Made by a program: the position numbers and the translations under genes
Notes under the pieces: model-generated
Seen by the model: the letters and a program-made list of their open reading frames with translations, nothing else
Database searches by the model: none
What the model was told of the DNA's origin: nothing
Source: Thermodesulfobacteriota bacterium
Lineage (GTDB): Bacteria; Desulfobacterota; UBA8473
DNA length: 64,000 nt
NCBI GenBank assembly: GCA_040757775.1
Contig: JBFLWQ010000013.1
Span: 1-64,000 of the forward strand
Direction: 5' to 3'
Shown here: positions 1 to 64,000 of the stretch, one piece after another
Numbering within the stretch: position 1 is the first letter of the stretch
Layout: each line of letters begins with the position of its first letter

Positions 1-17
1 CAAAAAAGGAGGACCCC

Positions 18-1235
18 ATGAATAATCTACAGTGTAGAAGAGAAAGGATGAAAAGGATTAGTATCATATTAACAGTACCGCTTTTGTTGTTTTGCTACAC
101 TGCGGTTTTGGGTGAAACAAGAGGGGTGACGAAGGATACAATCATAATGGGCCATATAACCGCCGACACAGGCCCCGTTGCGAAAGATGCTCAGGCTATT
201 TCAGAGGGAATCCGAAATTATGTTAGCCATCTGAATGAACAGGGGGGTATCTACGGTAGAAAAATAAAGATTATCTCTGAGGATAGCGGTTACTCAATAC
301 CCAGGGCATTGACAGCTTTCAAGAAACTCCTTTCCAAGGACATGGTATTTACCCTTTTTGGACCCACTTCTACCGGCGAAGCAACCGCTTTGTTCTCCCA
401 AATTCAAAAGGAAAAGATCTGCACTTTACAGATCAGCCCTGGCGGACACATGTTTGACCCTTTCAAACGATATGTTTTTCATTATGTTTTAACTTACGAG
501 AATCAGGTTAAGATATTGTTTGACTATATTTTAAGCGATATGAAAGCCAAAAATCCTAAGATAGCAATTGTGTATCCTGATGTGGAAGCTGGTAAATCAG
601 GGGCAAGAGAAGCGCGTAATCAGGCAAAGATATTCGGGGTTGAACTCCAGGAAGAAGTACTGAACCTCAATTCGTTGGATGCTAGCTCCCAGGTTCTTTC
701 TATGAAAAGGTATAAACCCGATTTCGTAATAGTACATAACCTTATTGCACAGGCGTCTCTCCTCTTAAGAGAAGCCAGAAAGCTTGGATTTAAAACCAAT
801 TTTTTAGGAACCCTAATATCAACAAATTCGGATACTATTGCTCTGTCCAAAGAGGCAGCAAGAGGGTTCGTAGGGGTACATCCCTTCAGGTCATGGTATA
901 ACGATGCGCCGGGGGTTAAGAAAATGAGGCATATAACTTTGAAACTTTGCCCTGGTACGGAAAAACCCTGGCGCAGTGAATATTATACCTTGGGGTGGGT
1001 AAACGCTATGCTTTTCACAGAAGGTATGAAGAAAGCGGGGAAAGACTTAACCAATGAGAATCTGGTGAATGCCATGGAGAGCATAAAGAATTTTGATGCA
1101 TGGGGTCTTTCCGGACCTGTTACATGGGGTACTAATGATCGGGAAGGGAGCGTCAGTGGCATACTCCTCAAAGCTGATGTTGATAATGGCATAGTGGTCC
1201 CCATTAGTGGCTGGAGAGAAGCCCTTCCGCGCTAG
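18..1235 (+). CDS. ABC transporter substrate-binding protein, branched-chain amino acid/amide type
   Basis: This is a 405-residue periplasmic binding protein of the Leu/Ile/Val-urea-amide class (Peripla_BP_6), which would capture a small organic solute for an ABC importer. A hydrophobic signal segment lies at about residues 13-32, followed by a typical lobe I opening (TIIMGHITADTGPVA) and the NEQGGIYGRKIKIISED motif common in this family. The ATG at 18 has a good AAGGAGGA site at 6-13. A second ATG at 48 would start nearer the hydrophobic stretch but has poor ribosome-site spacing. No LivH/LivM-type permease is encoded beside it. It is a paralogue of the protein at 8961-10163, sharing YSIP(R/P)AL(T/A)AFKK and PGTEKP(W/Y)R motifs. 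The substrate is unknown. Confidence 0.9.
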   Translation: MNNLQCRRERMKRISIILTVPLLLFCYTAVLGETRGVTKDTIIMGHITADTGPVAKDAQAISEGIRNYVSHLNEQGGIYGRKIKIISEDSGYSIPRALTAFKKLLSKDMVFTLFGPTSTGEATALFSQIQKEKICTLQISPGGHMFDPFKRYVFHYVLTYENQVKILFDYILSDMKAKNPKIAIVYPDVEAGKSGAREARNQAKIFGVELQEEVLNLNSLDASSQVLSMKRYKPDFVIVHNLIAQASLLLREARKLGFKTNFLGTLISTNSDTIALSKEAARGFVGVHPFRSWYNDAPGVKKMRHITLKLCPGTEKPWRSEYYTLGWVNAMLFTEGMKKAGKDLTNENLVNAMESIKNFDAWGLSGPVTWGTNDREGSVSGILLKADVDNGIVVPISGWREALPR

Positions 1236-1405
1236 AGTTTTTTGATTTTCCTGCATTATGGTTTGTCATAATTTGGCACCTTTTATACAGCGTTATAAAA
1301 TAGCTCAAAAAAGACTGGATTTTGTCTCATAATTGAGGTATAAGCTAAATGGTTAAATGATAGCTATAAGTTTTTAACCTTAATTATTTATGGATAAACA
1401 TAAGG

Positions 1406-1450
1406 ACGTCTTTCCGAGATTATAGGGAGCAAAGAGGAAGACGTTTTTTT
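1406..1450 (+). terminator. Probable rho-independent terminator or attenuator
   Basis: ACGTCTTTCC (1406-1415) pairs with GGAAGACGT (1436-1444) with one bulged T and a loop of about 20 bases, followed by an unbroken T run to 1450. It ends about 18 bases before the TTG of the ABC ATPase gene. It could therefore terminate the upstream gene or act as an attenuator for the downstream one. The rest of 1236-1468 shows no gene. Confidence 0.6.
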
Positions 1451-1468
1451 GTATAGAGGTGTAGCCAA

Positions 1469-2257
1469 TTGGGGCTAGAACTGTTCAATTTGAGTAAGAC
1501 TTTTGTTAATACTACCGACAGGGTGAATGTGGAAGCTCTGAAGAATATCAATCTTCTGGTGAATGATGGCGAGTTTGTATCGGTGGTGGGGCCCAGTGGT
1601 TGCGGCAAGACTACTATGCTTCGTATTATTGCCGGTTTTGAAAAGGCATCCTGTGGAAAGGCACTTTTAAACGGTGAAGAGATCGAAATCCCGGGTCCTG
1701 AGGTAGGAATAGTCTTCCAGGAGTATGCCTTATTTCCCTGGCGTACGGTTATTGAGAATGTAGAGTTCGGTTTAGAATTGAAACACACTTCCCGAAAGGA
1801 GAGAAGAGAAAAAGCATTAATGTACATCGAGATGGTCGGATTGAAGAGTTTTGAGAATAAATATCCTAAGGAGCTGTCCGGTGGAATGAAACAGAGGGTG
1901 GCTATTGCCAGGACACTAATCAATGAACCCAAGGTAGTATTGATGGATGAGCCCTTTGGTTCGGTAGATGCCCAGACCAGAAATTCTCTCCAGGAATTTC
2001 TGATAGACATATGGAGAAAGCGGGGAGACACTATAATCTTTGTAACCCATAATGTGGATGAAGCTGTATTCTTATCCCAAAGAGTGGTCTGTCTTTCTTC
2101 CAGACCTGGAGAGGTGGTGTTGGAGGTCAGTATAAATCTGGAGTTTCCCAGGGACAGAACGAGCATGGATTTCGTGAAAATTAGAAGAGAGATTTTAGAA
2201 CATTTGACGTCAAATAATGGCAACATAGTTGCACAAAACATAGAACCGCAGATATGA
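1469..2257 (+). CDS. ABC transporter ATP-binding protein, NitT/TauT type
   Basis: This 262-residue nucleotide-binding subunit resembles the nitrate/sulfonate/taurine ATPases (SsuB/TauB/NrtD). All core motifs are present: Walker [11 protein letters not shown]-loop in [11 protein letters not shown], signature [13 protein letters not shown], Walker [10 protein letters not shown], and the switch His in VTHNVDEAV. The start is a TTG at 1469 with an AGAGGTG-like site upstream. No permease or NMT1/SsuA-like binding protein is adjacent, so its transmembrane partners must be encoded elsewhere. Its stop codon overlaps the next gene's start (ATGA), so the two are translationally coupled. The family assignment is firm and the substrate is not. 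Confidence 0.9.
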
Positions 2258-2721
2258 AAAACATACTCTTCGTATGCACAGCCAATATATGCCGCAGCCC
2301 TTTTGCAGAAAGGGCATTAAAAAAGCTCCTCAGAGAAAAAAAAGTGACAGGGATTAAAGTGCATTCAGCAGGGGTTAGTGCTACCTCCGGGCGTCCTTCT
2401 CCTCCAGACGCGATCCGGGTTGCTGGTAATCTCGGTGTGGATATCTCCGAACACCTCTCAAGACCCATTTCCACTCCGATGATTGAAGAAGCGGACATTA
2501 TACTTGTAATGAGCCTCTTTCACATAGAGGTAATCCTGGGAATGAATCCAGAATCAGAAAATAAGCTTAAACTTTTAGGGAATTTTAGTACATTCTATGG
2601 AGACGGAGAAGAGACAGAAATACCTGACCCTTACGGGCTTACTTCATTTCACTACAGGTCTTCCTTTAATATTATAAGGGATTGTATATATAATCTATAT
2701 AAGAAATTAATTAGCGATTAG
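2254..2721 (+). CDS. Low-molecular-weight protein tyrosine phosphatase family protein
   Basis: This 155-residue protein has the N-terminal P-loop CTANICRS (CX5R, nucleophile Cys8, Arg14) and the distal IPDPYG motif carrying the general-acid Asp. Its length is typical for the family. Members dephosphorylate protein tyrosines (Wzb/Etp, YwlE-type) or reduce arsenate (ArsC). Nothing local indicates arsenic resistance or capsule export, so a phosphatase of unknown target is the safest call. It overlaps the upstream ABC ATPase by four bases. It converges on the VWA gene, whose stop lies just beyond. Confidence 0.9.
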
Positions 2722-2735
2722 TAGGTACATAGTTA

Positions 2736-3908
2736 TTAAACCCTACATATCAGCTTGCTGATAGCAGCATCTAATCCCTCTAGGGTAAGCTCAAACATGG
2801 GGAATATTTTGCTAATCATACTTATTGTAGGATGATTCCACTCCGAAAGGTCTTCAGGATTTAACCATATGGCATGGGTAAAATGATCGGAGATGCGTTG
2901 AAGCCAAGCTATCCCCGGCAAATCATTCCTTTCATAATAGTATATTGCCCCATATTTCATTACCAGCTCCTCGCGGGCCATGCAGGCATCTCCAAGAATA
3001 ATCACTTTATAGCCAGATTCCAGGGTATTGAGCAACTGGGTTGTGCTTGTGGGCTCCCTCCTTTCTATATCTATATACAGGTTGTCATATATACAGTTGT
3101 GAAAATAAAAGTGCTGGAAATCTTTGAAATGGGTTGCTGAATGGGCAGCGCTGAAGAGTCTGCTGCAAAGCTTTGCATAGGGACTCATAGAACCACCCAC
3201 ATCCATCAATAAAAGCAGTTTTACTGCGTTCTTTCTCTGCCTTCTCCATATCAATTCTATCTCCCCTCCGTTTTTGCAGGTATGATCTATAGTGACATCT
3301 ATATCCAATTCATCCTCTGGCCCTATTCTGCTTAACCTCCTCAATCTCTTAAGGGCTATCTGAAAGTGTCTGACATCCAGAACCACATCATTCCTGTAAT
3401 TGCGGAATCTTCTCTCCTTTGCCACCTGGATAGCAGACCTGTTCATGGATTGCCCCCCCACCCTAATGCCTGCCGGGTTTATCCCGGAATTGCCAAAAGG
3501 GGAAGTTCCTCCTGTGCCTATCCACCGATCCCCACCATCATGGCGCTCTTTCTGTTCCCTCAACCTCTGCTTAAAGGTTTCCATGAGTTCATCGAAGTTC
3601 ATCCTCTCTATCTGAGCAATTTCCTCCTCTGTAAGTTGAATTTTGTTAATAGGGTTATTCAGCCATTCCAGTATCTCATCCCTTAGCTCTGGTGGGGTTT
3701 CGATACCCTGAAAATACTCCTGAAATGCCAAATCATACTGGTCAAAGTAAGCCTCACTCTTTACCAGGATTGATCTCGCCAGATAGTAGAATACATTCAG
3801 GCTGGATGATGCAAAGCCCTGGGAAAGGGCATCCATGAGAGTCATCCACTCAGTTATAGAGACTGGCACCTTTTTTTTGCGGAGGGTATAGAAGAAATCT
3901 GTGAACAT
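2736..3908 (-). CDS. VWA domain protein, CoxE/YehP-like
   Basis: This protein of about 390 residues carries a C-terminal von Willebrand A domain with a MIDAS-like LLLMDVGGSMSPY strand, and an N-terminal helical part (FFYTLRKKKVPVSITEW) characteristic of CoxE-like proteins. The second Ser of the DxSxS motif is retained while the first is replaced by Gly. The start at 3908 is preferred over an upstream ATG at 3962 because it follows a GGTAG site four bases after the moxR stop. It is cotranscribed with the AAA+ gene upstream. MoxR-VWA pairs act as chaperone-like assembly or metal-insertion systems, but the client here is not evident. Confidence 0.88.
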   Translation of the reverse strand: MFTDFFYTLRKKKVPVSITEWMTLMDALSQGFASSSLNVFYYLARSILVKSEAYFDQYDLAFQEYFQGIETPPELRDEILEWLNNPINKIQLTEEEIAQIERMNFDELMETFKQRLREQKERHDGGDRWIGTGGTSPFGNSGINPAGIRVGGQSMNRSAIQVAKERRFRNYRNDVVLDVRHFQIALKRLRRLSRIGPEDELDIDVTIDHTCKNGGEIELIWRRQRKNAVKLLLLMDVGGSMSPYAKLCSRLFSAAHSATHFKDFQHFYFHNCIYDNLYIDIERREPTSTTQLLNTLESGYKVIILGDACMAREELVMKYGAIYYYERNDLPGIAWLQRISDHFTHAIWLNPEDLSEWNHPTISMISKIFPMFELTLEGLDAAISKLICRV

Positions 3909-3912
3909 TTTA

Positions 3913-4770
3913 CTACCAGTTATACCTGTTTTGGCTTCCCGATACCCCTGTCTTCTTACCACTCAGGTAGTCATAATCTGCCTCTTTTTTCAGGAGGACA
4001 CCAAGGAAAGGGATATTATCTGAAAGCATTTCATGAGAGATTCCACTGGAGATCAGCGCCTGAATCCAATCCAGAAGTTCACTGGTTGAAGGCTTCTTTC
4101 TGAATTCATTGATACTCCTCAGCCAGTAGAATTTCTTGAGGACTTCCCTTAGCAGCTGGGTTTTAATATCCGGGAAGTGCACCATTACTATCTCCTCCAT
4201 CAACCCTTCATCAGGAAACTCAATATAATGGAATATACACCTGCGTAAGAATGCGTCAGGGAGTTCCTTTTCAGAATTACTTGTTATAACCACGATGGGT
4301 CTGTGTTTGGTCTTAATCGTTTCATTTATTTCATGAATATGAAATGACATCTCATCCAGCTCATTCAAAAGGTCATTGGGAAATTCCACATCTGCTTTAT
4401 CGATTTCATCTATAAGGATAACCACCTGTTCAGGTGATGTAAAAGCCATCCCCAATTTGCCAAGCTTAATATACTGTTTTATATCCGATATATCTTTGCC
4501 ACCAAAGCGGCTATCATTTAACCTTTGTACAGTATCGTAAATATATAATCCTTCCTGAGCCTTTGAGGTGGACTTGATATTCCACACTATCAGTTCCTTA
4601 TCAAGGGCTAAGGCTATATTATGCGCCAGCAGGGTCTTGCCGGTTCCCGGTTCTCCTTTCACAAGCATTGGTCTTTGAAGGGCAATTGCTACATTGACGG
4701 CATTGCGTAACGGTTCCGATACTATGTACTTGTGAGTGCCCATGAATTGATCAAACTTCTTTTTGTTCAT
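3913..4770 (-). CDS. MoxR-family AAA+ ATPase
   Basis: This AAA+ ATPase of about 285 residues has Walker A GEPGTGKT, Walker B VILIDEIDKAD, sensor TSNSEKELPDAFLRRC and the arginine-finger region RRCIFHYIEFP. The start at 4770 (MNKKKFDQFMGTH) has an AGGAGG site in the correct position. An upstream in-frame ATG at 4836 adds a non-homologous extension and is less likely. The VWA-domain gene follows at once, the standard MoxR arrangement in which the ATPase and VWA protein together remodel or activate another protein. No client enzyme lies in the operon. Confidence 0.92.
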   Translation of the reverse strand: MNKKKFDQFMGTHKYIVSEPLRNAVNVAIALQRPMLVKGEPGTGKTLLAHNIALALDKELIVWNIKSTSKAQEGLYIYDTVQRLNDSRFGGKDISDIKQYIKLGKLGMAFTSPEQVVILIDEIDKADVEFPNDLLNELDEMSFHIHEINETIKTKHRPIVVITSNSEKELPDAFLRRCIFHYIEFPDEGLMEEIVMVHFPDIKTQLLREVLKKFYWLRSINEFRKKPSTSELLDWIQALISSGISHEMLSDNIPFLGVLLKKEADYDYLSGKKTGVSGSQNRYNW

Positions 4771-4935
4771 CAGAATCCTCCTAGGTTCAGAATCTTTTTC
4801 AGTATAATTAATTAAATAACATAAAAAATAGCCCAAGCCAACAAAATAAACACTTTTTCGTTGAATTCTATACAGGTTTGTTATAATGGTTGTATCTATT
4901 CAGAAGCCAGTAGCCAGAACTCAGGAGTCAGAATA

Positions 4936-5556
4936 TTGTTAAAAGCTAACCTATACTTTGACCAAATCGACTTTAAAAAATACTTATCTCTAACCGACTG
5001 TAGAGAATGTGGGTTTAACAACTGCAGAGGTTTATTGGAGAAGCTTAAAACAGACGGGCCCAAACCCGAGGTCTATCCTCATATCTCTAAGAATATGGCC
5101 CATGCATTCAGTACCGCTTTGAATGCTGAACAGATCATTCCAGAAATTGAGCTTATGCAGCTTCCCGTCCCTGCAGAACCTGGCTTGGTTGAATTCAATA
5201 TGCCAGACAAAAACTCTTCTCTGCTAGTATCGGGCAATTCAGAGCTTACTCAATTGGCCCTTTCTGCCATCCTTGCCACAACGATCAAGCCTTTTTATGT
5301 ATTGTTTATAGATACTAAAGGAGATACGGTGGATATGTCAATGATTTATAAGACATTTACTGCAGAGCGCATTAAGGAGATGATTGTGGATAGCAGCATG
5401 AGTGAAAGGCTCAACCATAAGGAGATGATCATACCCGGATTTGCAAAACCAATAAATAGGGAAATAGAACGGCTTACAGGATGGAACGTTAATATCGGGC
5501 CTGTTTGTTGCGGAGAACTTCCCCTCTACTTCGGAGAGGATTGGGTAGCCCCATGA
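4936..5556 (+). CDS. Fe-S and CdhD/AcsC gamma-like C-terminal domain protein
   Basis: This 206-residue protein has an N-terminal four-cysteine iron-sulfur motif (CRECGFNNC plus flanking Cys) like the 4Fe-4S domain of the acetyl-CoA decarbonylase/synthase corrinoid gamma subunit. It continues with a domain resembling the gamma-subunit C-terminus: VSGNSELTQLALSA, DTKGDTVDMSMIYKTFTAE and MIIPGFAKPINREIERLTGW. The central TIM barrel of a full gamma subunit (about 440-460 aa) is missing. A TTG at 4936 with AGGAG at 4923-4927 is the better start. An upstream TTG at 4861 reads through repeat-like DNA. No other acetyl-CoA synthase genes are in view. Its 3' end overlaps the convergent gene. It may be a corrinoid-activation or methyl-transfer accessory factor. 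Confidence 0.75.
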   Translation: MLKANLYFDQIDFKKYLSLTDCRECGFNNCRGLLEKLKTDGPKPEVYPHISKNMAHAFSTALNAEQIIPEIELMQLPVPAEPGLVEFNMPDKNSSLLVSGNSELTQLALSAILATTIKPFYVLFIDTKGDTVDMSMIYKTFTAERIKEMIVDSSMSERLNHKEMIIPGFAKPINREIERLTGWNVNIGPVCCGELPLYFGEDWVAP

Positions 5557-6800
5557 ATTTTCCATCTGGTCTTTTTTTTGACGTCCTCTAACATTATGCC
5601 AACTCGGGCCATTTTTCCCCTTATCTCATCTGCCAGTTCCCACTCTTCTTTTTCTCTCAATTCACTTCTAACTGTTATAAGCAATTCCATCAAAGAAGAT
5701 AATAGATGTCTGTCTTTTTTTGATGCCCTTGTAACCTGATTTGCCATCTTCATTTGCATATCTGCCAATCTTTCATAGGCATTTAAAAGCGTATCAGATG
5801 TCTCTCCCTTCTCTTTCGCTTTATGAATGTGCTTCAGGATCTCCTCAGGTATCAGCATGGCAGAAGCAATGTCTTCTCTGTCGTTCAAGGTTTGGAGGAA
5901 TTTCTCTTCTAATTCTGAAATTTTCGTCAATAAAGGCTCACGGGGCGATACTGGGGGATATATATTCTTTGTATATGTGTTTCTTTCTCCTGACAGGGCT
6001 AATTCATCGAATCCAAAAGTCGAACCATTCGAAAAAGTTTTGTCACACCCCTTTTTTCGTAAAACGACCTGCCCCACCCCTTTCACATAGCATCTCTCTT
6101 GACTCAAGTCAAAGATACCTGCCGTATGTTCATCTATGCCTATTATAATGGTTAAATCAGACAACTGATTCTCCAGTATCTTGAGTCTGGGAGCACCCAT
6201 ATAACAAAACCTGGTATCGTGATTTTCTCCCTCAGCATTGTTCCAATGAGGGATGACGGCAAGATTCAATCCCATATCCCCGAGTAAATTAAGCCCGTTC
6301 ACCCAAAAGGGGTCTTCACCCACCTTATAAATTTCGTATACAGGCATAGAATATTTCCCCACACAAAGGGATGCAGCGCTGGCAAAAACGAGATGGCTGC
6401 CTCTATAAAGACTTTTTTTGATAGCATCTCCCACAGGGTTTCCCAACCAGTTTTTAAGGGCATACGTAGGGCTGCCAGGACCTGAAAAAATAAAGTGGGC
6501 GTTCATTATCGTATGAGCCACCTCTTTCATCATGAGGGGAGTCGCTCTGGAAAAATCCTTGAATAAAACTGGCTCCATCTTTACCCGAAAGTGCCTGTTA
6601 AAGTACTCTTTTGCTTTCTCTGATAGGATATCTGCATTGAGTTGAAACCCTGCAGGGGTATCGAGAAATACTGCCCTTACGGGCTTTTCCTCGATTCTAT
6701 CCAGGATTTCCTTATGTACCCTCACCATGGAACTGGTCATCTCACCTGACCCCATGAGGGTTATCGTTCCGTATTTATTGCCTTCGTAATTCTTCAACAA
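5526..6800 (-). CDS. Peptidase S51/cyanophycinase-like protein fused to a CysRS-like C-terminal region
   Basis: In this 424-residue protein, residues 10-270 resemble the class I amidotransferase-like S51 family (cyanophycinase, dipeptidase E). Visible are TLMGSGEMTSS, FIFSGPGSPTYALKNW, and a nucleophile-elbow-like FASAASLCVGKY where the family usually has a Ser in GxSAGA. From about residue 310 the sequence looks like the helical DALR and tail region of cysteinyl-tRNA synthetase, ending ELREKEEWELADEIRGKM, VGIMLEDVKKKTRWKI. The start is TTG at 6800 with GGAG seven bases upstream. No HIGH or KMSKS motif is present, so it is not an active CysRS. It converges with and overlaps the upstream plus-strand gene by about 30 bp. 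Function unknown. Confidence 0.75.
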   Translation of the reverse strand: MLKNYEGNKYGTITLMGSGEMTSSMVRVHKEILDRIEEKPVRAVFLDTPAGFQLNADILSEKAKEYFNRHFRVKMEPVLFKDFSRATPLMMKEVAHTIMNAHFIFSGPGSPTYALKNWLGNPVGDAIKKSLYRGSHLVFASAASLCVGKYSMPVYEIYKVGEDPFWVNGLNLLGDMGLNLAVIPHWNNAEGENHDTRFCYMGAPRLKILENQLSDLTIIIGIDEHTAGIFDLSQERCYVKGVGQVVLRKKGCDKTFSNGSTFGFDELALSGERNTYTKNIYPPVSPREPLLTKISELEEKFLQTLNDREDIASAMLIPEEILKHIHKAKEKGETSDTLLNAYERLADMQMKMANQVTRASKKDRHLLSSLMELLITVRSELREKEEWELADEIRGKMARVGIMLEDVKKKTRWKIHGATQSSPK

Positions 6801-6854
6801 ACCTATACTCCATGCATATCAACCTACCAACACTATGAAACTGGAGTTGCAATG

Positions 6855-6962
6855 AACCTCCCCGCAGCAAGCTGCGTGGTATCCAAAAGTAAAGCAATTT
6901 CATGCTAAGATTACCACGCCTGCCTGCGGTAGGCAGGTCACTCCGCTCCTCGCAATGACATG
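6855..6962. repeat. Dispersed hairpin repeat, GTCATTGCGAGGAGCG family
   Basis: A noncoding element contains CCTGCC/GGCAGG (6919-6937) and CGCAGC/GCTGCG (6863-6876) hairpins and, on the minus strand, GTCATTGCGAGGAGCGGAGT (about 6941-6960). The same core recurs at 33274-33287. Any translation of it gives a CHCEERSD-type spurious peptide. Confidence 0.65.
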
Positions 6963-6995
6963 GCAACTTTATGATTGCAACTTGATATGATGATA

Positions 6996-8369
6996 TTAAG
7001 AATTGTTCTTCTTCTGGTAGAAATCTCGAGAAATTGCGAGAGACTCAACTGTTTCATCTATCTCATAAAACACAGGAAAGGATACGCTCTCTTTTAACCT
7101 ATCCACTCTTTCTTTCCACCCCTGAAAGACAAAGGCAATGGGTTTGCTGTAGCGTCTCATCAATTCTGATAAAAAAGTCGTTATATCTAAAAGGATGTTA
7201 TAGTGAAGACGTAGATTGTCCGTAAACACAAAGAGCATACCATCGAACTGTTCCTGTTTTATGGCATTTTCCAGTATGTATCTGTAGGACTCAAAGTTCC
7301 ACAGGTCACCCAAATCCAAGGGATTGGCAGTTTTTATTACCTTGGCACGGAAGAACTCCTGAATTTTTTTCAGATAATCATCTTCATAAGGGGACATCTC
7401 AAAGCCATATTTAGCACAGAAGTCGGCAGCTATCACACCGTGCCCCCCTGAACGGGTCATTACTGCTAGTCGATTTCCTGTAAGCTTTGGTAATAAGAAT
7501 ACCTTTGCATAATTTATTGCGTTTTCTATGGTTTCAGCCCTGATAATCCGGCCCTGCAAGCATATAGCATCAATAATCCGGTTATCATTTGCTATTGCTG
7601 CCGTATGAGATTTGGCAACTTCAACAGAGGTCTCAAACTTGTTAACCTTATGTAATATGATAGGTTTGGAAGATGATTGTGCCAGTTCTAATAGCCTCCT
7701 CCCGTTATTTAAACCCTCTGAATGAACGCAAATGACCTGTGTCCATGGGTCTTCTATCAGGTAAGACAAAAAGTCTGTTTCTTCCAGGTCCAGCTTGTTT
7801 CCCATACTTACCCATTTGTTAACCCCGATGTTTTCTCCGAAGAGAAGCATAAGATAGCCATTTGCCACACCCCCGCTTTGGGATAGAACCGATACTGGAC
7901 CAATCTTTAATGGAGGTACAGGCTGGAAAGGCAAACAAAGCCCTATTTCAGTGTTTATTACACCTACACAGTTGGGTCCAATCAATCTGACATTGTGTTT
8001 TCTGGCATAATTAAGGATATCTGCCTCCAGGTCAATATTCTCTATTTTAAATTCTCTGAACCCGCCGGTAGCTATATATATAGCCCGGGCACCCTTCTTG
8101 CCACATTGGTCAACCAGTTTTGGTACAGTTGTAGCAGGGGTAATTATAGCTGCAAAGTCTATCTCATCTGCTATATCCATAACAGAAGGATATATCTTCA
8201 ACCCGGATATATTGCCCCCTTTTGGACCAACAGGGAATACTTCACCCTGAAAGTGATTGTCCAGAAGATTCTGGACAATGTTTTTACCCATGTTATCTCT
8301 AGATTCAGAGACACCAATTACTGCAACTTTTCGAGGATAAAAAACAGTTCTCATTAAGTCATTCATCAT
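6996..8369 (-). CDS. CoA-binding protein, NDP-forming acyl-CoA synthetase alpha-subunit-like
   Basis: This 457-residue protein has an N-terminal Rossmann CoA-binding domain (KVAVIGVSESRDNMGKNIV), a central succinyl-CoA-ligase-like flavodoxin domain (GPVSVLSQSGGVANG), and the SHTAAIA segment holding the phosphorylatable His. This is the alpha-subunit layout of ADP-forming acetyl-CoA synthetases, which interconvert acyl-CoA plus ADP/Pi with acid plus ATP. The ATP-grasp beta part is absent here and in the neighbouring genes. It is a paralogue of the protein at 48496-49929. A GAGGAAC site precedes the ATG. It may pair with a distant beta subunit or serve another CoA-dependent role. Confidence 0.85.
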   Translation of the reverse strand: MMNDLMRTVFYPRKVAVIGVSESRDNMGKNIVQNLLDNHFQGEVFPVGPKGGNISGLKIYPSVMDIADEIDFAAIITPATTVPKLVDQCGKKGARAIYIATGGFREFKIENIDLEADILNYARKHNVRLIGPNCVGVINTEIGLCLPFQPVPPLKIGPVSVLSQSGGVANGYLMLLFGENIGVNKWVSMGNKLDLEETDFLSYLIEDPWTQVICVHSEGLNNGRRLLELAQSSSKPIILHKVNKFETSVEVAKSHTAAIANDNRIIDAICLQGRIIRAETIENAINYAKVFLLPKLTGNRLAVMTRSGGHGVIAADFCAKYGFEMSPYEDDYLKKIQEFFRAKVIKTANPLDLGDLWNFESYRYILENAIKQEQFDGMLFVFTDNLRLHYNILLDITTFLSELMRRYSKPIAFVFQGWKERVDRLKESVSFPVFYEIDETVESLAISRDFYQKKNNS

Positions 8370-8402
8370 TCCGCTAAGTTCCTCATTATCTTTGTCGCAT
8401 TT

Positions 8403-8933
8403 TTAAACCAAACCTTTCAATGCCTTCTCATATTCTTTATATGCCTGCCGTCCGAAGAGGGCAAAGCGAACGAGCTGAATATCAAGGTTTACCTTAAGAT
8501 AGTCTATTACGGTTTTTAAGGCGATATTTGCAGCCTCAGCCAGAGGATACCCATAGGCACCGGTACTGATAGAGGGAAAGGCTATACTTATCAATCCCTT
8601 TGATGAGGCAAGTTTCAGGCTTTCCCTGTAGGCACTCTCCAAAAGTTTCGCTTCATTTCCCACCCCACCTCTGTATATTGGACCTACGGTGTGGATTACA
8701 TATTTAGCCTTCAGGTTTCCTCCGGTAGTGATTACCGCTTTTCCTGTAGGGCATCCTCCGATTTTCCTGCATTCTTCCATAATAGCTGGGCCACCAGCAC
8801 GGTGAATTGCACCATCAACACCCCCACCACCCGCCAACCTGGAATTGGCTGCATTGACAATGGCGTCGGTTTCTTCCTCAGTTATATCACCTTCAATCAG
8901 GGAGATGGTGGATTGGTTTACTTTAACTTCCAT
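8403..8933 (-). CDS. Macrodomain protein, O-acetyl-ADP-ribose deacetylase-like
   Basis: This is a 176-residue single macrodomain of the YmdB/MacroD type. Characteristic segments are GDITEEETDAIVNAANSR, the GGGGVDGAIHRAGG loop, YVIHTVGP and SISTGAYGYPLAEAA, including the Asn and Asp positions used for ADP-ribose binding and hydrolysis. Its length is normal. The start has an AGGAGGG site. It lies in a leftward run after the branched-chain-type binding-protein gene and before the CoA-binding gene, with no obvious functional link. It likely removes ADP-ribose esters or O-acetyl groups from ADP-ribose. Confidence 0.93.
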   Translation of the reverse strand: MEVKVNQSTISLIEGDITEEETDAIVNAANSRLAGGGGVDGAIHRAGGPAIMEECRKIGGCPTGKAVITTGGNLKAKYVIHTVGPIYRGGVGNEAKLLESAYRESLKLASSKGLISIAFPSISTGAYGYPLAEAANIALKTVIDYLKVNLDIQLVRFALFGRQAYKEYEKALKGLV

Positions 8934-8960
8934 GAGACCCTCCTGTACGTTTACCCCGCA

Positions 8961-10163
8961 CTATTGCTCAGCCTTCCTCCAGTCTGTTAAGGCGACATAT
9001 TTTCCGCTGGCGGGGTCAGCCCTGTATATCTGGCATGAGTCACCACCCTTATGGCTTTCCGAACTATAAGAGATAGGACCAGAAGCCCCACCAGTATTAT
9101 AATTCTTAATACCCTCAAGAGCACTTATCAGAGCTTTTTCATTGAGGTCCTTCCCAGCCCTTTTCAAACCCTCTACCAGCACAGTGTTTAAAACCCACAG
9201 ATTGGTATATAGGGTGCCGCGGTAGGGTTTTTCCGTCCCCGGGTGATATTTCAGTGTGATTTTTCTCATCTTTTCCATTCTTGGACCCTTACCATACCAG
9301 GGTGACGTAGGATGAACAGAGTAGAATTGGTTCGCTGCCTCACCAATCGCGTTTATTTCCTCCCCAAGCATTGCAGACCAGCTGCCAAAAACAGGCACCT
9401 TTAACCCCATCTTCTTTAGCTCTTTAAGCAGCACTATAGTTGTCGGGGTAATAGTTCCGGCATGGACTACGACATTTGCTTTGCACCTTTTTATACTCAT
9501 CACCTGGGTGGCGGCATCAATAGCGCCAGGAGCCAGGACCTCCTTTGTTACAGGTGTTATATTGTATTTACCAAGCCTCTCTACTGTAGATGCAAGCTCC
9601 GTCTTCCCGTTATCAGTATCAGGATAAACTATGGCAACCTTCGGTTCCTTCAGATTGAAGTCTTTAATCATATAATCAACAAGAACCCTCGTTTGATTTG
9701 AATAGGTGTCAATAATACTAAATATATACATCTTAAAAGGGTTAAAAAGAATATCAGGAACTGCAACAGACATGGTCGGCAACTTCTCTTTCTCGATGTT
9801 CTTCCACAAAACATTAACGAGACTGGCAGAACCTGGTCCTATCATGACAAAAACCTTGTCTCTGTAAACTATCTTCTTAAAGGCGGCAAGGGCAGGTGGA
9901 ATCGAATAACGGTCGTCTTCTATAATTAAATTCAACCGCCTTCCATTGACACCACCACTATCGTTAATATAGTTGACATAGGTTCTCGTTGCGTCAATCC
10001 AGAGAGCGCCAAGACTCCCCGCAGGACCAGTTATAGGAGCAATTGTGCCTACCTTTATCTCTTTATCTGTCACACCTCGTACTTCTGCGTTAACAGTATG
10101 AGCATAGAACAAAGTCAAAGATACAACCAGAGTCACAACCAGTACAAAAACAACTTTTCTCAT
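8961..10163 (-). CDS. ABC transporter substrate-binding protein, branched-chain amino acid/amide type
   Basis: This exported solute-binding protein of about 400 residues has an N-terminal signal peptide (MRKVVFVLVVTLVVSLTLFY..VNA) followed by the family opening KVGTIAPITGPAG and the SGGVNGRRLNLIIEDD motif. The ATG at 10163 follows a GGAGGG site. An in-frame upstream ATG at 10187 would add eight residues ahead of the signal peptide. It is a paralogue of the protein at 18-1235. No permease or ATPase of the Liv type adjoins it, so it is an orphan receptor. The substrate cannot be told from the sequence. Confidence 0.9.
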   Translation of the reverse strand: MRKVVFVLVVTLVVSLTLFYAHTVNAEVRGVTDKEIKVGTIAPITGPAGSLGALWIDATRTYVNYINDSGGVNGRRLNLIIEDDRYSIPPALAAFKKIVYRDKVFVMIGPGSASLVNVLWKNIEKEKLPTMSVAVPDILFNPFKMYIFSIIDTYSNQTRVLVDYMIKDFNLKEPKVAIVYPDTDNGKTELASTVERLGKYNITPVTKEVLAPGAIDAATQVMSIKRCKANVVVHAGTITPTTIVLLKELKKMGLKVPVFGSWSAMLGEEINAIGEAANQFYSVHPTSPWYGKGPRMEKMRKITLKYHPGTEKPYRGTLYTNLWVLNTVLVEGLKRAGKDLNEKALISALEGIKNYNTGGASGPISYSSESHKGGDSCQIYRADPASGKYVALTDWRKAEQ

Positions 10164-10272
10164 AGTTTTTTTCCCTCCAGGAAACAAAATGTTTTCTATT
10201 AACCTCTTTCTATCCAGATAGTATTTACTGCTTAACTAAAATACTTATCACCTCCTTTAAGCCCTGCCTTTT

Positions 10273-11463
10273 TTAATCAAAATCAGCGAATATCTCCCCG
10301 ATATTTAACCCTCCAATGTTTGACCGTTGCTTCTTATATTTCCCCTTTAAGGAACTCGCAGCATCATCAAGGTCTAGATTCTTAATCCCATTTTTCATGG
10401 CTGAATACGCCTCTATGAACGCTGCCAGATCATCTGCTATCTTTATTAACTCTCCATCCCTTGGGTTGAATTCATCTTTGTTAAACCGGTCACTAATATC
10501 AGTGCTGTTTACCTTTTCTGTCTTATTGTTGATCCTGACGATACTGGTGAATTCATCTGCGGTAAACATTCTGATTTCATCATGCCATTCTGCCGGAACC
10601 ATGTTGTATACCTCTTTCATCTGCTCCATTTCATATTGTTTTATTAGACGACTTAAGCCCTTAACAGACCTCTTTACCGGCGAGATTATGTCCCGTGTAA
10701 GGACTTCAGGCAGGTCATGAAATAATCCAGTGAAATAGTTGTTTATACATCTTCTCTTGCAGCCTTTTATTTCAAGGGTAAACAGATACGACAGTATGGC
10801 AACTATTAACATATGTCCCAGGACAGAGGTCTTCGGTGTCCTGTATACATGCCCCCATCTTATCTGAAACCTCAGTTGTCCACAGAGGTCTACAAAGTTT
10901 CTGAGTTTGTTATACATTACCAATTGTACCATCCCTTCCAGACCATAGTTTTTTTCTTGTTCCATCTGTAAATTTTTTTTTATGTCATCTATCTCGTAAC
11001 CTTTGGGGTTTGCATGCTCTATAATATTAAATTCCCATTTTGTAGCATACAAATGGGCAGCATTGAGGATCTTTCTGTTGATGTTGTCGGTTCTTTCAGG
11101 TGAAAAGTACTCCTTAAATTTTTTGCAAAATTCCGTACCCAGGGGTGAGATAATGGATTCTAATTCCTTAAATACCCACTGATTTAATTCCCTATAACTT
11201 GCACGATCCTGTTTAATCTTATGAAATATCTGCGGTTTTATGTCTGTAACAACGAGGCGCTGTAGAAACTCGAAAAGACCCCCCTCGATGATCTCTAACC
11301 AGTCAAATTTATCATTACTCTCTTCAAATTTACCAAGTAAGTAGGCGATTGTCATTTTATGTGCCTGTTTATCCAACTCTGTTAGTTCCACAGGCCGTAT
11401 CTTATCGTTCCATCTCTGCATATTTGCGGCATCCAGAAACCTCAAGAGTAATGCTTTCCTCAT
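10273..11463 (-). CDS. HD-domain phosphohydrolase-like protein with two tandem HD modules
   Basis: In this 396-residue protein the C-terminal half carries an intact HD motif set: His217 (LGHMLIVAIL), the His249-Asp250 dyad in TGLFHDLPEVLTRDI, and a late Asp in KIADDLAAFIEAY. This resembles YfbR/HDDC2-like nucleotide phosphohydrolases. The N-terminal half aligns with the same pattern (QAHKMTIAYLL, GGLFEFLQRLVVTDI, NAAHLYATKWEF) but lacks the HD dyad and the last Asp, so it appears to be a degenerate duplicate. It is probably monocistronic, and the substrate is unknown. Confidence 0.8.
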   Translation of the reverse strand: MRKALLLRFLDAANMQRWNDKIRPVELTELDKQAHKMTIAYLLGKFEESNDKFDWLEIIEGGLFEFLQRLVVTDIKPQIFHKIKQDRASYRELNQWVFKELESIISPLGTEFCKKFKEYFSPERTDNINRKILNAAHLYATKWEFNIIEHANPKGYEIDDIKKNLQMEQEKNYGLEGMVQLVMYNKLRNFVDLCGQLRFQIRWGHVYRTPKTSVLGHMLIVAILSYLFTLEIKGCKRRCINNYFTGLFHDLPEVLTRDIISPVKRSVKGLSRLIKQYEMEQMKEVYNMVPAEWHDEIRMFTADEFTSIVRINNKTEKVNSTDISDRFNKDEFNPRDGELIKIADDLAAFIEAYSAMKNGIKNLDLDDAASSLKGKYKKQRSNIGGLNIGEIFADFD

Positions 11464-11575
11464 AATTAAACCTTCATGCCTTAAGCTGTATTAATGTGAG
11501 ATTTACCTTTATAAAAATATAACATAATTAGCCAGGAAAAAGCAAGAAATTAAAGTGTATGTATAAGAAAATCCC

Positions 11576-11604
11576 TTGACAATACAAGGGGTTTAATCAA
11601 TAAT
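11576..11604 (+). promoter_or_regulatory. Sigma-70-type promoter candidate upstream of the HNH gene
   Basis: TTGACA (11576-11581), a 17-base spacer, then AATAAT (11599-11604). The start of transcription would fall near 11611, about 50 bases before the HNH gene. The -35 box overlaps a CCCTTG/CAAGGG inverted repeat. Confidence 0.55.
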
Positions 11605-11661
11605 TAACCCATAGAATCCACATCTTGATAATTCTAAACCGGATTAAGAAAGGGCGAGTAC

Positions 11662-12045
11662 ATGTCGACGAAGAAGACGGGAACAGAGGTTGACAGTCTG
11701 GATCAAACCATTGCCGAGCTTCGGCGCGACCGGGAGCGTAGGGAGAAGACCTACAGGGAACGAGCGCTTAAGATTTACCCATGGATCTGTGCACGGTGCG
11801 GGCGCGAATTCACCGGCAAGAGACTCCGTGAACTCACAGTTCATCACAAGGATAACAACCACGACAATAATCCGTCTGACGGCAGCAACTGGGAGCTGTT
11901 GTGTCTCTACTGTCATGATAACGAGCACTCGCGACTTGTGGATGAGGAATGGTATAACGAGACTACGCCGGGCAACGAGCAAAAGCCAACTTCTACGTAC
12001 AGGCCCTTTGCCGGTCTTGATGTATTGTTTAAGGACAAAAAGTAG
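11662..12045 (+). CDS. yajD: HNH nuclease family protein, YajD-like
   Basis: This 127-residue protein has an HNH fold with two zinc knuckles: CARCGREF and CLYCHDNEH. The catalytic stretch TVHHKDNNHDNNPSDGSNWELL matches YajD of enterobacteria in order and spacing. A basic helical N-terminus precedes it. The codon usage (many CGC/GGC/GCG codons) is richer in GC than most neighbours, suggesting transfer. Family members are small nucleases of poorly known role. No phage terminase or restriction genes are nearby. Confidence 0.85.
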   Translation: MSTKKTGTEVDSLDQTIAELRRDRERREKTYRERALKIYPWICARCGREFTGKRLRELTVHHKDNNHDNNPSDGSNWELLCLYCHDNEHSRLVDEEWYNETTPGNEQKPTSTYRPFAGLDVLFKDKK

Positions 12046-12084
12046 CTGAGCAATTTCGGGACCGCCAAAAGCTTAAAATAAAGC

Positions 12085-12112
12085 TTGACTTTAATTAAAA
12101 AACCGTTATTAT
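12085..12112 (+). promoter_or_regulatory. Promoter candidate of the cold-shock gene
   Basis: TTGACT (12085-12090), a 16-base spacer and TATTAT (12107-12112) predict transcription from near 12119. That gives a leader of about 120 bases, long as in many cold-shock genes. The leader contains small inverted repeats: TTGCC/GGCAA near 12131-12149, and TCGTTCT/AGAACGA near 12154 and 12202. Confidence 0.55.
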
Positions 12113-12239
12113 TACAAAAAGTATGAAGGTTTGCCTTTTATTTGGCAAGCTGGTTTCGTTCTGAAGGGAAGATCCATTTGTCAAAAGTGGCACCTAAAGT
12201 TTAGAACGATGTAAATTTTAGTGAAAGGAGGATGTCACT

Positions 12240-12440
12240 ATGGCTAATGGAACCGTGAAGTGGTTTGATGACCGCAAAGGTTATGGCTTTATTGAGCGAG
12301 AAGATGGAACAGATGTATTTATTCATCATTCAGGAATCAATGCAACTGGGTTCAAATCTCTCTCTGAAGGCGACCGGGTTACCTTTGATATAGAGCAAGG
12401 TAAAAAAGGACCCGCTGCGGTAAATGTTACTAGAGTGTAA
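12240..12440 (+). CDS. Cold-shock domain protein, CspA family
   Basis: This 66-residue single cold-shock domain protein has both RNA-binding motifs, KGYGFIE (RNP1) and DVFIHH (RNP2), plus the opening [14 protein letters not shown]. Length is exactly that of CspA-like RNA chaperones, which bind single-stranded RNA and melt structures. AGGAGGATGTCACT precedes the ATG. The gene has its own promoter, a long leader and a strong terminator, so it is monocistronic. Confidence 0.97.
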
Positions 12441-12463
12441 CTCACCGTTTTAACCAAGAAAAA

Positions 12464-12500
12464 GGGCATTCTATCGAATTATGATAGAGTGCCCTTTTTT
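12464..12500 (+). terminator. Rho-independent terminator of the cold-shock gene
   Basis: GGGCATTCTATC (12464-12475) pairs with GATAGAGTGCCC (12483-12494), a 12-bp stem with one G-T pair and a 7-base loop, followed by six T residues to 12500. Confidence 0.92.
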
Positions 12501-12556
12501 ATGAATAATCCCTCTGGTTTCAAAGGAGAACTTAGTAGTCTCAGGAAAAATTTAAG

Positions 12557-12584
12557 TTGACAATAGGCTGATAATTGATAGAAT
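12557..12584 (+). promoter_or_regulatory. Promoter of the selenocysteine tRNA gene
   Basis: TTGACA (12557-12562), a 16-base spacer and TAGAAT (12579-12584). Transcription would begin about 7 bases later, at or just before the first base of the mature tRNA (12592), implying almost no 5' leader. Confidence 0.75.
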
Positions 12585-12591
12585 CAAAAGC

Positions 12592-12688
12592 GGAAGTGAC
12601 TAGGCTACTGGTGGGCCTCCTGGACTTCAAATCCAGTGGCGGGTATAGGACTGCCCGCGGTGGGTTCGATTCCCATTCACTTCCGCCA
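12592..12688 (+). tRNA. selC: tRNA-Sec (anticodon TCA)
   Basis: A 97-base selenocysteine tRNA. The acceptor stem has 8 bp, GGAAGTGA (12592-12599) with TCACTTCC (12677-12684), then discriminator G and encoded CCA (12686-12688). The anticodon stem CTGGA/TCCAG encloses CTTCAAA, with TCA at 12627-12629 reading UGA. A long variable arm is formed by GCGGG/CCCGC, and the T arm is GTGGG-TTCGATT-CCCAT. The 8-bp acceptor, long extra arm and TCA anticodon are diagnostic of bacterial SelC. selA, selB and selD are not in this window, nor is a selenoprotein gene that I can identify. Confidence 0.97.
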
Positions 12689-12797
12689 AAAGTAAACAAT
12701 CGGCTTTGAGTCCGAGAAAATAGAGATAAGACGAAGAATTTAGAGCAAGACATGTAATAAAAGCAAACCAAGTCTTAGGGTATCCTATTAAGCCCCT

Positions 12798-12825
12798 AGT
12801 TTGGTTTCCAAACAGAAACCAAACT
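12798..12825 (+). promoter_or_regulatory. Perfect 11-bp inverted repeat ahead of tatA
   Basis: AGTTTGGTTTC (12798-12808) and GAAACCAAACT (12815-12825) are separated by six bases and end five bases before the GGGAGG site of tatA. There is no T tract, so this is more likely an operator or a translation-affecting hairpin than a terminator. Confidence 0.5.
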
Positions 12826-12841
12826 TTGAAGGGAGGCAGCA

Positions 12842-13039
12842 ATGTTTGGAATTGGCATGCCAGAGCTAATTGTTATCCTGGTCATTATAATGATCATCTT
12901 TGGGGCGGGTAAATTGCCCGAGATTGGAAGCGGTATCGGAAAAGCGATAAGAAACTTCAAAAAAGCAACTTCTGGGAAAGATGAAATAGATGTTACCCCC
13001 AATAACAGAGAGGGAAATAAGGAGATCAAGGATAATTAA
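12842..13039 (+). CDS. tatA: Sec-independent protein translocase subunit TatA/TatE
   Basis: This 65-residue protein has a single N-terminal membrane helix ([21 protein letters not shown]), the FGxxKLPE hinge, and an amphipathic helix ([12 protein letters not shown]) followed by a charged tail. Family knowledge: TatA oligomerises to form the passage for folded twin-arginine precursors with TatC. TatC is not encoded nearby. A GGGAGG site precedes the ATG. It starts just after selC and is separated from hisD by about 170 bases in which I see no gene. Confidence 0.95.
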
Positions 13040-13213
13040 ATACGACTTTATAAAAATCCTTTTTTCTATTTCCTCCTCTTACTCTATCATCACCTGAGGT
13101 TCATCTCTCTACCCTGTGCTTTTATTATACCCTGAAAGATCATACGATTGTCAGTATTGTCTTTTCTATGTCTCCCAATCCTAAAAAGATATTTTTAAGA
13201 AAGAACCAACAAT

Positions 13214-14512
13214 ATGAAGATATTGAGTACCAAGGATACCGATTTTTTAACTAACCTGGAACGGATATTAAAAAGGGAAAAATCCATTAACGGAACAGTG
13301 GAGGTAACGGTTCAGGCTATCCTCAGAGATGTGAAGGATAAAGGCGACAAAGCGGTTATTGACTATACAGAGAAGTATGACAAATCGAGATTAACACCCT
13401 CAATTCTGAAGGTTAGTGAAAAAGAGATAGAAGAAGCCTTTAACAGTGTCAATAACAGTGATATTGAGGTGCTTAAATTTGCTGCCGGCAGGATTGAAAG
13501 GTTTCATAAAAAACAGAGCCAAAACTCGTGGATCACAACTGAGGAAGAGGGGATAATCCTGGGGCAGGTGATTAACCCCATAGAAAAAGTCGGTATCTAT
13601 ATACCAGGGGGCAAGGCATCATACCCTTCATCTGTCCTGATGAATGCCATTCCCGCCAGGGTAGCCGGTGTGCAGGAGATAGTGATGGTTACCCCCACCT
13701 CCAACGGTAAGATCAGCCCTTATGTATTAATTGCTGCAAGTATTGCCGGTGTGAACAGTGTCTTCAAGATTGGTGGCGCTCAGGCTATAGCTGCCCTGGC
13801 CTATGGAACCAAGACTATACCTAGGGTCGATAAAATAGTAGGGCCAGGAAACGTATACGTCTCCTGTGCTAAAAGATTGGTCTTTGGCAAGGTTGATATT
13901 GATATGATTGCAGGACCAAGTGAAGTTCTGATTATATCTGATGGAAGCGGACCACCAGCATTCGTTGCTGCTGATCTACTGTCCCAGGCAGAACATGATG
14001 AGATGTCAGCCTCCCTTCTTATTACAGACTCTTATGATTTTGCAAAGAAGGTGAAAACCGAACTTTATAAACAGCTAGAGAGCCTTGAAAGAAAGATAAT
14101 CGCCAGATCATCTATTGAAAACAACGGTACCATAATCATAACAAAAGATATCAACGAATCCATCGAACTCGCCAATAGGATAGCCCCTGAGCACCTGGAA
14201 TTGGCTATAGAAAACCCCTTTGAAATCCTGAGCCAGATAAGGAATGCAGGAGCAATCTTTCTTGGTCATACCTCTCCAGAGGCAGTAGGAGACTATTTAG
14301 CAGGTCCTAATCATACACTCCCTACCGGCGGAACAGCCCGTTTCAATTCCCCCCTCAGCGTAGATGATTTTATAAAGAAGTCCAGCATAGTATCCTTTTC
14401 CCGGGAAGCCTTACAAAGGGTTGGTCAGGGTGTCATCCATATCGCACGTATGGAAGGGCTTGAGGCACATGCCAAATCAGTGGAAAAAAGGCTAAAAGAG
14501 GACAAACCCTGA
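13214..14512 (+). CDS. hisD: Histidinol dehydrogenase
   Basis: This 432-residue enzyme catalyses the last two oxidations of histidine biosynthesis, L-histidinol to L-histidine with NAD. Visible signatures are the zinc ligands in LLSQAEHDEMS and AGPNHTLPTGG, the catalytic Glu-His pair in IAPEHLELA, and the terminal His in EGLEAHAKS. Length is typical. No other his genes are adjacent. It heads a rightward housekeeping run with the CCA-adding-like enzyme about 45 bases downstream. Confidence 0.97.
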   Translation: MKILSTKDTDFLTNLERILKREKSINGTVEVTVQAILRDVKDKGDKAVIDYTEKYDKSRLTPSILKVSEKEIEEAFNSVNNSDIEVLKFAAGRIERFHKKQSQNSWITTEEEGIILGQVINPIEKVGIYIPGGKASYPSSVLMNAIPARVAGVQEIVMVTPTSNGKISPYVLIAASIAGVNSVFKIGGAQAIAALAYGTKTIPRVDKIVGPGNVYVSCAKRLVFGKVDIDMIAGPSEVLIISDGSGPPAFVAADLLSQAEHDEMSASLLITDSYDFAKKVKTELYKQLESLERKIIARSSIENNGTIIITKDINESIELANRIAPEHLELAIENPFEILSQIRNAGAIFLGHTSPEAVGDYLAGPNHTLPTGGTARFNSPLSVDDFIKKSSIVSFSREALQRVGQGVIHIARMEGLEAHAKSVEKRLKEDKP

Positions 14513-14557
14513 AAGGGAAACCAAAGCGGGCGGCAATTATCTCTCTTATCAGACAAG

Positions 14558-16003
14558 ATGGATACCAAGGAATTAACCCAATCTCATATCCTTAAAAGTG
14601 CCTATAGTATATCCAAAGAGATGGGCATCCCCATATTCTTAGTTGGTGGTACCATACGAAATTTACTTTTATCATCTGGTTTTGAAAAGGATTTTGACTT
14701 TGCCATGAAGGGTGATGTACAGAGTACTGCCAGGGGTTTTGCCGATAAAGTAAAGGGCAGCTTTTTCTCTCTAGACCCGCAGCGGGGGCATTATCGTGTA
14801 ACCGTTAAGAAGAATAGCCGGTTTATAGATATAGACTTCTCCAGATTCAGAGGACATGATATTGGGAAAGATTTGATAAAGAGGGATTTCACTATAAATT
14901 CCATGGCAATTAATATACAAGACCTCTTTGAAAAAGACGAGATTGAGATTATAGACCCCCTGAATGGATTGGACGATATGGAAAAGGGGGCAATCAGGGC
15001 TTGCTCTTCCAGGGTATTCGATGATGACCCTCTTCGTCTGCTTCGGGCAGTAAGGATCTCTGCCGTAACTAACTTTACGATAGAGGATAAAACGGAAAGG
15101 CTTATCAGACAAAAAAAGGAACTTTTAATCAACTCTTCATGGGAAAGGATCAGAGATGAACTATTCCTGATGTTAGATGCCCCTTACGCATCCCGGTCTA
15201 TCGAGAAGCTGAACAGTTTAGGGTTACTTAGTATCATATTACCGGAGACAAATCCATGGAAGGGTATAAATCAGGGTGAACACCATGACTATAATCTGTT
15301 CGACCATACTGTAAAAGCCATAGAATTCACAGAAGTGATTTTAGCAAACTTCTCTGAGTATTTTCCCGATTATGCCTCCGTTCTCAAAGTACACTTTGAT
15401 GAAGAGTTAGAAAAGAATATTTACAGGAGCAACCTTATAAAATTCATTGCCTTCCTGCACGATTCAGGAAAGGTTGAAACCAAAAGTTATGACGGTGAAA
15501 AGGTCCGATTCTTAGGACACGACAGGGTTGGTGAAGAGATCAACAAAAACATTGCCAAAAGGCTTAAACTTGGTCATAAGGTAAGGAGGGTTATTACAAA
15601 TATAACCGGGAACCACATGCGGGTTCTAAATCTATCCAAGTCGACCAATATTAGTCAGCGTGCTAAATCCCGTTTTTTCCGGGACATGGGTAAAGACGGT
15701 ATAGACTGCCTTCTCTTATCCCTTGCCGACGGTTTAGCAACAAGAACAAATGCTGACAAAACACAAACCGTTCCTCTTTTGGCTATAATACAAGACTTTT
15801 TAAGATACTATTTCGAGGATTGGCTCAAAACACCTGAAAAGCCGTTATTGAATGGAAAAGAGATAATGGAGATGCTGGGAATTCTCGAGGGAAAAAAGGT
15901 GGGAAGATTGCTGTCTATGATTAGAGAGGCAGAGATAGAGGGGCTAATATCAACTAAAGAAGAGGCAAAGGATCTGCTCAAATCATTAAACCCTGTTAAG
16001 TAG
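14558..16003 (+). CDS. CCA tRNA nucleotidyltransferase/poly(A) polymerase family protein with HD domain
   Basis: This 481-residue protein belongs to the class II nucleotidyltransferase family. The head domain shows FLVGGTIRNLLL with catalytic DFDFAM, the RDFTINSMA motif and DPLRLLRAVRIS. An HD domain follows (FIAFLHDSGKVETK, GHDRVGEEI), as in bacterial CCA-adding enzymes with phosphohydrolase activity. It would add or repair the CCA end of tRNA. Sequence alone does not tell full CCA addition from A-addition in organisms with split enzymes. No strong ribosome site is visible before the ATG. Confidence 0.9.
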   Translation: MDTKELTQSHILKSAYSISKEMGIPIFLVGGTIRNLLLSSGFEKDFDFAMKGDVQSTARGFADKVKGSFFSLDPQRGHYRVTVKKNSRFIDIDFSRFRGHDIGKDLIKRDFTINSMAINIQDLFEKDEIEIIDPLNGLDDMEKGAIRACSSRVFDDDPLRLLRAVRISAVTNFTIEDKTERLIRQKKELLINSSWERIRDELFLMLDAPYASRSIEKLNSLGLLSIILPETNPWKGINQGEHHDYNLFDHTVKAIEFTEVILANFSEYFPDYASVLKVHFDEELEKNIYRSNLIKFIAFLHDSGKVETKSYDGEKVRFLGHDRVGEEINKNIAKRLKLGHKVRRVITNITGNHMRVLNLSKSTNISQRAKSRFFRDMGKDGIDCLLLSLADGLATRTNADKTQTVPLLAIIQDFLRYYFEDWLKTPEKPLLNGKEIMEMLGILEGKKVGRLLSMIREAEIEGLISTKEEAKDLLKSLNPVK

Positions 16004-16030
16004 GGATGCGTCTCCTTTACCTAATCAACC

Positions 16031-17071
16031 GTGCGATTTTATTATATGCAAACCTGTCTTTTACAAATAACAAGGTCAATATTTCCTATTTTCATTTCCC
16101 TATGCATTCTGTGTTTTAGTCAGGTTTTTTGCCCTTATACTGCTGTTGCCGGTAAAATAAGGGTGTTGATAATAGACGAGAACCATAAGAGTATCCCTGA
16201 GAAAGATGAAAAGTTAAAAAAAATCGGCGACAAAACAAAGGATACCTACCTTGCAAACGGAGTTTATTATGCAGGTAATATTGAGGTTTGGAAAGGGAAG
16301 AACGGGCTGTATCTTATAAATGAATTGCCACTTGAGGATTATGTCAGGGATGTTGTTATAGCTGAGGTTGGAAAGAGCTGGGAAATAGAGGCAATTAAGG
16401 CACAGGCTGTTGTTGCCAGGACATATGCTGTATATCATAAAGAGGCTAGAGAGAATTCTTGTTATCATATTACCTCATCTGTGCTGCACCAGGCATACAA
16501 AGGAAACTCCCCTGATGTCAGAATGGCTTATGCAGTAGAAGAAACCTCTGGTGAGATAATCACATTTAACGGTAAACCAATAGAAGCTCTTTACCATTCA
16601 ACATGCGGTGGTAAGACAGAGGTTCCTGAGGATGTATTTGGGAAAAGCTATCCCTATCTTAAGTCAGTAGAATCAAACTGTGAGTCTTCTCCATACTGGG
16701 TATGGGAGAGGAATATCCCGCTGTCCGAAATAGAAAAGGGATTGAATACATCAGGCATAGAAGAGATAGTAATAAAATCCTATACATCAACCGGCAGGGT
16801 AAAGGAATTAGATATCAATACTGAATCAGAGCAAATCACCCTTGGGTCCAATGACTTAAGAAGACTGCTTGGCTGGCAGAGAGTTCCGAGTACCAATTTC
16901 AGCATGACAAGAGATGGTGATTTGATAATCTTTAGGGGGAAGGGGCACGGGCACGGCGTTGGTCTCTGCCAGTGGAGTACCCTTGAAATGGCAAAAAAAG
17001 GCAAAAATTACAGAGAGATCCTTTCTTTTTTTTATCCCGGAACAGAAATACAGTTATATAAAGGACACTGA
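16031..17071 (+). CDS. SpoIID/LytB-domain protein, probable exported amidase enhancer or lytic transglycosylase
   Basis: This 346-residue protein has an N-terminal hydrophobic export segment (about residues 15-40) and a SpoIID domain: LPLEDYVRDVVIAEVGKSW, AIKAQAVVARTYAVYH, ALYHSTCGGKTE and GHGHGVGLCQWS. SpoIID is a lytic transglycosylase acting on denuded glycan, and family members outside sporeformers act in envelope remodelling. The start is probably GTG at 16031, with a possible ATG at 16046. It lies in the hisD-recA run, between the CCA enzyme and pgpA. Confidence 0.9.
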   Translation: MRFYYMQTCLLQITRSIFPIFISLCILCFSQVFCPYTAVAGKIRVLIIDENHKSIPEKDEKLKKIGDKTKDTYLANGVYYAGNIEVWKGKNGLYLINELPLEDYVRDVVIAEVGKSWEIEAIKAQAVVARTYAVYHKEARENSCYHITSSVLHQAYKGNSPDVRMAYAVEETSGEIITFNGKPIEALYHSTCGGKTEVPEDVFGKSYPYLKSVESNCESSPYWVWERNIPLSEIEKGLNTSGIEEIVIKSYTSTGRVKELDINTESEQITLGSNDLRRLLGWQRVPSTNFSMTRDGDLIIFRGKGHGHGVGLCQWSTLEMAKKGKNYREILSFFYPGTEIQLYKGH

Positions 17072-17145
17072 TCCTAACTTTCCACGTTTCGATACTGGAA
17101 TTGAAACCGATTGACAAAGTAGAGATAAAATTGTAACTTAAAACT

Positions 17146-17610
17146 ATGCCGTCTTTTTTTGAAAAGGTTATTTTTTTTGTTGCAACTGGAGCCTATAGCG
17201 GTTATTCACCTGTTGCCCCAGGAACTGCCGGAACGCTGGTTGGTATCGGGATATACTTTATAATCTATAATCCCAATCCTCTCATCTACACCACTACAGT
17301 TATGGTCATGTTCTTTCTGGCTGTCCTGATTTCGAATAAGGCAGAGAAGATACTACATGAAAATGACAGCAGACATATAGTTATTGACGAGATATTTGGA
17401 TTCATAGTGACAATGGCCTTTGTTCCAAAAAGTTTCCTGTATGTTGTTCTCGGGTTTTTCTTCTTCAGGGTATTCGATATAATTAAAATTTTTCCTGTTA
17501 ATTTCTTCGATAAGAAGGTTAAAGGTGGATACGGAATTGTGCTGGATGACTTGTTTGCCGGAATTTATGCCAATCTACTTTTGCAGGGTATCCGGTTTTT
17601 CAGGACTTGA
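17146..17610 (+). CDS. pgpA: Phosphatidylglycerophosphatase A
   Basis: This 154-residue membrane enzyme of the PgpA family removes phosphate from phosphatidylglycerophosphate to give phosphatidylglycerol. Conserved features are SGYSPVAPGTAGTLVG at the N-terminus, the acidic HIVIDEIFGF motif, and GYGIVLDDLFAG near the C-terminus. About four hydrophobic segments are visible. Its stop precedes the cinA start by fewer than 20 bases, an arrangement commonly seen with cinA. Confidence 0.95.
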   Translation: MPSFFEKVIFFVATGAYSGYSPVAPGTAGTLVGIGIYFIIYNPNPLIYTTTVMVMFFLAVLISNKAEKILHENDSRHIVIDEIFGFIVTMAFVPKSFLYVVLGFFFFRVFDIIKIFPVNFFDKKVKGGYGIVLDDLFAGIYANLLLQGIRFFRT

Positions 17611-17627
17611 ATAATTGGAGTGACGCT

Positions 17628-18866
17628 GTGAATGCCGAAATTATAACCATTGGTAACGAACTTATTTCAGGCAGTGTTATAGATACAAACTCCTCTTTTC
17701 TTGCTGAGAGGTTACTCTCCATCGGCATAGAGGTTACCAGGATAACCTCTGTGGGTGATAATGATTTGGATATTGCCGATTCTTTAGAGTGTGCGCTTCA
17801 AAGGTCGGATGTAATTATTGTGACGGGTGGACTGGGTCCTACCCCGGATGACATTACAACTGAGGTCGCAGCTAAAATCCTTGGAAGAAAGCTTATCTTT
17901 AACAAAGAGGCACTGGATTGGGTAAAGGGATTCTTCAGAAAGCTAGGGTTAGAGATGCCTCTCAACAATGAAAAACAGGCACTAATACCTGAGAGAGCAG
18001 AGTTAATAATGAATCCTACAGGGACTGCCTGTGGCTTTTTAGCCCGTGAAAAGGACAAACTCATCTTTTTCCTCCCGGGTGTTCCCAGAGAACTGGTAAG
18101 GATGACAGATGAAAGTATCCTCCCCATTCTTCAAAGAGAAAAAGTAGAAGGCTTTCAGTTTAAGACAACAACTCTGAAGGTATTCGGGCTGGGCGAGTCT
18201 AAGATAGCTGAATTGATAAAAGATCTTGTTAAGAAATATGAAGCCGCCAGGATAGGTTTTCTGCCGAATTATCCTGAAAACTACATAAAGATTACGGCAA
18301 AGGGTCTTAATTATGAGGAAACAAGTACGATAGCCTCTAAAATAGGGGAAGAAATAACCAACCGATTGGGGGATTATATCTTTGGCAGAGACGACCAAAC
18401 CCTTGAAGGAGTAGTAGGAGACCTTTTAAGAGAAAATGGGGATACTATTGCCGTGGCTGAATCCTGTACCGGGGGGTTGATCAGCCATCGGCTGACAAAC
18501 ATTCCTGGCAGCTCAGACTATATGATGAGAGGGATAGTAGCTTATAGCAATCAGGCTAAGACCGATCTTCTCAATGTCCCTGCTTCCCTGATAGATGAGT
18601 CTGGAGCGGTCAGTGCAAAGGTTGCTGAAAAGATGGCTCAGGGGGTAAGGGAGCTTGGTAAAACCACATTGGGTCTGGCAGTAACCGGTATTGCCGGGCC
18701 AGGGGGTGGAACCCCTGATAAACCTCTCGGTCTCGTATTTATCTCCCTTGCCGATAAAAAGGGAACATTAGTTAAGAGTTACAACTTCACAGGGGATCGA
18801 TCCAGAATCAGGCTTGCAACATCCCAGACAGCTCTGGATTTGGTAAGACGGTATTATCTAAAATAA
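17628..18866 (+). CDS. cinA: CinA family nicotinamide-nucleotide amidase
   Basis: This protein of about 412 residues has an N-terminal molybdopterin-binding-like COG1058 domain (IITIGNELISG, VTGGLGPTPDDITTE) and a C-terminal CinA amidase domain (AVAESCTGGLISHRLTNIPGSS, GIAGPGGGTPDKPLG). It recycles NMN to nicotinic acid mononucleotide, and the N-terminal part can be an ADP-ribose pyrophosphatase. The GTG at 17628 with GGAG at 17617-17620 is preferred over an upstream TTG that overlaps pgpA. Downstream lies a dispersed repeat. Confidence 0.95.
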   Translation: MNAEIITIGNELISGSVIDTNSSFLAERLLSIGIEVTRITSVGDNDLDIADSLECALQRSDVIIVTGGLGPTPDDITTEVAAKILGRKLIFNKEALDWVKGFFRKLGLEMPLNNEKQALIPERAELIMNPTGTACGFLAREKDKLIFFLPGVPRELVRMTDESILPILQREKVEGFQFKTTTLKVFGLGESKIAELIKDLVKKYEAARIGFLPNYPENYIKITAKGLNYEETSTIASKIGEEITNRLGDYIFGRDDQTLEGVVGDLLRENGDTIAVAESCTGGLISHRLTNIPGSSDYMMRGIVAYSNQAKTDLLNVPASLIDESGAVSAKVAEKMAQGVRELGKTTLGLAVTGIAGPGGGTPDKPLGLVFISLADKKGTLVKSYNFTGDRSRIRLATSQTALDLVRRYYLK

Positions 18867-18870
18867 AAAT

Positions 18871-19018
18871 GATGGCTTCGTAAAAAGTCCATCTGCGGCG
18901 TTGCGCTGCATCCTTCGTCATTGCAGCGTACCCCTTAGTACGCCTCACTCCTCAGGATTTGCGCGCCTTGCATCTGGAGCTTTTTAATTTGCCATCCCAA
19001 TTTTGAGTTCGTCAAAAA
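18871..19018. repeat. Dispersed repeat element, copy 1
   Basis: This element of about 145 bp shares long near-identical blocks with 52972-53120: CTTCGTAAAAAGTCCATCTG, CGGCGTTGCGCTGCATCCTT, and TTTGCGCGCCTTGCATCT. Its ends form an imperfect inverted repeat (AAAAAGTCCATCTGC against GCATCTGGAGCTTTTT). It has no coding potential and resembles a MITE or REP-like element. A fragment, GGACTTTTTACGA, is also at 21501-21513. Confidence 0.85.
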
Positions 19019-19593
19019 TGGCAAAAATACGCAGCTTTCTGGCTATTGAGCTTCCGAAAGAGATAATCAGCAGACTCTCGGAGATTCAGAATATTTTAAA
19101 GTCATCTGAACCCCATGTAAAATGGGTAAGACCTGAAAGCATTCATCTAACATTAAAGTTTTTTGGAAATATTGAGGAGAAGACCGTAGATGACATCTCT
19201 CAGGTGTTAAAAAAAGTAACCGCAAAGATCAGTGCTTTTGTTATAAATGTAAAGGATATAGGCGTCTTCCCCAATATGTCACGTCCTAGGGTAATATGGG
19301 TCGGGGTCGAATCCAGTGGAAGGACCCTGGACGTCCTGCATAAAGAAACGGAGGATAGCCTTAAGAAGATAGGTTTTGAACCCGAAGGAAGAGAGTTTAG
19401 CGCTCATTTAACTCTGGGCAGGATTAAGTCTTTGAAAAACAAGACAAAATTAGCAGAACAGATTGAAAAACTTAAGGGATGCGAGGCAGGTTCTTTCAGA
19501 GTGGAAAATCTGTTTTTATTCAAAAGCGACCTGCGACCTACAGGAGCGGTTTATACAAAACTAGAGACATTTAATTTAGGAGGGGCAAAGTAA
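19018..19593 (+). CDS. thpR: RNA 2',3'-cyclic phosphodiesterase (2'-5' RNA ligase family)
   Basis: This protein of about 191 residues in the 2H phosphoesterase family has both His motifs, HLTLKFFGN and HLTLGRIKS, with the usual separation of about 85 residues. It hydrolyses 2',3'-cyclic phosphate ends of RNA and related substrates. The ATG at 19018 (MAKIRSFLAIELP) is the natural start. It abuts the repeat element, so the translation start region derives partly from the repeat and no standard ribosome site is visible. It sits between cinA and recA as in many relatives. Confidence 0.95.
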   Translation: MAKIRSFLAIELPKEIISRLSEIQNILKSSEPHVKWVRPESIHLTLKFFGNIEEKTVDDISQVLKKVTAKISAFVINVKDIGVFPNMSRPRVIWVGVESSGRTLDVLHKETEDSLKKIGFEPEGREFSAHLTLGRIKSLKNKTKLAEQIEKLKGCEAGSFRVENLFLFKSDLRPTGAVYTKLETFNLGGAK

Positions 19594-19605
19594 CCCCATC
19601 CTTTT

Positions 19606-19631
19606 CAACAGCACACTTAAGTGTGCTGTTG
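19606..19631. repeat. Perfect 26-bp palindrome between thpR and recA
   Basis: The sequence from CAACAGCACACTT (19606-19618) is followed directly by its exact complement AAGTGTGCTGTTG. It has no loop and no T tract. It could be a regulator site, or a hairpin ending thpR transcription. Confidence 0.75.
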
Positions 19632-19671
19632 TACGGGTCGCTTGCTTATGGCGAACTTTCCTTGTCCTTTG

Positions 19672-19690
19672 TGCCCGCCTGAGGCGGGCA
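19672..19690. repeat. TGCCCGCC/GGCGGGCA hairpin
   Basis: An 8-bp perfect stem with a 3-base TGA loop lies 60 bases before recA. Related GCC-TGA-GGC hairpins occur at 34934-34950, so it belongs to a small dispersed hairpin family. Confidence 0.6.
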
Positions 19691-19751
19691 TGTTGGTTTC
19701 ATTTCAAATAACTTTATGCACTTAACTTGAAAAATCTATAGGGAGGTTTTT

Positions 19752-20783
19752 ATGGGAACTGACCCAAATAAAGAAAAGGTCATTGATCTGGCTCTGATTC
19801 AAATTGAGAAACAATTCGGTAAAGGTTCCATTATGAGGTTGGGAATGGATGCAATAATACCGGACATACCAACCATCTCAACAGGCTCATTGGGCTTAGA
19901 CATTGCTTTAGGAATAGGAGGTATCCCCAGAGGAAGGGTTGTTGAGATTTTTGGACCTGAGTCATCAGGAAAAACAACCCTTGCCCTGCATGCCATTTCT
20001 GAAGCACAGAAAGGAGGCGGTATTGCAGCATTTATAGATGCGGAACACGCCCTGGATGTGAGTTATGCCCGAAAATTGGGAGTAAAGACAGAGGATTTGT
20101 TGATATCACAGCCCGATACCGGAGAACAGGCACTGGAGATCGCAGAAATGCTGGTCAGGAGCGGAGCAATAGACGTGGTAGTAATAGATTCTGTGGCAGC
20201 TTTAACACCAAGGGCAGAAATCGAAGGGGAGATGGGAGACGCTCATATGGGACTTCAGGCAAGGCTTATGTCTCAGGCACTCAGGAAGTTAACTGCAACC
20301 ATCAGCAAATCCATGACCATTGTAATATTCATTAACCAGATCAGGATGAAGATCGGTGTTATGTTTGGAAATCCTGAGACCACCACAGGCGGCAACGCTC
20401 TGAAGTTCTATTCCTCTGTGCGGCTCGATATTCGCCGCATTGCATCCATAAAAGAAGGACAGGATGTAGTAGGAAGCAGAACCAGGGTAAGGGTTGTAAA
20501 GAACAAGGTGGCTCCGCCTTTTAAAGAGGTTGAATTTGATATAATGTATGGAGAAGGTATATCCAGGGAGGGCGACCTTCTGGATGTAGCTACTTCGTAT
20601 AATTTAATAGAAAAAAGCGGGTCATGGTATTCATATGGAGAAGAACGTATCGGGCAGGGAAGAGAGAATTCCAAACTGTTCTTAAAAGAGCATCCCGAGG
20701 TTGCCGAAGAGATTAAGATGAAAATCCTGGATCGCTTTGGTCTAAAACCAAAACAGGAAAAGGTGGAGAGTAATAATAAGTAA
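19752..20783 (+). CDS. recA: Recombinase RecA
   Basis: This 343-residue RecA has Walker [10 protein letters not shown], Walker B-type VVIDSVAAL, the L1 segment [20 protein letters not shown], and L2 [18 protein letters not shown]. It forms filaments on single-stranded DNA for strand exchange and LexA cleavage. GGGAGG lies seven bases before the ATG. Three kinds of inverted repeats lie upstream. No standard LexA box was convincing by eye. Confidence 0.99.
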
Positions 20784-20893
20784 GGCTATTTTTCAATATG
20801 ACTATTATTCTTCTGCAATATATTAAAGGAAATGGACATTATAATGTTAGGTAACTCCCGGACCATATCAGGGGTGATTGTGAGGATATTCAT

Positions 20894-21361
20894 TTGCTGC
20901 ATATCTTTGTAGATGCTGATGCGTGCCCGGTCAAACAGGAGGTGTATCGCGTTGCAAGCCGATATCGCCTTGATGTCACATTGGTGACCAACTCTTGGAT
21001 GCAAGTTCCGAATGAACGATGGATTGCACTCGAAGTTGTAGAAGATGGATTGGATGCGGCCGATGATTGGATTGTCGACCACGTGCAAACTAACGACATC
21101 GTGGTCACTGCTGATATTCTGCTTGCGAGCCGCTGCCTGGAGGAAGGTGCACGCGTAATTGGCACAACCGGAAAACCATTCACGGAAAACAACATCGGTG
21201 AGGCCGTCGCGATTCGGAACCTGTTATCAGAACTTCGTAGCGCAGGAGAGATAACGAGCAGGCCTCCACCACTAAAAAAGCGTGACCGATCCCGTTTTCT
21301 TCATCAACTCGACAACGTAATTCAATCAATCCGTCGTAAGCATCTGTTCATTTACACCTGA
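20894..21361 (+). CDS. YaiI/YqxD family protein (DUF188)
   Basis: This 155-residue protein has the DUF188 signatures IFVDADACPVKQEV, DWIVDHVQTNDIVVTADI and the FTENNIGEAVA segment. The family has a PIN-like/NYN fold and its function is not established. The start is TTG at 20894 with a GAGG site at 20882-20885. Codon choice is less AT-rich than in recA, suggesting separate ancestry. It is followed by a repeat-rich noncoding stretch. Confidence 0.9.
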   Translation: MLHIFVDADACPVKQEVYRVASRYRLDVTLVTNSWMQVPNERWIALEVVEDGLDAADDWIVDHVQTNDIVVTADILLASRCLEEGARVIGTTGKPFTENNIGEAVAIRNLLSELRSAGEITSRPPPLKKRDRSRFLHQLDNVIQSIRRKHLFIYT

Positions 21362-21400
21362 CAAAATAAATAAGAATAACGGTCAGGAAATCCTCTTTCT

Positions 21401-21493
21401 TGTCATTCCAGCGGACCCAGTATCAAGTACGGGGCAGGCATCGGAATCCAGTAATTTCAAGCACTTATAGTTCCGGCTTTCGCCGGAATGACA
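21401..21493. repeat. 93-bp MITE-like element with 9-bp terminal inverted repeats
   Basis: TGTCATTCC (21401-21409) and GGAATGACA (21485-21493) bound a noncoding element containing TTCCGGC-TTTC-GCCGGAA (21471-21488). It is followed at 21501 by a fragment of the other repeat family (GGACTTTTTACGA). This is the common TGTCATTCC...GGAATGACA dispersed type. Confidence 0.75.
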
Positions 21494-21529
21494 GCTTTGG
21501 GGACTTTTTACGAGTTTATCAAATATTCC

Positions 21530-21581
21530 TTGACAACAATAGCTTATAGGTATAAATTGTATGTATAAATGATATACCTAT
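21530..21581 (+). promoter_or_regulatory. vapBC promoter and autoregulatory operator
   Basis: TTGACA (21530-21535) and TATAAA (21551-21556) form the promoter, with a short 15-base spacer. A perfect inverted repeat ATAGGTATA (21546-21554)/TATACCTAT (21573-21581) straddles the -10 and start region. This is the position expected for the antitoxin-toxin complex to repress. TATAAAT is also repeated directly at 21551 and 21564. Confidence 0.65.
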
Positions 21582-21595
21582 TGGAGGGGTAACAA

Positions 21596-21838
21596 ATGGG
21601 CGGTGCATTGAAAAAACTAAATTTTTTTGTGGATGAGGATGTGCGCAAGGAACTCGATAAATTGGTACCTGCCGGACAGAAGAGCAGAATTATAAACGAG
21701 GCATTGCGAAAGAAACTATTAATGATCAAGAGGGAAAAGGTAACAGAAAAGCTTATAGCATTAAAGTCCGAAGGCGAAAAGGTGCCAGTGGAAGAGATAG
21801 TTGAGGCATTGAAAAGGGACAGGGGGCGGCACGCATGA
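21596..21838 (+). CDS. VapB-like antitoxin (ribbon-helix-helix)
   Basis: This 80-residue protein opens with an RHH-like strand and helices (LKKLNFFVDEDVRKELDKLV..QKSRIINEALRKKL) and a charged tail (EEIVEALKRDRGRHA) likely to wrap the toxin. GGAGGGG precedes the ATG. Its stop overlaps the toxin start by four bases. A palindrome over the promoter fits autoregulation. Confidence 0.85.
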   Translation: MGGALKKLNFFVDEDVRKELDKLVPAGQKSRIINEALRKKLLMIKREKVTEKLIALKSEGEKVPVEEIVEALKRDRGRHA

Positions 21839-22239
21839 AGGTCTTTGTGCCTGATGCCTCAGTAATTTTGAAATGGGTACTCGGAGAAACTGAAAATCAG
21901 GATAAGGCAATCGAACTTCTGGAAGGCTGGCTTAATCAGGAGTACGAATTTATACTGCCGCCTCTCTGGCTTTACGAGGTTGGAAATGTTCTGGGTTTGA
22001 AAAGGGAAAAAGATGCTGAAAAGATTTTGGGACTTCTTCTTGAATATGAGTTTAGAGAATGCAAAATTACAGGAGAACTTGTAAATTCAACATTTGGTTT
22101 AATGAGAGAATTTAAAGGGGTTACATTTTATGATGCCATATATCATGCCGTGGCTTTACTTGAAAATGGCGTTATGGTCACGGCTGACAAAGCTTACTTT
22201 GAAAAAGCGAAGGACAAGGGCAATATAATATTGATTTGA
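21835..22239 (+). CDS. VapC-like PIN-domain toxin ribonuclease
   Basis: This 134-residue PIN domain has the four acidic positions expected for metal binding: Asp7 (PDASVIL), Glu48 (LYEVGN), Asp100 (FYDAIYHA) and Asp118 (VTADKAYF). It would cleave RNA, often tRNA or rRNA, when not bound by its antitoxin. The active site looks complete. Its start overlaps the antitoxin gene (ATGA). Confidence 0.92.
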   Translation: MKVFVPDASVILKWVLGETENQDKAIELLEGWLNQEYEFILPPLWLYEVGNVLGLKREKDAEKILGLLLEYEFRECKITGELVNSTFGLMREFKGVTFYDAIYHAVALLENGVMVTADKAYFEKAKDKGNIILI

Positions 22240-22396
22240 ATAATCATCTAAAAAGGAGGAGTTTCAGAATTTTCATGGTATTCTGGTAATTATAGACTAT
22301 TGAGCAGAACTAGAGAATTGCTTGTTCTGCTTCTACTTTAAATTTTCGCGATATATTAAGGGAAATAGTTTGTATAATATCTTTTAGGTGACAAAA

Positions 22397-22822
22397 ATGG
22401 ATTCACCATTCTTCTTTCTGCTAATCGCCGATGCAATCCTTTTGCTGCATGTACTATTAGTCGCTTTCATTCTAGTTGGTCTTACCCTCATTTTCGTGGG
22501 GAATGTTCTTGCCTGGTCTTGGGTTCGAAATCCTTGGTTTCGTATCGCGCATCTTTCAACTATCGGCGTAGTGGTTATTCAGTCGTGGTTCGGGGTTATA
22601 TGTCCTTTCACTACCTGGGAAATGGCGTTGCGCTCACGGGCCGGAGACGCCGTCTACTCCGGTACTTTCATATCACACTGGTTGGAAACTATTTTGTATT
22701 ATCAAGCGCCGGCATGGATTTTTGTTGTTTGTTATACGGCACTCGGGGCTGTGGTCGTTGCCAGCTGGTTTTATGTCCGTCCGCGCTCATTTAATAAGTC
22801 TTTTAGTGATAGTGCCACCTGA
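22397..22822 (+). CDS. DUF2784 family membrane protein
   Basis: This membrane protein of about 141 residues has four hydrophobic segments and DUF2784 features: LLIADAILLLHVLLVAFILVG, WVRNPWFRIAHL and the GVICPFTTWE motif. Function is unknown. The ATG at 22397 fits the AGG site better than the GTG at 22388. Codon usage is less AT-biased than neighbouring core genes. Just upstream, 22240-22396 shows no gene. Confidence 0.88.
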   Translation: MDSPFFFLLIADAILLLHVLLVAFILVGLTLIFVGNVLAWSWVRNPWFRIAHLSTIGVVVIQSWFGVICPFTTWEMALRSRAGDAVYSGTFISHWLETILYYQAPAWIFVVCYTALGAVVVASWFYVRPRSFNKSFSDSAT

Positions 22823-22844
22823 CAACTCGTTTCTATTAATAGAT

Positions 22845-24215
22845 TCAGTGACTAAATACTACCTCCAGAGCTTCCTCGACGGACCTGACCCCTACCAATT
22901 CTATATCCTCTTTGCCTTGAAAGGTCTTCTTATTACTATGGGGCAATATACATCTTGTAAATCCCAGCTTGGCAGATTCTTTTATCCTGATACCTCCCTG
23001 ACTTATCCCCCTGATCTCTCCCCCCAAACCCACCTCACCAAATACGACGGTTTTAGGATCAACCGGCCTGTCCATGTAACTGGATGCCACTGCTACTACA
23101 ATTCCCAGGTCAACAGCCGGCTCATCTATCCTCACACCGCCGGCAACGTTCAGAAAAACGTCCTGATTTATCAGGCTCATACCCACCTTTTTCTCCAAAA
23201 CAGCTACCAATAGAGAGACCCGGTTATGATCCACGCCAATGGTTGTCCTGCGGGGTACAGCGAAACCGGTTGGGCTGACCAGTGCCTGAAGCTCAACGAG
23301 GATTGGCCTGGACCCTTCTACGCTGGAGACCACCACTGAGCCAGAAACATTTATGGGCCTCTCCGACAGGAAAAGCTCAGATGGGTTCAGGACTTCCTCC
23401 AGACCTGAGTCCTTCATCTCAAAAACCCCAATCTCGTTTGTTGAACCATATCGGTTTTTTACCGCCCGCAGAATCCTGTAAGGATGTCCCCGGTCTCCTT
23501 CAAAGTACAGTACAGTATCTACCATGTGCTCCAGGACCCTTGGTCCTGCTATAGCCCCTTCTTTGGTTACATGTCCTATAAGAAATGTAGATACTCCGGT
23601 CTTCTTTGCCATGTACATGAGCCTTGCCGCTGTCTCTCTAACCTGAGAGATACTGCCTGGAGCAGATTGTAAAAGGGATGTATAGATTGTCTGGATAGAA
23701 TCGATCACCAGGACATGGGGTTTGAGCTCCTTTATCACCTCAATGATCTTCTCAAGGGATGTCTCTGAAACAATGTACAGGTTTTTTGAAGACACCCCCA
23801 GCCTATCCCCTCTCATCCTAGTTTGCTTGGCTGATTCTTCCCCGGAAACATAGAGGACTTTCCTTTCAGATAAACCCAGATTATTCAGGGCCTGGAGCAG
23901 CAGGGTTGACTTTCCAATCCCGGGATCGCCTCCAACCAGAACAACAGACCCCCAAATTACTCCCCCGCCTAAAACCCGGTCAAATTCTACTATGTTTGTG
24001 CTTAGCCTGTCCTCTTCATCTATGCTTATCTCAGTTATGGGTTTGGGTGTTTCGGTAATCTCCACCCCCAATAGGTCCATTCGGGAAGGAGATTCTTCGC
24101 TGGTTTTCTCTTCTATAAGGGTGTTCCATTCACCGCAATCCGGGCACCTGCCCAGCCACTTGGGCGCATGGTATCCACAGGTTTGACATGAATAGTACGT
24201 CTTGATTTTTGTCAT
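22845..24215 (-). CDS. radA: DNA repair protein RadA
   Basis: This 456-residue protein has an N-terminal zinc ribbon (CQTCG...CPDCG), RecA-like Walker A GGDPGIGKST, the RadA motif KNRYGSTNEIGVFEM, and a C-terminal Lon-protease-like domain (VFGEVGLGGEIRGI). It is a branch-migration helicase acting in recombination with RecA. Length and motif order are normal. It is followed downstream on the other strand by the DUF2784 gene. anmK is the gene upstream on the same strand. Confidence 0.98.
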   Translation of the reverse strand: MTKIKTYYSCQTCGYHAPKWLGRCPDCGEWNTLIEEKTSEESPSRMDLLGVEITETPKPITEISIDEEDRLSTNIVEFDRVLGGGVIWGSVVLVGGDPGIGKSTLLLQALNNLGLSERKVLYVSGEESAKQTRMRGDRLGVSSKNLYIVSETSLEKIIEVIKELKPHVLVIDSIQTIYTSLLQSAPGSISQVRETAARLMYMAKKTGVSTFLIGHVTKEGAIAGPRVLEHMVDTVLYFEGDRGHPYRILRAVKNRYGSTNEIGVFEMKDSGLEEVLNPSELFLSERPINVSGSVVVSSVEGSRPILVELQALVSPTGFAVPRRTTIGVDHNRVSLLVAVLEKKVGMSLINQDVFLNVAGGVRIDEPAVDLGIVVAVASSYMDRPVDPKTVVFGEVGLGGEIRGISQGGIRIKESAKLGFTRCILPHSNKKTFQGKEDIELVGVRSVEEALEVVFSH

Positions 24216-24248
24216 TCTGATAAAAGTCCCTTCAGTGATTCTTGACTC

Positions 24249-25406
24249 CTACAGACTTATTTTTCCTAGCACCACAGACCTTTTAGCCCCGGTTGCCGAT
24301 GGAAGGTTGCCTGGCATTCCCATGATCGTCTCATTTGCCAGGATGGCAAAAGAGACCGCCTCCTTGGCGTTTGATGGAATCCCGAATTCATCTATAGGAA
24401 CAATCTGTATATCCTTAAATAAACTTCTCAGCAAGCTAAAGAGGTATGTATTTCGGCTCCCGCCGCCGCATAAAATCACCTTGTCTATTGAGTAGTTTGG
24501 GAGGATAAAGTCCTGATATGCCCGATGAATGCTCCTGGCTGTAAAACATGTCAATGTCGCCAACAGGTCTTCTGATGCCATGTCTGGATTCTCTGCAATT
24601 AACTCTTTTACCAGGCTTTTACCAAAGGTCTCTACCCCGGTAGACTTGGGAGGAGCAAGCCGAAGATAACTATGAGTCATCAGTTTATCCAGCAGGGCAT
24701 GGTTTACACTACCCCTTTCTGCCCACCCGCCGTCTGCATCGAAGTCCTTTTCTCCACAAGAAAATATTCTCACTGTTTCGTCAATCAGCGCATTTCCTGG
24801 CCCTGTATCAAAGGCGATTGTATCTCTTGCCTTTTCAGTAACTACCGTTACATTGGCAATCCCTCCAATGTTCTGAACTGCCTTTGTTTTACCTTTCTCC
24901 CTGAAAAGGAGAAAATCCGCGTATGAAACTAAAGGCGCACCATGACCGCCTGCCGCCATATCCCTTTTCCGGAAATCGGATACCGTAACAATTCCTGTCC
25001 GCTCAGCAATTATATCTGCCTCGCCAATCTGTAGTGTAGCCCCCGTCATATCACCCTGCGGTGGAATGTGGTAAATAGTCTGTCCATGAGATGCAATGAT
25101 GTCTAAATCATTCTTAGAAATCTCGCTCTTAGCGACACATTCCAATGCCGCACCGGCAAATAACTCTCCCAATTCAAAATTGAGCATGCAGATATCAGCT
25201 GTAACTCCCTCAAATGTCTGTTCAATCCTTCTCTTTATTTCAACCGGATAAGGATAGTGGAGGTGACATAAAAAATTAACCTTTGTTTTAATGCCATTTC
25301 CCCTGATGCTAACCAGAGCAGCATCAACCCCGTCATGGGATGTCCCGGACATAAGACCAATAATCAACCTCTCTTTTTTCCTGGCTATCTTCAAAAGTCT
25401 CTTCAA
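24249..25406 (-). CDS. anmK: Anhydro-N-acetylmuramic acid kinase
   Basis: This 385-residue AnmK recycles murein by converting 1,6-anhydro-MurNAc to MurNAc-6-phosphate with ATP. Motifs include IGLMSGTSHDGVDAAL, ASHGQTIYHIP, QNIGGIANVTVV, FDTGPGNALID and VILCGGGSRNTYLF. The start is a TTG at 25406 preceded by GGAGGAG. It appears cotranscribed with radA. MurNAc-6-P etherase is not nearby. Confidence 0.97.
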   Translation of the reverse strand: MKRLLKIARKKERLIIGLMSGTSHDGVDAALVSIRGNGIKTKVNFLCHLHYPYPVEIKRRIEQTFEGVTADICMLNFELGELFAGAALECVAKSEISKNDLDIIASHGQTIYHIPPQGDMTGATLQIGEADIIAERTGIVTVSDFRKRDMAAGGHGAPLVSYADFLLFREKGKTKAVQNIGGIANVTVVTEKARDTIAFDTGPGNALIDETVRIFSCGEKDFDADGGWAERGSVNHALLDKLMTHSYLRLAPPKSTGVETFGKSLVKELIAENPDMASEDLLATLTCFTARSIHRAYQDFILPNYSIDKVILCGGGSRNTYLFSLLRSLFKDIQIVPIDEFGIPSNAKEAVSFAILANETIMGMPGNLPSATGAKRSVVLGKISL

Positions 25407-25496
25407 TTACTCCTCCAGTCTCCAACCCATATCTTTTTTCCATTCTAATTCACCTCATTCATCGTGTCAACAATCAAGAGGTTTTTTATGAATAAA

Positions 25497-25526
25497 TTGA
25501 CAAAGTTCTCTAGTTAAAAATATAAT
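25497..25526 (+). promoter_or_regulatory. Consensus sigma-70 promoter of the midA run
   Basis: TTGACA (25497-25502), an 18-base spacer and TATAAT (25521-25526), both boxes perfect. Transcription should start near 25533, giving a leader of about 57 bases before the ATG at 25590. The leader holds the direct-repeat-like GGGTCAAGGAGTCAAGG. Confidence 0.8.
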
Positions 25527-25589
25527 GGGGATTATCTCCCAAAGGATTCAACGGGTCAAGGAGTCAAGGATTTGAGGGGAATCAATAAT

Positions 25590-26741
25590 ATGGTCACTGA
25601 ACCGGAAAACAGAGAACTGAAATCGTTTGTCATCGACACAATCCGCAAAAAGGGGAAAATAACCTTTGCAGAGTATATGGATATGGCATTATACCATCCT
25701 GTCCACGGGTACTACAATTCCTCCAGGGAAAAGATCGGAAAAGACGGTGACTATTACACAAGTTCTCATATCCACCCGGTATTCGGGTATCTTATAGCAA
25801 GATTGATCTATCAAATGTGGAATATCCTGGGGAAAATATCTGATTTCACTATAGTGGAGGCAGGGGCTGGAAAAGGGTTTTTGTGTTGTGATATACTGGA
25901 CTACGCCAGAAAACAGTTGCCAGATTTTTATGAATCATTGACCTATAAGATCATAGAGATAAGCAGCTATTTCCCTGCTTTTCAGAAAGAACTGCTTAAA
26001 AATCACTCTCATGAAGGCAGGGTTATATGGCATTCCCATACAGATTTAAAGAAAGGAGACCTCCGATTTGACGGGTGTTATCTCTCCAATGAACTCCTTG
26101 ATTCCTTTCCTTTCAATGTGGTCAAAATGGAAGGGGGGAACCTAAAAGAGGTGTATGTAACTTTCAACAAAAGTGGTTTCGTGGAAGGGCTTGGCGAGCT
26201 GTCCACCCCTGCATTAGAACAGTACTTTACAAACCTGAATATAAAACTGGAGGAAGGGCAAAAGGCTGAGGTAAACCTGGGAATTTTCGACTGGCTGAAA
26301 GAAATCCACAGAGCCATGGGCAAAGGATTCGTCATAACCATTGATTACGGGTACACAGCAGATGAGCTTTTCGCCCCGCATAGAACAGATGGCACTATTT
26401 CCTGCTACTACAGACATACTATCAATCACAATCCCTATATAAGACCAGGCTTTCAGGATATTACAGCACATGTTGACTTTACAACCCTGATGGAAACGGG
26501 CGAAAAGATGGATTTGAAGAAGACCATCTATTTAGAACAGCACAGGTTTCTCATAGCTCTGGGTCTCCTCGATATCATGGAGGACTTGGAGAAAAACAAG
26601 CACAATATGTCAACACTGGAATACTATAAAGAAAAACTAGCCATGAAAAACTTTCTTATGCCCGGGGGTATGGGAGTCCTGTTCAAGGTCTTAATACAAC
26701 AGAAAGGGCTTGAGGATGCTAAGCTAAAATTAAAGTTGTAA
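25590..26741 (+). CDS. SAM-dependent methyltransferase, MidA/NDUFAF7 family
   Basis: This protein of about 383 residues has the MidA opening ITFAEYMDMALYHPVHGYY, GKDGDYYTSSHIHPVFG, the SAM-binding IVEAGAGKGFLCCDIL and LSNELLDSFP. NDUFAF7 methylates an arginine of mitochondrial complex I, while bacterial substrates are mostly unknown. The ATG at 25590 follows a GAGGGGA site. It heads a rightward series that continues with a kinase-like protein and an oligopeptidase. Confidence 0.92.
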   Translation: MVTEPENRELKSFVIDTIRKKGKITFAEYMDMALYHPVHGYYNSSREKIGKDGDYYTSSHIHPVFGYLIARLIYQMWNILGKISDFTIVEAGAGKGFLCCDILDYARKQLPDFYESLTYKIIEISSYFPAFQKELLKNHSHEGRVIWHSHTDLKKGDLRFDGCYLSNELLDSFPFNVVKMEGGNLKEVYVTFNKSGFVEGLGELSTPALEQYFTNLNIKLEEGQKAEVNLGIFDWLKEIHRAMGKGFVITIDYGYTADELFAPHRTDGTISCYYRHTINHNPYIRPGFQDITAHVDFTTLMETGEKMDLKKTIYLEQHRFLIALGLLDIMEDLEKNKHNMSTLEYYKEKLAMKNFLMPGGMGVLFKVLIQQKGLEDAKLKLKL

Positions 26742-26806
26742 GTCAATTAATTCTGTGCTAGATTTTTTTATACTAGGAATGTTATTAAAACCACAAGGAG
26801 GATTCT

Positions 26807-27517
26807 ATGGTTGCTTTATTCAAAGCTAGAATTGAAGCACAATTAGCACATCAGTTGAAGTTGAGAACTCAAGAACTCTGGAAGATGCGCAGGGGGAAAA
26901 AGAAGCTGCCTTTTATAACAATTTCAAGGGAATTCGGCTGCCGTGTTTATCCAATAGTGGAAACCCTGCAGAACAAGCTTGATAGGCTTACAGGTGAAGA
27001 ATACCCCTGGGCCGTTTTTGATAAAGAGGTTATCCATAAAATAGCCGATGAGCACAACCTCTCTGAAGCCCTTGCGAATTCTCTGGATGAAAACCAGCGT
27101 TCACAGATGCAACAGTACATGGATCATATATTTCTCGGCAGGCCCAACGAGTACAAAATTTTCCAATACCTTACCCGGGTACTCATAGGCCTGGCAGAGA
27201 CAGGGAATGCAATCTTGATAGGAAGAGGCAGCTGCATCATTACAAAGGATGTCGAAAGAGGGCTTCATGTACGTCTCATTGCTCCTTTTGAATTCCGTAA
27301 AAAAAAGATCATGGATGAAATGGGGATTTCGGAAGATGAAGCAATAAAGTTAGTTACAAGGACTGAAAATGAAAGAGAGGCTTTCGTTGAAAAGTATACG
27401 TTTAAGTCCATAAAGGACCCTTACAACTTTCACATACTAATCAATAGCGCCCTCTCTTCACTGGATGAAATAGCAGAGATAATCATACATAATCTCAAGA
27501 CCAAGGGCTACATTTAA
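26807..27517 (+). CDS. Cytidylate kinase-like family protein with altered P-loop
   Basis: This 236-residue protein matches the Cytidylate_kin2 pattern: PFITISREFG at the start, KEVIHKIADEHNLSE, GRGSCIITKD and HVRLIAPFEFRKKKI. Relatives usually read SREFGCGGY or SRQYGSGG at the phosphate-binding loop, whereas here it is SREFGCRVYP. Loss of the Gly pair suggests weakened or absent ATP binding. GGAGG precedes the ATG. It lies between midA and the M3 peptidase gene. Confidence 0.8.
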   Translation: MVALFKARIEAQLAHQLKLRTQELWKMRRGKKKLPFITISREFGCRVYPIVETLQNKLDRLTGEEYPWAVFDKEVIHKIADEHNLSEALANSLDENQRSQMQQYMDHIFLGRPNEYKIFQYLTRVLIGLAETGNAILIGRGSCIITKDVERGLHVRLIAPFEFRKKKIMDEMGISEDEAIKLVTRTENEREAFVEKYTFKSIKDPYNFHILINSALSSLDEIAEIIIHNLKTKGYI

Positions 27518-27582
27518 GCAGATTCCTGACCGGATAAATCCCCCTTCCCTCTTAACCAAACTGAATCAGGTAAGCTCTCTAA

Positions 27583-29379
27583 ATGGATGAAAGATTAAAA
27601 ACAGAAGATATCATATGGAATCTAGCCGACCTCTATCAGGGGATAGAAGACTCCCGTATAGAAGAAGATATAGAAAGGCTACGGTGTGGGATATCCAATT
27701 TTTCAAAAGAATACAGGGGAAAGGTCAGAGACCTTGATCCCAAAGGTCTCTTTACGGCTCTTTATAAACTTGAGGGACTCAACCAATTACTTGGCAAAAT
27801 AGAGAGTTTTGCGTTCTTAAATTATTCGACCAGGTCCCAGGATGCAAAAGCCGGTGCATTTCTACAGCAGGCTTTTGAACTGGAGAGCGAGTTCCAAAGA
27901 GACATTGTCTTTTTTAACCTGGAGTGGGCAAACCTGGACAACGAAACCTCAGAAAAGCTGTTATATGCCCCTGAAATAGAAAAATACCGTCACTTCCTGA
28001 ACGTCCTGAAAAAATACAGGCATCACCAACTAAGCGAGACCGAAGAAAGGGTCCTGGCAGAAAAAGAGCCTGCGGGACTGAGCAGCTGGACCAGGCTCTT
28101 TGATAAGATCATCTCCCAGAAAAAGTTCGGAGAAAGGGGAAGGGTAGAAGAAGAGATTCTGGCAGACATGTATAACAGCAATCGCGAGGTCAGGAAAAGG
28201 GCATCTCAAGAATTAACCGCTGGTCTTTCAGAATATTCACATATATTAACACATATTTTTAATACTATCCTGACCGATCACATGATTACAGACAGGCTTA
28301 GGAAGTATCCTGAATGGATAAGCTCCAGAAATCTGTCAAACGAGGTGGATGAAAAAACGGTCAATGCTCTGACCGATGCAGTCAGGAGCCGTTATGACAT
28401 ACCTATGCGATACTATAAATTAAAAAAGGAGATGTTAGGGTACAATGAACTTTTCGATTATGACCGTTATGCCCCCCTGCCCTTCTCTCCTGAAAGGGTC
28501 GTGTCATGGGACGAATGCAGAGAAACACTCCTTGACGCTTTCGGGGATTTTTCCAAAGAGATGAAGGATATTGCTCTGATGTTCTTCAATAAACACTGGA
28601 TACATGCCCCTGTAATGCTGGGGAAGAGAGGTGGCGCCTTTTCTCACCCCTGCATTCCCGATGTCCATCCTTATGTAATGGTTAATTACACAGGCAACAT
28701 CCGTGACGTACAGACCGTCGCCCACGAACTGGGTCATGGAATTCACCAGTATCTGGCAGGCAAAGAGCAAGGATATTTCAATAGTCAGACACCCCTCACC
28801 ATGGCAGAAACCGCATCTGTCTTTGGTGAAATGCTGGTTTTCAAAAAACAGTTAAAAACAGCCCCCAAAAGAGAAGATGAAATAAGCCTTATCTGCAGTA
28901 AACTGGAGGCTATGTTTGCAACCGTTTTCAGGCAAATATCCATGTATCTCTTTGAGGATGCGGTACATAAGGAAAGAAGGGGTACAGGGGAACTGTCAAA
29001 TGAGAAATTTAACGAATTATGGACAAAAACCCAAAAAGATATGTTCGGTGACTCGATCACCCTCACAGAAAACTATTCTATCTGGTGGAGTTATATCCCC
29101 CATTTCCTGCATTCCAGAGGATATGTCTATGCATATGCCTTTGGCGAGCTTCTGACCCTGTCCCTTTATAAGAGCTACGAAAGAGAGGGAAACGAGTTTA
29201 TACCCAAATACATCGGTCTTCTCTCATCCGGGGGGAAAGACTCTCCTGCAAATCTGGTGAAACCCTTTGGGGTAAAACTGGACGACCCTGACTTCTGGTT
29301 AGAGGGTTTGACAATCATGGATGAAATGCTTGCAATATTAGAAGATATTACAACAAACCAAATCAGGAGGAAACAATGA
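27583..29379 (+). CDS. Oligoendopeptidase F family metallopeptidase (M3)
   Basis: This 598-residue M3 peptidase has the zinc site HELGHGIHQ and the downstream Glu in MAETASVFGEML. It ends with family-typical YAFGELLTLSLYKSY and LLSSGGKDSP motifs. It is a cytoplasmic oligopeptide-degrading enzyme. Length matches the PepF/M3B group. Its stop overlaps the next gene (ATGA), indicating coupling to the Yip1-like membrane protein. Confidence 0.95.
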   Translation: MDERLKTEDIIWNLADLYQGIEDSRIEEDIERLRCGISNFSKEYRGKVRDLDPKGLFTALYKLEGLNQLLGKIESFAFLNYSTRSQDAKAGAFLQQAFELESEFQRDIVFFNLEWANLDNETSEKLLYAPEIEKYRHFLNVLKKYRHHQLSETEERVLAEKEPAGLSSWTRLFDKIISQKKFGERGRVEEEILADMYNSNREVRKRASQELTAGLSEYSHILTHIFNTILTDHMITDRLRKYPEWISSRNLSNEVDEKTVNALTDAVRSRYDIPMRYYKLKKEMLGYNELFDYDRYAPLPFSPERVVSWDECRETLLDAFGDFSKEMKDIALMFFNKHWIHAPVMLGKRGGAFSHPCIPDVHPYVMVNYTGNIRDVQTVAHELGHGIHQYLAGKEQGYFNSQTPLTMAETASVFGEMLVFKKQLKTAPKREDEISLICSKLEAMFATVFRQISMYLFEDAVHKERRGTGELSNEKFNELWTKTQKDMFGDSITLTENYSIWWSYIPHFLHSRGYVYAYAFGELLTLSLYKSYEREGNEFIPKYIGLLSSGGKDSPANLVKPFGVKLDDPDFWLEGLTIMDEMLAILEDITTNQIRRKQ

Positions 29380-29909
29380 GTACTTTTAATGACCGTCTTA
29401 TTCGTGCAGCTAAGCTGGATGTTAATCTCTATGAAGAAGTCGAGGCTGATAATGGAGCATTGGGACAGGCTATGATTGTAGTTATTATTTCAAGTTTAGC
29501 GGCCGGGATAGGAAGCTTTCAAAGGGCAGGATTTGGCGGGATTTTCATAGGCACCCTCGCGGCCCTTGCCGGGTGGTATCTCTGGGCATGGCTAACTTAC
29601 CTTATTGGGACAAAGCTCCTTCCAGAGCCACAAACCAGAGCTGACCCTGGCGAGTTGTTGAGAACTATAGGCTTCTCAAGCTCTCCAGGGTTGATCCGGG
29701 TGCTTGGTATAATCCCGGGGCTAACAGGAATTATCTTTTTTGTTGCCGGAATCTGGATGCTGGTGGCAATGGTTATAGCAGTTAGACAAGCCCTTGATTA
29801 TAGCAGTACATTACGTGCTGTAGGTGTATGTACCATTGGCTGGATTATTCAACTACTGGTAATGTGGTTATTGTTTTCTATCATGGGTGATTTCGGAAAG
29901 GCAGTATAA
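29376..29909 (+). CDS. Yip1-domain membrane protein
   Basis: This 177-residue protein has about five hydrophobic segments and Yip1-like features: an N-terminal cytoplasmic ALGQAMIVVIISSLAAGIG, LLRTIGFSSSPGLIRVLGIIPG, and VRQALDYSSTLRAVGVCTIGW. Bacterial Yip1 proteins have no settled role. It is coupled to pepF upstream by ATGA, and the mltA start follows its stop directly. Confidence 0.85.
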   Translation: MSTFNDRLIRAAKLDVNLYEEVEADNGALGQAMIVVIISSLAAGIGSFQRAGFGGIFIGTLAALAGWYLWAWLTYLIGTKLLPEPQTRADPGELLRTIGFSSSPGLIRVLGIIPGLTGIIFFVAGIWMLVAMVIAVRQALDYSSTLRAVGVCTIGWIIQLLVMWLLFSIMGDFGKAV

Positions 29910-31136
29910 TTGAAGCAAACCGATAATATAAAAATAACTAAAAAGATTTTTATCCCGTTCCTGCTTGCCCTTTTCCTCAGTGCATGCCTCCAGAGGGCAG
30001 CTGTAAAAGTAAAAGAGCCTGAGAATGCCCTTGTATTGTTTAAAAGCTGGAGGATACCTGATTTTACAGATGATATGGACAGGGATTCTCTGAAAGCAGC
30101 CATCGGGAGAAGCATTGATTACCTCAAAAGACTCCCTCCAGACAGGGAATTTGTCTATGGTCCCCATGCTTACACTGCCGGATATCTAGCAGAGTCCATG
30201 AATACATTCTTAGACATCCTTACAAACTCCGCCAGTCCAAAAGACTTAAACAAAAAGATTAAAGGGCACTTTTACATTTACAAATCAGCTGGAACTGATG
30301 GAGGAGGTTCTGTGCTCTTTACAGGATACTATGAACCAGTGCTTAAAGGCAGCTTAACCAGGTCTGATGAATACAAGTACCCTATATACACAAAACCCGG
30401 TGATTTAATGGTGATTGATCTGGGGCAATTCAATCCAAAGTTTGAAACGGAGAAGATAGTAGCAAGATACAATGGTAATAAGGTTGTTCCTTATTACAGC
30501 AGGGAAGAGATTGATGTAGAAAAAGCCCTTGAAGGCAAGGGGTTAGAATTGTTTTGGGTATCTGACCCTGTACAACTCTTCTTTTTGCATGTTCAGGGCT
30601 CAGGAATTATTGATTTGGGAGATACAAAAATCCAGAGGATACATTATGCGGCATCCAACGGAAGACCCTATCGAAGCATAGGAAGGAAATTAGTAGATGA
30701 AAACATAATCCCAGGAAAGAAGATATCCTTACAAAGCATAAAAGCCTATTTTAAAGACCATCCTGAAGAAAGGGGCAGAATCCTTAATTACAATGAGAGC
30801 TATGTATTTTTTGAAAAGGGCGAAAATGGACCTCTTGGAAACACAGGAGTTATTCTTACTCCGGGAAGATCCATAGCTACTGACAATAGATTGTTCCCCA
30901 AAGCAGGGCTTGCCTTCATTACGACTCAGAAGCCTGAGATAGACCAGTCTGGCAGAATAAGTGAGTGGAAATGTTTTTCAAGATTTGTTGTTAACCAGGA
31001 CACAGGCGGGGCAATCAGGGGTCCTGACAGGGTAGACCTGTTCTGGGGCAGTGGAAAGGATGCAGAGATTGCAGCAGGTGCTATGCAGCATTACGGGGAG
31101 ATGTACTTTCTGGTGAAGAAACCTCCCAAGAAATGA
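29910..31136 (+). CDS. mltA: Membrane-bound lytic murein transglycosylase A
   Basis: This 408-residue lipoprotein has a signal sequence with a lipobox-like LSAC at about residues 24-27. MltA and 3D domains are visible: GYYEPVLKGS, YPIYTKPGDL, LFFLHVQGSGII, and the catalytic-region RFVVNQDTGGAIRGPDRVDLFWG. It cleaves peptidoglycan to 1,6-anhydromuropeptides, the substrate source for AnmK recycling encoded a few kilobases upstream. The start is TTG right after the Yip1 stop. Confidence 0.94.
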   Translation: MKQTDNIKITKKIFIPFLLALFLSACLQRAAVKVKEPENALVLFKSWRIPDFTDDMDRDSLKAAIGRSIDYLKRLPPDREFVYGPHAYTAGYLAESMNTFLDILTNSASPKDLNKKIKGHFYIYKSAGTDGGGSVLFTGYYEPVLKGSLTRSDEYKYPIYTKPGDLMVIDLGQFNPKFETEKIVARYNGNKVVPYYSREEIDVEKALEGKGLELFWVSDPVQLFFLHVQGSGIIDLGDTKIQRIHYAASNGRPYRSIGRKLVDENIIPGKKISLQSIKAYFKDHPEERGRILNYNESYVFFEKGENGPLGNTGVILTPGRSIATDNRLFPKAGLAFITTQKPEIDQSGRISEWKCFSRFVVNQDTGGAIRGPDRVDLFWGSGKDAEIAAGAMQHYGEMYFLVKKPPKK

Positions 31137-31158
31137 TCTGAGAGGAGGAAAAGAGAAG

Positions 31159-32838
31159 ATGTCCATTTTTAACAAAGAAGACCTTGACCGTATATGCAAT
31201 GAGGAGGCATCATGGACCGATGCAGCCGGTCTTGAAAGGTCTCCAAAACTCATGACTGACGCTAATATCGAGGTTAAAGCTGTTTACACTCCCTCCGATC
31301 TTCCCGACTTTGATTACATAAGAGACATTGGCTTCCCGGGAGACTATCCTTATACACGAGGACCCTATACGGAGATGTGGAGACATCGGCCCTGGCGTTA
31401 CAGTGTCTTTACCGGCTTTGGAAGCGCCGAGGACACACACGAACGGTGGAAGTTTCTCTATGAGAGCGGGCAGAGAAATTTCAGCGTCCTTCCCGACCTG
31501 CCAACCCATATGGGACTCGATTCAGATGACCCTCTGGCATTGGAGGAAGTGGGCCGCGTTGGCCTCGCCATAGATTCCCTCAGGGATTTTGAGATCCTGT
31601 TTGAGGGGCTTCCCATGGACAAGGCCCTTTTCAGTTGCAACGAGGAGACACTGGCTGCCATTATCATTGCCTTTTTCATCGCTACGGCGGAAAAGCGGGG
31701 TATTGATCGCTCCCGACTAACGGGTGCTATTTCCAACGACCCCCTTGCAGCAGTCCACAAGGGAACCACAGTCTTTCCCCTGAAGCATGGTGTACGGCTA
31801 GCCTGCGATTTGATCGAGTACTGCTCCAGGGAACTCCCGCTTTATTATCCCATTAACCTGAAGGCAGTAAACCTGAGCGAGGGGGGAGCAAATTGCGTCC
31901 AGGAGCTTGCCTTTACCCTGTCAAATGCAATCTGCTACATCGAGGAGCTTCTTAAAAGAGGACTTGAAATCGATGCATTCGCCCCCAAGCTCTCAATATT
32001 TTTCGCCTCAGGGATCCATATAATCGAAGAGGCGGCTAAGTATCGTGCCGCTAGGAGAATGTGGGCACGGATGATGAAGGAAAGGTTCAGAGCCACAAAA
32101 CCGGCTTCCCTATCCCTCAAGTTCACGGCCATGGCCAATCCTAACATGCTCCAGGCTGAAGAGCCCGAGCTTAACCTGGTCCGGGCAGCTTATGGAGCCC
32201 TCGCAAGTGCCCTCGGCGGAGCATCGGGTACTCCACATCCCTGCTATGATGAGGCATATGCTATTCCTACTCAGAAAAGCCAGAGTCTTGCACTCGGAAC
32301 CCTTCAGATCCTGGCCGAGGAAACAAACGTCACAAAGACAGTAGATCCCCTGGGAGGCTCCTACTTCGTAGAATACCTGACCAATCGTATCGAGGAGGAG
32401 GCTCTACGGAAAATGGAGAAAGTCGAGGACATTGGGGGAGCAGTTAAAGCCATGGAGACAGGATATATCCTCGGGGATATTATGGAGACCTTTGTCAAGG
32501 AGAGAAAGGCTATAGAGAGCGGGGAAAAGGTCATTGTGAGGAAAAACAAGTATGTGGTCCCCGGCGAGAACGTCTATCAGGTATGGGACAGGCTGAAGGT
32601 TCACAAAACCGATCCCAAATCGACGAAAAAACAAATCGAGCGGTTGGAGAGAGTCAGAAAAGAACGGGACAACCTGGAGGTTAGCCGATGTCTGGAGCGA
32701 CTGCGGTTTGCAGCTAAAGGAAAAGAGAATCTGATGCCATATCTTCTCGATGCAGCGAGGGAATACGCCACAATCGGCGAGATGGCCCGGGTGCTTAAGG
32801 AGATCTTTGGGGAGTACACCGATCCCTGTATTTTCTGA
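31159..32838 (+). CDS. Acyl-CoA mutase large subunit, methylmalonyl-CoA mutase family
   Basis: This 559-residue TIM-barrel subunit of a two-part coenzyme-B12 mutase carries the family motifs YPYTRGPYTEMW, GFGSAEDTHERW, GLAIDSLRDFEILFEG, TGAISNDPL and DPLGGSYFVEYLT. Compared from memory with methylmalonyl-CoA mutase, the Tyr of TMY is Trp, the Arg in VRxTY is Lys, and the catalytic His of SGYHMQEAGA is replaced in AVNLSEGGA. The substrate may therefore differ. GAGGAGG precedes the ATG. The small B12 subunit follows. A MeaB chaperone is not seen. Confidence 0.88.
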   Translation: MSIFNKEDLDRICNEEASWTDAAGLERSPKLMTDANIEVKAVYTPSDLPDFDYIRDIGFPGDYPYTRGPYTEMWRHRPWRYSVFTGFGSAEDTHERWKFLYESGQRNFSVLPDLPTHMGLDSDDPLALEEVGRVGLAIDSLRDFEILFEGLPMDKALFSCNEETLAAIIIAFFIATAEKRGIDRSRLTGAISNDPLAAVHKGTTVFPLKHGVRLACDLIEYCSRELPLYYPINLKAVNLSEGGANCVQELAFTLSNAICYIEELLKRGLEIDAFAPKLSIFFASGIHIIEEAAKYRAARRMWARMMKERFRATKPASLSLKFTAMANPNMLQAEEPELNLVRAAYGALASALGGASGTPHPCYDEAYAIPTQKSQSLALGTLQILAEETNVTKTVDPLGGSYFVEYLTNRIEEEALRKMEKVEDIGGAVKAMETGYILGDIMETFVKERKAIESGEKVIVRKNKYVVPGENVYQVWDRLKVHKTDPKSTKKQIERLERVRKERDNLEVSRCLERLRFAAKGKENLMPYLLDAAREYATIGEMARVLKEIFGEYTDPCIF

Positions 32839-32875
32839 TTGGCAAATTGACAGATTAAAAGAGGAGCGGTTTGTA

Positions 32876-33268
32876 ATGCAAAAAATGCGTGTGCTGATTG
32901 CAAAGCTGGGGTTAGACGGGCATGACCTTGGTGCGAAATGGGTGGCAAGGGGGCTTCGGGATGCAGGGATGGAAGTAATCTATACCGGCAGACAAAAGAC
33001 TCCCGAACAGGTAGCATCTACGGCACTTCAGGAAGATGCGGATGTCGTTGGACTGAGCTTCTTATCTGGGGCACACCTGGGGTTAACGGAGAGGTTGATA
33101 ATATGTCTTAGGGCTCTTGGCATCGAAGACAAAAAAGTTGTCGTAGGTGGTGTCATCCCGAAGGAGGATATCTCTCAGCTCAAGGAGATGGGGGTTATCG
33201 AGGTCTTCCCGATAGGGAGCCAGATTAACAAGATTGTCGAGACCCTCGCCGAAAGCTGGAACAGATAG
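32876..33268 (+). CDS. Acyl-CoA mutase small subunit, B12-binding domain
   Basis: This protein of about 130 residues opens RVLIAKLGLDGHDLGAK, with the cobalamin-coordinating His in DGHDLG, and continues VIYTGRQKTPEQVA, DVVGLSFLSGAHL and VVVGGVIPKED, as in methylmalonyl-CoA mutase C-terminal domains. The ATG at 32876 with GAGGAG at 32861-32866 is the true start, and longer upstream readings overlap the large-subunit gene. It would form the holoenzyme with the upstream subunit. Confidence 0.95.
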   Translation: MQKMRVLIAKLGLDGHDLGAKWVARGLRDAGMEVIYTGRQKTPEQVASTALQEDADVVGLSFLSGAHLGLTERLIICLRALGIEDKKVVVGGVIPKEDISQLKEMGVIEVFPIGSQINKIVETLAESWNR

Positions 33269-33272
33269 AAAC

Positions 33273-33330
33273 TGTCATTGCGAGGAGCAGGTGAGCCGAA
33301 GCCCTGAACGAAGTGAAGGGGACGTGGCAA
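33273..33330. repeat. Dispersed repeat, GTCATTGCGAGGAGC family
   Basis: TGTCATTGCGAGGAGC starts at 33273, and the stretch also contains CCTGAACGAAGTGAAGGGG. The first part matches the element at 6855-6962 (opposite orientation), and the GAACGAAGTGAAG part matches 44101-44128. It separates the mutase genes from the convergent acyl-CoA ligase gene. Confidence 0.6.
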
Positions 33331-33362
33331 ACGTAAGACCATATAAAAACGGGGAGACATGT

Positions 33363-34895
33363 TCAAGCGAGGCAAGGTTTGCCATACTTTTTTCTGAGAG
33401 GTACCTTCTTTATCTTTCCACTGGCTGTCTTTGGAAGTTCGTCAACAAAAATCACTGATTTTGGTGTCTTGTATCCTGCTAATTTCCCTTTACAGAAATC
33501 CAGTGCCTCTTTCTCCGTCATGGTTTCTCCCTCTTTTAAGGCAATTATGGCCTTACCCACCTCTCCCCATTCATCATCAGCAACCCCAATTACTGCCGAC
33601 TCCAGAATCTTCGGGTGAATAGCATAGACCTTTTCAATCTCTGCCGGATAGACATTCTCACCGCCGCTTATAAACATATCCTTCTCTCTGTCTACTATGT
33701 AAACGTATCCCTCATCATCTACCCTGGCAAGGTCTCCGGTATGCAACCAACCACCTCTTATGGTCCGGGCTGTCTCCTCTGGAAGATTCCAATAGTCTGT
33801 CATCTGAATAGGGCCTTTTACAATGATCTCTCCGATCTCCCCTGGCACTACATCCGCACCTTTCCTGTTTACCACTTTGACATCACTATGGAAGACAGGC
33901 AACCCCACAGAACCTGCTTTTCTGATAGAATCAACCTCAGGAAGCCACAGGACAATAGAGGTCTCCGTCTGACCGAATACCTGTCTTATGGGTATATTCC
34001 TTTTTTGGTATTCTTTAATGAGGGAAAGGGGGCATACTTCACCTGCTGTCATACATGTCCTCAGGGAGTTAAGAACATACCTTTCCATATCGGTCTTCTT
34101 CAGTATAAAGTTGAGCATGGTGGGAACCGCCATCATCAGGGTGATCTTATACCTTTCGATGAGCCGTAATACCTCTTCAGGATCAAAGTGTTTCTGAATA
34201 ATAGCCGTCCCTCCTTTATAAAGGATGGGTACTGCGGTTATGTTGAGCCCGCCGGAATGAAAAAGGGGCATTACTACCAGCATCCTGTCGGTTGAAGATA
34301 TATCAAAGTAAATATCTGCATTGAAGGTATTGTAGAATGTCTTCCTGTGAGATAAAAGTGCCCCTTTAGGCTGGCCGGTAGTCCCTGACGTATACATGAT
34401 CATCTGAGGGTCTTCCAGTTCAACCTCTTCCTTAATTTCAGGTTCACTCATCGGATGCCGGAGGAGCAGTCCTTCATAGTCAAACGCCCAGGAAGGTGTA
34501 TCACCATCTACCTGGATAAAGTTTCCTTTCTTAACAGGTATAGCTGAACGAATGGAATCTACAGCATCAGCAAGATCAGAGTTATATATCAGCATCTCCG
34601 CCCCACAGTTGTTCAACATAAACTCCAGCTCAGGCCCTGCAAGCCTGAAGTTCAGGGGAACAAATATTGCACCCAATTTAGCTGCAGCAAAGTAGACCTC
34701 TAAAAACTGATGGCAGTTGTAAAACAGGACTGCCACTCTATCGCCCTTTTTAATTCCACTATCGACCATTGCATGTGCCAGTTGATTGGTCCTTTCATTG
34801 ACCTGCCGGTAGGAAAATTCTTTTTCTTCGAATATTACAGCCGTCTTTCCAGAAGAGAGGATTGCCCTCTTCCTGATCCAATCACCAACATTCAT
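33363..34895 (-). CDS. Acyl-CoA synthetase (AMP-forming)
   Basis: This 510-residue member of the ANL superfamily has the P-loop-like MYTSGTTGQPKGALLSH, FGQTETSIVLW, GWLHTGDLARVDDEGYVYIVDREKDM, and the C-terminal catalytic Lys in PKTASGKIKKVPLR. It activates a carboxylic acid to its CoA thioester with ATP. Chain length or aromatic preference cannot be judged. It is the most distal gene of the leftward beta-oxidation-like block, about 220 bases after the CoA-transferase gene. Confidence 0.94.
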   Translation of the reverse strand: MNVGDWIRKRAILSSGKTAVIFEEKEFSYRQVNERTNQLAHAMVDSGIKKGDRVAVLFYNCHQFLEVYFAAAKLGAIFVPLNFRLAGPELEFMLNNCGAEMLIYNSDLADAVDSIRSAIPVKKGNFIQVDGDTPSWAFDYEGLLLRHPMSEPEIKEEVELEDPQMIMYTSGTTGQPKGALLSHRKTFYNTFNADIYFDISSTDRMLVVMPLFHSGGLNITAVPILYKGGTAIIQKHFDPEEVLRLIERYKITLMMAVPTMLNFILKKTDMERYVLNSLRTCMTAGEVCPLSLIKEYQKRNIPIRQVFGQTETSIVLWLPEVDSIRKAGSVGLPVFHSDVKVVNRKGADVVPGEIGEIIVKGPIQMTDYWNLPEETARTIRGGWLHTGDLARVDDEGYVYIVDREKDMFISGGENVYPAEIEKVYAIHPKILESAVIGVADDEWGEVGKAIIALKEGETMTEKEALDFCKGKLAGYKTPKSVIFVDELPKTASGKIKKVPLRKKYGKPCLA

Positions 34896-34933
34896 CTCAT
34901 TATTGTCCCCTTTGGGAAATGGGAGAAAAACCC

Positions 34934-35080
34934 TTCCGCCTGAGGCGGAAAGACTTCAGTTCGATCTTTTGCGCCGCAAGGATTCGAGGGGTCGAGGATT
35001 CCAGGATTCGAGAGTAATGAAGAAAAGATTCTCCCTTGACCCCTTTCCGCCTCTGGCGGACTTGAACCCTTAAGCCATCG
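34934..35080. repeat. Cluster of short hairpins and low-complexity repeat
   Basis: The gap between the ligase and CoA-transferase genes holds TTCCGCC-TGA-GGCGGAA (34934-34950), TCCGCC-TCT-GGCGGA (35046-35060), CCATCG/CGATGG (35073-35085 area), and a run of GGATTCGAGGGGTCGAGGAT-like tandem words (34979-35011). It contains no gene. Confidence 0.55.
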
Positions 35081-35114
35081 GCTTTAGACGATGGTAGTTA
35101 ACATCTTCTAAAAG

Positions 35115-36899
35115 CTATTCTCCAAGATAGTACTTCCTGGGATCAAACATCCGCAGCATTATAAGCTCTTCCAGCTCAGGAGGAGGTATCTCTTCCGGGT
35201 CAGAAGAGACCTTTAAATCCCATCCGCAGTTCTCCTTTATTTGTCGGATATGATCTTCCTTCGTGGTTACCCCCTTGTCTGGAAAATAACCTGTAAGGGT
35301 AAATTCCTCATCATTCCCTATCTTTTCAAAGACACCCAGGGTGGATACCAGTGTGGTAACCTTTCTCCCCGGGGAGGTTATGTAGCTTACCCTATCCAAA
35401 AACCGCCTTCTGGAATGGACGGCAATTGCAACTACCTCCTGAGCACATGTAGCAATATCATTTGCACCTCCCGACCCGGCAATATATAAGAGCCTCTCCG
35501 GAATCTTTGTTGTATTGATATTCCCATATTTGTCTATCTGGCCTATCCCCAGGGTGCCAACACATCTATTCCTGGAGCCGCCCATAAATATACCCATGAT
35601 GTCATGGGTGTCAACTATTGCCTTGCAGGTAGGGAAATTACGGTTGTTAAATACGGCGGGATCAAAAGGTGTAGGGGTGTAACCATATAGACCTATTTCT
35701 GCCATAAGCTCTATGTCGAATCCCTCTTCCTTCAGGTCAAAATAGGCAAGCCATGCCCCAAGGTTGGCAATTCCTGCACCAGCAAGTATTGTCCTGTAAT
35801 CATTTTTCTTTATTTTCTCTTTCGTTTTTCTCCCCGCAATAACAATTGCCATCTCAAGTGGAGTATATTCAGGAGAATCGTATTCTCTGGTGATTGCCTC
35901 TACATCATACCGCCATGAATCGGCATGGGTCTTCCCTTTCAGTGCAAGGATACGATTGTAGCCCAATTTGTTCAAATAATCTTTGTGATCTTTACATCCC
36001 AGAACCCATTTGTCTATCCACCTGTCGAACTCCTCCGGGTTCTTTGCCGCTTCACATGCCTCGTCCACAAAATCGTAATCCTCAGCATAAACTGGAAAAT
36101 CACTCATGCCCCCCTTGGCAAGGCCACTGGGATGGGAGCCTAATGGTACCTCACACACTGCGGTGACATAGTCTCCCGGAAGCTTCATAAGATGTGAATA
36201 CTGCCTTATAAAATCGGTAGAGACTATCTTCTCTACCGTTACTATAGTCCCTTTTTTACTTCCCATACAACCGTAGAGGTTCTCTGCATATGGAGGAAGC
36301 AGCAGGGTATTCCCATACCTATCAGCAGCCCAACCATGGGTCAGGGATATATCAGGATAAAGCGCCCTTGCCAGACCAATTTTCTCTCCGCCCTGGAAGG
36401 GATCATCTATTACAATAAAGTCTTCTTTGTTCTCCTTCTCCATATCACTGCCGATGAGGGATTTTGTCGGCATGAATTCTACACCCATGGCAGCAGCCTT
36501 TAACCTGAGAGGTAACGAAAGTATGGACCATATCTCTATCTGTGTGGTCTTTTCTTTGTATGCCCTTTGAAAGACAGCATTAGGACCTATTGTATAATAA
36601 GGGTCTCCACAGTAAGTGGTAATGAGCTTCTTTACCAGACCACCATGAACGAGAACAGCTATGGGGTGATTTAATGATATACCAGTTATTGTAAAATCTG
36701 GCATTTTCCCCCAAAACTGTCTCGCAATCTCATAGATAATTGCACTGCACCACCTCACTCCTGTCTGACAGGTATGCAGCAGCATACCAGGGTTTATATT
36801 GTTTCTTACTACCCCGGCCAAATCACATACCTTGTCTGTCCCTTCGTACTCCCTTATCTTAAACCTGTTTTCCAATATCTCTTTAACCTTACCCTTCAT
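35115..36899 (-). CDS. Fused two-domain family I CoA-transferase-like protein
   Basis: This protein of about 594 residues joins a glutaconate CoA-transferase-like alpha part (residues 1 to about 320) to a beta part (about 345-560). The beta part shows IELMAEIGLYGYTP, with a Glu in the position expected for catalysis, and the GSGGANDIA motif. The latter is also typical of IpdB-like ring-opening hydrolases, so hydrolase activity is an alternative. These halves are normally separate subunits. The start at 36899 (MKGKVKEIL) is preferred. The thiolase gene ends eight bases upstream. Confidence 0.82.
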   Translation of the reverse strand: MKGKVKEILENRFKIREYEGTDKVCDLAGVVRNNINPGMLLHTCQTGVRWCSAIIYEIARQFWGKMPDFTITGISLNHPIAVLVHGGLVKKLITTYCGDPYYTIGPNAVFQRAYKEKTTQIEIWSILSLPLRLKAAAMGVEFMPTKSLIGSDMEKENKEDFIVIDDPFQGGEKIGLARALYPDISLTHGWAADRYGNTLLLPPYAENLYGCMGSKKGTIVTVEKIVSTDFIRQYSHLMKLPGDYVTAVCEVPLGSHPSGLAKGGMSDFPVYAEDYDFVDEACEAAKNPEEFDRWIDKWVLGCKDHKDYLNKLGYNRILALKGKTHADSWRYDVEAITREYDSPEYTPLEMAIVIAGRKTKEKIKKNDYRTILAGAGIANLGAWLAYFDLKEEGFDIELMAEIGLYGYTPTPFDPAVFNNRNFPTCKAIVDTHDIMGIFMGGSRNRCVGTLGIGQIDKYGNINTTKIPERLLYIAGSGGANDIATCAQEVVAIAVHSRRRFLDRVSYITSPGRKVTTLVSTLGVFEKIGNDEEFTLTGYFPDKGVTTKEDHIRQIKENCGWDLKVSSDPEEIPPPELEELIMLRMFDPRKYYLGE

Positions 36900-36906
36900 T
36901 CTTCTT

Positions 36907-38079
36907 CTACCAACCCCTCTTGAGTATAGTGACCGCACTGGACTGGACATCACCCAGTTCTATAGTATCCTGAAACCCTCCGGCACAGTGGGTAAAGGCA
37001 ACTTTTGCCCCTTTTACCTGATTTTCTGCAACTCCCCGGAGCTGCCATACCGCTTCGGCTACCTGAGCCAGACCAGTGGCTCCTATAGGATGCCCTCTGG
37101 ACATCAGCCCACCGCTGGGACTTACCGGCAATTTCCCCCCCATATCGGATATCCCTTCTTCGATGAATCTACCCCCCCCACCTTTCTTGCAAAACCCGAA
37201 GTCTTCATAGTGAATAATCTCAGCTATAGTAAAACAATCATGGACCTCCGCAAAATCAAGGTCTTCGGGTCCAATACCGGCAGTTTCATAGGCATCTAAT
37301 GCCGCCAGACGATCTGACCCAAAGGTAGTGATGTCCTTGCATTTCTCATACGGACCTGACCTAAGAGCAGAGGCTGCTATTTCAACAGGTTTTCTGGTAT
37401 ATTTATTAACAACCTCTTTGCTGCAAAGGATTGCTGCAGCAGATCCATCGGTAGTGGGACAACAGTTTAAAAGGGTCAGGGGTTCTACTATAACAGGAGA
37501 ATTCAAGACCTCCTCTATCGTTATAGGGTCTTTATACTGGCAGCGAGGGTTAGGACCTGCATTCTTACGATTTTTTACAGCAACCATGGCGAGATGCTCA
37601 GGGGTCGTGCCGTAGTCAGCCATATGACGGGTTGCAACATTCCCAAAATAGATGGGGGGACTGAAACCCATCAACGTGAGCAATTCTACCCCGTCTGAGG
37701 TCAGAGGACGTCCCTTTCCTGTTCTCCCCGTTAGTTTTTCTACACCAATGGCAAGGGCTACATCGTACATGCCTGTACCCACCGCCATCCAGGCTTCTCT
37801 CAGGGCAGTAGAACCACTGGAGCAAAAGTTCCCTACACTGCTTATGGGGATTCCTGAAATACCCAATTCCCATAGAATAGATTGCCCAACCCCGCATTCT
37901 CTATTGTAAAGCTGCCCTGTTCTGGCATGTCCGGCATATGCAACCTGTATATCCTTCTTATTGATACAGGCATCCCGTAAGGCATTCAAGGCTGCCGTCC
38001 TTCCCAGTTCTATAACATTGGACTCAGGAAATCTACCGAACATGGTCATCCCTACACCAATGATATACACGGTTCTCAT
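36907..38079 (-). CDS. Thiolase family protein (SCP2-type)
   Basis: This 390-residue thiolase has the nucleophile Cys region GNFCSSGSTALREA, the HDCFTIAEI segment, the GGLMSRGHPIGATGLAQ motif, and the second catalytic Cys in THCAGGF. It cleaves 3-ketoacyl-CoA or condenses acyl-CoA units. Its partner with Zn-ribbon and OB-fold (DUF35) lies immediately upstream, as commonly seen for SCP2-type thiolases that need this protein. GGAG precedes the ATG. Confidence 0.94.
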   Translation of the reverse strand: MRTVYIIGVGMTMFGRFPESNVIELGRTAALNALRDACINKKDIQVAYAGHARTGQLYNRECGVGQSILWELGISGIPISSVGNFCSSGSTALREAWMAVGTGMYDVALAIGVEKLTGRTGKGRPLTSDGVELLTLMGFSPPIYFGNVATRHMADYGTTPEHLAMVAVKNRKNAGPNPRCQYKDPITIEEVLNSPVIVEPLTLLNCCPTTDGSAAAILCSKEVVNKYTRKPVEIAASALRSGPYEKCKDITTFGSDRLAALDAYETAGIGPEDLDFAEVHDCFTIAEIIHYEDFGFCKKGGGGRFIEEGISDMGGKLPVSPSGGLMSRGHPIGATGLAQVAEAVWQLRGVAENQVKGAKVAFTHCAGGFQDTIELGDVQSSAVTILKRGW

Positions 38080-38098
38080 AATCCAACTCCTTTAAAAG

Positions 38099-38551
38099 TT
38101 AAAGGGAAACAGGCTTGAACTTGTATCCATATACCGCCTGACCCGCCTCATCTTCACGAATTTTGTCAACAATAAGCTCTAAGTCCATATTGATCTTTAA
38201 CTTCTCTTTATCACACTCTGCAAGAGGCGAGAATATCCGCAGCCCTTCCGGGAGATCTACATATCCTATGGCATAAGGGGCATTAAAACCTAACGGTGCC
38301 GCCTTCACTATGCAGTAGGTATATAATTTCCCCTTATTGCCCAAGAGTACGTCCTCCGGCATCTCATCCTTCAGGCAGTTTGGGCAGATAGCCCTCCTGG
38401 GGAAGAAATACTCCCCACAGGAGCTACACTTACTTCCTATCAGATGGGGCTTTTCAGAGGGAGACTCCGGCAATTTGATAAAGGGTCTTAGCTTCGGATC
38501 TATGAAGTCCCCTATCGTATCAACTCTCGAAACGCTATTGTCTCTTGTCAT
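38099..38551 (-). CDS. Zn-ribbon/OB-fold acyl-CoA-associated protein (DUF35)
   Basis: This 150-residue protein has a rubredoxin-like zinc ribbon (CSSCGEYFFPRRAICPNC) followed by an OB fold (GKLYTYCIVKAAPLGFNAPYA, YVDLPEGLRIFSPL). The family binds CoA and assists thiolases or HMG-CoA synthase. It lies just upstream of the thiolase with a GAGGAG site, so a complex with that enzyme is likely. Confidence 0.93.
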   Translation of the reverse strand: MTRDNSVSRVDTIGDFIDPKLRPFIKLPESPSEKPHLIGSKCSSCGEYFFPRRAICPNCLKDEMPEDVLLGNKGKLYTYCIVKAAPLGFNAPYAIGYVDLPEGLRIFSPLAECDKEKLKINMDLELIVDKIREDEAGQAVYGYKFKPVSL

Positions 38552-38571
38552 CCAGTATACTCCTCTGCTAA

Positions 38572-39315
38572 TTAACCAAACCTTCCTCCGCTCACATGAA
38601 TAACCTCTCCTGAGATAAAACTCGCCTCATCCGACACCAGAAATAGGATTGTGTTGGCAACATCTATCGGCTCTCCAAGCCTCTTAATGGGCATATTTGC
38701 CAGTTGTCTTTCCTTTATCATCTCAAACTTTGGGTGCCCCTTCATCAGCTCGGTAGCAATTATACCAGGAGCAATGGCATTCACATTTATGTTGTACCGA
38801 CCGAATTCCCATGCCATGGATTTAGTAAGACCTATTATCCCTGCCTTTGCGGATGAATAGTTTGCCTGCCCGGGGTTCCCGTGCCATGCCCTGGAAGAAA
38901 TATTTACTACCTTGCCGTATTTTTGCTCTACCATATATTTAGTAGCAAATTTGGCGCATAGAAATGCCCCCTTAAGGTCTGTATCAAGGACATCATCCCA
39001 ATCCTTTTCTGTCATGTCCTTTATAAGCATATCCCTGTTGAATCCTGCATTGTTGACCAGAATGTCCAGCTTCCCAAACGCTTCTACCGCCTTCGCCATT
39101 AATGCCTCTACCTCATCTATTCTGGTCACGTCTGTTCTTACGGCTATAGCACTCCCTCCCTTAGCCTTTATGTCATTTGCTACCTTTATGGCATTCTCCT
39201 CATTTATGTCAGTAATTACAACCTTGGCACCCTCTTCAGAAAGCCTGCGTACTGTTGCCTCACCTATGCCCCTTCCTGAACCAGTAACAACTGCCACTCT
39301 GTCCTTAACTCTCAT
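38572..39315 (-). CDS. Short-chain dehydrogenase/reductase (3-oxoacyl reductase-like)
   Basis: This 247-residue classical SDR has the cofactor motif TGSGRGIG, NNAG, the active-site triad Ser-Tyr-Lys (ISSRAW, YSSAKAG), and the VNAIAPG motif. FabG-like enzymes interconvert 3-hydroxyacyl and 3-oxoacyl thioesters. In this operon it likely supplies the 3-hydroxyacyl-CoA dehydrogenase step. GGAGGG precedes the ATG. Confidence 0.95.
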   Translation of the reverse strand: MRVKDRVAVVTGSGRGIGEATVRRLSEEGAKVVITDINEENAIKVANDIKAKGGSAIAVRTDVTRIDEVEALMAKAVEAFGKLDILVNNAGFNRDMLIKDMTEKDWDDVLDTDLKGAFLCAKFATKYMVEQKYGKVVNISSRAWHGNPGQANYSSAKAGIIGLTKSMAWEFGRYNINVNAIAPGIIATELMKGHPKFEMIKERQLANMPIKRLGEPIDVANTILFLVSDEASFISGEVIHVSGGRFG

Positions 39316-39331
39316 TGTACTTACCCTCCTT

Positions 39332-39796
39332 CTATTTTTTCCTCTTTATCATTAGTGGGGTTTCACCTTCCTGCACAAGTTCTCCCCTCTGGTTATACAG
39401 CTCTCTCTTTAATACAAAGACTCCTCTCTCGGGGTTCTTCGTCTCTTTCTTGTCTATTATCCTGACCTTTACAGTAACAGTGTCACCTATCTTGATAGGT
39501 CCTTTGAACTTCCATTCTAATCCGAGAAAGGCAATAAGATTTCTTGCTGTTTGCTGGCACAGTTCTGTACGTGTAAACAGCCCCGAAGCTATAGACAGCC
39601 CCAGAAGCCCGTGGGCTATTCTGGTTCCATACATATTACCCTTACAAAACTCTTCACTGGTGTGAAGCTCATTGTAATCCCCGGAAAGTCCTGCAAAGTT
39701 AACAACATCCGCCTCTGTAACGGTTCGGGAGGGAGATGTGTACTCTTCCCCAATCTCCAGGTCTTCCCAGTATTTTAGTGCAGATTTTTTCGCCAT
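39332..39796 (-). CDS. MaoC-like hydratase
   Basis: This 154-residue hot-dog-fold protein has the hydratase motif ADVVNFAGLSGDYNELHT (Asp and His of the active site), GTRIAHGLLGLSIASGL and IGDTVTVKVRI. It would hydrate 2-enoyl-CoA to 3-hydroxyacyl-CoA, filling the enoyl-CoA hydratase step of the operon. GGAG precedes the start. Confidence 0.94.
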   Translation of the reverse strand: MAKKSALKYWEDLEIGEEYTSPSRTVTEADVVNFAGLSGDYNELHTSEEFCKGNMYGTRIAHGLLGLSIASGLFTRTELCQQTARNLIAFLGLEWKFKGPIKIGDTVTVKVRIIDKKETKNPERGVFVLKRELYNQRGELVQEGETPLMIKRKK

Positions 39797-39959
39797 ATTA
39801 AACTCCTTTCTTTATTTTTTGTAAGCGTTTAGCTATCAGCCCTCAGCTTTCAGTAAAAAAACAAATCCTTTTGCCCTTCGCCTTGTTTACTATAACATAT
39901 CCTGCTGATAGCCATTTGCTGACCCCCGTCCTCTGACCTCTGTCTCCTGCCCTCTGCTA

Positions 39960-41111
39960 TCATCTAATGGCAGACATACCCAGGACATCTCTCCCTATTA
40001 TCAATGTCTGAATCTCCGTGGTACCCTCGGGAATCATCGCCCCTCTGGCATCCCTGAAATACCGTTCAATAGGAAACTCCTTGGAGTAACCGTACCCTCC
40101 ATGAACCTGCAGGGCATTGGATGCTGTTTTGAAGGCCGCTTCACAGGCGAAAAGCTTTGCAACAGAACAAAATCTGTCACACCTGCCGCCTGTTTCCAGA
40201 CATTTGGCTGCCTGATAGCCCAAAAGACGGGATGCCATGGTATCGGCTACCATTTCCACTATGAGTTTCTGAACCAGCTGGAAGCTACCGATGGGTTTTC
40301 CAAACTGTTTCCTCTCTTTCGCATACTTTACTGAGGCATTAATACAGGCTTGCGCAATTCCTACGGAACCCATAGCAACATTATGCCTCCCTTCATTCAA
40401 TGTTGTAAGGGCAATCTTAAGACCTTTCCCTTCTGGGCCAAACATATTTTCTTTGGGAACTTTGGCATCTTCAAATACAAGCTCAGATGCAACCATGGCA
40501 TGCCCGAACATCTTCTCTATATCCTTAGCTGAATAAGGGGTCTCTTTCTTATCTACGATAAAAGCAGATATTCCGCCAGGGCCTTTGCTCCTGTCTGTAG
40601 AAGCAAATATAATCCCTACATCAGCGGTACTTCCATTGGTAACCCACATCTTAGTCCCGTTCACAATAAAATGACCATCCTGCAGGTCAGCCCTCGTCTC
40701 TATACCTGATGCATCAGATCCCACATTGGGCTCGGTTATGGCTATGAATCCTGTCTTGTCGGCAGAAAGCAGAGAAGGAAGATATTTCTTTTTTTGTTCC
40801 TCTGTGCCGTTTACATAAATGGTATAGGGAATCAGATTTAATGGTCCATTTGCCATTATTCTAAGGGCTCCCCATGTTCTGCCGGCCTCCTCCATAAGTA
40901 TTCCAAGAGAGAGATAGTCTAGCCCTAAGCCACCATATTCCGGCGGTACAAGGGCGCCAACATATCCCATAGGGATGAGCTTCTTAATAAGGTCTCTGGG
41001 CATCTCCTTCTTTTTCTCACACTCCTCCACAATAGGGGCAACCTCGTTATCCATAAATTTTCTAACAGTGTCTTGAAGAATCTTCTGCTCCTCGGTTAAC
41101 TCAAAATCCAT
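39960..41111 (-). CDS. Acyl-CoA dehydrogenase
   Basis: This 383-residue flavoprotein has the family signatures FIAITEPNVGSDASG, MWVTNGSTADV, KQFGKPIGSFQLVQ and LQVHGGYGYSKEFPIERYFRDAR, with the catalytic Glu region PEGTTEIQTLIIGRDVLG near the C-terminus. It oxidises acyl-CoA to 2-enoyl-CoA. No electron-transfer flavoprotein gene is nearby. It is the first intact gene of the acyl-CoA block after recN, with AAGGAGG before the ATG. Confidence 0.96.
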   Translation of the reverse strand: MDFELTEEQKILQDTVRKFMDNEVAPIVEECEKKKEMPRDLIKKLIPMGYVGALVPPEYGGLGLDYLSLGILMEEAGRTWGALRIMANGPLNLIPYTIYVNGTEEQKKKYLPSLLSADKTGFIAITEPNVGSDASGIETRADLQDGHFIVNGTKMWVTNGSTADVGIIFASTDRSKGPGGISAFIVDKKETPYSAKDIEKMFGHAMVASELVFEDAKVPKENMFGPEGKGLKIALTTLNEGRHNVAMGSVGIAQACINASVKYAKERKQFGKPIGSFQLVQKLIVEMVADTMASRLLGYQAAKCLETGGRCDRFCSVAKLFACEAAFKTASNALQVHGGYGYSKEFPIERYFRDARGAMIPEGTTEIQTLIIGRDVLGMSAIR

Positions 41112-41133
41112 TAATAACCTCCTTTAAATAGGC

Positions 41134-41168
41134 TGTTGCCCAAACGAAAATTCGGAATTTGGGCAACA
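41134..41168. repeat. 11-bp inverted repeat between epimerase fragment and acyl-CoA dehydrogenase gene
   Basis: TGTTGCCCAAA (41134-41144) and TTTGGGCAACA (41158-41168) form a perfect stem around a 13-base loop. It lies where the missing part of the epimerase gene would be expected. Confidence 0.6.
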
Positions 41169-41180
41169 TACCGTAATTTT

Positions 41181-41300
41181 TTAGTCCCCAAAGACCTTTC
41201 GAAATATCACTTTTGCACCAAAGACATTCTCAAACAAAGAAACCGCTTTGTCAAGGTCTTTAACGGCTATCCCTACATGGTTTATCTTTTTTATCATCAT
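41181..41300 (-). pseudogene. N-terminal fragment of methylmalonyl-CoA epimerase
   Basis: A 39-residue reading frame, MMIKKINHVGIAVKDLD, KAVSLFENVFGAKVIFRK, ends in TAA at 41181. The first 30 residues match the glyoxalase-fold opening of methylmalonyl-CoA epimerase (KIDHIGIAVKDL..), including the metal-ligand His. A full enzyme has about 130-150 residues, and no continuation is found in any frame before the acyl-CoA dehydrogenase gene. The ATGATGA start overlaps the recN stop. Either this is a deletion remnant or a retained micro-ORF. Confidence 0.75.
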
Positions 41301-43039
41301 CTCTGCTTCTTTCCGGTAAGTGAACTATCTATGTTCACGGTCTCTATCATCTCTCTGGCATGCTCTTTAACCGCCTCAGTAATCTCCGCTCCGGCAAGCA
41401 TTCGTGCAATCTCGCCTATCCTTTCCTCCTTATCCAATCTCATAACCGATGTAGCAGCACGACCATCTTTGACCCCCTTGTTTATGTTGTAATGGGTATC
41501 TGCAAAGCGAGCAATCTGAGGCAGATGGGTAATACAGATAACCTGATGGAACCTTGAGAGAGATTTGAGTTTTTGACCTACTATATCAGCTACCTTTCCG
41601 CCAATACCAGCATCTACCTCGTCAAAGATCAATGTCTCCACCCCACCCCTTTGTGCCAATATGCTCTTTAAGGCAAGGATAACCCTTGACAACTCCCCTC
41701 CTGATGCAATTCTGGAAAGGGCTTTTGGAGGTTCACCCGGATTGGGTGATAACAGAAATTCAACATTATCTATCCCCTTACCGGTAACCCTGATGTCGCC
41801 TATATCTATATTTTCATACAGACTACCCCTGGTGTTAAAACGGTGGTTATTAATGCCCGCCTCAAATACAGTTTTCTCCATCCCCACCGACCACAGTTCT
41901 TTCTCAATGCTGTCTTTCAGTTTTTCTGCTGCGGTTCTCCTCTTATCTGAGAGGTCCTCTGCCATCTTCAGTATTTCCATCTCAGTATCATGGAGATCAT
42001 TCTTAAGTCGGGCTATAGTGTCTTCACTATTTGAAATATCTCCCAGTTCTCTCTGTATTCTCTCCTTATGTTGAATAATTTCACCTATTGTGGAACCATA
42101 CTTCTTCTTCAGTTTATTGATCTCCAGAAGCCTCTGTTCCACTTCCTCCAATTTGGCAGGATCGAATTCTATCTTCTGTGCATAGTCCCTAAGATATAAG
42201 GCTATATCTTCCAGTTCAATGATAGAGGATTCCATGGCATCATGCAGTTTTACTAATGAACTGTCGATCCTGGAGATGTCTTTGATATTGTTTTTTGCCC
42301 CCTTTAGATTCTCCAATACAGATTCTTTTGCTCCATAAATAGTATTATAGGCATGGTTAGAATACTCCAGGAGTTTCTCTGAATTTATAAGGATATCCTT
42401 CTCTCTCTTCAGGTCATCATCTTCTCCAGCCCTGAGATTTGCCCTTTCTATTTCATTCCATTGAAAATCCAGAAGGGATTCCCTTTCTGCCCTCTTATCG
42501 GCAGCATGACTAAGTTCAGCCAACTCACTGGACAGTTTAAGTAGTCGCTTGAAAAGGGTGCCTACCCTCTCTCTGAGAGAATGGAGGCTGCCAAAGTCGT
42601 CAAGGATGTCAATATGCCTTTCAGGATTGAGCAGCAACTGGCTTTCATGCTGCCCTGAGATAGCAATCAGGTCCTCTCCTATTCCGGCAAGCATACCCAG
42701 GGTAGCCAGCCCTCCATTTATAAAAACCTTGTTCTTGCCAGAGTGAGAAATCACTCGTTTGACAACCAGGTTTTCCTCTTTTTCAATTCCTAACCCATCT
42801 ATTTTATTTAAAATTACGTTGTTATCAGAAATATCAAAAAGTGCCTCTACTATTGCCTCCTCTTCATCGCTTCTTATTATGTCCGTAGATGTCCTTCTGC
42901 CCTGAAGCAGGTTAATGGCATTGATTATTATGGATTTTCCGGCTCCTGTCTCGCCAGAAAGCACATTTAAGCCAGCAGAAAAAGAGAGGGTTAATTCATC
43001 AATGATGGCAAAATTCTTAATAGTAAGCTCACTCAGCAT
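41297..43039 (-). CDS. recN: DNA repair protein RecN
   Basis: This 580-residue SMC-like ATPase has Walker A GETGAGKSIIINAINLLQG, a long coiled-coil middle, ABC signature-like ASGGELSRV and Walker B TLIFDEVDAGIGG. It acts in double-strand break repair. Length is usual. Its start is about 10 bases after the nadK stop, the common nadK-recN order. No lexA-type box was identified. Confidence 0.97.
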   Translation of the reverse strand: MLSELTIKNFAIIDELTLSFSAGLNVLSGETGAGKSIIINAINLLQGRRTSTDIIRSDEEEAIVEALFDISDNNVILNKIDGLGIEKEENLVVKRVISHSGKNKVFINGGLATLGMLAGIGEDLIAISGQHESQLLLNPERHIDILDDFGSLHSLRERVGTLFKRLLKLSSELAELSHAADKRAERESLLDFQWNEIERANLRAGEDDDLKREKDILINSEKLLEYSNHAYNTIYGAKESVLENLKGAKNNIKDISRIDSSLVKLHDAMESSIIELEDIALYLRDYAQKIEFDPAKLEEVEQRLLEINKLKKKYGSTIGEIIQHKERIQRELGDISNSEDTIARLKNDLHDTEMEILKMAEDLSDKRRTAAEKLKDSIEKELWSVGMEKTVFEAGINNHRFNTRGSLYENIDIGDIRVTGKGIDNVEFLLSPNPGEPPKALSRIASGGELSRVILALKSILAQRGGVETLIFDEVDAGIGGKVADIVGQKLKSLSRFHQVICITHLPQIARFADTHYNINKGVKDGRAATSVMRLDKEERIGEIARMLAGAEITEAVKEHAREMIETVNIDSSLTGKKQR

Positions 43040-43049
43040 TACTTTTAGC

Positions 43050-43904
43050 TTATCTTTCTCCCCATTTTAACTTCGCTCTTAAAACCTCGAAATAGTTTTT
43101 ATGGAGAGGCTCTATAAGGTAAACATGACTTTTTGCCTTTTTTATCTCCAGCATACTGCCGGCATCGAAGGCAAAACCTACCTGACCATCCAGGGTTAAG
43201 AACACATCCTCATTCATGGAGATAAGAGTTACTTCAACAGTTACATTATCTGGTAAAATAAGGGGCCTGTTAGTAAGGGTATGGGGGCAGATAGGGGTGA
43301 TTATTACAGAGTGCAAAGGGGGATAAACAATAGGTCCTCCTGCAGAAAGTGAATATGCCGTTGAACCTGTGGGCGTACATATTATTAATCCATCGGCTTT
43401 AAAAGTTGTCAGATACTTGCCATTTATACTGATTTCTAAATCAATAATTCTGGCAAGAGCCCCTTTGTTAATAACTGCATCATTCAGTACTCTGTATTCA
43501 TCGACCTTTTTCCCTTCACGGTGAAGACTGACTTTTAGCGCTGTTCGATTGCTGAGTTTGTAGTCACCCCTGATAACACTTTCTAAAACAGGGTATAACT
43601 CATCCATGGTTATGGCGGTGAGGAACCCAAGCCCACCCAGGTTTACCCCCAGAATCGGCACCTTCCTGTTGCCTATAACCCTGGCAACACTGAGCAGGGT
43701 TCCATCCCCGCCCAGTACGATAATCATATCCACCAATGAAGGGATCCTGGTTATATCATAGCCAGATGGGTGCTTAATTAAGGAAGCCAGTGCACTGTCT
43801 AAAAAGACCTCAATAGAACGCTCAACTAACCATCCAACAAGCCTTTTTGTAACCTCTATTGCCTCCGGCTTATTCGGCTTTGCAATAATCCCGATCTTCT
43901 TCAT
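43050..43904 (-). CDS. nadK: NAD kinase
   Basis: This 284-residue NAD kinase has GGDGTLLSVAR, VNLGGLGFLTA, LNDAVINKGALARI and TPTGSTAYSLSAGGPIV. It makes NADP from NAD and ATP or polyphosphate. It is the first gene of the leftward block that continues with recN. Only a weak GAGAG site precedes the ATG. Confidence 0.97.
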   Translation of the reverse strand: MKKIGIIAKPNKPEAIEVTKRLVGWLVERSIEVFLDSALASLIKHPSGYDITRIPSLVDMIIVLGGDGTLLSVARVIGNRKVPILGVNLGGLGFLTAITMDELYPVLESVIRGDYKLSNRTALKVSLHREGKKVDEYRVLNDAVINKGALARIIDLEISINGKYLTTFKADGLIICTPTGSTAYSLSAGGPIVYPPLHSVIITPICPHTLTNRPLILPDNVTVEVTLISMNEDVFLTLDGQVGFAFDAGSMLEIKKAKSHVYLIEPLHKNYFEVLRAKLKWGER

Positions 43905-44297
43905 AAAATTATACTCTCATGCTCTTACGTATTTATCATACCTCAAGTATCTTTTTTTAACACAAAAAGGAGGAAGTTGTCCATTTAAAAAATTTAACAA
44001 ACGGTTATATGGGGTTATGGGTTTTTTCTGGGGCAATATTCATGAATGCAGTTATCCGGCTAATTTGGAGCCTACCCAATAACCTCAAGAAAACGTTTTT
44101 TGTCATTCTGAACGAAGTGAAGAATCTAATAAAATTGTCAGATAGACTCTTTGCTATGAATTACAATAACACACCGGCAAAATTTTAGCTTCAACTTGCA
44201 AATTATAGTGTTTATGTGGTAAAGTACAAAAAGAACGTAATATACTAACTTATTATGCAGTTCTAAGTAATCTGAGCATGATCTGCTGGAGGACTTG
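43905..44297. other. Intergenic stretch with a repeat remnant
   Basis: About 390 bases lie between divergent genes. TGTCATTCTGAACGAAGTGA (44101-44120) continuing AGAATCT is a copy of a dispersed repeat also visible in part at 33304-33319. No convincing gene, tRNA or riboswitch is seen in the rest. Confidence 0.5.
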
Positions 44298-44861
44298 ATG
44301 TCGATTTATTTGGTTATAGTGATCGCTTTAGCTTTCATTTCTGTCCTGATCACCGTGTTACCTCAGTTTTCCGCATGTCGGAGGCAAAAGGCGGAGTTTG
44401 TGAGCTATTTCTTAACTCTGTCCGCCACGCTTGTGGGTGTTTTTTTTGCAATCTATTTCGCCGACTTACAAAAAAACGCGTATGAACGGAAACGGGTAGA
44501 ACAAGTCGTTCTGTCCGGCGAACGAGAAGCTAGAGATGTTAGAAAAAAGGCAACGTTGTTGCTCGCCACGTTAGAATATCTCGGTTCGAGTCAAGCCTAT
44601 GCCGATAGAAAGATGAAAGTTGAAGACTTTATTGCTTTGCCCCAATTTATTTTTGCGACAATGAACGATCAGGGATTTATGAAGCAGATCTCAGACCAAG
44701 GTTTTTCCTATCTGAAGAGCGAACTACACACACTTAAGAGGCTCTACGACAAAATTCAGCAGAACAATCTCCGCGGAGGCAAAACTTTTAAGAAAACGAT
44801 TAAGAACATCGAGACCTTCTGCGTTAGGTTGGCATGCATAGAGGAGCTATTAAAGTTATGA
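44298..44861 (+). CDS. Membrane-anchored hypothetical protein
   Basis: I do not recognise this protein of about 187 residues. It has two N-terminal hydrophobic segments (about residues 4-24 and 36-57) followed by a charged helical region (QKNAYERKRVEQVVLSGERE, ARDVRKKATLLLATLEYL) that is probably cytoplasmic. Part of the soluble region could form coiled coil. TGGAGGA lies at 44287-44293, favouring the ATG at 44298 over a TTG three bases upstream. A small reading frame follows five bases after its stop. Membrane topology of this type is seen in some defence-associated genes, but no effector motif is present. Confidence 0.65.
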   Translation: MSIYLVIVIALAFISVLITVLPQFSACRRQKAEFVSYFLTLSATLVGVFFAIYFADLQKNAYERKRVEQVVLSGEREARDVRKKATLLLATLEYLGSSQAYADRKMKVEDFIALPQFIFATMNDQGFMKQISDQGFSYLKSELHTLKRLYDKIQQNNLRGGKTFKKTIKNIETFCVRLACIEELLKL

Positions 44862-44865
44862 GCGG

Positions 44866-45063
44866 ATGGTCCTTTCAGGTGAGATTAAACGAGATGAGAT
44901 CACGCACTATCAAAAACTATTTTTAGCCGAAATGCTAGGAATTAACCCTAATCCACCTGTGCCAGATCGCTACAGTAAAGGATACATTAGTTACTTCCAC
45001 GTGTGGAAAAACGAGCTAGCGTTAATGAGGGAGTCATTGCGTGCAAAGAAACTGAGTCAATAA
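44866..45063 (+). CDS. Small hypothetical protein
   Basis: This 65-residue frame (SGEIKRDEITHYQKLFL, GINPNPPVPDRYSKG, WKNELALMRESLRAKK) follows the membrane protein gene by five bases. It is rich in charged residues and looks like a plausible protein, but I recognise no family. There is no clear ribosome site, so it may depend on translation of the upstream gene. From 45064 to 45299 I see no gene. Confidence 0.4.
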   Translation: MVLSGEIKRDEITHYQKLFLAEMLGINPNPPVPDRYSKGYISYFHVWKNELALMRESLRAKKLSQ

Positions 45064-45299
45064 AACGATAGGGGGCCAAGTCTCCGTTTGACTCTTTTGC
45101 GTTTTGGTTTTAAAAAATAGGGGCATTGTCCCTTATAATGTTGCCTAACCCTTATAAGGTCTCCCCTTGTCAAGAGAAAAAAGGACCTTGCTCGGAAAAC
45201 TAATTCTCTGACAAAGGGGTTTTTATGCAGACTCGTTATACCTTTGGATGCTGCATCTACCATCTCTAGCATAATTATATTTGTTAAATTAAGGATGAC

Positions 45300-45719
45300 A
45301 TGGCAGTGCTAAAAATCTCCCAGAATGCTTCCATCCCTGATGATGAGATTGAACTTTCGGCAATACGGGCACAGGGGACCGGAGGACAGAATGTTAATAA
45401 AGTATCTTCGGCAATTCATCTGCGCTTTGATATCAATGCGTCCTCTCTATCCGATTTCTATAAGCAACGTCTGTTAAACCTTCGAGACCAGCGTATCAGC
45501 AAAGACGGTGTAATTGTTATCAAGGCCCAGAAATTTCGTACTCAGGAAAAAAATCGGGAAGATGCCCTTGAGCGTTTGCAGAAATTAATCAAAGGTGTGG
45601 CAGTTACACAGAAAGTCAGAAAGCCGACCAGAGCAACTATAGGCTCCCAGGAAAGGCGGCTTGACAGTAAGTCTCGAAGAAGTAAGACAAAGGCACTGCG
45701 AGACAGGGTTTCGGAGTAA
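45300..45719 (+). CDS. arfB: Peptidyl-tRNA hydrolase ArfB (YaeJ/ICT1 family)
   Basis: This 139-residue protein has the catalytic GGQ in RAQGTGGQNVNKVSSAIHL and a basic C-terminal tail (TIGSQERRLDSKSRRSK) that enters the mRNA channel of stalled ribosomes. It lacks the codon-recognition domain of release factors, as expected. It rescues non-stop ribosomes. An AAGGATG site precedes the ATG. Confidence 0.95.
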   Translation: MAVLKISQNASIPDDEIELSAIRAQGTGGQNVNKVSSAIHLRFDINASSLSDFYKQRLLNLRDQRISKDGVIVIKAQKFRTQEKNREDALERLQKLIKGVAVTQKVRKPTRATIGSQERRLDSKSRRSKTKALRDRVSE

Positions 45720-45793
45720 GGGAAATACATGGGGACGTTGTCCAAAATCATCACTTAACAGAGCACCTGCCAAAAAAAGAAATCATACTGAAT

Positions 45794-46411
45794 ATGAATA
45801 GATTATGGAATAGAGCATTACTGCTAGCAGCAATATCTGTCTGTTATAACATTTTAGAAGGGTTGGTATCCGTTTATTTCGGGTATACTGATGAGACATT
45901 GTCTTTGTTTGGATTTGGTCTGGATTCGTTTGTCGAGTTAATTTCTGGAGTTGGTGTATGGCATATGATTATTCGGGTTAGAAATAACAATAATCAAAAG
46001 GATTCATTTGAGAAAACAGCGTTAAGAATCACCGGAGTTTCATTTTACACTTTAACTTTCGGATTATTTGTGACAGCCATTTACAATATCTACAGTAATA
46101 GTAAGCCAATAACAACTGTTTGGGGTATTATAATTTCATTATTATCTGTTCTAACAATGATTTTTTTGACGAGGGCAAAATTGAGCATAGGCAAAAAGCT
46201 AAATTCAAATGCAATTATTGCTGATGCCAACTGTACAAAAACATGTGTCTATCTTTCAATAGTTCTATTACTGTCCAGTGTATTATATGAAATATTCAGA
46301 ATCGGATATATAGATTCGATTGGTGCATTGGGAATAGCCTATTATGCTTTTAAAGAAGGAAGAGAATCATTGGAAAAATCAAAGGGAAAAGTCTGCACTT
46401 GTTGTGAATAG
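45794..46411 (+). CDS. Cation diffusion facilitator-like membrane protein
   Basis: This 205-residue protein has about five to six membrane segments. The region SLFGFGLDSFVELISGVGVW resembles TM2 of CDF cation transporters with a metal-binding Asp, and ADANCTKTCVYLSIVLL resembles TM5, where DxxxD/HxxxD is normally found. Here Cys residues take part, with a further CTCC at the C-terminus. The cytoplasmic CDF C-terminal domain is missing. It could export a soft metal, but this is an inference. Confidence 0.7.
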   Translation: MNRLWNRALLLAAISVCYNILEGLVSVYFGYTDETLSLFGFGLDSFVELISGVGVWHMIIRVRNNNNQKDSFEKTALRITGVSFYTLTFGLFVTAIYNIYSNSKPITTVWGIIISLLSVLTMIFLTRAKLSIGKKLNSNAIIADANCTKTCVYLSIVLLLSSVLYEIFRIGYIDSIGALGIAYYAFKEGRESLEKSKGKVCTCCE

Positions 46412-46458
46412 ATTAAACCAACAGCAAGAAACCCAATAATTAACAAAGGGGGGTCACT

Positions 46459-47556
46459 ATGATAATAGGCATTCCGCGTGAAATCAAACAGGACGAATAC
46501 AGAGTGGCGATGCTGCCGGTAGGAGTTCAATTGCTGGTTCAGAACGGTCATACGGTACTGTTTCAGAAGGAAGCCGGACTGGGCAGCGGTTATGATGATA
46601 CTGCTTATTCTGCGGCCGGAGCCAGACTGATAGACACTGCTGACGACATCTTTTCCCGGGCGGAGATGATAGTGAAGGTAAAGGAACCGCAGCCGGAAGA
46701 AATTGAAAAGCTCAGGAAAGGACAAATTGTATTCTGCTTTTTCCATTTTGCCAGTTCCCGCAAACTCACTGAAGGATGTCTGAAGCAAGGAATTGCCGCT
46801 GTGGCGTATGAGACGCTGGCGGACGACCAGGGGTATCTGGCACTGCTTACGCCCATGAGTGAAGTTGCGGGCAAGATGTCAATCCAGGAGGGCGCCAAAT
46901 GCCTGGAGAAACCCATGATGGGCAGGGGAATACTGCTGGGCGGTGTAACTGGTGTAGAACCGGCAAAGGTGCTGATCATAGGAGGTGGTGTGGTCGGCTC
47001 GAATGCAGCACGTGTCGCTGCCGGACTGGGTGCAAACGTAGTAATCATGGATATTAATCTCATCCGGCTTCGCCATCTGGATGATGTCATGCCTCAAAAT
47101 GTCACAACAATTTACTGTGACCCTCACGCTGTTGAGCACCACGCAAGCGAAGCCGACCTCGTTATCGGAGCTGTGCTCATTCCCGGAGGGAAAACACCCT
47201 GTATTATCAACCGAAAGATTGTGAAAAGAATGAAGAAGGGCTCTGTTCTGGTTGACGTATCTATTGACCAGGGCGGATGCTGCGAGACAAGTCATCCCAC
47301 TACGCATTCCTCACCCATTTTCGTTCTTGACGGTGTAGTTCATTACTGTGTAACAAACATGCCCAGCGCAGTCGGCCGTACCAGTAGTCAGGCTCTCTGC
47401 AATGCTACTATCCCATACTGCATGGAACTTGCAGATCTCGGTCTTGATTCATTCATCGCAAAGAGCAAAGGACGGGCTGCCGCACTTAACATGCGTAATG
47501 GAAAGATTCTGTGTACTGCGGTTGCCAATGCATTCCCTGATATGTCCTGTCTATAG
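46459..47556 (+). CDS. ald: Alanine dehydrogenase
   Basis: This 365-residue enzyme interconverts L-alanine and pyruvate plus ammonia with NAD. It shows MIIGIPREIKQDEYRVA, VKVKEPQPEE with the substrate-binding Lys, the Rossmann motif IIGGGVVGSNAARVA, and VDVSIDQGGCCETSHPTTHS. Length is standard. An AAGGGGGG site precedes the ATG. It is apparently monocistronic. Confidence 0.97.
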   Translation: MIIGIPREIKQDEYRVAMLPVGVQLLVQNGHTVLFQKEAGLGSGYDDTAYSAAGARLIDTADDIFSRAEMIVKVKEPQPEEIEKLRKGQIVFCFFHFASSRKLTEGCLKQGIAAVAYETLADDQGYLALLTPMSEVAGKMSIQEGAKCLEKPMMGRGILLGGVTGVEPAKVLIIGGGVVGSNAARVAAGLGANVVIMDINLIRLRHLDDVMPQNVTTIYCDPHAVEHHASEADLVIGAVLIPGGKTPCIINRKIVKRMKKGSVLVDVSIDQGGCCETSHPTTHSSPIFVLDGVVHYCVTNMPSAVGRTSSQALCNATIPYCMELADLGLDSFIAKSKGRAAALNMRNGKILCTAVANAFPDMSCL

Positions 47557-47682
47557 ATACGACTTGCACCAAACCAGTATACACAGGCTCGTCACAACCT
47601 CACCAAGTGTGATAGACAACGTCACTCATGTGGTAAAGCACAGAAAACTATGTAATAACTTGTTGCCCACCAAAAAATTTAC

Positions 47683-47718
47683 TTGAAAAATTCTATTGGT
47701 ATGACATAATGTAATACC
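47683..47718 (+). promoter_or_regulatory. mazEF promoter and operator
   Basis: TTGAAA (47683-47688), a 16-base spacer and CATAAT (47705-47710). A 21-bp near-perfect palindrome, GGTATGACAT-A-ATGTAATACC (47698-47718, one mismatch), covers the -10 box. It suits repression by the RHH antitoxin and its toxin complex. Confidence 0.65.
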
Positions 47719-47732
47719 GGGGGTGAGAAAAT

Positions 47733-47975
47733 ATGAGCACAGCAAAGATAGCCATTACCATCAAGGAAGAGCTGTTAGACAAACTCGATCGTATGGTAAA
47801 TTCAAAAATATTTCCGAATCGTAGCAAGGCAATCCAAGAGGCTGTAGAGGAGAAATTGTCACGGATAAACCGTTCTCGTCTAGCAAGAGAGTGCGCGAAA
47901 TTGGACCCTGGGTTTGAAAAAGCACTTGCAGAAGAGGGATTCTCGCAGGAAATTGAAGAATGGCCAAAATACTGA
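47733..47975 (+). CDS. Ribbon-helix-helix antitoxin of a MazEF pair
   Basis: This 80-residue protein has an RHH DNA-binding N-terminus ([33 protein letters not shown]) and an acidic C-terminal tail that should bind the toxin. GGGGGTGAG precedes the ATG. It overlaps the toxin gene by 16 bases. Confidence 0.9.
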
Positions 47976-48298
47976 GAGGTGAGATTTATTGGGCCAATCT
48001 TGACCCCGTCAAGGGGCGCGAACAAGCGGGCGAGCGCCCTGTATTGATTCTTAGTCAGGATGTTTTCAATGAACGTTCCGGCGTGGTTATCGCTGTTGCC
48101 CTGACAAGTCAGCCGCAGAAGGCTGGCTTTCCCCTTACGCTTGCGCTTTCCCACTCTGCCTTGCCTAAGCGCTCCTGGGTGAAAATAAGTCAAATTAGAA
48201 CCTTATCCCAGGAACGTCTGGGAAAAAGAATCACTAAAATTACACCAGAAGAAATTGATATCGTTATTGAGGGTCTTAATGAAATAATTGGTGGATAA
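47960..48298 (+). CDS. MazF/PemK-family endoribonuclease toxin
   Basis: This 112-residue toxin has the family opening [28 protein letters not shown], and [19 protein letters not shown]. The family cleaves single-stranded RNA at short motifs. All segments look intact. It is encoded with the RHH antitoxin, the NdoA-type arrangement. Confidence 0.95.
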
Positions 48299-48495
48299 CA
48301 ACGCAATACCTTCAGGCAAAAAGAGTCAAGAGGGACACGGGATAAAAAACCATTGACATATCGTTCAAGGAAGAGAATCTCCCCCTCCTCTTCTTTCTTA
48401 ACATAGTCCGTTCTGGATTGAGATATTAAACAGAACCAGAAACAACTGAACATAATTATTGACATTTTCTGATTCCATGGTATTAAATATCATAT

Positions 48496-49929
48496 ATGTC
48501 CCAACATCCCCTTGAACACATCTTTCATCCATGTTCTATCGCTGTAATAGGAGCTTCTGAAGATCCCCGCTCTTTGGGGTACCATTTCGTACGACATCTC
48601 CTGGATTACAGTTATCGTGGCAAGATATATCCGGTAAACCCCAAACTGGAGAAAGTTTTTAACCTTGAAACCTATCCTGATCTCAAATATGTCCCTGGTT
48701 CAGTCGACTACGTAATATGCTGTATCTCTGCTTCGAAGGTAGTAGACCTTCTTTTGGAATGCCCCAATCATGGCGTTAAGGTTGTTCACCTTTTTACCGG
48801 ACGGTTGAGTGAAACAGGTCGTCCGGAGGCACTTAAAATTGAGCAGCAGATCCTAAAACAGGCAAAAGAGTTCAACATTCGTCTCTTAGGTCCTAATTGC
48901 GTTGGAATATACTATCCAAAAGAGGGAATCTCTTTTGGGTATGACTTTCCTAAAGAGCCTGGTCCCGTAGGTGCATTTTTTCAAAGTGGGGGCTCCGCTA
49001 CTGAGTTTGTTCGTTACGCTTCTCTCAGGGGGATACGATTCAGCAAAGTCATTAGTTATGGAAACGCCCTGGACCTGAACGAGACTGATTTCCTGGGGTA
49101 TTTTTCAGAAGATCAGGAAACTAAAATAATCGTGAGCTATATTGAAGGGATAAAAGACGGCAGGAGATTCCTCGATACTTTGTGCCATGCAAGCCGACTA
49201 AAACCTGTTATTATTCTTAAGGGAGGACGGAGCAATGCCGGGAACAGGGCAGCTGCTTCTCATACGGCAGCTCTGGCTGGTTCCTTAAATCTTTGGGAAA
49301 CAGCTATAAAGCAGGCAGGTTCCATACAGGCGGAATCCCTTGATGAAATGATTGATCTGGCAATCTCCTTTTCGTTCCTTCCCCCGATTTCCGGAAGAAG
49401 GGTCGGGATAGCAGGAGGAGGGGGCGGAAAAAGTGTGCTTTCTGCTGATGAATGGGAGGAAGAAGGATTCAATGTTGTGCCTTTGCCTGATGGAATCAGG
49501 AATAAACTAAAAGACAGGGCGCCGGATATATGGGATTGGATAGGAAATCCCGCCGATCGATCGATGATGGAGGGCAGTCAAATCTCTACCGGAAATATAT
49601 TAAAAATGATGCTAAAAGAAATTGATTTCGATTTTCTCATCGCCAATGTGACCGACGATGCCCCTTTTGAAAAAGAGAGATGGACTGCTACCCTCAGAGA
49701 GGAGATCAGCGATTTTATCGAGATAGGCAAAAAGGGGGGGAAACCGCTGGTAGCAGTTTTGCGTACCGGTGATTTAGCCATAAATCATTTTGAGGACTGG
49801 CGCTGGAAGTTCGTTGCTGAACAACGGGGACGTCTTATTGACGCCCGGCTCCCGGTTTTTTCTTCCTTTGGCCGGGCTGCCAAAGCAATGAGACACCTTG
49901 TGGAATACTACCAAAAATCCGTCTTCTGA
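48496..49929 (+). CDS. CoA-binding protein, NDP-forming acyl-CoA synthetase alpha-subunit-like
   Basis: This 477-residue paralogue of the protein at 6996-8369 has a Rossmann domain SIAVIGASEDPRSLGYHFV, LLGPNCVGIYYP, GPVGAFFQSGGSATE, and the phospho-His segment SHTAALAGS. No ATP-grasp subunit is adjacent. It heads a compact rightward group with a Cys-rich small protein, an unknown protein and an aminotransferase, which could be one operon. Confidence 0.85.
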   Translation: MSQHPLEHIFHPCSIAVIGASEDPRSLGYHFVRHLLDYSYRGKIYPVNPKLEKVFNLETYPDLKYVPGSVDYVICCISASKVVDLLLECPNHGVKVVHLFTGRLSETGRPEALKIEQQILKQAKEFNIRLLGPNCVGIYYPKEGISFGYDFPKEPGPVGAFFQSGGSATEFVRYASLRGIRFSKVISYGNALDLNETDFLGYFSEDQETKIIVSYIEGIKDGRRFLDTLCHASRLKPVIILKGGRSNAGNRAAASHTAALAGSLNLWETAIKQAGSIQAESLDEMIDLAISFSFLPPISGRRVGIAGGGGGKSVLSADEWEEEGFNVVPLPDGIRNKLKDRAPDIWDWIGNPADRSMMEGSQISTGNILKMMLKEIDFDFLIANVTDDAPFEKERWTATLREEISDFIEIGKKGGKPLVAVLRTGDLAINHFEDWRWKFVAEQRGRLIDARLPVFSSFGRAAKAMRHLVEYYQKSVF

Positions 49930-49935
49930 TTTCCT

Positions 49936-50220
49936 ATGATTCTATGCCATTTTTGCAAAAGTCAATTAAAAATAATTGACTCTATAGGGAGAGAGGATTT
50001 TTGCCATAATTGCAGAAGTGACCTTCATTGCTGCTTAAATTGCAGGTTCTACGATGAGTATGCCCATAACAAATGCATAGAACCTCAGAGTGAATATGTC
50101 TCTGACCGGGAAAAGGCGAATTTTTGTGAGTATTTCCTTTTTAAGGACTTAAATGGTGAGCATATAAAGGATAAGGAGGTTGAGGAAGCCAGGAGAAGAC
50201 TGGAAGAGATGTTTAAATAG
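49936..50220 (+). CDS. Cysteine-rich small zinc-binding-like protein
   Basis: This 94-residue protein has paired knuckles CHFC, CHNC and CCLNC plus two further Cys in the first 70 residues, then an acidic/basic helical tail (EVEEARRRLEEMFK). I do not recognise a named family. Zinc-ribbon binding is a fair inference from the spacing. It starts seven bases after the CoA-binding gene, suggesting cotranscription. Confidence 0.75.
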   Translation: MILCHFCKSQLKIIDSIGREDFCHNCRSDLHCCLNCRFYDEYAHNKCIEPQSEYVSDREKANFCEYFLFKDLNGEHIKDKEVEEARRRLEEMFK

Positions 50221-50276
50221 AAAGGGGAAGAAGGATAGTTTAAACACAAAATTAATAGCAAAAGGAGGTAAATGTA

Positions 50277-50696
50277 ATGGTAGATGTTGAGAAGGTTACT
50301 GGTAATGATGTGCGGGATATTATGATGAAGAAGCCGGAAATACTGGAGAGGCTCATTGGTATAACCATAGATAGGGATACACTAAAAAATGAACACTGGA
50401 TAGATGTCCATCCCGGTCGCCAAAAACTGGACTTTTGCTTCCAGGATACTGAAGGAAAACACTATGTGGTTAAAGTAGCCTTTAAAGAAAGGCCCCTTTC
50501 GGCTGTGAGGCACCCAAATATATGGCAGAAGAGGTGGGCTGAGATTAACAAGTTAGGCATGGAACAGGTTGTTCCAATTTTAATAATAGATGAGGAGACG
50601 GTAAATGCTGACCCGAGGAGCAAAAGAGATTTTGCTGGCTATGCTCATATAAGGATCATACAGTATAAGATAGCTGATATAGTAAAAGAGATTTAA
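50277..50696 (+). CDS. Hypothetical protein, possible restriction-endonuclease-like fold
   Basis: This 139-residue protein has the segment KLDFCFQDTEGKHYVVKVAF, reminiscent of PD-(D/E)XK core strands (hydrophobic-Asp then a strand ending in charged residues), but the second acidic residue is not clear. I therefore call it hypothetical. AGGAGG precedes the ATG. It lies between the Cys-rich protein and the aminotransferase gene. Confidence 0.7.
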   Translation: MVDVEKVTGNDVRDIMMKKPEILERLIGITIDRDTLKNEHWIDVHPGRQKLDFCFQDTEGKHYVVKVAFKERPLSAVRHPNIWQKRWAEINKLGMEQVVPILIIDEETVNADPRSKRDFAGYAHIRIIQYKIADIVKEI

Positions 50697-50726
50697 GCAC
50701 AAAAACCAACAGAAGGTATGCTAAAA

Positions 50727-51899
50727 ATGGAAGAGTTTCAAAGGATTAAGAGGCTGCCCCCCTATGTCTTTAAGATAGTTGATGACCTGAAGCTGGAAGC
50801 CAGAAGAAGGGGGGAAGATATCATCGATTTGGGGATGGGAAACCCTGATCTGGCAACCCCAAAGCCCATTATTGATAAGCTGACAGAGGCCGTCTCCAAT
50901 CCGAGGAATCATCGTTACTCAGCTTCCAGAGGTATCTACAAATTGAGACTGGCTATTACTGACTGGTACAAAAGGAATTACAATATTGATATTGACCCTG
51001 AAAGCGAAGCTATAGTCACTATAGGGGCAAAAGAGGGGCTTTCTCATATGGTGCTGGCTACAATCGGACCCGGGGATGTCGTTTTTGTGCCGAATCCGAC
51101 CTATCCTATTCATTCCTATTCGGTAGTCATAGCCGGCGGTGACTTACGAAGTATACCAGTCAACGAAAACAGGGATTTTTTCGAAGATCTGCTAATTGCC
51201 ACTAAACAAACATGGCCACAGCCAACAATGCTGATAATCTCCTTTCCCCACAACCCTACAACAGCCGTAGTGGACATAGAGTTTTTTAAAAAGATAGTAG
51301 ACTTCGCCAGAGAACACCGCATTATGGTAATCCACGATCTGGCTTATGCTGATCTTGTATTTGATGGTTATAAGGCCCCCAGTTTCCTGGAAATACCCGG
51401 AGCTAAGGACGTCGGCGTAGAATTCTTCAGTCTTTCTAAGAGTTACAATATGCCTGGCTGGCGAGTGGGTTTTGCAGTAGGTAACAGGAAAATGATAGGG
51501 GCTTTAGCCAGAATTAAAAGCTATCTTGACTACGGGGTCTTTCAACCCATCCAGATTGCATCTATAATAGCCCTGAATAATTGCCAGGATTATGTAAAAG
51601 AAATAACCGAGACGTATAGAAGCCGCAGGGATGTCTTAATAGACGGCCTGTGCAGGATAGGATGGAACATAGAAAAACCAAAAGGGACAATGTTTGTGTG
51701 GGCCAGGATTCCCGACGAGTTTAAGAAGATGAATTCGCTGGAATTTTCAAAGCTCTTACTGAAAGAGGCCAGGGTAGCCGTCTCTCCAGGCGTGGGGTTC
51801 GGGGAATACGGAGATGACCATATTAGATTTGCATTGGTGGAAAACGAACACAGGACAAGGCAGGCTGTCAGGGGTATAAGGAATGCTCTGTCTCTCTAA
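50727..51899 (+). CDS. Aminotransferase class I/II (alanine-type)
   Basis: This fold-type I PLP enzyme of about 390 residues has [29 protein letters not shown], the PLP Lys in [15 protein letters not shown], and the C-terminal Arg in [13 protein letters not shown]. It resembles the AlaC/AlaA-type subgroup transferring amino groups between alanine or aspartate and 2-oxoglutarate. The ATG at 50727 gives better spacing to AGAAGG than the ATG at 50718. Confidence 0.9.
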
Positions 51900-51928
51900 G
51901 ATTCTCCCTGTCTTGTTTTAGATTCAGA

Positions 51929-52954
51929 TCATCTATTCGGCTCGACAATCACCTTGATAGACTCTTTAGCATCGGCGACAAGTTGAAAGCCCAAACCTGT
52001 CTCTTCCAGACTTAACCGGTGGGTAATCAGCTCACGGACGGAGAGACGACGAGCACGGATCATCTCTATTGCTATTTCGATGTCCGAAGGGCTGCCCCCG
52101 TATGAATGCATCAGGGTTATCCCTTTGCGCCAAAAATCATTAACCGGTAGAGGAAGATCAGCACCCGATTCTGTAGGAGCGAAGAACAAAATAGTCCCCC
52201 CTCTGTCTACACACTGTAATGCCTGGGTAAAGGCAGGAAATGCCCCGGTACAAACAATTACAATATCGGCTAATCTCCCTTCATTGACCTGCTGGAGACA
52301 GACAGGTACATCTTTCCTGGCATCTATTGTGATGTCTGCACCGAATTGTTGTGCTGCCTTTAAACGATACTCATTAACATCCGTAGCAATCACCCGTGAA
52401 GCCCCGATTGCGCGTGCCAGCGCCACATGAAGCAGCCCGGAAATACCACTGCCGATAACGAGCACACTATGCCCCGGTTGTATGTGCGCCAATCTCTGCC
52501 CACGCAGAATGCATGCCAGTGGTTCGATAAACGTCCCTTCCTCAAAGGAAACCTCATCCGGGAGCAAAAACACACCACGGTCTACATTGATTGCCGGGAC
52601 ACGTACATACTCGGCAAGACCTCCGGGATCAAAATTCGTGTTATGTAAGGTCTCACATACAGTATGGTAACCTCTCAGGCAATAGCGGCATGTATTACAA
52701 GGGACATGATGGGAGACAAAAACCCTGTCACCGGTTTTGTACCTCTTCACATCCTTTCCAACCGCAACGATCTCTCCAGCGATTTCGTGGCCAAGAACCA
52801 GGGGGGCCTTTTTAATCCGATACCATTCCATTACGTCACTGCCACAGATACCGCTGGCAAAAACTTTAACTAATAGCTCATCAGCGCCGATCTGCGGGAT
52901 TGGAATCTCTTCCAGCCGAATGTCCCTATTGTTGTAGTACATTGCGACACGCAT
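51929..52954 (-). CDS. Zinc-dependent alcohol dehydrogenase (MDR)
   Basis: This 341-residue medium-chain dehydrogenase has the catalytic-zinc region SGICGSDVMEWYR, GHEIAGEIVAVG, a structural zinc set (CNTCRYCLRGYHTVC), and the cofactor motif VIGSGISGLLHVA. It is similar to threonine, sorbitol or glutathione-independent dehydrogenases. The substrate is unknown. It lies upstream of the dispersed repeat copy 2. Confidence 0.9.
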   Translation of the reverse strand: MRVAMYYNNRDIRLEEIPIPQIGADELLVKVFASGICGSDVMEWYRIKKAPLVLGHEIAGEIVAVGKDVKRYKTGDRVFVSHHVPCNTCRYCLRGYHTVCETLHNTNFDPGGLAEYVRVPAINVDRGVFLLPDEVSFEEGTFIEPLACILRGQRLAHIQPGHSVLVIGSGISGLLHVALARAIGASRVIATDVNEYRLKAAQQFGADITIDARKDVPVCLQQVNEGRLADIVIVCTGAFPAFTQALQCVDRGGTILFFAPTESGADLPLPVNDFWRKGITLMHSYGGSPSDIEIAIEMIRARRLSVRELITHRLSLEETGLGFQLVADAKESIKVIVEPNR

Positions 52955-52971
52955 AGTGCCTTACCAATTTT

Positions 52972-53120
52972 GACGGTTTCGTAAAAAGTCCATCTGCGGC
53001 GTTGCGCTGCATCCTTCGTCGTTACAGCGTAACTATAAGTACGCTTCACTCCTTATGATTTGCGCGCCTTGCATCTAGAGCTTTTTACTGTGCCGTCTGA
53101 TTTTTGACTTCTTACGGCCT
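52972..53120. repeat. Dispersed repeat element, copy 2
   Basis: This copy is in the same orientation as 18871-19018, with the long identical blocks CGTAAAAAGTCCATCTGCGG, CGTTGCGCTGCATCCTTCGT and TTTGCGCGCCTTGCATCT. It differs mainly around 53019-53055. It sits between the alcohol dehydrogenase and aldolase genes and has no coding content. Confidence 0.85.
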
Positions 53121-53128
53121 CATCAATC

Positions 53129-53923
53129 TTATCTTGACTCATTCTTAATCGTATTGAATAACTCGTTAGCCTCCTTAACAGTAGCATTTTCATGAATAAT
53201 AGCACGCAATGCCTTAATCATTGCTACAGGGTAATCATGCTGCCATATATTCCTTCCCAGATTCACACCCACAGCTCCTTTCTGAATACCATCGTGAACA
53301 AACTCGAACACCTCCAGCTCTGTGTCTACTCTGGGTCCACCTGCCATAACCACGGGAACCGGACAACCATTTGTAACCTTTTCGAAATCTTCACACCAGT
53401 AGGTTTTTACTACACGCGCCCCCAATTCAGCAGCAATACGACAGCACAGAGCAAGATAGCGGGCATCTCGTTTCTCTAATTCTTTACCGACCGCAGTTAC
53501 CGCCATTACCGGAATGCCATGTTCTTCGCCATCATCAACAAGCCTTGATAGATTCAGCAGCGATTCTTTTTCATAATTGCTGCCAACAAAGACAGAAATA
53601 CCCACAGCAGCTGCATTAAGGCGGATGGCCTCTTTCATAGAGGTGGTAATCCCTTCATTAGCCAGGTCCTTCCCAATTACACTGGTGCCTCCGGACACTC
53701 TGAGTATTATAGGTTTGATCTGGGTTGGGTCTATTGATGACCGCAATACCCCTCTGGTGACAAAGAGGGCATCACAATAAGGAAGAAGAGGTTTAATAGT
53801 CTCACCTGGTTTTTCTAATTTTCTCGTGGGACCCTGAAAATATCCATGATCTATCGGTAAAAACAGACAATGGCCATCAGGTTGAATCAAACGTGCCAGA
53901 CGGTTCTTTAATCCCCAATCCAC
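53129..53923 (-). CDS. Class I aldolase of the DhnA/LsrF family
   Basis: This 264-residue TIM barrel opens FLPIDHGYFQGPTRKLE, with LLPYCDALFVTRGVL and the Schiff-base Lys in ARVVKTYWCEDF. It ends GVNLGRNIWQH. The family includes archaeal-type fructose-bisphosphate aldolase, 2-amino-3,7-dideoxy-D-threo-hept-6-ulosonate synthase and LsrF. No lsr genes are nearby, so the reaction is undecided. The start is GTG with AGGAGGT upstream. Confidence 0.9.
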   Translation of the reverse strand: MDWGLKNRLARLIQPDGHCLFLPIDHGYFQGPTRKLEKPGETIKPLLPYCDALFVTRGVLRSSIDPTQIKPIILRVSGGTSVIGKDLANEGITTSMKEAIRLNAAAVGISVFVGSNYEKESLLNLSRLVDDGEEHGIPVMAVTAVGKELEKRDARYLALCCRIAAELGARVVKTYWCEDFEKVTNGCPVPVVMAGGPRVDTELEVFEFVHDGIQKGAVGVNLGRNIWQHDYPVAMIKALRAIIHENATVKEANELFNTIKNESR

Positions 53924-53960
53924 CTATACTACCTCCTTTTAGTCCTATTCACTTGTTTTA

Positions 53961-56867
53961 TTACCTAACCGCCACCGGAAAATCGGATATTGTATTCGGC
54001 TTTGTTGTTGTAGGGGTCTGCCTCCCTTTTGTCAGTTCCTTTACCCTCTCCGAAAGATACAGGTCAAGCATGTTTATGGTTATCTTGCCCTTACCTGTGT
54101 AATCCGCCTTACCGCTTATCCCTTCTACCAGAGCCTTTGTGAACGCTCCATTGTTCCATGCTCGGTCTTCAAGGGAATACTGTTTGCCTGCGGACGAAGC
54201 AAATACAACTGCACCGTTTTCTGCACTGGCAAGCTCATTTACTACGCCTGTAATATCAGCTACCCCCCTTCTTGTACCCATCACATTGCCTGAATGGCAT
54301 GTATCAACAAAGAGCACAGTCTTCCCTGCAAGAGATGCTACTGTGTTTTTTATGTCTGAAAAAGCCACTCCTGTCCTTTTTAACCTTTCTGTATTGGCAT
54401 TTGCCGGAAGGAAGTAATAAATACCGCTCTGGTCATTTACGCCATGCCCTGCTAAAAAGACCATTGCCACATCCTTGCTCGTCGTCTCCGTTGTAAGCCA
54501 CTCAAGGCCGTCCAGTATATCGTCTTTTGTTGCCTTCTCATCTGTCATGACTTTTACCACCACTTCCCGATACAGCCTGCTTTTTTGCCCCTGCATTACG
54601 TTTCCAAAGTCCCTTGCATCCTTTGCTGCAAAAGATAGGGTTAGATTCTTGTCTTCATATCTGCTAACACCAATGGCAAGAACATACAGCTTTGGCTTGA
54701 TAACAAACTCCTCCTTTTTTGCGCCGCGCCACTTCACCTTCACCCTTGCAGGCTCACTCACAGAGAACCTATTTTCAGCGATAATGGAGACTTCAGAATC
54801 CTTTTCAGGAATAGCAATCCTCACCTCACTAATGTCTTTATCCATGCCAACTATCTTCACGCCCCTCTCTGTTGCAACAGGCCTTCCGTCCACCAGTGCC
54901 TTTATGCCTGTTACAGGCTCTCCCGATGGGGTACGGATACTGAATTTGACCGTAATCTCCGGTGTGGAAACCTCTGAACCATCCGCAGGATGGACGATTG
55001 TCACTATGGGGGGCAGCATCTTCCCTATAACAACCTCTTGCTTTCCTCTGCCTGACTCTTCATTGGCAAGTCTTATTGCCTCTTCTTCATCCACGGCAGC
55101 AAGAACCTTTGCAATCACATCAGGGCGATAATAGGTACTTCTGAACTTCAATAATGGAAAGAAGTCTGCCGAGTTTTCTTTGCCGTTGTTTAAATGCCAA
55201 CCGATAATATCGTCCGCACCTGCCGATGCATCATAATAGCCTGACGGAGTCCATATAACCCACCTCTTTCTGTCATTATGGGGAAACAACGCCATAAGCT
55301 CTTTTCCATCCCTCACCCTGTACCACCTGATTGTCCCATCTCCAAAAGCCACCACTGCCAGTTTGCCATTGCCCGATGTATTTAGAGCCCACGCTGTAGC
55401 AGGGGCAGCAACTTTCCATTTCTGATTTCCGGATCTGTCAAAAAGGCGGAGATACCAATCTGTCCCAAGTAAAAAGGTCTGGTTATCAGGCAGCACAGCA
55501 AGGCTTCTTGACATCTCATAAAGGTCAAGTTTTAAATTCGTGCCGTTTAGTTTTGGGCTATAGGCATGTTCCCAGTCTGTAACATTGAGACCGCTTACTG
55601 ATGTGATTGGAGGGTTTAAGATTTGAGACCTTAGAATCGAATTCGGAGATTCAGGGTTTAACTCGAGGAAACGGTCTGGTATGGAGAATCGGGCAGGAGA
55701 TTTTCCAAACACTTCATAGGCAAACTGCACTGTAGAACCTTCATATGAGGTAAGGAATCCGCTTCGATTATTTCTGTAGTCAGCAATAGCAGGACTCTTG
55801 TATATTGCTTTTCTATCGTAGGCATCAAAGATTCCAAAGGCAGGATCATGCGAGCTAAAGACAACTCCTCCACTTTTCAGCGGAAGAATGTGCAGTATGG
55901 TATTGTCTGTTGCAGGCAAGTCCACGTATTTTCCCTTCCCCCCGTTTATCCATTTGCGGATTGGGCGTTTGCCTAAAGACCCGTTCCAATAACTTCCACC
56001 AGCGTAAAGAGAACCGCCGTCTGATGACCATGATACAGCTACTAAAGAATCCCCGTTTGGAATACCGCTTGAATCGGGCGAATAAAGATATGAAAGGTCA
56101 TTACTCGAGAGAATATCTACTTTTGGAGAGTCGTCAAATCCTACAGCTATTTTCGAACCATCAGGGGAGAAACTGACACCATAAGGCTTACCACCACCAG
56201 GTGACCTCTTTTTTGCAATGAGTCGGAAGCTGTTATCATAGAGGCGGACATAACCATCCCAGGATGTTGTCACAAGCTTGCCGGATATATCAAAATCAGC
56301 ACCATGTCCGTCGCTGCCGTAATCTCTGTCCTCTCTCACAAGGGAATAGTCAGATGTACGATAAATTCTGATACCATGTGTGCCCCACAGTGATGCAACA
56401 ATGAACATTCCGTTTTTAGAATAGGCAAGATTAAAAACCGTGGCAGATATTCCACTTATCCTTTTTGTAAGCCTTCCGCTTTCACGGTCAAAGAAATAGA
56501 TGGAGGCATACATATCATCCCAGTTTTGTCCCGTCCATCCGCCACAGGCAACAGTCCTTCCATCAGGTGACATGGCAACTGTAAAAATCATTCCCTCGTT
56601 ACCATCGCCAATGGGTGGCCTCAGTATTCGCAAAAGTCTGCCTGTTGATAGTTCCCATACATGGACTGTTTTATCATTCGAACCTGTAGCAATATAGCGA
56701 TTCTCTGCATCAATGCCAACCCTTCTGATACCAGAAATATGCATGCCTGTATCTATTTTAAGAATCGGGTCTTTTGGAGGCTCGGATGCCATGCTCTTTG
56801 TCATGGAAACAAGAAGGCTTAATACAGAGACAAACACAAAAATGACCTTATAATTTAATTTCCTCAT
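53961..56867 (-). CDS. Exported WD40-caspase (C14) protein
   Basis: This 968-residue protein has a signal peptide (about residues 1-27), then diverged WD40-type repeats to about residue 560. The WVIWTPSGYYDAS element follows, then an Ig-like segment (IVTIVHPADGSEVSTPEI), then a caspase-like domain from about residue 724. Its His-Cys dyad is intact: His808 in FLAGHG and Cys857 in VDTCHSG. The ATG at 56867 has GGAG upstream. The family cleaves after basic or other residues, but bacterial targets are mostly unknown. It is the last gene of the leftward caspase array, with the DUF4384 gene directly upstream. Confidence 0.9.
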   Translation of the reverse strand: MRKLNYKVIFVFVSVLSLLVSMTKSMASEPPKDPILKIDTGMHISGIRRVGIDAENRYIATGSNDKTVHVWELSTGRLLRILRPPIGDGNEGMIFTVAMSPDGRTVACGGWTGQNWDDMYASIYFFDRESGRLTKRISGISATVFNLAYSKNGMFIVASLWGTHGIRIYRTSDYSLVREDRDYGSDGHGADFDISGKLVTTSWDGYVRLYDNSFRLIAKKRSPGGGKPYGVSFSPDGSKIAVGFDDSPKVDILSSNDLSYLYSPDSSGIPNGDSLVAVSWSSDGGSLYAGGSYWNGSLGKRPIRKWINGGKGKYVDLPATDNTILHILPLKSGGVVFSSHDPAFGIFDAYDRKAIYKSPAIADYRNNRSGFLTSYEGSTVQFAYEVFGKSPARFSIPDRFLELNPESPNSILRSQILNPPITSVSGLNVTDWEHAYSPKLNGTNLKLDLYEMSRSLAVLPDNQTFLLGTDWYLRLFDRSGNQKWKVAAPATAWALNTSGNGKLAVVAFGDGTIRWYRVRDGKELMALFPHNDRKRWVIWTPSGYYDASAGADDIIGWHLNNGKENSADFFPLLKFRSTYYRPDVIAKVLAAVDEEEAIRLANEESGRGKQEVVIGKMLPPIVTIVHPADGSEVSTPEITVKFSIRTPSGEPVTGIKALVDGRPVATERGVKIVGMDKDISEVRIAIPEKDSEVSIIAENRFSVSEPARVKVKWRGAKKEEFVIKPKLYVLAIGVSRYEDKNLTLSFAAKDARDFGNVMQGQKSRLYREVVVKVMTDEKATKDDILDGLEWLTTETTSKDVAMVFLAGHGVNDQSGIYYFLPANANTERLKRTGVAFSDIKNTVASLAGKTVLFVDTCHSGNVMGTRRGVADITGVVNELASAENGAVVFASSAGKQYSLEDRAWNNGAFTKALVEGISGKADYTGKGKITINMLDLYLSERVKELTKGRQTPTTTKPNTISDFPVAVR

Positions 56868-56906
56868 ATTTAACTCCTTTCCAATGACCACTGGCCACTG
56901 TATCTT

Positions 56907-57773
56907 TTACTTCCCCGTCTTCAGCGTTGCCCTTTCTTCAAAAAACTCAGATGCAGATGTTTTTTGGGTATCAGATTTTTCCACTAATTTAACCCCTCTT
57001 GTCCTGGCACCAATATCATCATGCTTTGTCTTTACCTCATAAACTCCACCTATGTCTTTGACATTTATATCGCCCAGCGGAGATGTACTTGCATAAACAG
57101 ATACACTTTCTTCGCCAAAGGGTGGGTTTACCTCCAGTTCAAACCTGTCATTGCCGGAAGGAATTTCATAAATTACACCACCATTAAAGTAATTTTCTTT
57201 CCTGTATGGATTTGGCAATAATTGTAACAACCCTCCTTTGACATCCTTATGCAAAACAACAGCATAAAAAGGCTTATTGCCCTTGATGTAAATCTTTATC
57301 TTCTCGCCGTCACCGTATTCCTTCTTATCTGTCCAGATATTAACAACCAACGGAGCAGACGGATCATCCACAAGCTCTTTGGATTTCGAAATCTTTTTCA
57401 TAGCATTTTCATCAGGTATTACCTCTGCCTTAATCTTTACCTTGTAACAGTCCCCTGCTGATGCATCTTTATACCAGTTCTTTTCAATCTCCTGAATAAC
57501 CTTTACAGTCGCATTGGAATAGGCTGACACTAAATCCTTTTCAAGTTGAAAGTTCTTAACCTGTGACTCAGTTGTTACGTATGACGATATAAATTCTATT
57601 GCCCTTTTCTTTGCATCAGTCATTGCAGCCTGCTCTGTCTGTTTCCTCGACTTATCCTCACCCATGCAGGCATAACCCTCTGATTCGGTGATGGTGGATT
57701 GTGTAGCGTAGGTATGGTGGGCAATGCTCACCATAAACAAACCTAAAAATAACATAACAAATATTCTTGCCAT
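56907..57773 (-). CDS. Exported DUF4384 domain protein
   Basis: This 288-residue protein has a signal peptide (ARIFVMLFLGLFMVSIAHH). Residues about 35-120 contain a helical unit (KQTEQAAMTDAKKRAIEFIS) like LPP20/FlgT N-terminal domains. DUF4384 follows (about 140-235): VNIWTDKKEYGDGEKIKIY and LQLLPNPYRKENYFNGGVIY. DUF4384 is often fused to or encoded beside caspase-like proteins. Here it stands alone about 40 bases upstream of the WD40-caspase gene, with AGGGAGG before its ATG. It may be a partner or substrate of the caspase. Confidence 0.85.
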   Translation of the reverse strand: MARIFVMLFLGLFMVSIAHHTYATQSTITESEGYACMGEDKSRKQTEQAAMTDAKKRAIEFISSYVTTESQVKNFQLEKDLVSAYSNATVKVIQEIEKNWYKDASAGDCYKVKIKAEVIPDENAMKKISKSKELVDDPSAPLVVNIWTDKKEYGDGEKIKIYIKGNKPFYAVVLHKDVKGGLLQLLPNPYRKENYFNGGVIYEIPSGNDRFELEVNPPFGEESVSVYASTSPLGDINVKDIGGVYEVKTKHDDIGARTRGVKLVEKSDTQKTSASEFFEERATLKTGK

Positions 57774-57817
57774 ATTTCCTCCCTACAATATCTCTTTTTC
57801 TTCCAAGAATTTTATTG

Positions 57818-57900
57818 CTGGTTCAGGCTTGTAGCCTGAACCATACGTTAATGTCCTGGTTACCACACATTAATATCTTGGTTCAATCTACAAGATTCAA
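57818..57900. repeat. Hairpin repeat, copy A
   Basis: GGTTCAGGCT-TGT-AGCCTGAACC (57820-57842) is a perfect 10-bp hairpin. It is followed by ACATTAATATCTTGGTTCAA and TCTACAAGATT. The same order occurs at 62227-62290 within the same gene array. Confidence 0.75.
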
Positions 57901-58054
57901 AACCGTAATTCTGCTTTTCAACAATATTTTCTTTCTCAAATCTGTCAAAATCCATACCGTATTTGTCTCTGTAGAAATTATCTGTTATCCTCTATCGGGT
58001 AAGCTTCCTAATATATTCCCTGCGAAAAACCTCTTTAAGCTCATCCTCTGACAT
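57860..58054 (-). pseudogene. Broken antitoxin-like small gene
   Basis: Reading leftward from the ATG at 58054 gives MSEDELKEVFRREYIRKLTR, then an in-frame TAG (57992-57994), then ITDNFYRDKYGMDFDRF and EKENIVEKQNYGFES in the same frame. The second half resembles short antitoxin-type proteins with a F/YxxKYGMxFxxFE core. The stop and the missing partner toxin suggest decay. The last codons run into the hairpin repeat. Confidence 0.5.
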
Positions 58055-58160
58055 GTTGTCTATCTACTTTTTAAGAATAGTGATCATAAATCACACCACC
58101 TCTGTCTTTAAATGCCTAATGGTATAGTCATTTCACTAATTAACCTCAAACTCATCACAT

Positions 58161-61100
58161 TCACTCACCTGTCTTCCCTATCGGAAAAGCCTGCCCGCTT
58201 ATTGAGATTGTGGGATACTGTACTTTTCTAAATACTTTTTCCGCCAATACAGGCACTTCATTATCCACATAATCAGCGAGCTCGGTTGTTTTTATATAGC
58301 CTGACTTGCCCTTATCAGCCTTTCCCTTTAACCCTTCTACAAGCACATAAGTGAACAAACCATGTCCCTGATATCCTTCCACTGCCTCCTGCAAAGATGT
58401 GGAAGCAGAAAGAATGGTTGAGCCAACCGCACGGCTCAATATCTTCATTGCAGTGTCCTCACTCATGCCCCTTGTAAGCATTGCGACCTGTATCGCCTCT
58501 CCTAAAGCACCCGCGCTGCATGTGTCAATAATGATCAGCTTCTTTGTCGCAGGGATATTGGCTATAAGCTCTTTAAGCATGACCTGAGATAAGGCGTCTG
58601 TCTTTAGTTTCTCTGTTCTCGTCGAGCCGACATTTGATGTAATCAAAAAATACTCTCCCTCATCCACTGTGCCATGGCTTGCCACAAAAAATACAAAGAC
58701 ATCATCAGGGTTCAATGATTTATAAGCCGTAAGTTCTTTTATGATGTTTTCATTTGATGTTTGTTCTTTTGTAACAAGTTTTTTTATGTTTACTTTTTCA
58801 AAGAGGCCGGCAGTTACTTTTTTGAGCGTGGATTCAAAAAGCTCTGCATCCGGAACAGCATATTTAAGCTGCAACTTCGGGTTTTTGTATTCGTTGATGC
58901 CGACTATGAGGGCGTTAAGAGAAGGCTTTGTGAGGGATTTAAATGAGGCGGTTATCTCATGAATCGCGTCCTTGCTCTGCATCGTGTTTTCGGCATTAAA
59001 TGCGATTGCGCGGATTGTATTTGCACCATTTGTGAGCTTAAGCTTATAGGTTTTTATGACCTCGTTCTTGCTTGTAGGAACTATTTTAACTCCCCTTGCG
59101 CTGTCAAGGATGACAGCAGAGCCGTTAAGATAAAGCCGGACATCACCAATCCCTCCGCCTGAATCAACGAGCTTTATATTTACAAAGACTTCATCCTTAT
59201 TTACGTTAGATGGAGTATTCACAATCTCAACAACAGGAGGCTGTTTCACATCAGCCAATGTCTTAAAGTCTTTTAAAGAACCTCCTGAGAGCGCAAGTTT
59301 TACGATATCAGGCCTGAAAAATGCCTCGCGGTAATTTTCAATGCCATAGACATTATTGCCGATGCGGACATTTAAATGCTTATCGCCATTTGATGATGAG
59401 TTGTAATAACCTTCAGGCGTAATGACAATCCATTCGCCGTCGGTGAAACTGATGAATTGAGCAACCTCTTTGCCCGTGGAGATATCCCAGATTCTTGTTG
59501 TACCGTCAAAGCCTGCGGAAAAAATAAGTTTCCCATCAGGGGAAAAGGCTACGGAATAAACATCGTTTGCATGCCCTTTAAATGTTTTGATTTCATTTTC
59601 TTTTTGGACATCCCAGAGCTTGAGTGTGCCGTCTCCCCAACTTCCTGTAACTATAAATTTCCCATCAGAGGAAAAGGCTATAGCACGCACTTTTTCATGC
59701 CCTTTAAATATTCTTATCACTTTTCCCGAGATAATATCCCAGAGAGCAGGGTCACTCCAACCGCCTGATACAATATATCGTCCGTCGGGTGAAAATGCGG
59801 CGGATTCTATCATATATGTCTGCGAAGTCTTCTCAAATGTCCTTATCTCATTACCGGTTTGAATATCCCAGAGTGTAAGATCCTTATCAACCACTGAAAT
59901 TGCATATCTGCCATCAGGAGAGATGGACATGGAATCAGCGAAGTAATCATCTTTTTTCTTAAGCATCCTTATCTCTTTCCCTGTTTCGATGTCTGAGAGC
60001 GTGATTGTTCTCCAAGCAACAGAAAGAACGTATTTACGGTCAAGGGAAAAGGCTATAGATTTGACCTCGTGACTACTCCCCCCACTAAAAGACTTTATCT
60101 CTTTCCCGGTTGCGATCTCCCAGAGCTTGATGATATTATCCTTACTTCCTGAAAGAACAAATCTGCCATCAGGGCTGAACGCTACGGATATGATATTGCG
60201 GTCGTCACTATAGATGCTGTCTTCATGCCCTTTGAATGTGCGAATCTCTTTTCCTGTAAATATATCCCAGAGCTTAAGAGTGCGATCCCCCCTACCTGAA
60301 ACCATATACCTGCCATCTGGTGAAATGGCCAGGGAGAAAACCCTGTCCGTATATCCCGTAAAAGTCCTTATCTCCTTGCCAGACGCAATATCCCAGAGCT
60401 TTAGCGTTTTATCCTCGCTTCCTGACAAGACATATTTTCCGTCAGGTGAAATAGCGATTGAAAATACTCTTTGTGAATGCCCCGTAAATGACCTTATTTT
60501 GTTTCCAGTCTGAACATCCCAGAGATCGATGGCGTCTTTACGGTCTGTCTCGTTTGCAGCAAAAATATACCTTCCATCAGGGGAAAAGGTTACAGAGTAA
60601 ATCGCTTTACTGATATTTCCCTCAAAATTTCTTATCTCTTCGCCTGTTGCAATATCCCAGAGCTTAAGAGCGTTCTTACCTCCACTTCCCGAGACCACAT
60701 ACCTTCCGTCAGGGGAAAAGGCGAAAGAATAAACATCATTTTCATGTCCTGTAATTAACGTCCTTATTTCTTTGCCGCTTTCAACTTCCCATAGAGCAAT
60801 ACCTCTTACTCTGCCACTTAGGGAAAGAGAAAGAATATATTTTCCATCAGGAGAGAAGACTGTTTTGCCAGGCGTAGTAAATTTCCTAATCTCTTTACCT
60901 GTTGCCACATCCCAGAGCGTGGCGTATGGATAACTGCTTCCGGATAATACATACTTTCCGTCAGGAGAAAAGACTACAGAGTAAATGTAGGGCCCACGCT
61001 CTTTAAATGTCCTTATCTCCTTACCGGATGAAATGTCCCAGAGCTTTAGATCATAATTGACGTGATCTGGGCCTTCGGATGCTGATAATGCATATCTCCC

Positions 61101-61388
61101 GTTAGGAGAAAAGGTGACGGAAATAACCGCATCTGAATGTCCTTTAAATGTTCTTATCTCCCTACCGGACGCAATATCCCAGAGTTTGAGCGTTTTATCG
61201 GCACTTCCAGATAATGCATACTTGCCATCAGGGGAAAAGGCGACTGAGAAAACACCACTTATAATTTTATACCCGGCATGTCCAGTCTGCACAAAAATCT
61301 CCGGCTTTTCAGAGGCAATCGTAACACACGGCAGGATAAAAAGGATTAGAAAAGTAAAAATTTTAATCCGAAGGGGTGTCTTTCTCAT
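58161..61388 (-). CDS. Exported 14-repeat WD40-caspase (C14) protein
   Basis: This 1075-residue protein has a signal peptide (IKIFTFLILFILPCVTIAS). I count 14 WD40 repeats (about residues 40-640) with very regular cores such as FSPDGKYALSGSADKTLKLW, enough for two seven-bladed propellers. WIVITPEGYYNSS, an Ig-like segment (VNIKLVDSGGGIGDVRLYLN), and a caspase-like domain from about residue 820 follow. The His905 (VASHG) and Cys957 (IDTCSAG) dyad is intact. GGGGAAG precedes the ATG. Its layout matches the 968-residue protein downstream. Confidence 0.92.
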   Translation of the reverse strand: MRKTPLRIKIFTFLILFILPCVTIASEKPEIFVQTGHAGYKIISGVFSVAFSPDGKYALSGSADKTLKLWDIASGREIRTFKGHSDAVISVTFSPNGRYALSASEGPDHVNYDLKLWDISSGKEIRTFKERGPYIYSVVFSPDGKYVLSGSSYPYATLWDVATGKEIRKFTTPGKTVFSPDGKYILSLSLSGRVRGIALWEVESGKEIRTLITGHENDVYSFAFSPDGRYVVSGSGGKNALKLWDIATGEEIRNFEGNISKAIYSVTFSPDGRYIFAANETDRKDAIDLWDVQTGNKIRSFTGHSQRVFSIAISPDGKYVLSGSEDKTLKLWDIASGKEIRTFTGYTDRVFSLAISPDGRYMVSGRGDRTLKLWDIFTGKEIRTFKGHEDSIYSDDRNIISVAFSPDGRFVLSGSKDNIIKLWEIATGKEIKSFSGGSSHEVKSIAFSLDRKYVLSVAWRTITLSDIETGKEIRMLKKKDDYFADSMSISPDGRYAISVVDKDLTLWDIQTGNEIRTFEKTSQTYMIESAAFSPDGRYIVSGGWSDPALWDIISGKVIRIFKGHEKVRAIAFSSDGKFIVTGSWGDGTLKLWDVQKENEIKTFKGHANDVYSVAFSPDGKLIFSAGFDGTTRIWDISTGKEVAQFISFTDGEWIVITPEGYYNSSSNGDKHLNVRIGNNVYGIENYREAFFRPDIVKLALSGGSLKDFKTLADVKQPPVVEIVNTPSNVNKDEVFVNIKLVDSGGGIGDVRLYLNGSAVILDSARGVKIVPTSKNEVIKTYKLKLTNGANTIRAIAFNAENTMQSKDAIHEITASFKSLTKPSLNALIVGINEYKNPKLQLKYAVPDAELFESTLKKVTAGLFEKVNIKKLVTKEQTSNENIIKELTAYKSLNPDDVFVFFVASHGTVDEGEYFLITSNVGSTRTEKLKTDALSQVMLKELIANIPATKKLIIIDTCSAGALGEAIQVAMLTRGMSEDTAMKILSRAVGSTILSASTSLQEAVEGYQGHGLFTYVLVEGLKGKADKGKSGYIKTTELADYVDNEVPVLAEKVFRKVQYPTISISGQAFPIGKTGE

Positions 61389-61435
61389 ATCTTCCCCTTG
61401 TTTATTGATAAAAGAATTTATGCTCAGAGCTTATT

Positions 61436-61930
61436 TCAATCTTTTATGTTAAGTTTTTCCCTTTTAAGTTTTTCTTTCAGAAAAGCCAAGTCTATTTTAT
61501 CTTTATCCCTGACCGTATCTTTTAGCCGGATCAAAGCCTCTACATCTAAAACAGGAATCTCATTCCCAAGAACTTCAAACAATACTATATGGTTATGCAC
61601 ACTCTTATAGTCTGCAACCTCACCAATCTTTGCCATTAAGTCTATCGTTGCTCCGTCAGGGGAAATATATCGTATAACTGAATATTCTGTAACATCACTA
61701 AGTCTGATTTCATCAATAGACTTATCATTAAAAACCCTGTTCAGTGCATACTTTATTTTTGATATATTCTCTTCAGAACTGTCTACCAGAAAATCTATAT
61801 CGTTTGTAAGACGGGGGAATCCGTGTATTATTACTGCCCATCCTCCAATAAGGACATATGAAACACCCTCAGAATTAAATGCCTTGCAGATATCAAACAG
61901 AGTTCTGTCTATGCTCTTTTCATCAGCCAA
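61436..61930 (-). CDS. Nucleotidyltransferase family protein
   Basis: This 164-residue protein has the NTase pattern IGGWAVIIHGFPRLTNDIDFLVD (GG, then DxD), a later ATIDLM strand with the third Asp, and a C-terminal ALIRLKDTVRDKDKIDLAFL. It resembles AbiEii/MNT-like nucleotidyltransferases often acting in toxin-antitoxin pairs. The start is a TTG inside the 3' end of the small upstream gene (22-base overlap), so the two are coupled. It interrupts the caspase array. Confidence 0.82.
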   Translation of the reverse strand: MADEKSIDRTLFDICKAFNSEGVSYVLIGGWAVIIHGFPRLTNDIDFLVDSSEENISKIKYALNRVFNDKSIDEIRLSDVTEYSVIRYISPDGATIDLMAKIGEVADYKSVHNHIVLFEVLGNEIPVLDVEALIRLKDTVRDKDKIDLAFLKEKLKREKLNIKD

Positions 61931-62121
61931 TTTTCCATTTCCTTTTGGGCGTCTTTGAGAGATTTGTATTTATGAACACCACGAGGAAAATCTTTGACTA
62001 TTGTCTTTTTAAATATAGTGCTGTTTAAAGAGAAAACCAACTTAAAATAATTATTATCAGGCATAAAATTCCAGAGATTCTTTTCCGCATTTTCAAATGT
62101 CTTATATTTTAAAACAGGCAT
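61909..62121 (-). CDS. Small partner protein of the nucleotidyltransferase
   Basis: This 70-residue protein (LKYKTFENAEKNLWNFMPDN, FKKTIVKDFPRGVHKYKSL, DAQKEMENWLMKRA) is of unknown family. An ideal AGGAGGTGA site lies before the ATG at 62121, so longer upstream readings are unlikely. Its 3' end overlaps the nucleotidyltransferase gene by 22 bases. The arrangement suggests an antitoxin-like or regulatory partner. Confidence 0.7.
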   Translation of the reverse strand: MPVLKYKTFENAEKNLWNFMPDNNYFKLVFSLNSTIFKKTIVKDFPRGVHKYKSLKDAQKEMENWLMKRA

Positions 62122-62226
62122 ATAGTCACCTCCTGAGCAGAATCTTTTATATTCATAAGGCTGCAAAAAATCTCCGGCTCCTGCTTTCTTCTTCTCGATG
62201 ATAGCTTGTTGTTCCAACTCTCAACG

Positions 62227-62290
62227 CTGGTTCAGGCTTGTAGCATGAACCACACATTAATATCTTGTTCAATCTGCAAGATTAAACCAG
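62227..62290. repeat. Hairpin repeat, copy B
   Basis: GGTTCAGGCTTGTAGCATGA (62229-62248), then ACC, differs from copy A by one base. It is followed by CACATTAATATCTTG and TTCAATCTGCAAGATT. It flanks the nucleotidyltransferase pair on its upstream side. Confidence 0.75.
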
Positions 62291-62351
62291 CGAAGCAGGA
62301 AGTCTGTACCCCCCTTCCTTCCCACCTTAAATAAGGAGGGACTCTGGGGGG

Positions 62352-63404
62352 TTATCTTTTCCTCTTAAGTTTCTGCCCTTCTTCCTCAATACGCTTTCTC
62401 TCTTCCATTAAAGCCTTTTTCTGCTCTAATTCTTCACGCTCTTTTCCCAGTCTCTCTTTCTCCTCCTGCAACTTCCTCATCTCTTCGCTGAGTTCGGACG
62501 AAGGCAATTCTTCTTTTTTAGGGGATACAACACCGATTGACAGAGCAGACGCAAGTTGAAATACAAAATCCCCTCCCTCATGTCCTGAGTTTCTTATATC
62601 ATTGTATTCAGGAACCTGCTCTGATTTGCCTGCTACAATAGTCTTTACCCTGCCGTGAAAGAGTTCTTCTGCTGTGAATAAGGGCTTGTCCGCTTCTTTG
62701 AGGGCTTTTACGAGCGCTGCTGCAAAGACCGAGTTATTGCCACCTCCGCTGTCTGCCACAGGCTCGTTGCCTCCACTTGCCATAAGGGTTCTGGAGGTTC
62801 TCTCCATCATCTTTTTTATGAACTCGTCTCTAGCACCTTTTGTTGAAAGGTCTCCTGCCGCAGCCCTTGTGAGTGTACCTGAATAGCATGAATCCGATAC
62901 GATGAGGATGTGTTTGGAGGCAATCCGCTTGATGTTGTCTGTTATGTCTGTTGCGCTAATCCAGTCAACAGGGTCGTCCCTTTGCGCATCCACAGGAAGC
63001 CAGTATGCCCTGTCTGCTGTCTTATCAAATTCTCCGTGCCCTGCATAGTAAATCAAGAGGTTGTCTTTTGATGAGAGTTTTTTCCTGAAGTCGTTTATGG
63101 TTGAAAGTATGTCTTTTCTCCGCGCATCTATGAGGAGTTTTGTCTCAAAGCCGTATTGGTTTCTTAATATCTCATTAACTGCCTTTGCGTCTGCTACTGG
63201 GGTCTTGAGTTTTGGCAGGTGTTTGTAGCTTTGATTTCCTATGATGATGGCAAAGTATTTGCTGTAGGCAACTGTCGTGATTTCAGTGCCTTCCCTGGGA
63301 TTTACTGTAACACTGCGGTCATCGGCATGAACCAAACCGATGGACGCAGCCCAGCCTGTGATAACGATTGCAAAAAGCAGAAAAAGGAATTTTTGTGTTT
63401 TCAT
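62352..63404 (-). CDS. Exported caspase (C14) protein with C-terminal coiled coil
   Basis: This 350-residue protein has a signal peptide (FLFLLFAIVITGWAASIGLVHA), then a compact caspase-like domain (about residues 48-290) with His123 in YYAGHGE and Cys173 in SDSCYSG. Between the domain and the tail is a Pro/Ser linker. The tail (about 305-350) is a highly charged coiled coil (RKLQEEKERLGKEREELEQK). GGGGGTGAAG precedes the ATG. It has no WD40 part and could oligomerise through the tail. Confidence 0.92.
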   Translation of the reverse strand: MKTQKFLFLLFAIVITGWAASIGLVHADDRSVTVNPREGTEITTVAYSKYFAIIIGNQSYKHLPKLKTPVADAKAVNEILRNQYGFETKLLIDARRKDILSTINDFRKKLSSKDNLLIYYAGHGEFDKTADRAYWLPVDAQRDDPVDWISATDITDNIKRIASKHILIVSDSCYSGTLTRAAAGDLSTKGARDEFIKKMMERTSRTLMASGGNEPVADSGGGNNSVFAAALVKALKEADKPLFTAEELFHGRVKTIVAGKSEQVPEYNDIRNSGHEGGDFVFQLASALSIGVVSPKKEELPSSELSEEMRKLQEEKERLGKEREELEQKKALMEERKRIEEEGQKLKRKR

Positions 63405-63463
63405 AACTTCACCCCCCTTGAGGCTGTGTCACAATTAGGATATAAAGGGAAAATGTAATGCTG

Positions 63464-63537
63464 CCCTGAATCAAGTTCAGGGTATTTCAGCATCTAATAA
63501 AATCAATACGTTATGAGCCCCTGAAACGAATTCAGGG
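63464..63537. repeat. Two CCCTGAA/TTCAGGG hairpins
   Basis: CCCTGAA-TCAAG-TTCAGGG (63464-63482) and CCCTGAA-ACGAA-TTCAGGG (63519-63537) are near-identical 7-bp hairpins 37 bases apart in the 227-base gap between two caspase genes. They may act as terminators or RNA-stability elements. No T tract is present. Confidence 0.6.
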
Positions 63538-63631
63538 TGGCAAAATATGTATTAACAGTCTCATTGTCCTAAAAGTTTATAGCAAAGACAACGATGCCTG
63601 TTATTATTACAGTACATTATCATAACTTTTT

Positions 63632-64000
63632 TTATTTTGCAACCACCAGCGGAAAATCCATTCCCCTTGAATCTACAACAGGATACTGTGCCTCCTGTTT
63701 GTATTTTTTTGTTATATCTGGAAGCTGTTCCTCAACATATCCCATAAGCTTACGGACAGTCACTGTCTCGCTTCCGCCTGCTGCCTTACCTTTCAGTCCT
63801 TCAAGAAGCGTATACGTGAATACCCCATGTCCAAGGTCCTTCACTTCTGCTGCAAACTGGTCTTTTGTTGACGCCGCTATTATATGCACCCCTGTTGACC
63901 TTGATAACTGCGATAGTGCCTTCCTGTCTTCAAATCCCCTGAATGCCACAAGCACAGCCCCTGATTTGCAGGCATCAACAAGCACCAGTATCTTCTGTGC
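63632..64000 (-). CDS. Caspase (C14) domain protein, 5' end beyond window
   Basis: The visible 122 residues are the C-terminal half of a caspase-like domain beginning AQKILVLVDACKSGA with the catalytic Cys. ITSAST-like IIAASTKDQFAAEV, GHGVFTYTLLEGLKGKA and the final QYPVVDSRGMDFPLVV follow. The last part is close to the 1075-residue protein (GHGLFTYVLVEGLKGKADKG), suggesting a recent paralogue. The catalytic His and N-terminus lie outside the window. Confidence 0.85.
   Translation of the reverse strand, partial: AQKILVLVDACKSGAVLVAFRGFEDRKALSQLSRSTGVHIIAASTKDQFAAEVKDLGHGVFTYTLLEGLKGKAAGGSETVTVRKLMGYVEEQLPDITKKYKQEAQYPVVDSRGMDFPLVVAK

Follow-up and report, generated by a model that had tools for sequence, protein, structure and literature searches.

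A conserved protein family joining an S51-type hydrolase domain to the C-terminal region of cysteinyl-tRNA synthetase, linked in Desulfobacterota and Nitrospirota to mycothiol-like genes

We describe a conserved protein family, so far without a name, in which a hydrolase domain of the peptidase S51 type is fused to the C-terminal, anticodon-binding region of cysteinyl-tRNA synthetase (CysRS). The family member with which we began lies in the first 64,000 nucleotides of a contig from a Thermodesulfobacteriota bacterium (the window), in which its genomic surroundings say little about function; elsewhere, genes of the family are found with genes resembling those for mycothiol and bacillithiol synthesis. 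Putting the domain make-up and this gene context together, we tentatively propose that the fusion acts on cysteine carried by tRNACys in connection with a thiol-like pathway, a reading that we would place somewhat short of probable. That the cysteine would be transferred to a thiol precursor is a narrower claim, and one we regard as doubtful.

An S51 domain and a CysRS-type tail in one protein

A reading of the window made from its sequence alone had divided the protein into an N-terminal half of the cyanophycinase/dipeptidase E type and a C-terminal tail resembling the DALR domain and tail of CysRS, and it had noted that synthetase catalytic motifs were absent. Profile and structure searches bore out each of these points. 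The features of the gene and its product are as follows:

5526..6800, minus strand: fusion gene, S51 hydrolase plus CysRS C-terminal tail, 424 aa (open reading frame with a TTG start; full-length homologs)
6003..6773, minus strand: S51 / PepE-cyanophycinase-like hydrolase domain, aa 10-266 (Pfam PF03575, PDB profile, Foldseek)
6378..6380, minus strand: Ser141, predicted nucleophile, motif ASAA, invariant (aligned with the S of GCSAG in 6nqc)
6246..6248, minus strand: His185, predicted catalytic base, motif IPHWNN, invariant (alignment to 6nqc motifs)
6129..6131, minus strand: Glu224, predicted third triad residue, motif GIDEHTA, invariant (alignment to 6nqc motifs)
5553..5939, minus strand: CysRS-derived C-terminal region, aa 288-416, DALR-like helical bundle plus CysS_C anticodon-binding hairpin (TIGR00435, PF23493, PDB 8qhp, Foldseek 1u0b_B)
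5628..5669, minus strand: predicted G34-pocket residues Arg378, Arg382, Trp387 and Asp391, equivalent to E. coli CysRS R423, R427, W432 and D436 (alignment to 1li5)

An adjacent in-frame TTG at 6797 is a possible alternative start. For the N-terminal domain, the Pfam model PF03575 (Peptidase_S51) matches residues 14-200 of the window protein at E=1.7e-4, with 21.7 bits against a cut-off of 23.9, and 10 of 13 homologs match the same model at E<=0.01. A profile built from the family retrieves the cyanophycinase-like exopeptidase 6nqc from the PDB (E=3e-11), and a Foldseek search with the AlphaFold2 model of the window protein (pLDDT 83) returns 6nqc, cyanophycinase 3en0 and PepE / dipeptidase E (6a4r/1fy2) at E=1e-14 to 1e-10. 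Ser141, His185 and Glu224 (S140, H184 and E223 in the alignment, which is numbered from codon 2) are invariant across 47 sequences and match the 6nqc motifs at the positions characteristic of the family; the corresponding PepE triad is given as Ser120-His157-Glu192 (PMC9239234). Because the Ser-His-Glu set is both invariant and aligned with the triads of 6nqc and PepE, the S51 active site of the fusion is predicted to be competent.

The tail is matched by positions 342-464 of the 466-position NCBIfam cysS model TIGR00435 (E=3.7e-10), the only part of that model to match the protein. CysS_C (PF23493) is found in 13/13 homologs (best 6e-9), its score on the window protein itself being 20.5 to 24.3 bits, around the 23-bit cut-off, and the family profile reaches the PDB CysRS structure 8qhp at E=1.1e-14. 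When a model of the tail alone was compared by Foldseek with 350,542 PDB chains, the best match was 1u0b_B, E. coli CysRS complexed with tRNACys, over 136 columns with probability 1.00 and a modest E=0.01. The motifs ADEIR, GIMLED and TRW, which the sequence-only reading had quoted, are present in the translation. An unrelated coiled coil had been set beforehand as the outcome that would overturn the CysRS assignment; the profile search found the CysRS C-terminal region instead, and we reject a coiled coil on the TIGR00435, PDB CysRS profile, PF23493 and Foldseek matches. A degenerate CysRS is likewise rejected, as the fusion is without the synthetase catalytic domain: in Pfam and NCBIfam scans the class I domain with HIGH and KMSKS was not found and PF01406 gave no match. 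The window genome encodes a separate, complete CysRS.

In the complex of E. coli CysRS with tRNACys, G34 is bonded by Arg427 and Asp436 and stacked on Trp432, while Arg423 and Asp436 reach it through water (PMC12684709). Among 47 fusions, the equivalent of R423 is arginine in all 47, that of R427 is arginine in 46/47, that of W432 is aromatic in 47/47 (tryptophan in 41), and that of D436 is aspartate in 47/47; the same R/R/aromatic/D pattern is kept in 9/9 proteins with a minimal hairpin and in 21/21 CysRS. Of about 50 columns in the hairpin, these contact positions belong to the dozen or so that are best conserved. Their retention favours RNA binding by the tail, a role in folding being the alternative cause. 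The earlier suggestion that the tail recognises tRNA thus gains support at the level of sequence, all four E. coli G34-contact residues being kept.

Distribution and age of the family

Across phyla the fusion proved to be neither a chance juxtaposition nor an assembly error. About 15 of 99 relatives carry it at full length, and a scan with at least 560 confirmed relatives placed it in nearly all of at least 80 named loci from Desulfobacterota, Chloroflexota, Nitrospirota and Dormibacterota. Full-length or near-full-length copies occur in 40 of 395 Desulfobacterota-phylum genomes (for two of the 40, G034 and G204, the alignment does not take in the full tail) and on four actinobacterial replicons. 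In a tree of tails, 52 fusion tails fall on one side of a branch with support 98/84, and CysRS and related tails fall on the other. Since the fusion tails group as a single clade separate from CysRS, their phylogeny fits a single old capture of the CysRS tail. The family is old and is present in Desulfobacterota, Nitrospirota, Chloroflexota, Dormibacterota and Actinomycetota; an assembly chimera or recent fusion is rejected given that it is kept across phyla with monophyletic tails. We also reject a mobile-element origin: the sole match in a phage search covers the tail region (aa 288-414), and a plasmid search yielded one plasmid CysRS and, on large replicons, four actinobacterial homologs of nearly full length.

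Within Chloroflexota the S51 clade takes three forms, with the full tail, with the last hairpin only, or with no tail, and S51 relatives without the tail keep the triad motifs. Annotated actinobacterial copies of the fusion are labelled 'hypothetical protein'. In the literature searched we found no description of the S51 and CysRS-tail combination, no paper mentioning cyanophycinase alongside cysteinyl-tRNA synthetase, and none that brings together mycothiol, bacillithiol and Deltaproteobacteria.

Several other architectures with CysRS-like sequence came to light in the same material. Two Desulfobacterota proteins of about 770 aa (L105:303-2624 and L101:66-2662) fuse a CysK (PALP) domain to a CysRS-like domain with degenerate HIGH/KMSKS-like motifs, and the L105 tail keeps the G34-pocket residues; many frames of about 780 aa among the tail-bearing proteins may be of this type. 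Candidate 'other tail proteins' of 211 and 247 aa were set aside, as they appear to be CysRS or CysK-CysRS genes whose reading frame is split. Two proteins of 723-728 aa (L129:2005-4191 and L130:842-3013) join a CysRS-like part to a C-terminal glycosyltransferase family 2 domain, Pfam-confirmed for L129, and come from genomes with an MshA-like gene and without the S51 fusion.

Gene context and the apparent ligase gap

The immediate neighbours of the fusion gene in the window are uninformative on function:

4861..5556, plus strand: convergent neighbour, CdhD-like fragment with a weak FeS match, its 3' end overlapping the fusion gene by 31 bases (outside the conserved operon)
6996..8369, minus strand, as the fusion gene: upstream neighbour, acyl-CoA ligase (NDP-forming)-like (outside the conserved operon)

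Also nearby are a gene pair for a CoxE-like VWA protein and an AAA/MoxR-like ATPase (window 2736-4836) and, upstream of the acyl-CoA ligase-like gene, a macro-domain protein (window 8403-8933). The thiol-pathway context is invisible from the window because the partner genes, a GNAT-MshA-LmbE cluster (L109 6966-10213), lie on another contig of the same genome. A radical SAM/SPASM protein (AhbD/NirJ2-like; L109:5707-6837) is encoded directly upstream of that cluster, as also in the close relatives L122 and L135. The sequence-only reading had proposed a peptide- or amino-acid-processing enzyme; the operon context in other genomes points more precisely to a mycothiol/bacillithiol-like pathway.

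In Desulfobacterota and Nitrospirota the fusion gene usually heads an operon that contains a GNAT gene, an MshA-like glycosyltransferase gene and often a BshB-like deacetylase gene; the cultured Desulfacinum infernum (L091) is among the strains that have it. Among 58 loci for which 4.5 kb or more of sequence lies downstream of the fusion gene, GNAT and MshA-like genes were each found downstream in 37 and both in 35, an LmbE/BshB-like deacetylase in 25 and Gfo/Idh dehydrogenases in 24, one with a ThuA domain; the partner genes are on the strand of the fusion and often only a few bases apart. MshA is by a wide margin the best family for the glycosyltransferase (NCBIfam MshA, E=1e-109), with 367 bits in the example scored and at most about 421 bits among the MshA-like genes against an equivalog cut-off of 462.5; the true sugar acceptor may differ. 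The deacetylase matches BshB1 (NCBIfam, E=8e-32). At about 24 loci (L029:7323-10053 and similar), a ThuA-Gfo/Idh fusion followed by a second Gfo/Idh gene stands between the S51 fusion and the GNAT gene, a pair that possibly serves the making of a sugar or cyclitol acceptor.

The GNAT, the closest operon partner of the fusion, mainly matches the general GNAT family PF13480 and shows weak FemAB similarity (FemAB_like PF04339, E=1e-5; TIGR03019, E=6e-5). FemAB-type enzymes use aminoacyl-tRNA, and judging from these profile matches the GNAT could itself be an aminoacyl-tRNA-dependent transferase. One might then suppose that a FemAB-related GNAT is the Cys-tRNA-dependent transferase and the fusion its partner for tRNA delivery or proofreading, but the main match is to the general family and the mycothiol acetyltransferase MshD belongs to the GNATs as well, and we consider this arrangement highly improbable.

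Of the 395 Desulfobacterota-phylum genomes, 31 have both the fusion and an MshA-like gene, 9 the fusion alone and 10 the MshA-like gene alone; an MshA-like gene is therefore present in 31/40 genomes with the fusion against 10/355 others (Fisher p=2e-29, a statistic that ignores relatedness). BshC (TIGR03998) was found in 0/36 fusion-bearing genomes tested, and MshC-like proteins (E<1e-100, with the match reaching the end of the model) in only 2/30 tested Desulfobacterota genomes with both the fusion and an MshA-like gene; neither MshC nor BshC was found in the window genome. Given that MshA-like, BshB-like and GNAT genes are present and MshC and BshC nearly absent, the mycothiol-like pathway in these Desulfobacterota seems to comprise sugar transfer, deacetylation and acylation with no recognised cysteine ligase. 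In the ten MshA-only genomes, several of which are incomplete assemblies, canonical MshC and the fusion are both absent. One MshC-like gene, in the Desulfobacterota genome G033, lies directly beside an MshA-like gene (L110:6108-9455), with the S51 fusion elsewhere in that genome, and another (L112:6187-7440) adjoins an OsmC gene.

Chloroflexota present a different picture. MshA-like genes are frequent in this phylum regardless of the fusion (177/251), so the co-occurrence is informative only in Desulfobacterota, and we rejected it as support in Chloroflexota. Of 12 Chloroflexota genomes that combine a full-length fusion with an MshA-like gene, 11 also encode an MshC-like ligase, and in the S51 tree the sampled fusions of this kind (L155-L157 and L100) group together, separate from the clade of operon-bearing Desulfobacterota. 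A strict replacement of MshC everywhere is rejected on these MshC-like genes. Actinomycetota make ordinary mycothiol. With MshC-like enzymes coexisting in Chloroflexota and full-length fusions carried by Actinomycetota, the fusion is not simply the missing ligase; replacement of MshC, if it occurs at all, which we think rather unlikely, would be confined to some lineages.

Coexistence with MshC-like enzymes bears on two hydrolytic alternatives. The fusion may be a stand-alone deacylase that binds tRNACys and hydrolyses Cys- or mis-acylated tRNACys, for trans-editing or as a regulatory step, without transferring cysteine or contributing directly to thiol synthesis. S51 members are hydrolases with the same triad, the G34 pocket is kept, and the fusion exists beside a complete CysRS in the window genome and beside MshC-like enzymes in some others; yet the operon with MshA-like, BshB-like and GNAT genes and the genome-level co-occurrence would go unexplained, and we judge a stand-alone deacylase unlikely. 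The second alternative is that the fusion, as a peptidase or amidase, cleaves some cysteine-containing metabolite of the thiol pathway, for turnover or to split conjugates as Mca does, with a tail that has lost tRNA binding and serves in dimerisation or substrate positioning. It accords with S51 chemistry, with the thiol-pathway neighbours, with the MshC-like enzymes just mentioned, with the triad motifs of tail-less and minimal-tail relatives, and with the thiol-redox genes that adjoin some of those relatives in Chloroflexota (mycoredoxin-like, AhpC/TSA-like and DsbD-like, DsbD-TM; L145:1439-1738, L143:3209-3535, L140:3670-4419 and L141:2153-2890). The four G34-contact positions, kept across phyla and in the minimal hairpin, are nevertheless hard to explain without RNA binding, and such a peptidase or amidase is at best a doubtful account.

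The fusion gene is not beside an MshA-like gene in the window, in several Chloroflexota or in Actinomycetota, a placement compatible with detoxification of a CysRS-directed aminoacyl-nucleotide or Trojan-horse compound, much as MccG acts on AspRS inhibitors. MccG, an S51 peptidase for which standalone genes are frequent, cleaves isoaspartyl-nucleotides (PMC9239234). Cleavage of a small adenylate needs no anticodon-binding tail, though, and the operon link to MshA-like genes would be left unaccounted for; we find detoxification quite improbable.

Proposed function and relation to known systems

Returning to action on tRNACys-borne cysteine, we infer the following course from the computed fold, triad, tail and operon linkage. 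The fusion would be an S51-fold serine acyl-hydrolase or acyltransferase directed to tRNACys by its captured CysRS C-terminal region. The tail would bind the anticodon arm of (Cys-)tRNACys, and Ser141 would attack the aminoacyl ester, just as the S51 enzymes direct their attack at the carbonyl of the N-terminal residue. In lineages that have the operon, the cysteinyl group would then be handed to the amino group of a GlcN-X pseudodisaccharide, itself the product of the MshA-like and BshB-like enzymes, or else to water; passage to the amino sugar would correspond to the step of MshC or BshC elsewhere, after which the GNAT would N-acylate the product. Transfer is the less certain part of this scheme and hydrolysis its first rival. 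A precedent is MccG, an S51 enzyme reported to hydrolyse an aminoacyl-nucleotide (PMC9239234). The thiol-redox genes beside some Chloroflexota relatives also speak for the scheme, whereas the S51 relatives that keep the triad motifs without a tail speak against it. Taken to its full extent, the scheme would amount to a tRNA-dependent route to a mycothiol-like thiol, in which an S51-fold serine acyltransferase joins cysteine from Cys-tRNACys to an amino sugar and replaces ATP-dependent MshC/BshC in anaerobes, a possibility that we entertain with considerable doubt.

If the tail does bind tRNACys, the fusion would be an S51 enzyme working on tRNA, and a widespread 'hypothetical' protein would gain a concrete function. 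Should it supply the cysteine-adding step, the ligase gap in the mycothiol-like operons of sulfate-reducing and related anaerobes would be filled and thiol supply would be tied directly to the charging of tRNACys. To our knowledge, the main low-molecular-weight thiols of these organisms are poorly known, and the family raises a testable question: which thiol they make, and from what cysteine donor.

As a whole, the fusion is neither a CysRS nor an MshC/BshC; its N-terminal part is S51 by fold and its tail is the CysRS anticodon-binding region by sequence. Compared with peptidase family S51 (PepE aspartyl dipeptidase, cyanophycinase CphB, 6nqc and MccG), the fold and the order and positions of Ser, His and Glu are alike, whereas the nucleophile motif is ASAA in place of G-x-S-A-G, and the fusion has its own conserved block, PHWNNAEGGxHDTRFCxMGE, besides the C-terminal CysRS region, with no evidence of Asp specificity. 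MccG in particular shares the S51 fold and action on an aminoacyl-nucleotide, but its third triad residue is Asp, it is directed at AspRS, and the part of the source consulted mentions no CysRS tail (PMC9239234). The C-terminal region of CysRS (DALR plus CysS_C, PF23493/TIGR00435) aligns with the tail in its entirety, G34-contact residues included; the fusion differs in having no catalytic domain, HIGH or KMSKS, and its tails form a separate clade.

MshC is a CysRS paralog. Any likeness of the fusion to MshC and BshC would lie in the proposed pathway step, which we hold to be far from assured. The catalytic domains are unrelated, and the fusion protein has no TIGR03447 (MshC) match at E<=1 and no TIGR03998 match. 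The fusion also keeps the anticodon-binding hairpin, to which three MshC-like proteins scanned gave no match. With PEARLs and FemAB-type enzymes, finally, the proposed likeness is by analogy, an amide bond that would be formed from aminoacyl-tRNA outside the ribosome by enzymes of different folds; cysteinyl-tRNA is described as a donor for such bond formation (PMC9016710).
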